Assembly (NCBI GenBank): GCA_003152255.1
Contig: PLZT01000031.1
Location: forward strand, 1 to 6,174
Direction: 5' to 3'
Source: Methylocystaceae bacterium
GTDB lineage: Bacteria > Pseudomonadota > Alphaproteobacteria > Rhizobiales > Beijerinckiaceae
Length of the DNA stretch: 6,174 nucleotides
The notes below the pieces were generated by a model. The model did not search any database, had not been told where the DNA came from, and saw nothing but the letters and a program-made list of their open reading frames with translations. Positions within the stretch are counted from its first letter, which is position 1, and each line of letters begins with the position of its first letter. Shown here one piece after another: positions 1 through 6,174 of this stretch. A program made the translations under genes and the position numbers.

Positions 1-77
1 CACTCCCGCTTCGATTCATGACGGCACAGCCTATCTGCTGCGCCGAACCAGCGGAACCCCAGCCCAAGTCGAGTCAA

Positions 78-546
78 TCAGCCGGAGATCGTATGAGGCT
101 CTTTTCGGCGCCGCGCCTTGGATTGCTTGAGGCGATAGCTTTCGCCGTTCATCTCGAGGATATGGACATGATGGGTGAGGCGATCGGGCCGCGCGCCGGT
201 CAGACGCTGGTTGCCGAACATGGCAGTATGACACCCATCCTCGGATGGGTCGGATGCCTGATCACGGTCACCGATTCCAGGCGTTCGCTTTTTGGTCAAC
301 AGTTTGCAGTTTTGTCGGAACGTTCGGGGCGGGGTCCCGCCTTTGTGGTTGTCGAATTGCCTGATGGACGCAGGCGTTCGATCCGGATTGGGAGAGCGGC
401 GCATAGCCGAGTTCGTCGACGATGAGCAGCTCGACGGCAGCGAGCTGCGCCTGGAGCCTGAGCAAGCGCTTTTCGTCGCGCGCCTCCATCAACTGATAAA
501 CGAGCCCCGCCGCCGCGGTGAAATCGAGCCCGTTCCTGACGAATAA
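78..546 (-). pseudogene. istB: IS21-family istB (transposition helper ATPase) remnant, frameshifted
   Basis: IstB is the AAA+ ATPase that assists the IstA transposase of IS21-family elements. On the minus strand, from about 546 to 388, the frame reads RNGLDFTAAAGLVYQLMEAR and then LLIVDELGYAPLS, which is the Walker B region of IstB. Homology then breaks. It resumes in another frame from about 221 to 78 with FGNQRLTGARPDRLTHH and HILEMNGESYRLKQSKARRR, the typical IstB C-terminus, followed by a stop. The Walker A motif and everything N-terminal to it are absent, and no istA is visible. The gap between the two conserved blocks is about 169 nt, where intact family members have roughly 110 nt, so about 58 extra bases and a frame change interrupt the gene. 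It is clearly a non-functional fragment. Bases 1-77 would be the downstream flank of the element; no IS end could be recognised there. Confidence 0.85.
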
Positions 547-826
547 TGTGGCGCGGCACGGACGCCTCAGGGCGGTGCATTCCTTTGTTCAGGCGTGATG
601 CATTTTCTCTGTGGCTCGACGATGCAAAATGACTCCGGCGTTGACACGGGTTAAGTCGACGGAATCCTTCGTCACGTTTCGCCATCGTACGTTCAATCTC
701 GGCAAGCGGCTCGATGAAAAGGCGCGAGACCGAGCATGGTTCGATCCGCCCTAGGCGAATGAGCGCGAGCAGATCGAGCGCCATCCAGCAAAGGGCGGAA
801 ATCTTCGTCAGCGAATTGTCAGAATT
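547..826. other. Unassigned stretch inside IS debris, no supportable gene
   Basis: No reading frame here has both a convincing start with a ribosome binding site and recognisable family motifs. On the minus strand a frame is open from about 826 and contains SALCWMALDLLALIRLGRIE and FIEPLAEIERTMAKRDEGF. It runs without a stop into the wrong frame of the istB remnant, so any gene here is truncated and fused. I do not recognise the sequence. Because it lies between an IS630-like scrap and an IS21 remnant, decayed mobile-element DNA is the simplest reading. Confidence 0.4.
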
Positions 827-910
827 TCAGCGATTCTCCTCCAGCAGCCTCAGCGCCCAGCGCGCATGTCCTTCGGGCGGCGTCGAGCAGGCCAACAGTC
901 GGCTACTGCG
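827..910 (-). pseudogene. IS630-like transposase fragment
   Basis: A 27-codon minus-strand frame reads LLACSTPPEGHARWALRLL before a stop. The pattern CS-x-PPEG-x-ARW-x-LRLL is characteristic of the helix-turn-helix linker region of IS630-family DDE transposases, which cut and paste at TA dinucleotides. Nothing of the catalytic DDE domain or of the N-terminal HTH is present. The piece lies immediately beyond the stop codon of the Mg2+ ATPase gene at 920. The assignment rests on one short motif recognised from family knowledge, so this is a probable scrap rather than a gene. A chance match in a short frame is the alternative. Confidence 0.55.
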
Positions 911-919
911 CAGGCGGTT

Positions 920-3900
920 TCAAAGCCCCCATCTGCGTATGAACCAGACTTTCACGACATGCGTGAGGATTGCGTATGTCAGCAGCATGGCCGTAACCAA
1001 CGGCCAGTAGAGCGTGGGCAGCGGCGTGAACCCGAGCACCGAGCCCGCCCAAGTGTATGGCAGCGCGATCCCGACCGCGCAGATGATGACAGTCGTCGTG
1101 ATGAGGGCGTTGCTCGCGCGGCTCTCTAAAAATGGAATCCTCGCTGTCCTGATGATGTGGATTATCAGCGTTTGCGTCAGAAGAGACTCGACAAACCATC
1201 CGGTTTGGAACAGTGAAGGATTGCTCCAGGCATTGAAGACATACAACATCATGCCATAGGTGGCGTAGTCGAAGATGGAGCTGATTGGCCCGATAAAAAT
1301 CATGAATTTGAATATATTGCTGATGTCCCACTTTCTCGGTGACACCACGTATTCTTCATCAACGTTATCGGTTGGAATCGTTGTTTGTGAGAAGTCATAG
1401 AGCAGATTGTTCGTCAGGACCTGGATTGGCGCCATCGGCAGAAAGGGTAGAAAAATGCTGGCGCCGAGCACGCTGAACATGTTGCCGAAATTCGAGCTGG
1501 CGCCCATTTTGATGTATTTTGTAATATTCGCGAATATTCTGCGGCCTTCTATAACTCCCTCGTCAAGGACGAGAAGATTTTTTTCGAGCAGGATGATGTC
1601 GGCGGTTTCCTTGGCGATGTCGACGGCGGTGTCGACCGAGATTCCCACATCCGCAACCTTCAAAGCCGGGCCGTCGTTGATGCCGTCGCCGAGATAGCCA
1701 ACGACGTGCCCCTTGCGGTGCAGCGCCTCGATGACTTTGGCTTTCTGCGGCGGCGACAATTTCGCGAAGACGACCGTGATCGAGGCGAGCTCCGAGAGAG
1801 CGTCGTCGCTCATATGCTCGATCTCGGGTCCAAGCACGATGCGATCCACCTTCAGGCCGACGTCCTTGCATATTTTGCGCGTCACGATTTCATTGTCGCC
1901 AGTAAGGATTTTGACGGAGACGCCCGCCTTGGCGAGATCCGCGATAGCTTCCGCGGCGCTGTCCTTCGGTGGATCGAGAAAGGCGATATAGCCGAGTAGC
2001 GTCAAATCACTCTCGTCAGCGACGGTATAGGCGATTTGCTCCGGAGGCATCTCCTTGTAAGCGACGGCGACTACGCGGAAACCATCGGCGTTGAGTTCGG
2101 CGGTTTCACGTTTGGCGGTTTCGAGGTGAGAAGGGTCGAGGCGCCCGCACTCGTTTTCCGTTTCGTAATGGGTTGAGATTGAGAACAGCTCCTCCACCGC
2201 GCCCTTGCAGATCAGAAGATGCCGCCCGTCATCGCGTCGGACGAGGACCGATAATCGTCTACGGTTGAAATCAAATGGAATTTCGTCAATTTTCGTGAAC
2301 TGATGGTCTGGGCGCAGCGTGCTCGCCAATTCGTGGTGTTCGAGAACCGCGACATCGAGAAGATTCTTGAGGCCCGATTGGAAATGGCTGTTCAGATAAG
2401 CGTATTCGAGAACGCGATCCGAGTCTTCTCCATATATGTCGAGGTGCCGCTTCAAAATAATCCGATCTTGTGTTAACGTGCCGGTCTTATCCGTGCATAG
2501 AACATCCATGGCGCCGAAGTTCTGGATAGCGTTGAGCCGCTTCACGATCACCTTTTTGCGCGACATGGCGATCGCGCCTTTGGCAAGGTTCACTGTCACG
2601 ATCATTGGCAGCATCTCTGGCGTCAGTCCCACGGCCACCGCCACCGCGAAGAGCAACGCCTCCAGCCAGTCGTGCTTTGTTAGGCCATTGATGAGGAAAA
2701 CCGTTGGCACCATCACCAGAATGAAGCGGATCATCAGCCAGGTGAATCTGTTGACGCCCTGATCGAAGGCGGTCGGCACGCGTCGCCCGGCGATCTGGCG
2801 AGCAAGCTGGCCAAAAAACGTTTTCGGGCCAGTCCGAAGGATCACACCCGTGCCGTAGCCCGAGACGACGTTCGCGCCCATGAAACAGATATTCGGCAGG
2901 TCGAGCGGATCATCGCAGTCACCATCGCGCGCGTGCGCATATTTCTCGGCGGGCATGGCTTCGCCGGTTAGCGTTGACTGGTTGATGAACAGATCCTTGG
3001 CTTCGAGCAGGCGGAGTTCGGCCGGAATTATGTCGCCTGCGGAAAGTCGGACGATATCTCCCGGCACGAGTTGTTCGATTGGGATTTCAGAACATGGATT
3101 GTCCGCATCACATGGGGTGCGTCTGACGCTCGCCGTTGTATGCACCATGGCGCGCAGTTTGGCGGCCGCCTCGTTGGATTTATGCTCCTGTATAAAGGCG
3201 GTTGTAATCGCAAGGACCACCATCGAGGTGATGACGACGGCGGCGCGGACGTCCCCCGAAAAATAAGAAACGGTCGCCAAGGAGAGCAGCAGGGCGTTCA
3301 GCGGATTACGGGCGCGGCTCCATAGTTCTCGCAGGATGGGCACCTTGGTTTCGCTTGCGATGAGATTGAGTCCGAATTTCTCTAGGCGCGCGTCGGCCTC
3401 CATTTGAGACAGGCCTTCGAGACTTGTTCCCGCCTTAGAGCAGGCTTCGCCAGGCTGTAGCCGACTGACCTCCGCGAGATAACCGTCGCGGGCGCGGGCA
3501 TGTTGTTCGGTCCCGGAGAGACGAGGCTCGTCCATCGGCTTCGAGCGGAAGTTTATAAATATTATTGCAAATAATCCGATCAAAGCAACGAGCGCTAGAA
3601 GCACAAGCAACATTGGACTTACCACGATCGCAGGCGCGATCGCGGGCGCGGAGGCGGCCGCCGGAGCCGCCGCGGTCGGAGGCGCGGCGCTATTGGTGAT
3701 GAGCTCACTAACTTCGTCGAGGAGGTCTTTCGCTGTAGCGAGCTGTGGTTCGAGTCTTAACGCGGCTTCGAGGTCTTGTTTAGTGTGGTCGAGATCATGT
3801 TTGCCGCGATAAGCGTTGGCCCGGCTGAGGAAGGCGTTCGCATCGTTGGGATTGAACCGGATCGCCTCGTCGTAATCGGCGATGGCGCGATCGAAATCGT

Positions 3901-4366
3901 TCTTCGCCCGATAGGCCTCGCCCCGGCCATAGAACGCCGCTGGAGATTGGGATTGCCCCGAGATTGCGGCGTCATAATCCGCGATGGCGCGGTCGAACTC
4001 GCCCTTTGCATGGTAGATCGACGCGCGTTCCATGAGCGCTCGCGCCGACTTCGGATAGAGTTTTAGCGCCTTGTCGAGATCAGCGAGGGCGCGATCAAAA
4101 TCGCCTTTTGCCCGATAGGCGGCGCCCCGATTCATGTAGGCCGTAATCTGATTGCTCTTGGTTTCCCGCCTCCCACGCTCGATGAGCCGCGAGCAACTTA
4201 CGATCCGTGCGTCGAGGTTCGCGCCGCGACACCCCATCCAGAAATCTTCCTTGGCAAAAGCCGCCGAGCTGAGCGAAGCGCAGCCGAAAGCTGCAAGCTC
4301 GAAACAAACGACAAGGGAAAACAAGCTGGACTTGGCGAGAGAGCGATAAATCGAATGACGCACCAT
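920..4366 (-). CDS. mgtA: Magnesium-translocating P-type ATPase (MgtA type, P3B) with N-terminal periplasmic TPR domain
   Basis: The product imports Mg2+ into the cytoplasm at the cost of ATP. Of 1148 residues, about 280-1148 form a full MgtA pump: actuator TGE 467-469, M4 signature TPEMLP 582-587, phosphorylation motif DKTGT with D626, nucleotide-binding KGA 721-723, DPP 798-800, TGDN 822-825, GDGINDGP 893-900, and the Mg2+-ATPase signature NLLYDFSQ 987-994. About ten pump helices are visible. Residues 1-38 look like a signal sequence (AFA 36-38 is a possible cleavage site; C29 sits in a poor lipobox). C46 and C58 could pair. Four 34-residue TPRs span about 74-209, an Ala/Pro-rich linker 226-247, and an extra helix 250-273 followed by FRSK. 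E. coli MgtA is about 900 residues, so the first 275 or so are additional. The start at 4366 has a GGGAG site 7 nt upstream. It stands alone; nothing readable suggests an operon. The pump assignment is near certain; the role of the TPR part is inference. Confidence 0.96.
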   Translation of the reverse strand: MVRHSIYRSLAKSSLFSLVVCFELAAFGCASLSSAAFAKEDFWMGCRGANLDARIVSCSRLIERGRRETKSNQITAYMNRGAAYRAKGDFDRALADLDKALKLYPKSARALMERASIYHAKGEFDRAIADYDAAISGQSQSPAAFYGRGEAYRAKNDFDRAIADYDEAIRFNPNDANAFLSRANAYRGKHDLDHTKQDLEAALRLEPQLATAKDLLDEVSELITNSAAPPTAAAPAAASAPAIAPAIVVSPMLLVLLALVALIGLFAIIFINFRSKPMDEPRLSGTEQHARARDGYLAEVSRLQPGEACSKAGTSLEGLSQMEADARLEKFGLNLIASETKVPILRELWSRARNPLNALLLSLATVSYFSGDVRAAVVITSMVVLAITTAFIQEHKSNEAAAKLRAMVHTTASVRRTPCDADNPCSEIPIEQLVPGDIVRLSAGDIIPAELRLLEAKDLFINQSTLTGEAMPAEKYAHARDGDCDDPLDLPNICFMGANVVSGYGTGVILRTGPKTFFGQLARQIAGRRVPTAFDQGVNRFTWLMIRFILVMVPTVFLINGLTKHDWLEALLFAVAVAVGLTPEMLPMIVTVNLAKGAIAMSRKKVIVKRLNAIQNFGAMDVLCTDKTGTLTQDRIILKRHLDIYGEDSDRVLEYAYLNSHFQSGLKNLLDVAVLEHHELASTLRPDHQFTKIDEIPFDFNRRRLSVLVRRDDGRHLLICKGAVEELFSISTHYETENECGRLDPSHLETAKRETAELNADGFRVVAVAYKEMPPEQIAYTVADESDLTLLGYIAFLDPPKDSAAEAIADLAKAGVSVKILTGDNEIVTRKICKDVGLKVDRIVLGPEIEHMSDDALSELASITVVFAKLSPPQKAKVIEALHRKGHVVGYLGDGINDGPALKVADVGISVDTAVDIAKETADIILLEKNLLVLDEGVIEGRRIFANITKYIKMGASSNFGNMFSVLGASIFLPFLPMAPIQVLTNNLLYDFSQTTIPTDNVDEEYVVSPRKWDISNIFKFMIFIGPISSIFDYATYGMMLYVFNAWSNPSLFQTGWFVESLLTQTLIIHIIRTARIPFLESRASNALITTTVIICAVGIALPYTWAGSVLGFTPLPTLYWPLVTAMLLTYAILTHVVKVWFIRRWGL

Positions 4367-4373
4367 GCCACAA

Positions 4374-4378
4374 CTCCC
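4374..4378 (-). promoter_or_regulatory. Ribosome binding site of the TPR-MgtA gene
   Basis: The minus strand reads GGGAG, seven bases before the ATG at 4366. This supports the long start that includes the signal sequence and TPR repeats. The internal Met278 (codon at 3535-3533), which would give an ordinary-length MgtA, has only a weak purine stretch before it. No convincing -35/-10 pair was found between here and the IS110 remnant. Confidence 0.7.
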
Positions 4379-4439
4379 AAAGCGCGTTAGTTGGCCGTGC
4401 TGGGTATAATCCCCCGAGCTCCTGCTTATAGCTTAGTCT

Positions 4440-4797
4440 CGACGGCTCCTCACCCATTCTCTCCGGTAAGTTCAGCCCGGTGCGCAGTTCACGCAATTGC
4501 TCCTGGCTCGCGGGGGACGACGCCTGTATGGAAAATTCGCTGGGAGGCAGGCGCCGAGGGCCCGACGATTGCGTAACGGTCGCACATAGGCCTCACGCAC
4601 CAGCAACGTTGCAAGCCCTGGCCCGATACGCTGCAAGCGAGCGGGCGCAAGGATCATGTTTTCGACCTCATTCGCGGGCGCGGCCTTCGTCAGCACTTCG
4701 TCTCGAGCCGCTTCAACCGCTTTGATTTGTCTCAAAACAAGTTCGAGCCAATCAAGAAGACGTTCGATCCGGACCAGAGCGGTTTGCGGGATGGAGC
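4440..4797 (-). pseudogene. IS110-family transposase remnant (C-terminal part)
   Basis: IS110 transposases are DEDD-type recombinases with a C-terminal Transposase_20 domain. The minus-strand frame from about 4797 reads IPQTALVRIERLLDWLELVL, then KAVEAARDEVL, then LQRIGPGLATLLVREAYVRP and LRNRRALGACL. This matches the coiled region and the helix-hairpin-helix-like 'IPGVGP...T...L..E' block of the C-terminal domain. After ACL the homology moves to another frame, which reads HTGVVPREPGAIA and corresponds to the family's SG...REQGISKAGN stretch, followed by a stop. So there is at least one frameshift, and the N-terminal RuvC-like catalytic domain is absent. The remnant ends shortly before the upstream region of the ATPase gene and may supply part of its 5' flank. 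It is non-functional. Confidence 0.75.
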
Positions 4798-4988
4798 GTC
4801 ATTAGGCTGATGCAATTTGGACAGCCGCTTTTTAGCAAGGCGTTTCGCCGCAACTCCCTTCTGATCGTCCCTTTGTCTTTGTCGCGACCGATCATGCGGC
4901 CAATTTCCGAGCGAGATATTCGCGCTAAACGCAGACGGAATATCTGGCGCCGCTCACTCTCCGTGAGCTCCCCGTATCTTGTTCCCAT
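4752..4988 (-). pseudogene. IS30-family transposase remnant (N-terminal HTH)
   Basis: From an ATG at 4988 the minus strand encodes MGTRYGELTESERRQIFRLR, then SRSEIGRMIGRDK and GTIRRELRRNA. This is the N-terminal helix-turn-helix domain (HTH_38 type) of IS30-family transposases, which normally exceed 300 residues and carry a DDE catalytic core. Here the frame ends after 78 codons, and homology stops around residue 55. The rest (NCISLMTLHPANRSG) overlaps the neighbouring IS110 remnant in a different frame. An AGGGG ribosome binding site lies 7 nt upstream (5000-4996). The HTH carries a 6-bp tandem duplication (DKDK in place of the usual single DK). The catalytic domain is missing, so it cannot transpose. 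A short DNA-binding peptide could in theory still be made. Confidence 0.82.
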
Positions 4989-4995
4989 GGCAGCG

Positions 4996-5000
4996 CCCCT
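4996..5000 (-). promoter_or_regulatory. Ribosome binding site of the IS30 transposase remnant
   Basis: AGGGG on the minus strand sits seven bases before the ATG at 4988. It fixes the start at MGTRYGEL rather than at the more distant in-frame start at 5156, whose added residues show no similarity to the family. Confidence 0.5.
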
Positions 5001-5101
5001 GTAGGGCGTTGCACTTGGCTTGTGAATCCATCGGGATTGAGTGTGACATGAAAGGTTCACAATATATTCGCAATCATGTGTAGCAATGATACAGTCAATA
5101 T

Positions 5102-5120
5102 TTTGATACGACTTATCAAA
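5102..5120. repeat. 19-bp inverted repeat (7-5-7), possible operator
   Basis: TTTGATA-CGACT-TATCAAA is a perfect 7-bp dyad around a 5-bp spacer, in non-coding DNA 116 bp upstream of the plus-strand gene at 5236. The half-sites resemble TTGAT/ATCAA of FNR/FixK sites. Those sites have a 4-bp spacer between the 5-bp arms and this one has 7, so an FNR-type assignment does not fit. It could be an operator for another dimeric regulator or part of an old IS flank. Confidence 0.4.
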
Positions 5121-5222
5121 CCAAGTGACTGTTGCAACGCAGCAAAAAAACGGCAAGGTTTTAAAATTCGTCGCGACTTCACTTCAATGACTAAAGCGCA
5201 GCAAGTTGTCGTGTGCTGGTGT

Positions 5223-5227
5223 GAGGG
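5223..5227 (+). promoter_or_regulatory. Ribosome binding site for the gene at 5236
   Basis: GAGGG ends eight bases before the ATG at 5236. It favours this start over the in-frame start at 5206, which would place the site inside the coding region. Confidence 0.5.
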
Positions 5228-5235
5228 ATGACGTC

Positions 5236-5628
5236 ATGATCACCTTCGAGCGATGCGCAGCCTTTGCAGGGCTTGCTCCAAATGAAATGTTCTTGGGCGC
5301 GGCCCCATCCGCCCGGCATCATGGCCTGCTTTCGAGCTATCGCCTGAATTTATGGCGGGGCCCGAAAGTCGTGTGCAGATTGATCGTCTCCGACATTCGC
5401 ACTTTCCTCGATCTCGGAGCTTCAAAGCGAGCGGCGGATTTGCTGCTCGTGCTGAGGGAGTTCCTCTCCGACTACCCGGAAGCCTCTCTCGCCGCAACGG
5501 GTAAAATGGGTAAGGGACAACTGCCAAAACAGGCCGGCGCACCTGTTTATCCGTGGCCGGACCTCTTCGTGGCGGAGAAGCTATGCCGTCAGCTGGCCCT
5601 CACCACCGGCGCCATGGGCTCACTGTGA
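5236..5628 (+). CDS. Hypothetical protein, 130 residues
   Basis: I do not recognise a named family. From the ATG at 5236 the protein begins MITFERCAAFAGLAPNEMFL and continues with a helical-looking body: LLSSYRLNLWRGP, then VCRLIVSDIRTFLDLGASKR, then ADLLLVLREFLSDYPEA. No signal peptide or membrane segment is visible, so it is probably a small soluble, mainly alpha-helical cytoplasmic protein. The C-terminal 40 or so residues (GKGQLPKQAGAPVYPWPDLF and on) look less ordered. The codon pattern, GC-rich at third positions, and a ribosome binding site at the right distance support a real gene. An in-frame upstream start at 5206 exists but has no comparable site. The gene stands 107 bp before another small plus-strand gene; the two may share a transcript. 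The antisense open frame is treated as a shadow. Confidence 0.65.
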   Translation: MITFERCAAFAGLAPNEMFLGAAPSARHHGLLSSYRLNLWRGPKVVCRLIVSDIRTFLDLGASKRAADLLLVLREFLSDYPEASLAATGKMGKGQLPKQAGAPVYPWPDLFVAEKLCRQLALTTGAMGSL

Positions 5629-5723
5629 CTAAAGATGGGAAGGGTTAGAGGCGCCCCCAATCTCCTTCGCCCGCTGATGCCACCTTCGATGCCCAGAGGC
5701 TGTTTCTATTGCATCCGCGAGAT

Positions 5724-5730
5724 AGGAGGG
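5724..5730 (+). promoter_or_regulatory. Strong Shine-Dalgarno sequence for the gene at 5735
   Basis: AGGAGGG, close to the full anti-Shine-Dalgarno complement, precedes the ATG at 5735 by four bases. It is the strongest ribosome binding site in the window and the main argument that the small ORF behind it is translated. Confidence 0.7.
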
Positions 5731-5734
5731 AAAT

Positions 5735-5980
5735 ATGACGACGCTGATAGCGCTGGCGCGCATGATGGAGCGATATAACCACGCCGTCGCTCCGAAGAGT
5801 AATTGCCTCGCGTGGCAGAAATTTATCGAAGAATGTCGCTGCGATCTGCATCGCCTGCCCTGGGGTGATAATGCCGATTGTTTCGTTCCGGAAGGGTTCG
5901 CGCAATATTGGAGCCTGGTCGCAGCAGGCGAGAGCCGAGATTTCGATCCGAAAAGTGGTGACTATTCGGCCGGCGCGTGA
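5735..5980 (+). CDS. Small hypothetical protein, 81 residues
   Basis: This is a short protein of unknown function beginning MTTLIALARMMERYNHAVAP. It contains two cysteines close together (EECRCDLHRL), several Trp residues and an acidic, glycine-containing C-terminus (SRDFDPKSGDYSAGA). No signal peptide, membrane helix or known catalytic motif is visible, and two cysteines alone are not enough to call a metal site. The near-perfect Shine-Dalgarno sequence and the terminator-like hairpin 18 bases after the stop frame it as a genuine gene. It follows the 130-residue hypothetical on the same strand after a 106-bp gap, so co-transcription is possible. The last codons overlap a CCGAAAAGTGG sequence of a kind often seen in rhizobial dispersed repeats, so the C-terminus may have been extended by a repeat. 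A longer antisense frame lacks a ribosome binding site and is rejected. Confidence 0.65.
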   Translation: MTTLIALARMMERYNHAVAPKSNCLAWQKFIEECRCDLHRLPWGDNADCFVPEGFAQYWSLVAAGESRDFDPKSGDYSAGA

Positions 5981-5998
5981 CTTCCGGAAAAACACAAA

Positions 5999-6031
5999 AC
6001 GGCCCGTCGCTATATCCCCGCCCGGGGCCGT
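5999..6031 (+). terminator. Terminator-like hairpin after the small plus-strand genes
   Basis: ACGGCCC (5999-6005) pairs with GGGCCGT (6025-6031) around a 19-base loop, 18 bases after the stop of the 81-residue gene. The following TCTTCGTTGT is only moderately T-rich. An alternative inner stem, CCCCG/CGGGG (6016-6020 with 6023-6027), competes with the long one. The position and the AAAAC-GGCCC start suit a rho-independent terminator; the weak T-tract lowers confidence. Confidence 0.5.
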
Positions 6032-6149
6032 CTTCGTTGTCGCTGGAGAGCAGAGTTCAAGCTATGGGTCCAGCTGCGATGGCGCAAAAGAGCGACTAAG
6101 CGGCGAAGAGTTACGTGAGGCACGAGGCGGCCAGATCGCTCCAGAGGCG

Positions 6150-6174
6150 CTAGAGCACTATCCGATCATATTGC
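6150..6174. repeat. Probable half of a dispersed palindromic repeat, cut by the window end
   Basis: The window closes with CTAGAGCACTATCCGATCAT and four further bases. Alphaproteobacterial genomes, Rhizobiales in particular, often contain short palindromic intergenic repeats that open with CTAGAGC, carry an ATCCGATC-type core and close with the mirror image GCTCTAG. Only one arm is visible. The 118 bases between the hairpin and this point (6032-6149) show no gene. Confidence 0.35.

Follow-up and report, generated by a model that had tools for sequence, protein, structure and literature searches.

An MgtA-type pump gene with an N-terminal TPR extension

The window analysed here, i.e. the whole stretch of 6174 nucleotides of contig PLZT01000031.1 (assembly GCA_003152255.1, Methylocystaceae bacterium), carries one long gene on its minus strand. 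In agreement with an earlier note on this DNA, TPR repeats and an MgtA-type pump are encoded in a single uninterrupted frame of 1148 amino acids; on the plus strand, this span contains 21 stops. No stop or frameshift was found between the TPR part and the pump, and homologues do not always have these as two separate genes. The gene and the segments of its product are as follows.

920 to 4366, minus strand: complete fusion gene, 1148 codons and a stop (open reading frame)
4250 to 4366, minus strand: predicted signal peptide, residues 1–39, with an AxA-type site before KED (sequence; hydrophobic stretch at 14–32)
4148 to 4249, minus strand: cap, residues 40–73, with Cys46 and Cys58 (alignments A1 and A2; modelled helix at 51–63)
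4046 to 4147, minus strand: TPR 1, residues 74–107 (Pfam, exact 34-residue unit; two modelled helices)
3944 to 4045, minus strand: TPR 2, residues 108–141 (exact 34-residue unit; model)
3842 to 3943, minus strand: TPR 3, residues 142–175 (exact 34-residue unit; model)
3740 to 3841, minus strand: TPR 4, residues 176–209 (exact 34-residue unit; model)
3617 to 3739, minus strand: closing helix, residues 210–227, and Ala/Pro-rich linker, residues 228–250 (model; pLDDT below 50 at 228–255)
3548 to 3616, minus strand: extra transmembrane helix, residues 251–273, followed by FRSKP (hydropathy; modelled helix 251–273, low confidence)
923 to 3487, minus strand: P3B (MgtA-type) ATPase, residues 294–1148 (Pfam, TIGR01524, structure alignment)
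2957 to 2968, minus strand: TGEA where TGES is expected, residues 467–470 (motif reading)
2477 to 2491, minus strand: phosphorylation motif DKTGT with Asp626 (motif reading)

The four exact 34-residue TPRs at residues 74–209 that the earlier note described were borne out by motif reading and by Pfam (TPR_1 at 92.1 bits, cut-off 27.8), and the protein thus shows the tandem 34-residue helix-turn-helix repeats by which TPRs are recognized. The note's complete P3B ATPase stands as well, with residues 299–1147 matching the Mg P-type ATPase model TIGR01524 (1172.2 bits, cut-off 610.75), residues 311–1147 aligning with the solved MgtA chain 8uy7 (957.8 bits) and DKTGT, KGA, TGD and GDGIND all found; its statement that all catalytic motifs are intact needs one correction, the dephosphorylation loop being TGEA and not TGES. 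The extra helix has a mean hydropathy of 3.35 over residues 253–271 and is followed by positive residues. Two features absent from the earlier note, the signal peptide and the extra helix (approx. 251–273), determine the sidedness of the TPRs.

In an AlphaFold model of the whole fusion, based on a 24-row alignment, the module is modelled with block-wise pLDDT values of 70–90 at residues 41–220. The model as a whole has a mean pLDDT of 48 and is uninformative on sidedness, and that of a fusion to ATP synthase subunit a (F0a) is good in the module only (pLDDT 86–97; whole-protein mean 63.1). A Mg2+ riboswitch was not found in the window by an Rfam match at gathering score. Overall, the protein has the appearance of a complete P3B-type Mg2+ ATPase to which a portable and putatively periplasmic TPR module has been added.

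Recurrence of the fusion and the TGEA loop

A database search with residues 1–400 as query found 1520 proteins, among the best 120 of which the partners were read, and the window protein was aligned with 23 further fused homologues that share 69–97% identity with it (A2). On the finished plasmid pGW6_1 of M. rosea, the TPR–MgtA fusion is one open frame of 1288 amino acids from the first ATG, and the same architecture is present in a two-contig genome (G216). Since the fusion recurs across several assemblies, a frameshift, a misassembly or chance was rejected as its source.

We surveyed 39 Methylocystis genomes for the pump (match at E 1e-120, all 38 frames read) and found it in 25 of them, with 38 MgtA-type genes in total. 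Only four of these genes carry the module (in G001, G216, G278 and G090; 83–97% identical to the window's pump), whereas the other 34, all at most 70% identical to the window's pump, do not, i.e. unfused MgtA is the usual form in Methylocystis. One of the four genomes (G001) also has unfused relatives of the pump, at 61–64% and 48% identity. The fusion in G090 has kept signal peptide, TPRs and helix, with a cap that is degenerate.

Compared with the P3B ATPases MgtA and MgtB (TIGR01524; PDB 8uy7, 9byb), the fusion has the whole pump domain, the catalytic Asp and the membrane motifs PEMLP and SSNFGN in common, but most of the short cytosolic tail is swapped for signal peptide, cap, TPRs, linker and extra helix, and the loop reads TGEA instead of TGES. 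This TGEA, in which the catalytic Glu is kept and the Ser lost, is found in 24 of 24 fused proteins and at all four loci, while 17 unfused Methylocystis genes at 61–70% identity comprise 14 with TGES, one with TGEG, one with TGEA and one in which no TGE was found. As the unfused gene with TGEA (L159) demonstrates, the variant is not confined to fusions, and it was therefore rejected as a signature exclusive to fused pumps. For E. coli MgtA, the part of the published account that was available describes the Glu of the loop as the dephosphorylating residue and the Ser as less well conserved (PMC10925321).

One may ask whether the module is a specific regulator of MgtA, i.e. a periplasmic domain that senses or gates Mg2+ entry. 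The segment that it largely replaces, the N-terminal tail of MgtA (residues 1–36), is poorly conserved and has been proposed to be regulatory (PMC10925321, available part), and the uneven distribution of TGEA and TGES between fused and unfused pumps would also be in line with such a role, though TGEA is not exclusive to fusions. Against it, however, speaks the presence of the same module on P1B-, P2-, Kef-, NhaD-, TerC- and VIT1-type proteins, which makes this reading highly improbable.

One module on many partners

In total, the N-terminal module was found fused to 11 labelled kinds of partner in 96 fusions, and nine of these kinds are ion-translocating proteins. Partner domains of representatives were checked by Pfam and NCBIfam scans. 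Besides MgtA, the partners are P1B pumps (P0089 and L113 are closest to Zn/Cd types, L011 exceeds the Cu-type cut-off, and L009 and L119 were left unassigned), P2 pumps (L123 and L124, whose best models are Ca2+ ones, with L123 below their cut-offs), VIT1 (P0022, P0152), Kef/YbaL-like antiporters (P0054, below the YbaL cut-off, L120 and L121), NhaD-like/CitMHS_2 proteins (P0070, by a precomputed domain, L120 and P0110), TerC/Alx (P0086, P0092), ATP synthase subunits a (L012, L118, L122, L115, L125, P0165) and b (F0b; P0127), a cytochrome b561 with a molybdopterin oxidoreductase domain (L111) and cupredoxins (L126, L128, P0142). A second protein search yielded more F0a, F0b and cupredoxin fusions. 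Plasmid pGW6_1 alone bears four fusions, i.e. to MgtA, P1B, F0a and cupredoxin; the F0a fusion sits inside an F1F0 operon, which from its gene order we take to be that of an alternate (N-type) ATPase, and the cupredoxin fusion gene overlaps a heavy-metal ATPase gene.

These numbers derive from 222 proteins plus the frames of module-bearing loci, which gave 129 cap-bearing sequences, non-redundant by cap and label; 96 were labelled by partner motifs, rows were chosen by the two-cysteine pattern and near-copies remain. The presence of two cysteines in 96 of 96 rows was discarded as evidence, being circular with this choice. Using lenient patterns, an AxA-like site was seen before the cap in all 96 fusions, a hydrophobic core in 94 and a lipobox-like stretch in two. 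The cap is alike across partners, with a mean column identity of 75% among the ten chosen rows of A1, and the number of TPRs varies between fusions, mostly from 3 to 8 by a rough count.

Because the module occurs on ten kinds of protein other than MgtA, eight of which are not P-type pumps, a generic tag is a better description than a regulator of MgtA. The idea put forward in the earlier note, that of a Mg2+ transporter with a built-in scaffold which meets a periplasmic partner, thus has to be divided: the scaffold fits with signal peptide, TPRs and a C-in helix, but no observation singles out Mg2+ transport or a gating of this pump.

Topology of the fusions

An extra helix was defined by a mean hydropathy of at least 1.6 over 19 residues between the last TPR and the start of the partner, and 91 of the 96 fusions could be scored, with five dropped for want of an anchor motif. 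The helix is present in 44 of 44 fusions to MgtA (25), P1B (3), P2 (2), VIT1 (1), cupredoxin (12) and b561 (1), but in none of 47 fusions to Kef/CPA2 (10), NhaD (16), F0a (17), F0b (2) and TerC (2). VIT1 and probably b561 have their N-terminus in the cytosol and the P1B and P2 pumps likewise belong to the set with a cytosolic N-terminus, whereas the N-termini of NhaD, TerC, F0a and F0b are outside. The rule that the helix accompanies partners with a cytosolic N-terminus and is missing from those with an external one therefore holds wherever this end has been placed, in part from general knowledge; counted by kind, and leaving aside cupredoxin and b561, it compares four kinds with five, with the three P-type pump kinds being related. 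In the parts of the structural papers that were available, MgtA has a cytosolic N-terminal tail (PMC10925321) and the N-terminus of KefC is extracellular (PMC11150392).

In matches to full-length models, representatives of TerC/Alx, YbaL, F0a and F0b start at their own residue 2–4, and the module is therefore joined before the native first helix. A crude positive-inside count (n = 94) came out as more in 77 cases, equal in 8 and fewer in 9, and is of no help for NhaD (7 of 15), TerC (1 of 2) and Kef (4 of 9 more, 5 equal). It follows from the topology rule that the module is predicted to be periplasmic whatever the partner; its export and exposure in the periplasm is a prediction that is well supported by sequence.

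Origin, exchange and selection of the module

Methylocystis and its relatives also have a stand-alone secreted TPR protein, which resembles the fusions in signal peptide, two-cysteine cap and TPRs, but has neither extra helix nor partner. A tree was built on 124 columns from 112 modules, with 48 of its 108 inner branches open. In it, the 15 stand-alone rows are separated from 97 others (the 96 fusions and one broken copy) by a branch with 100% SH-aLRT support. The stand-alone protein is the likely donor of the fusion module. In five of six genomes, from two genera, this protein lies near genes read from sequence as RNase D and a bcp-type peroxiredoxin; the neighbours in these six genomes gave no functional hint.

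A profile built from the cap and first TPR (A1) matched all 39 Methylocystis genomes at E 1e-10, mostly via the stand-alone protein of approx. 320–420 amino acids. The wider scans scored up to 13 candidates per genome. At 1e-28, at least 34 of 397 genomes and at least 3 of 43 genera of the family were matched, stand-alone copies included, and at least 2 of 397 genomes of the order, both from the window's genus; at 1e-20, at least 1 of 385 genomes of the class was matched, the nearest one. At least one fusion with an identified partner is present in 13 of the 39 Methylocystis genomes (G001, G018, G090, G204, G216, G248, G273, G278, G283, G298, G303, G318, G357) and none was identified in the other 26. 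Among these 26 are G323, where the frame runs past the end of the contig once a P1B-like partner has begun, and G328 with its broken copy. Outside Methylocystis, fusions are present in G127, G199 and G213, which belong to two other genera.

On the tree, partner labels change 24 times, as compared with a minimum of 11 and with 73.9 in shuffles, and the MgtA fusions fall mainly into one group (22 of 26). The neighbouring Kef and NhaD fusion genes of G199 share a block of 794 bp at 96.0% identity, but no further DNA. The block starts within the part that codes for the signal peptide and extends to where the linker begins, and the 180 bp preceding it show no likeness. With the common block beginning within the reading frame, promoter exchange was rejected for this pair, in which the module is shown to have been transferred as a protein-coding cassette. 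Over 297 amino acids, one cupredoxin fusion is 98% identical to one of the F0b fusions.

Such exchange could simply be neutral or driven by expression, with recombination having put a convenient 5' coding segment on many genes where it is tolerated. The setting is indeed rich in mobile DNA (IS21 and IS30-like remnants, plasmid pGW6_1) and the labels change more often than the minimum requires. Yet the common block in the one pair tested does not begin at a promoter, the topology rule is strict, nine of the 11 labelled kinds of partner are ion-translocating, and the module is under purifying selection, all of which renders a merely tolerated cassette improbable. In three comparisons, dN/dS was 0.23–0.29 for the cap, 0.24–0.55 for the TPRs and 0.09–0.15 for the pump; for the extra helix (27 codons) it was 1.0 in one of the three.

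Alternatively, the module may serve biogenesis or stability, i.e. it may aid insertion or shield the transporter from proteases without any specific partner. Such a tag would accept any N-terminus as long as the topology fits, and room is left for it because the repeat number is variable, the cap in G090 is degenerate and selection on the TPRs, which evolve faster than the pump, is looser. It is nevertheless unlikely, given a cap that is under purifying selection and alike across partners, and given that 34 of the 38 Methylocystis MgtA-type genes manage without the module.

A candidate periplasmic docking tag

Likeness of the cap, the topology rule and cassette-wise exchange together favour a use that the modules have in common at the membrane's outer face. 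The explanation that we prefer, and to which we give an even chance of being right, is that of a portable periplasmic TPR module which acts as a docking tag on a complete P3B pump. The signal peptide would export the module, placing cap and TPRs in the periplasm; with a partner that starts in the cytosol, the extra C-in helix would re-enter the membrane, whereas a partner that starts outside would be joined directly. The cap and TPR arm would then attach to a periplasmic or membrane-associated partner shared by the fusions, or to each other. Ion-handling proteins could thereby be kept at a single site, possibly the intracytoplasmic membranes of these methanotrophs, with the ion chemistry of each pump taken as unchanged.

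Docking of some kind, self-association included, ranks above the other readings, and we infer docking on a common partner. Self-association in the strict sense, in which modules pair together or with the stand-alone TPR protein and no third partner is involved, seems distinctly unlikely; a point against it is that TPR folds generally resemble one another. For a docking tag with a fixed ligand groove, in turn, the variable number of TPRs and their weaker constraint in comparison with the pump are odd. The single dN/dS of 1.0 for the extra helix and the degenerate cap in G090 also sit uneasily with it, as do the 26 Methylocystis genomes in which no fusion with its partner was identified.

In its most far-reaching form, the docking tag would mean that a single secreted TPR protein turned into a general periplasmic address tag in type II methanotrophs and their close relatives. 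With substrates assigned by family, pumps and antiporters for Mg, Zn/Cd, Cu, Ca, Fe/Mn, K and Na, together with the membrane subunits a and b of an F1F0 ATPase, would then be docked on one periplasmic partner and form an ion-handling assembly of mixed composition at a single site of the membrane. This extended proposal is speculative and, in our view, doubtful, though conceivable.

Among known TPR scaffolds, PilW/PilF and MamA are similar to the module in fold alone, TPRs matching one another widely, and they are not known to be fused to transporters. Another parallel is found in the TrkA-N/RCK and CBS domains, promiscuous regulatory domains of transporters that act as cytosolic ligand sensors, in so far as one domain is reused on different transporters; unlike these, the TPR module is predicted to be periplasmic and comes with a helix that adapts topology. 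Accessory domains are usually confined to one or a few transporter families, but the exported module described here recurs on 11 labelled kinds of protein, mostly membrane ion transporters, and the helix is added only where topology demands it. No description of such TPR–transporter fusions was found in the portion of the open-access PMC literature that was consulted. If the module is indeed a docking tag, it would show how bacteria can group their membrane ion transporters, and one could use it as a ready-made tag that takes topology into account. Annotation can hide fusions of this type, as exemplified by mgtA of pGW6_1, for which RefSeq gives a later start that shortens the product to 876 amino acids and cuts off the module.

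Fusion partners and unfused relatives

Among the labelled partners of the N-terminal module (signal peptide, cap and TPRs), only two kinds are not ion transporters, namely a cupredoxin and a cytochrome b561 with molybdopterin oxidoreductase:

L129 23155-26666, TPR-helix-cupredoxin gene, with a 4-nt overlap with the gene of a heavy-metal P-type ATPase
L111 4727-7531, module, cytochrome b561 and molybdopterin oxidoreductase in one protein

Going by the helix count, the cupredoxin of the L129 fusion would be cytosolic, an unusual location for such a domain. The module itself can escape annotation: the RefSeq start of mgtA on the M. rosea plasmid pGW6_1 (L009 12001-15867) excludes all of it, and gene-start annotation may likewise conceal fusions elsewhere in sequence records. 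It can also be altered, as in the TPR-MgtA fusion of the Methylocystis genome G090 (L133), where the cap is degenerate while signal peptide, TPRs and helix are retained.

MgtA-type genes also occur unfused. Two of them (L158 and L159) share 62-69% identity with the window's pump; at the TGES dephosphorylation loop L159 carries TGEA, and a search for this loop in L158 did not find it. A second MgtA-type subfamily, unfused and from Methylocystis (L002, L146-L149, L160-L162 and L171; 48-49% identity), has TGEP instead of TGES, and some of its frames show an additional hydrophobic segment in the N-terminal part.

Mobile-element remnants

Two remnants lie around the window's fusion gene:

268-492 (minus strand), what is left of an IS21 IstB helper; its Pfam score of 23.0 bits is slightly below the cut-off of 24.1
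4752-5156 (minus strand), a helix-turn-helix that matches HTH_38 with 29.2 bits

Adjoining the former, positions 129-219 resemble plasmid istB DNA. The latter, upstream of the fusion gene, is interpreted as the N-terminal part of a transposase of the IS30-like type. The end of a group II intron lies close to the fusion locus on L010:

positions 103-324 of L010, on the minus strand, scoring 184.2 bits
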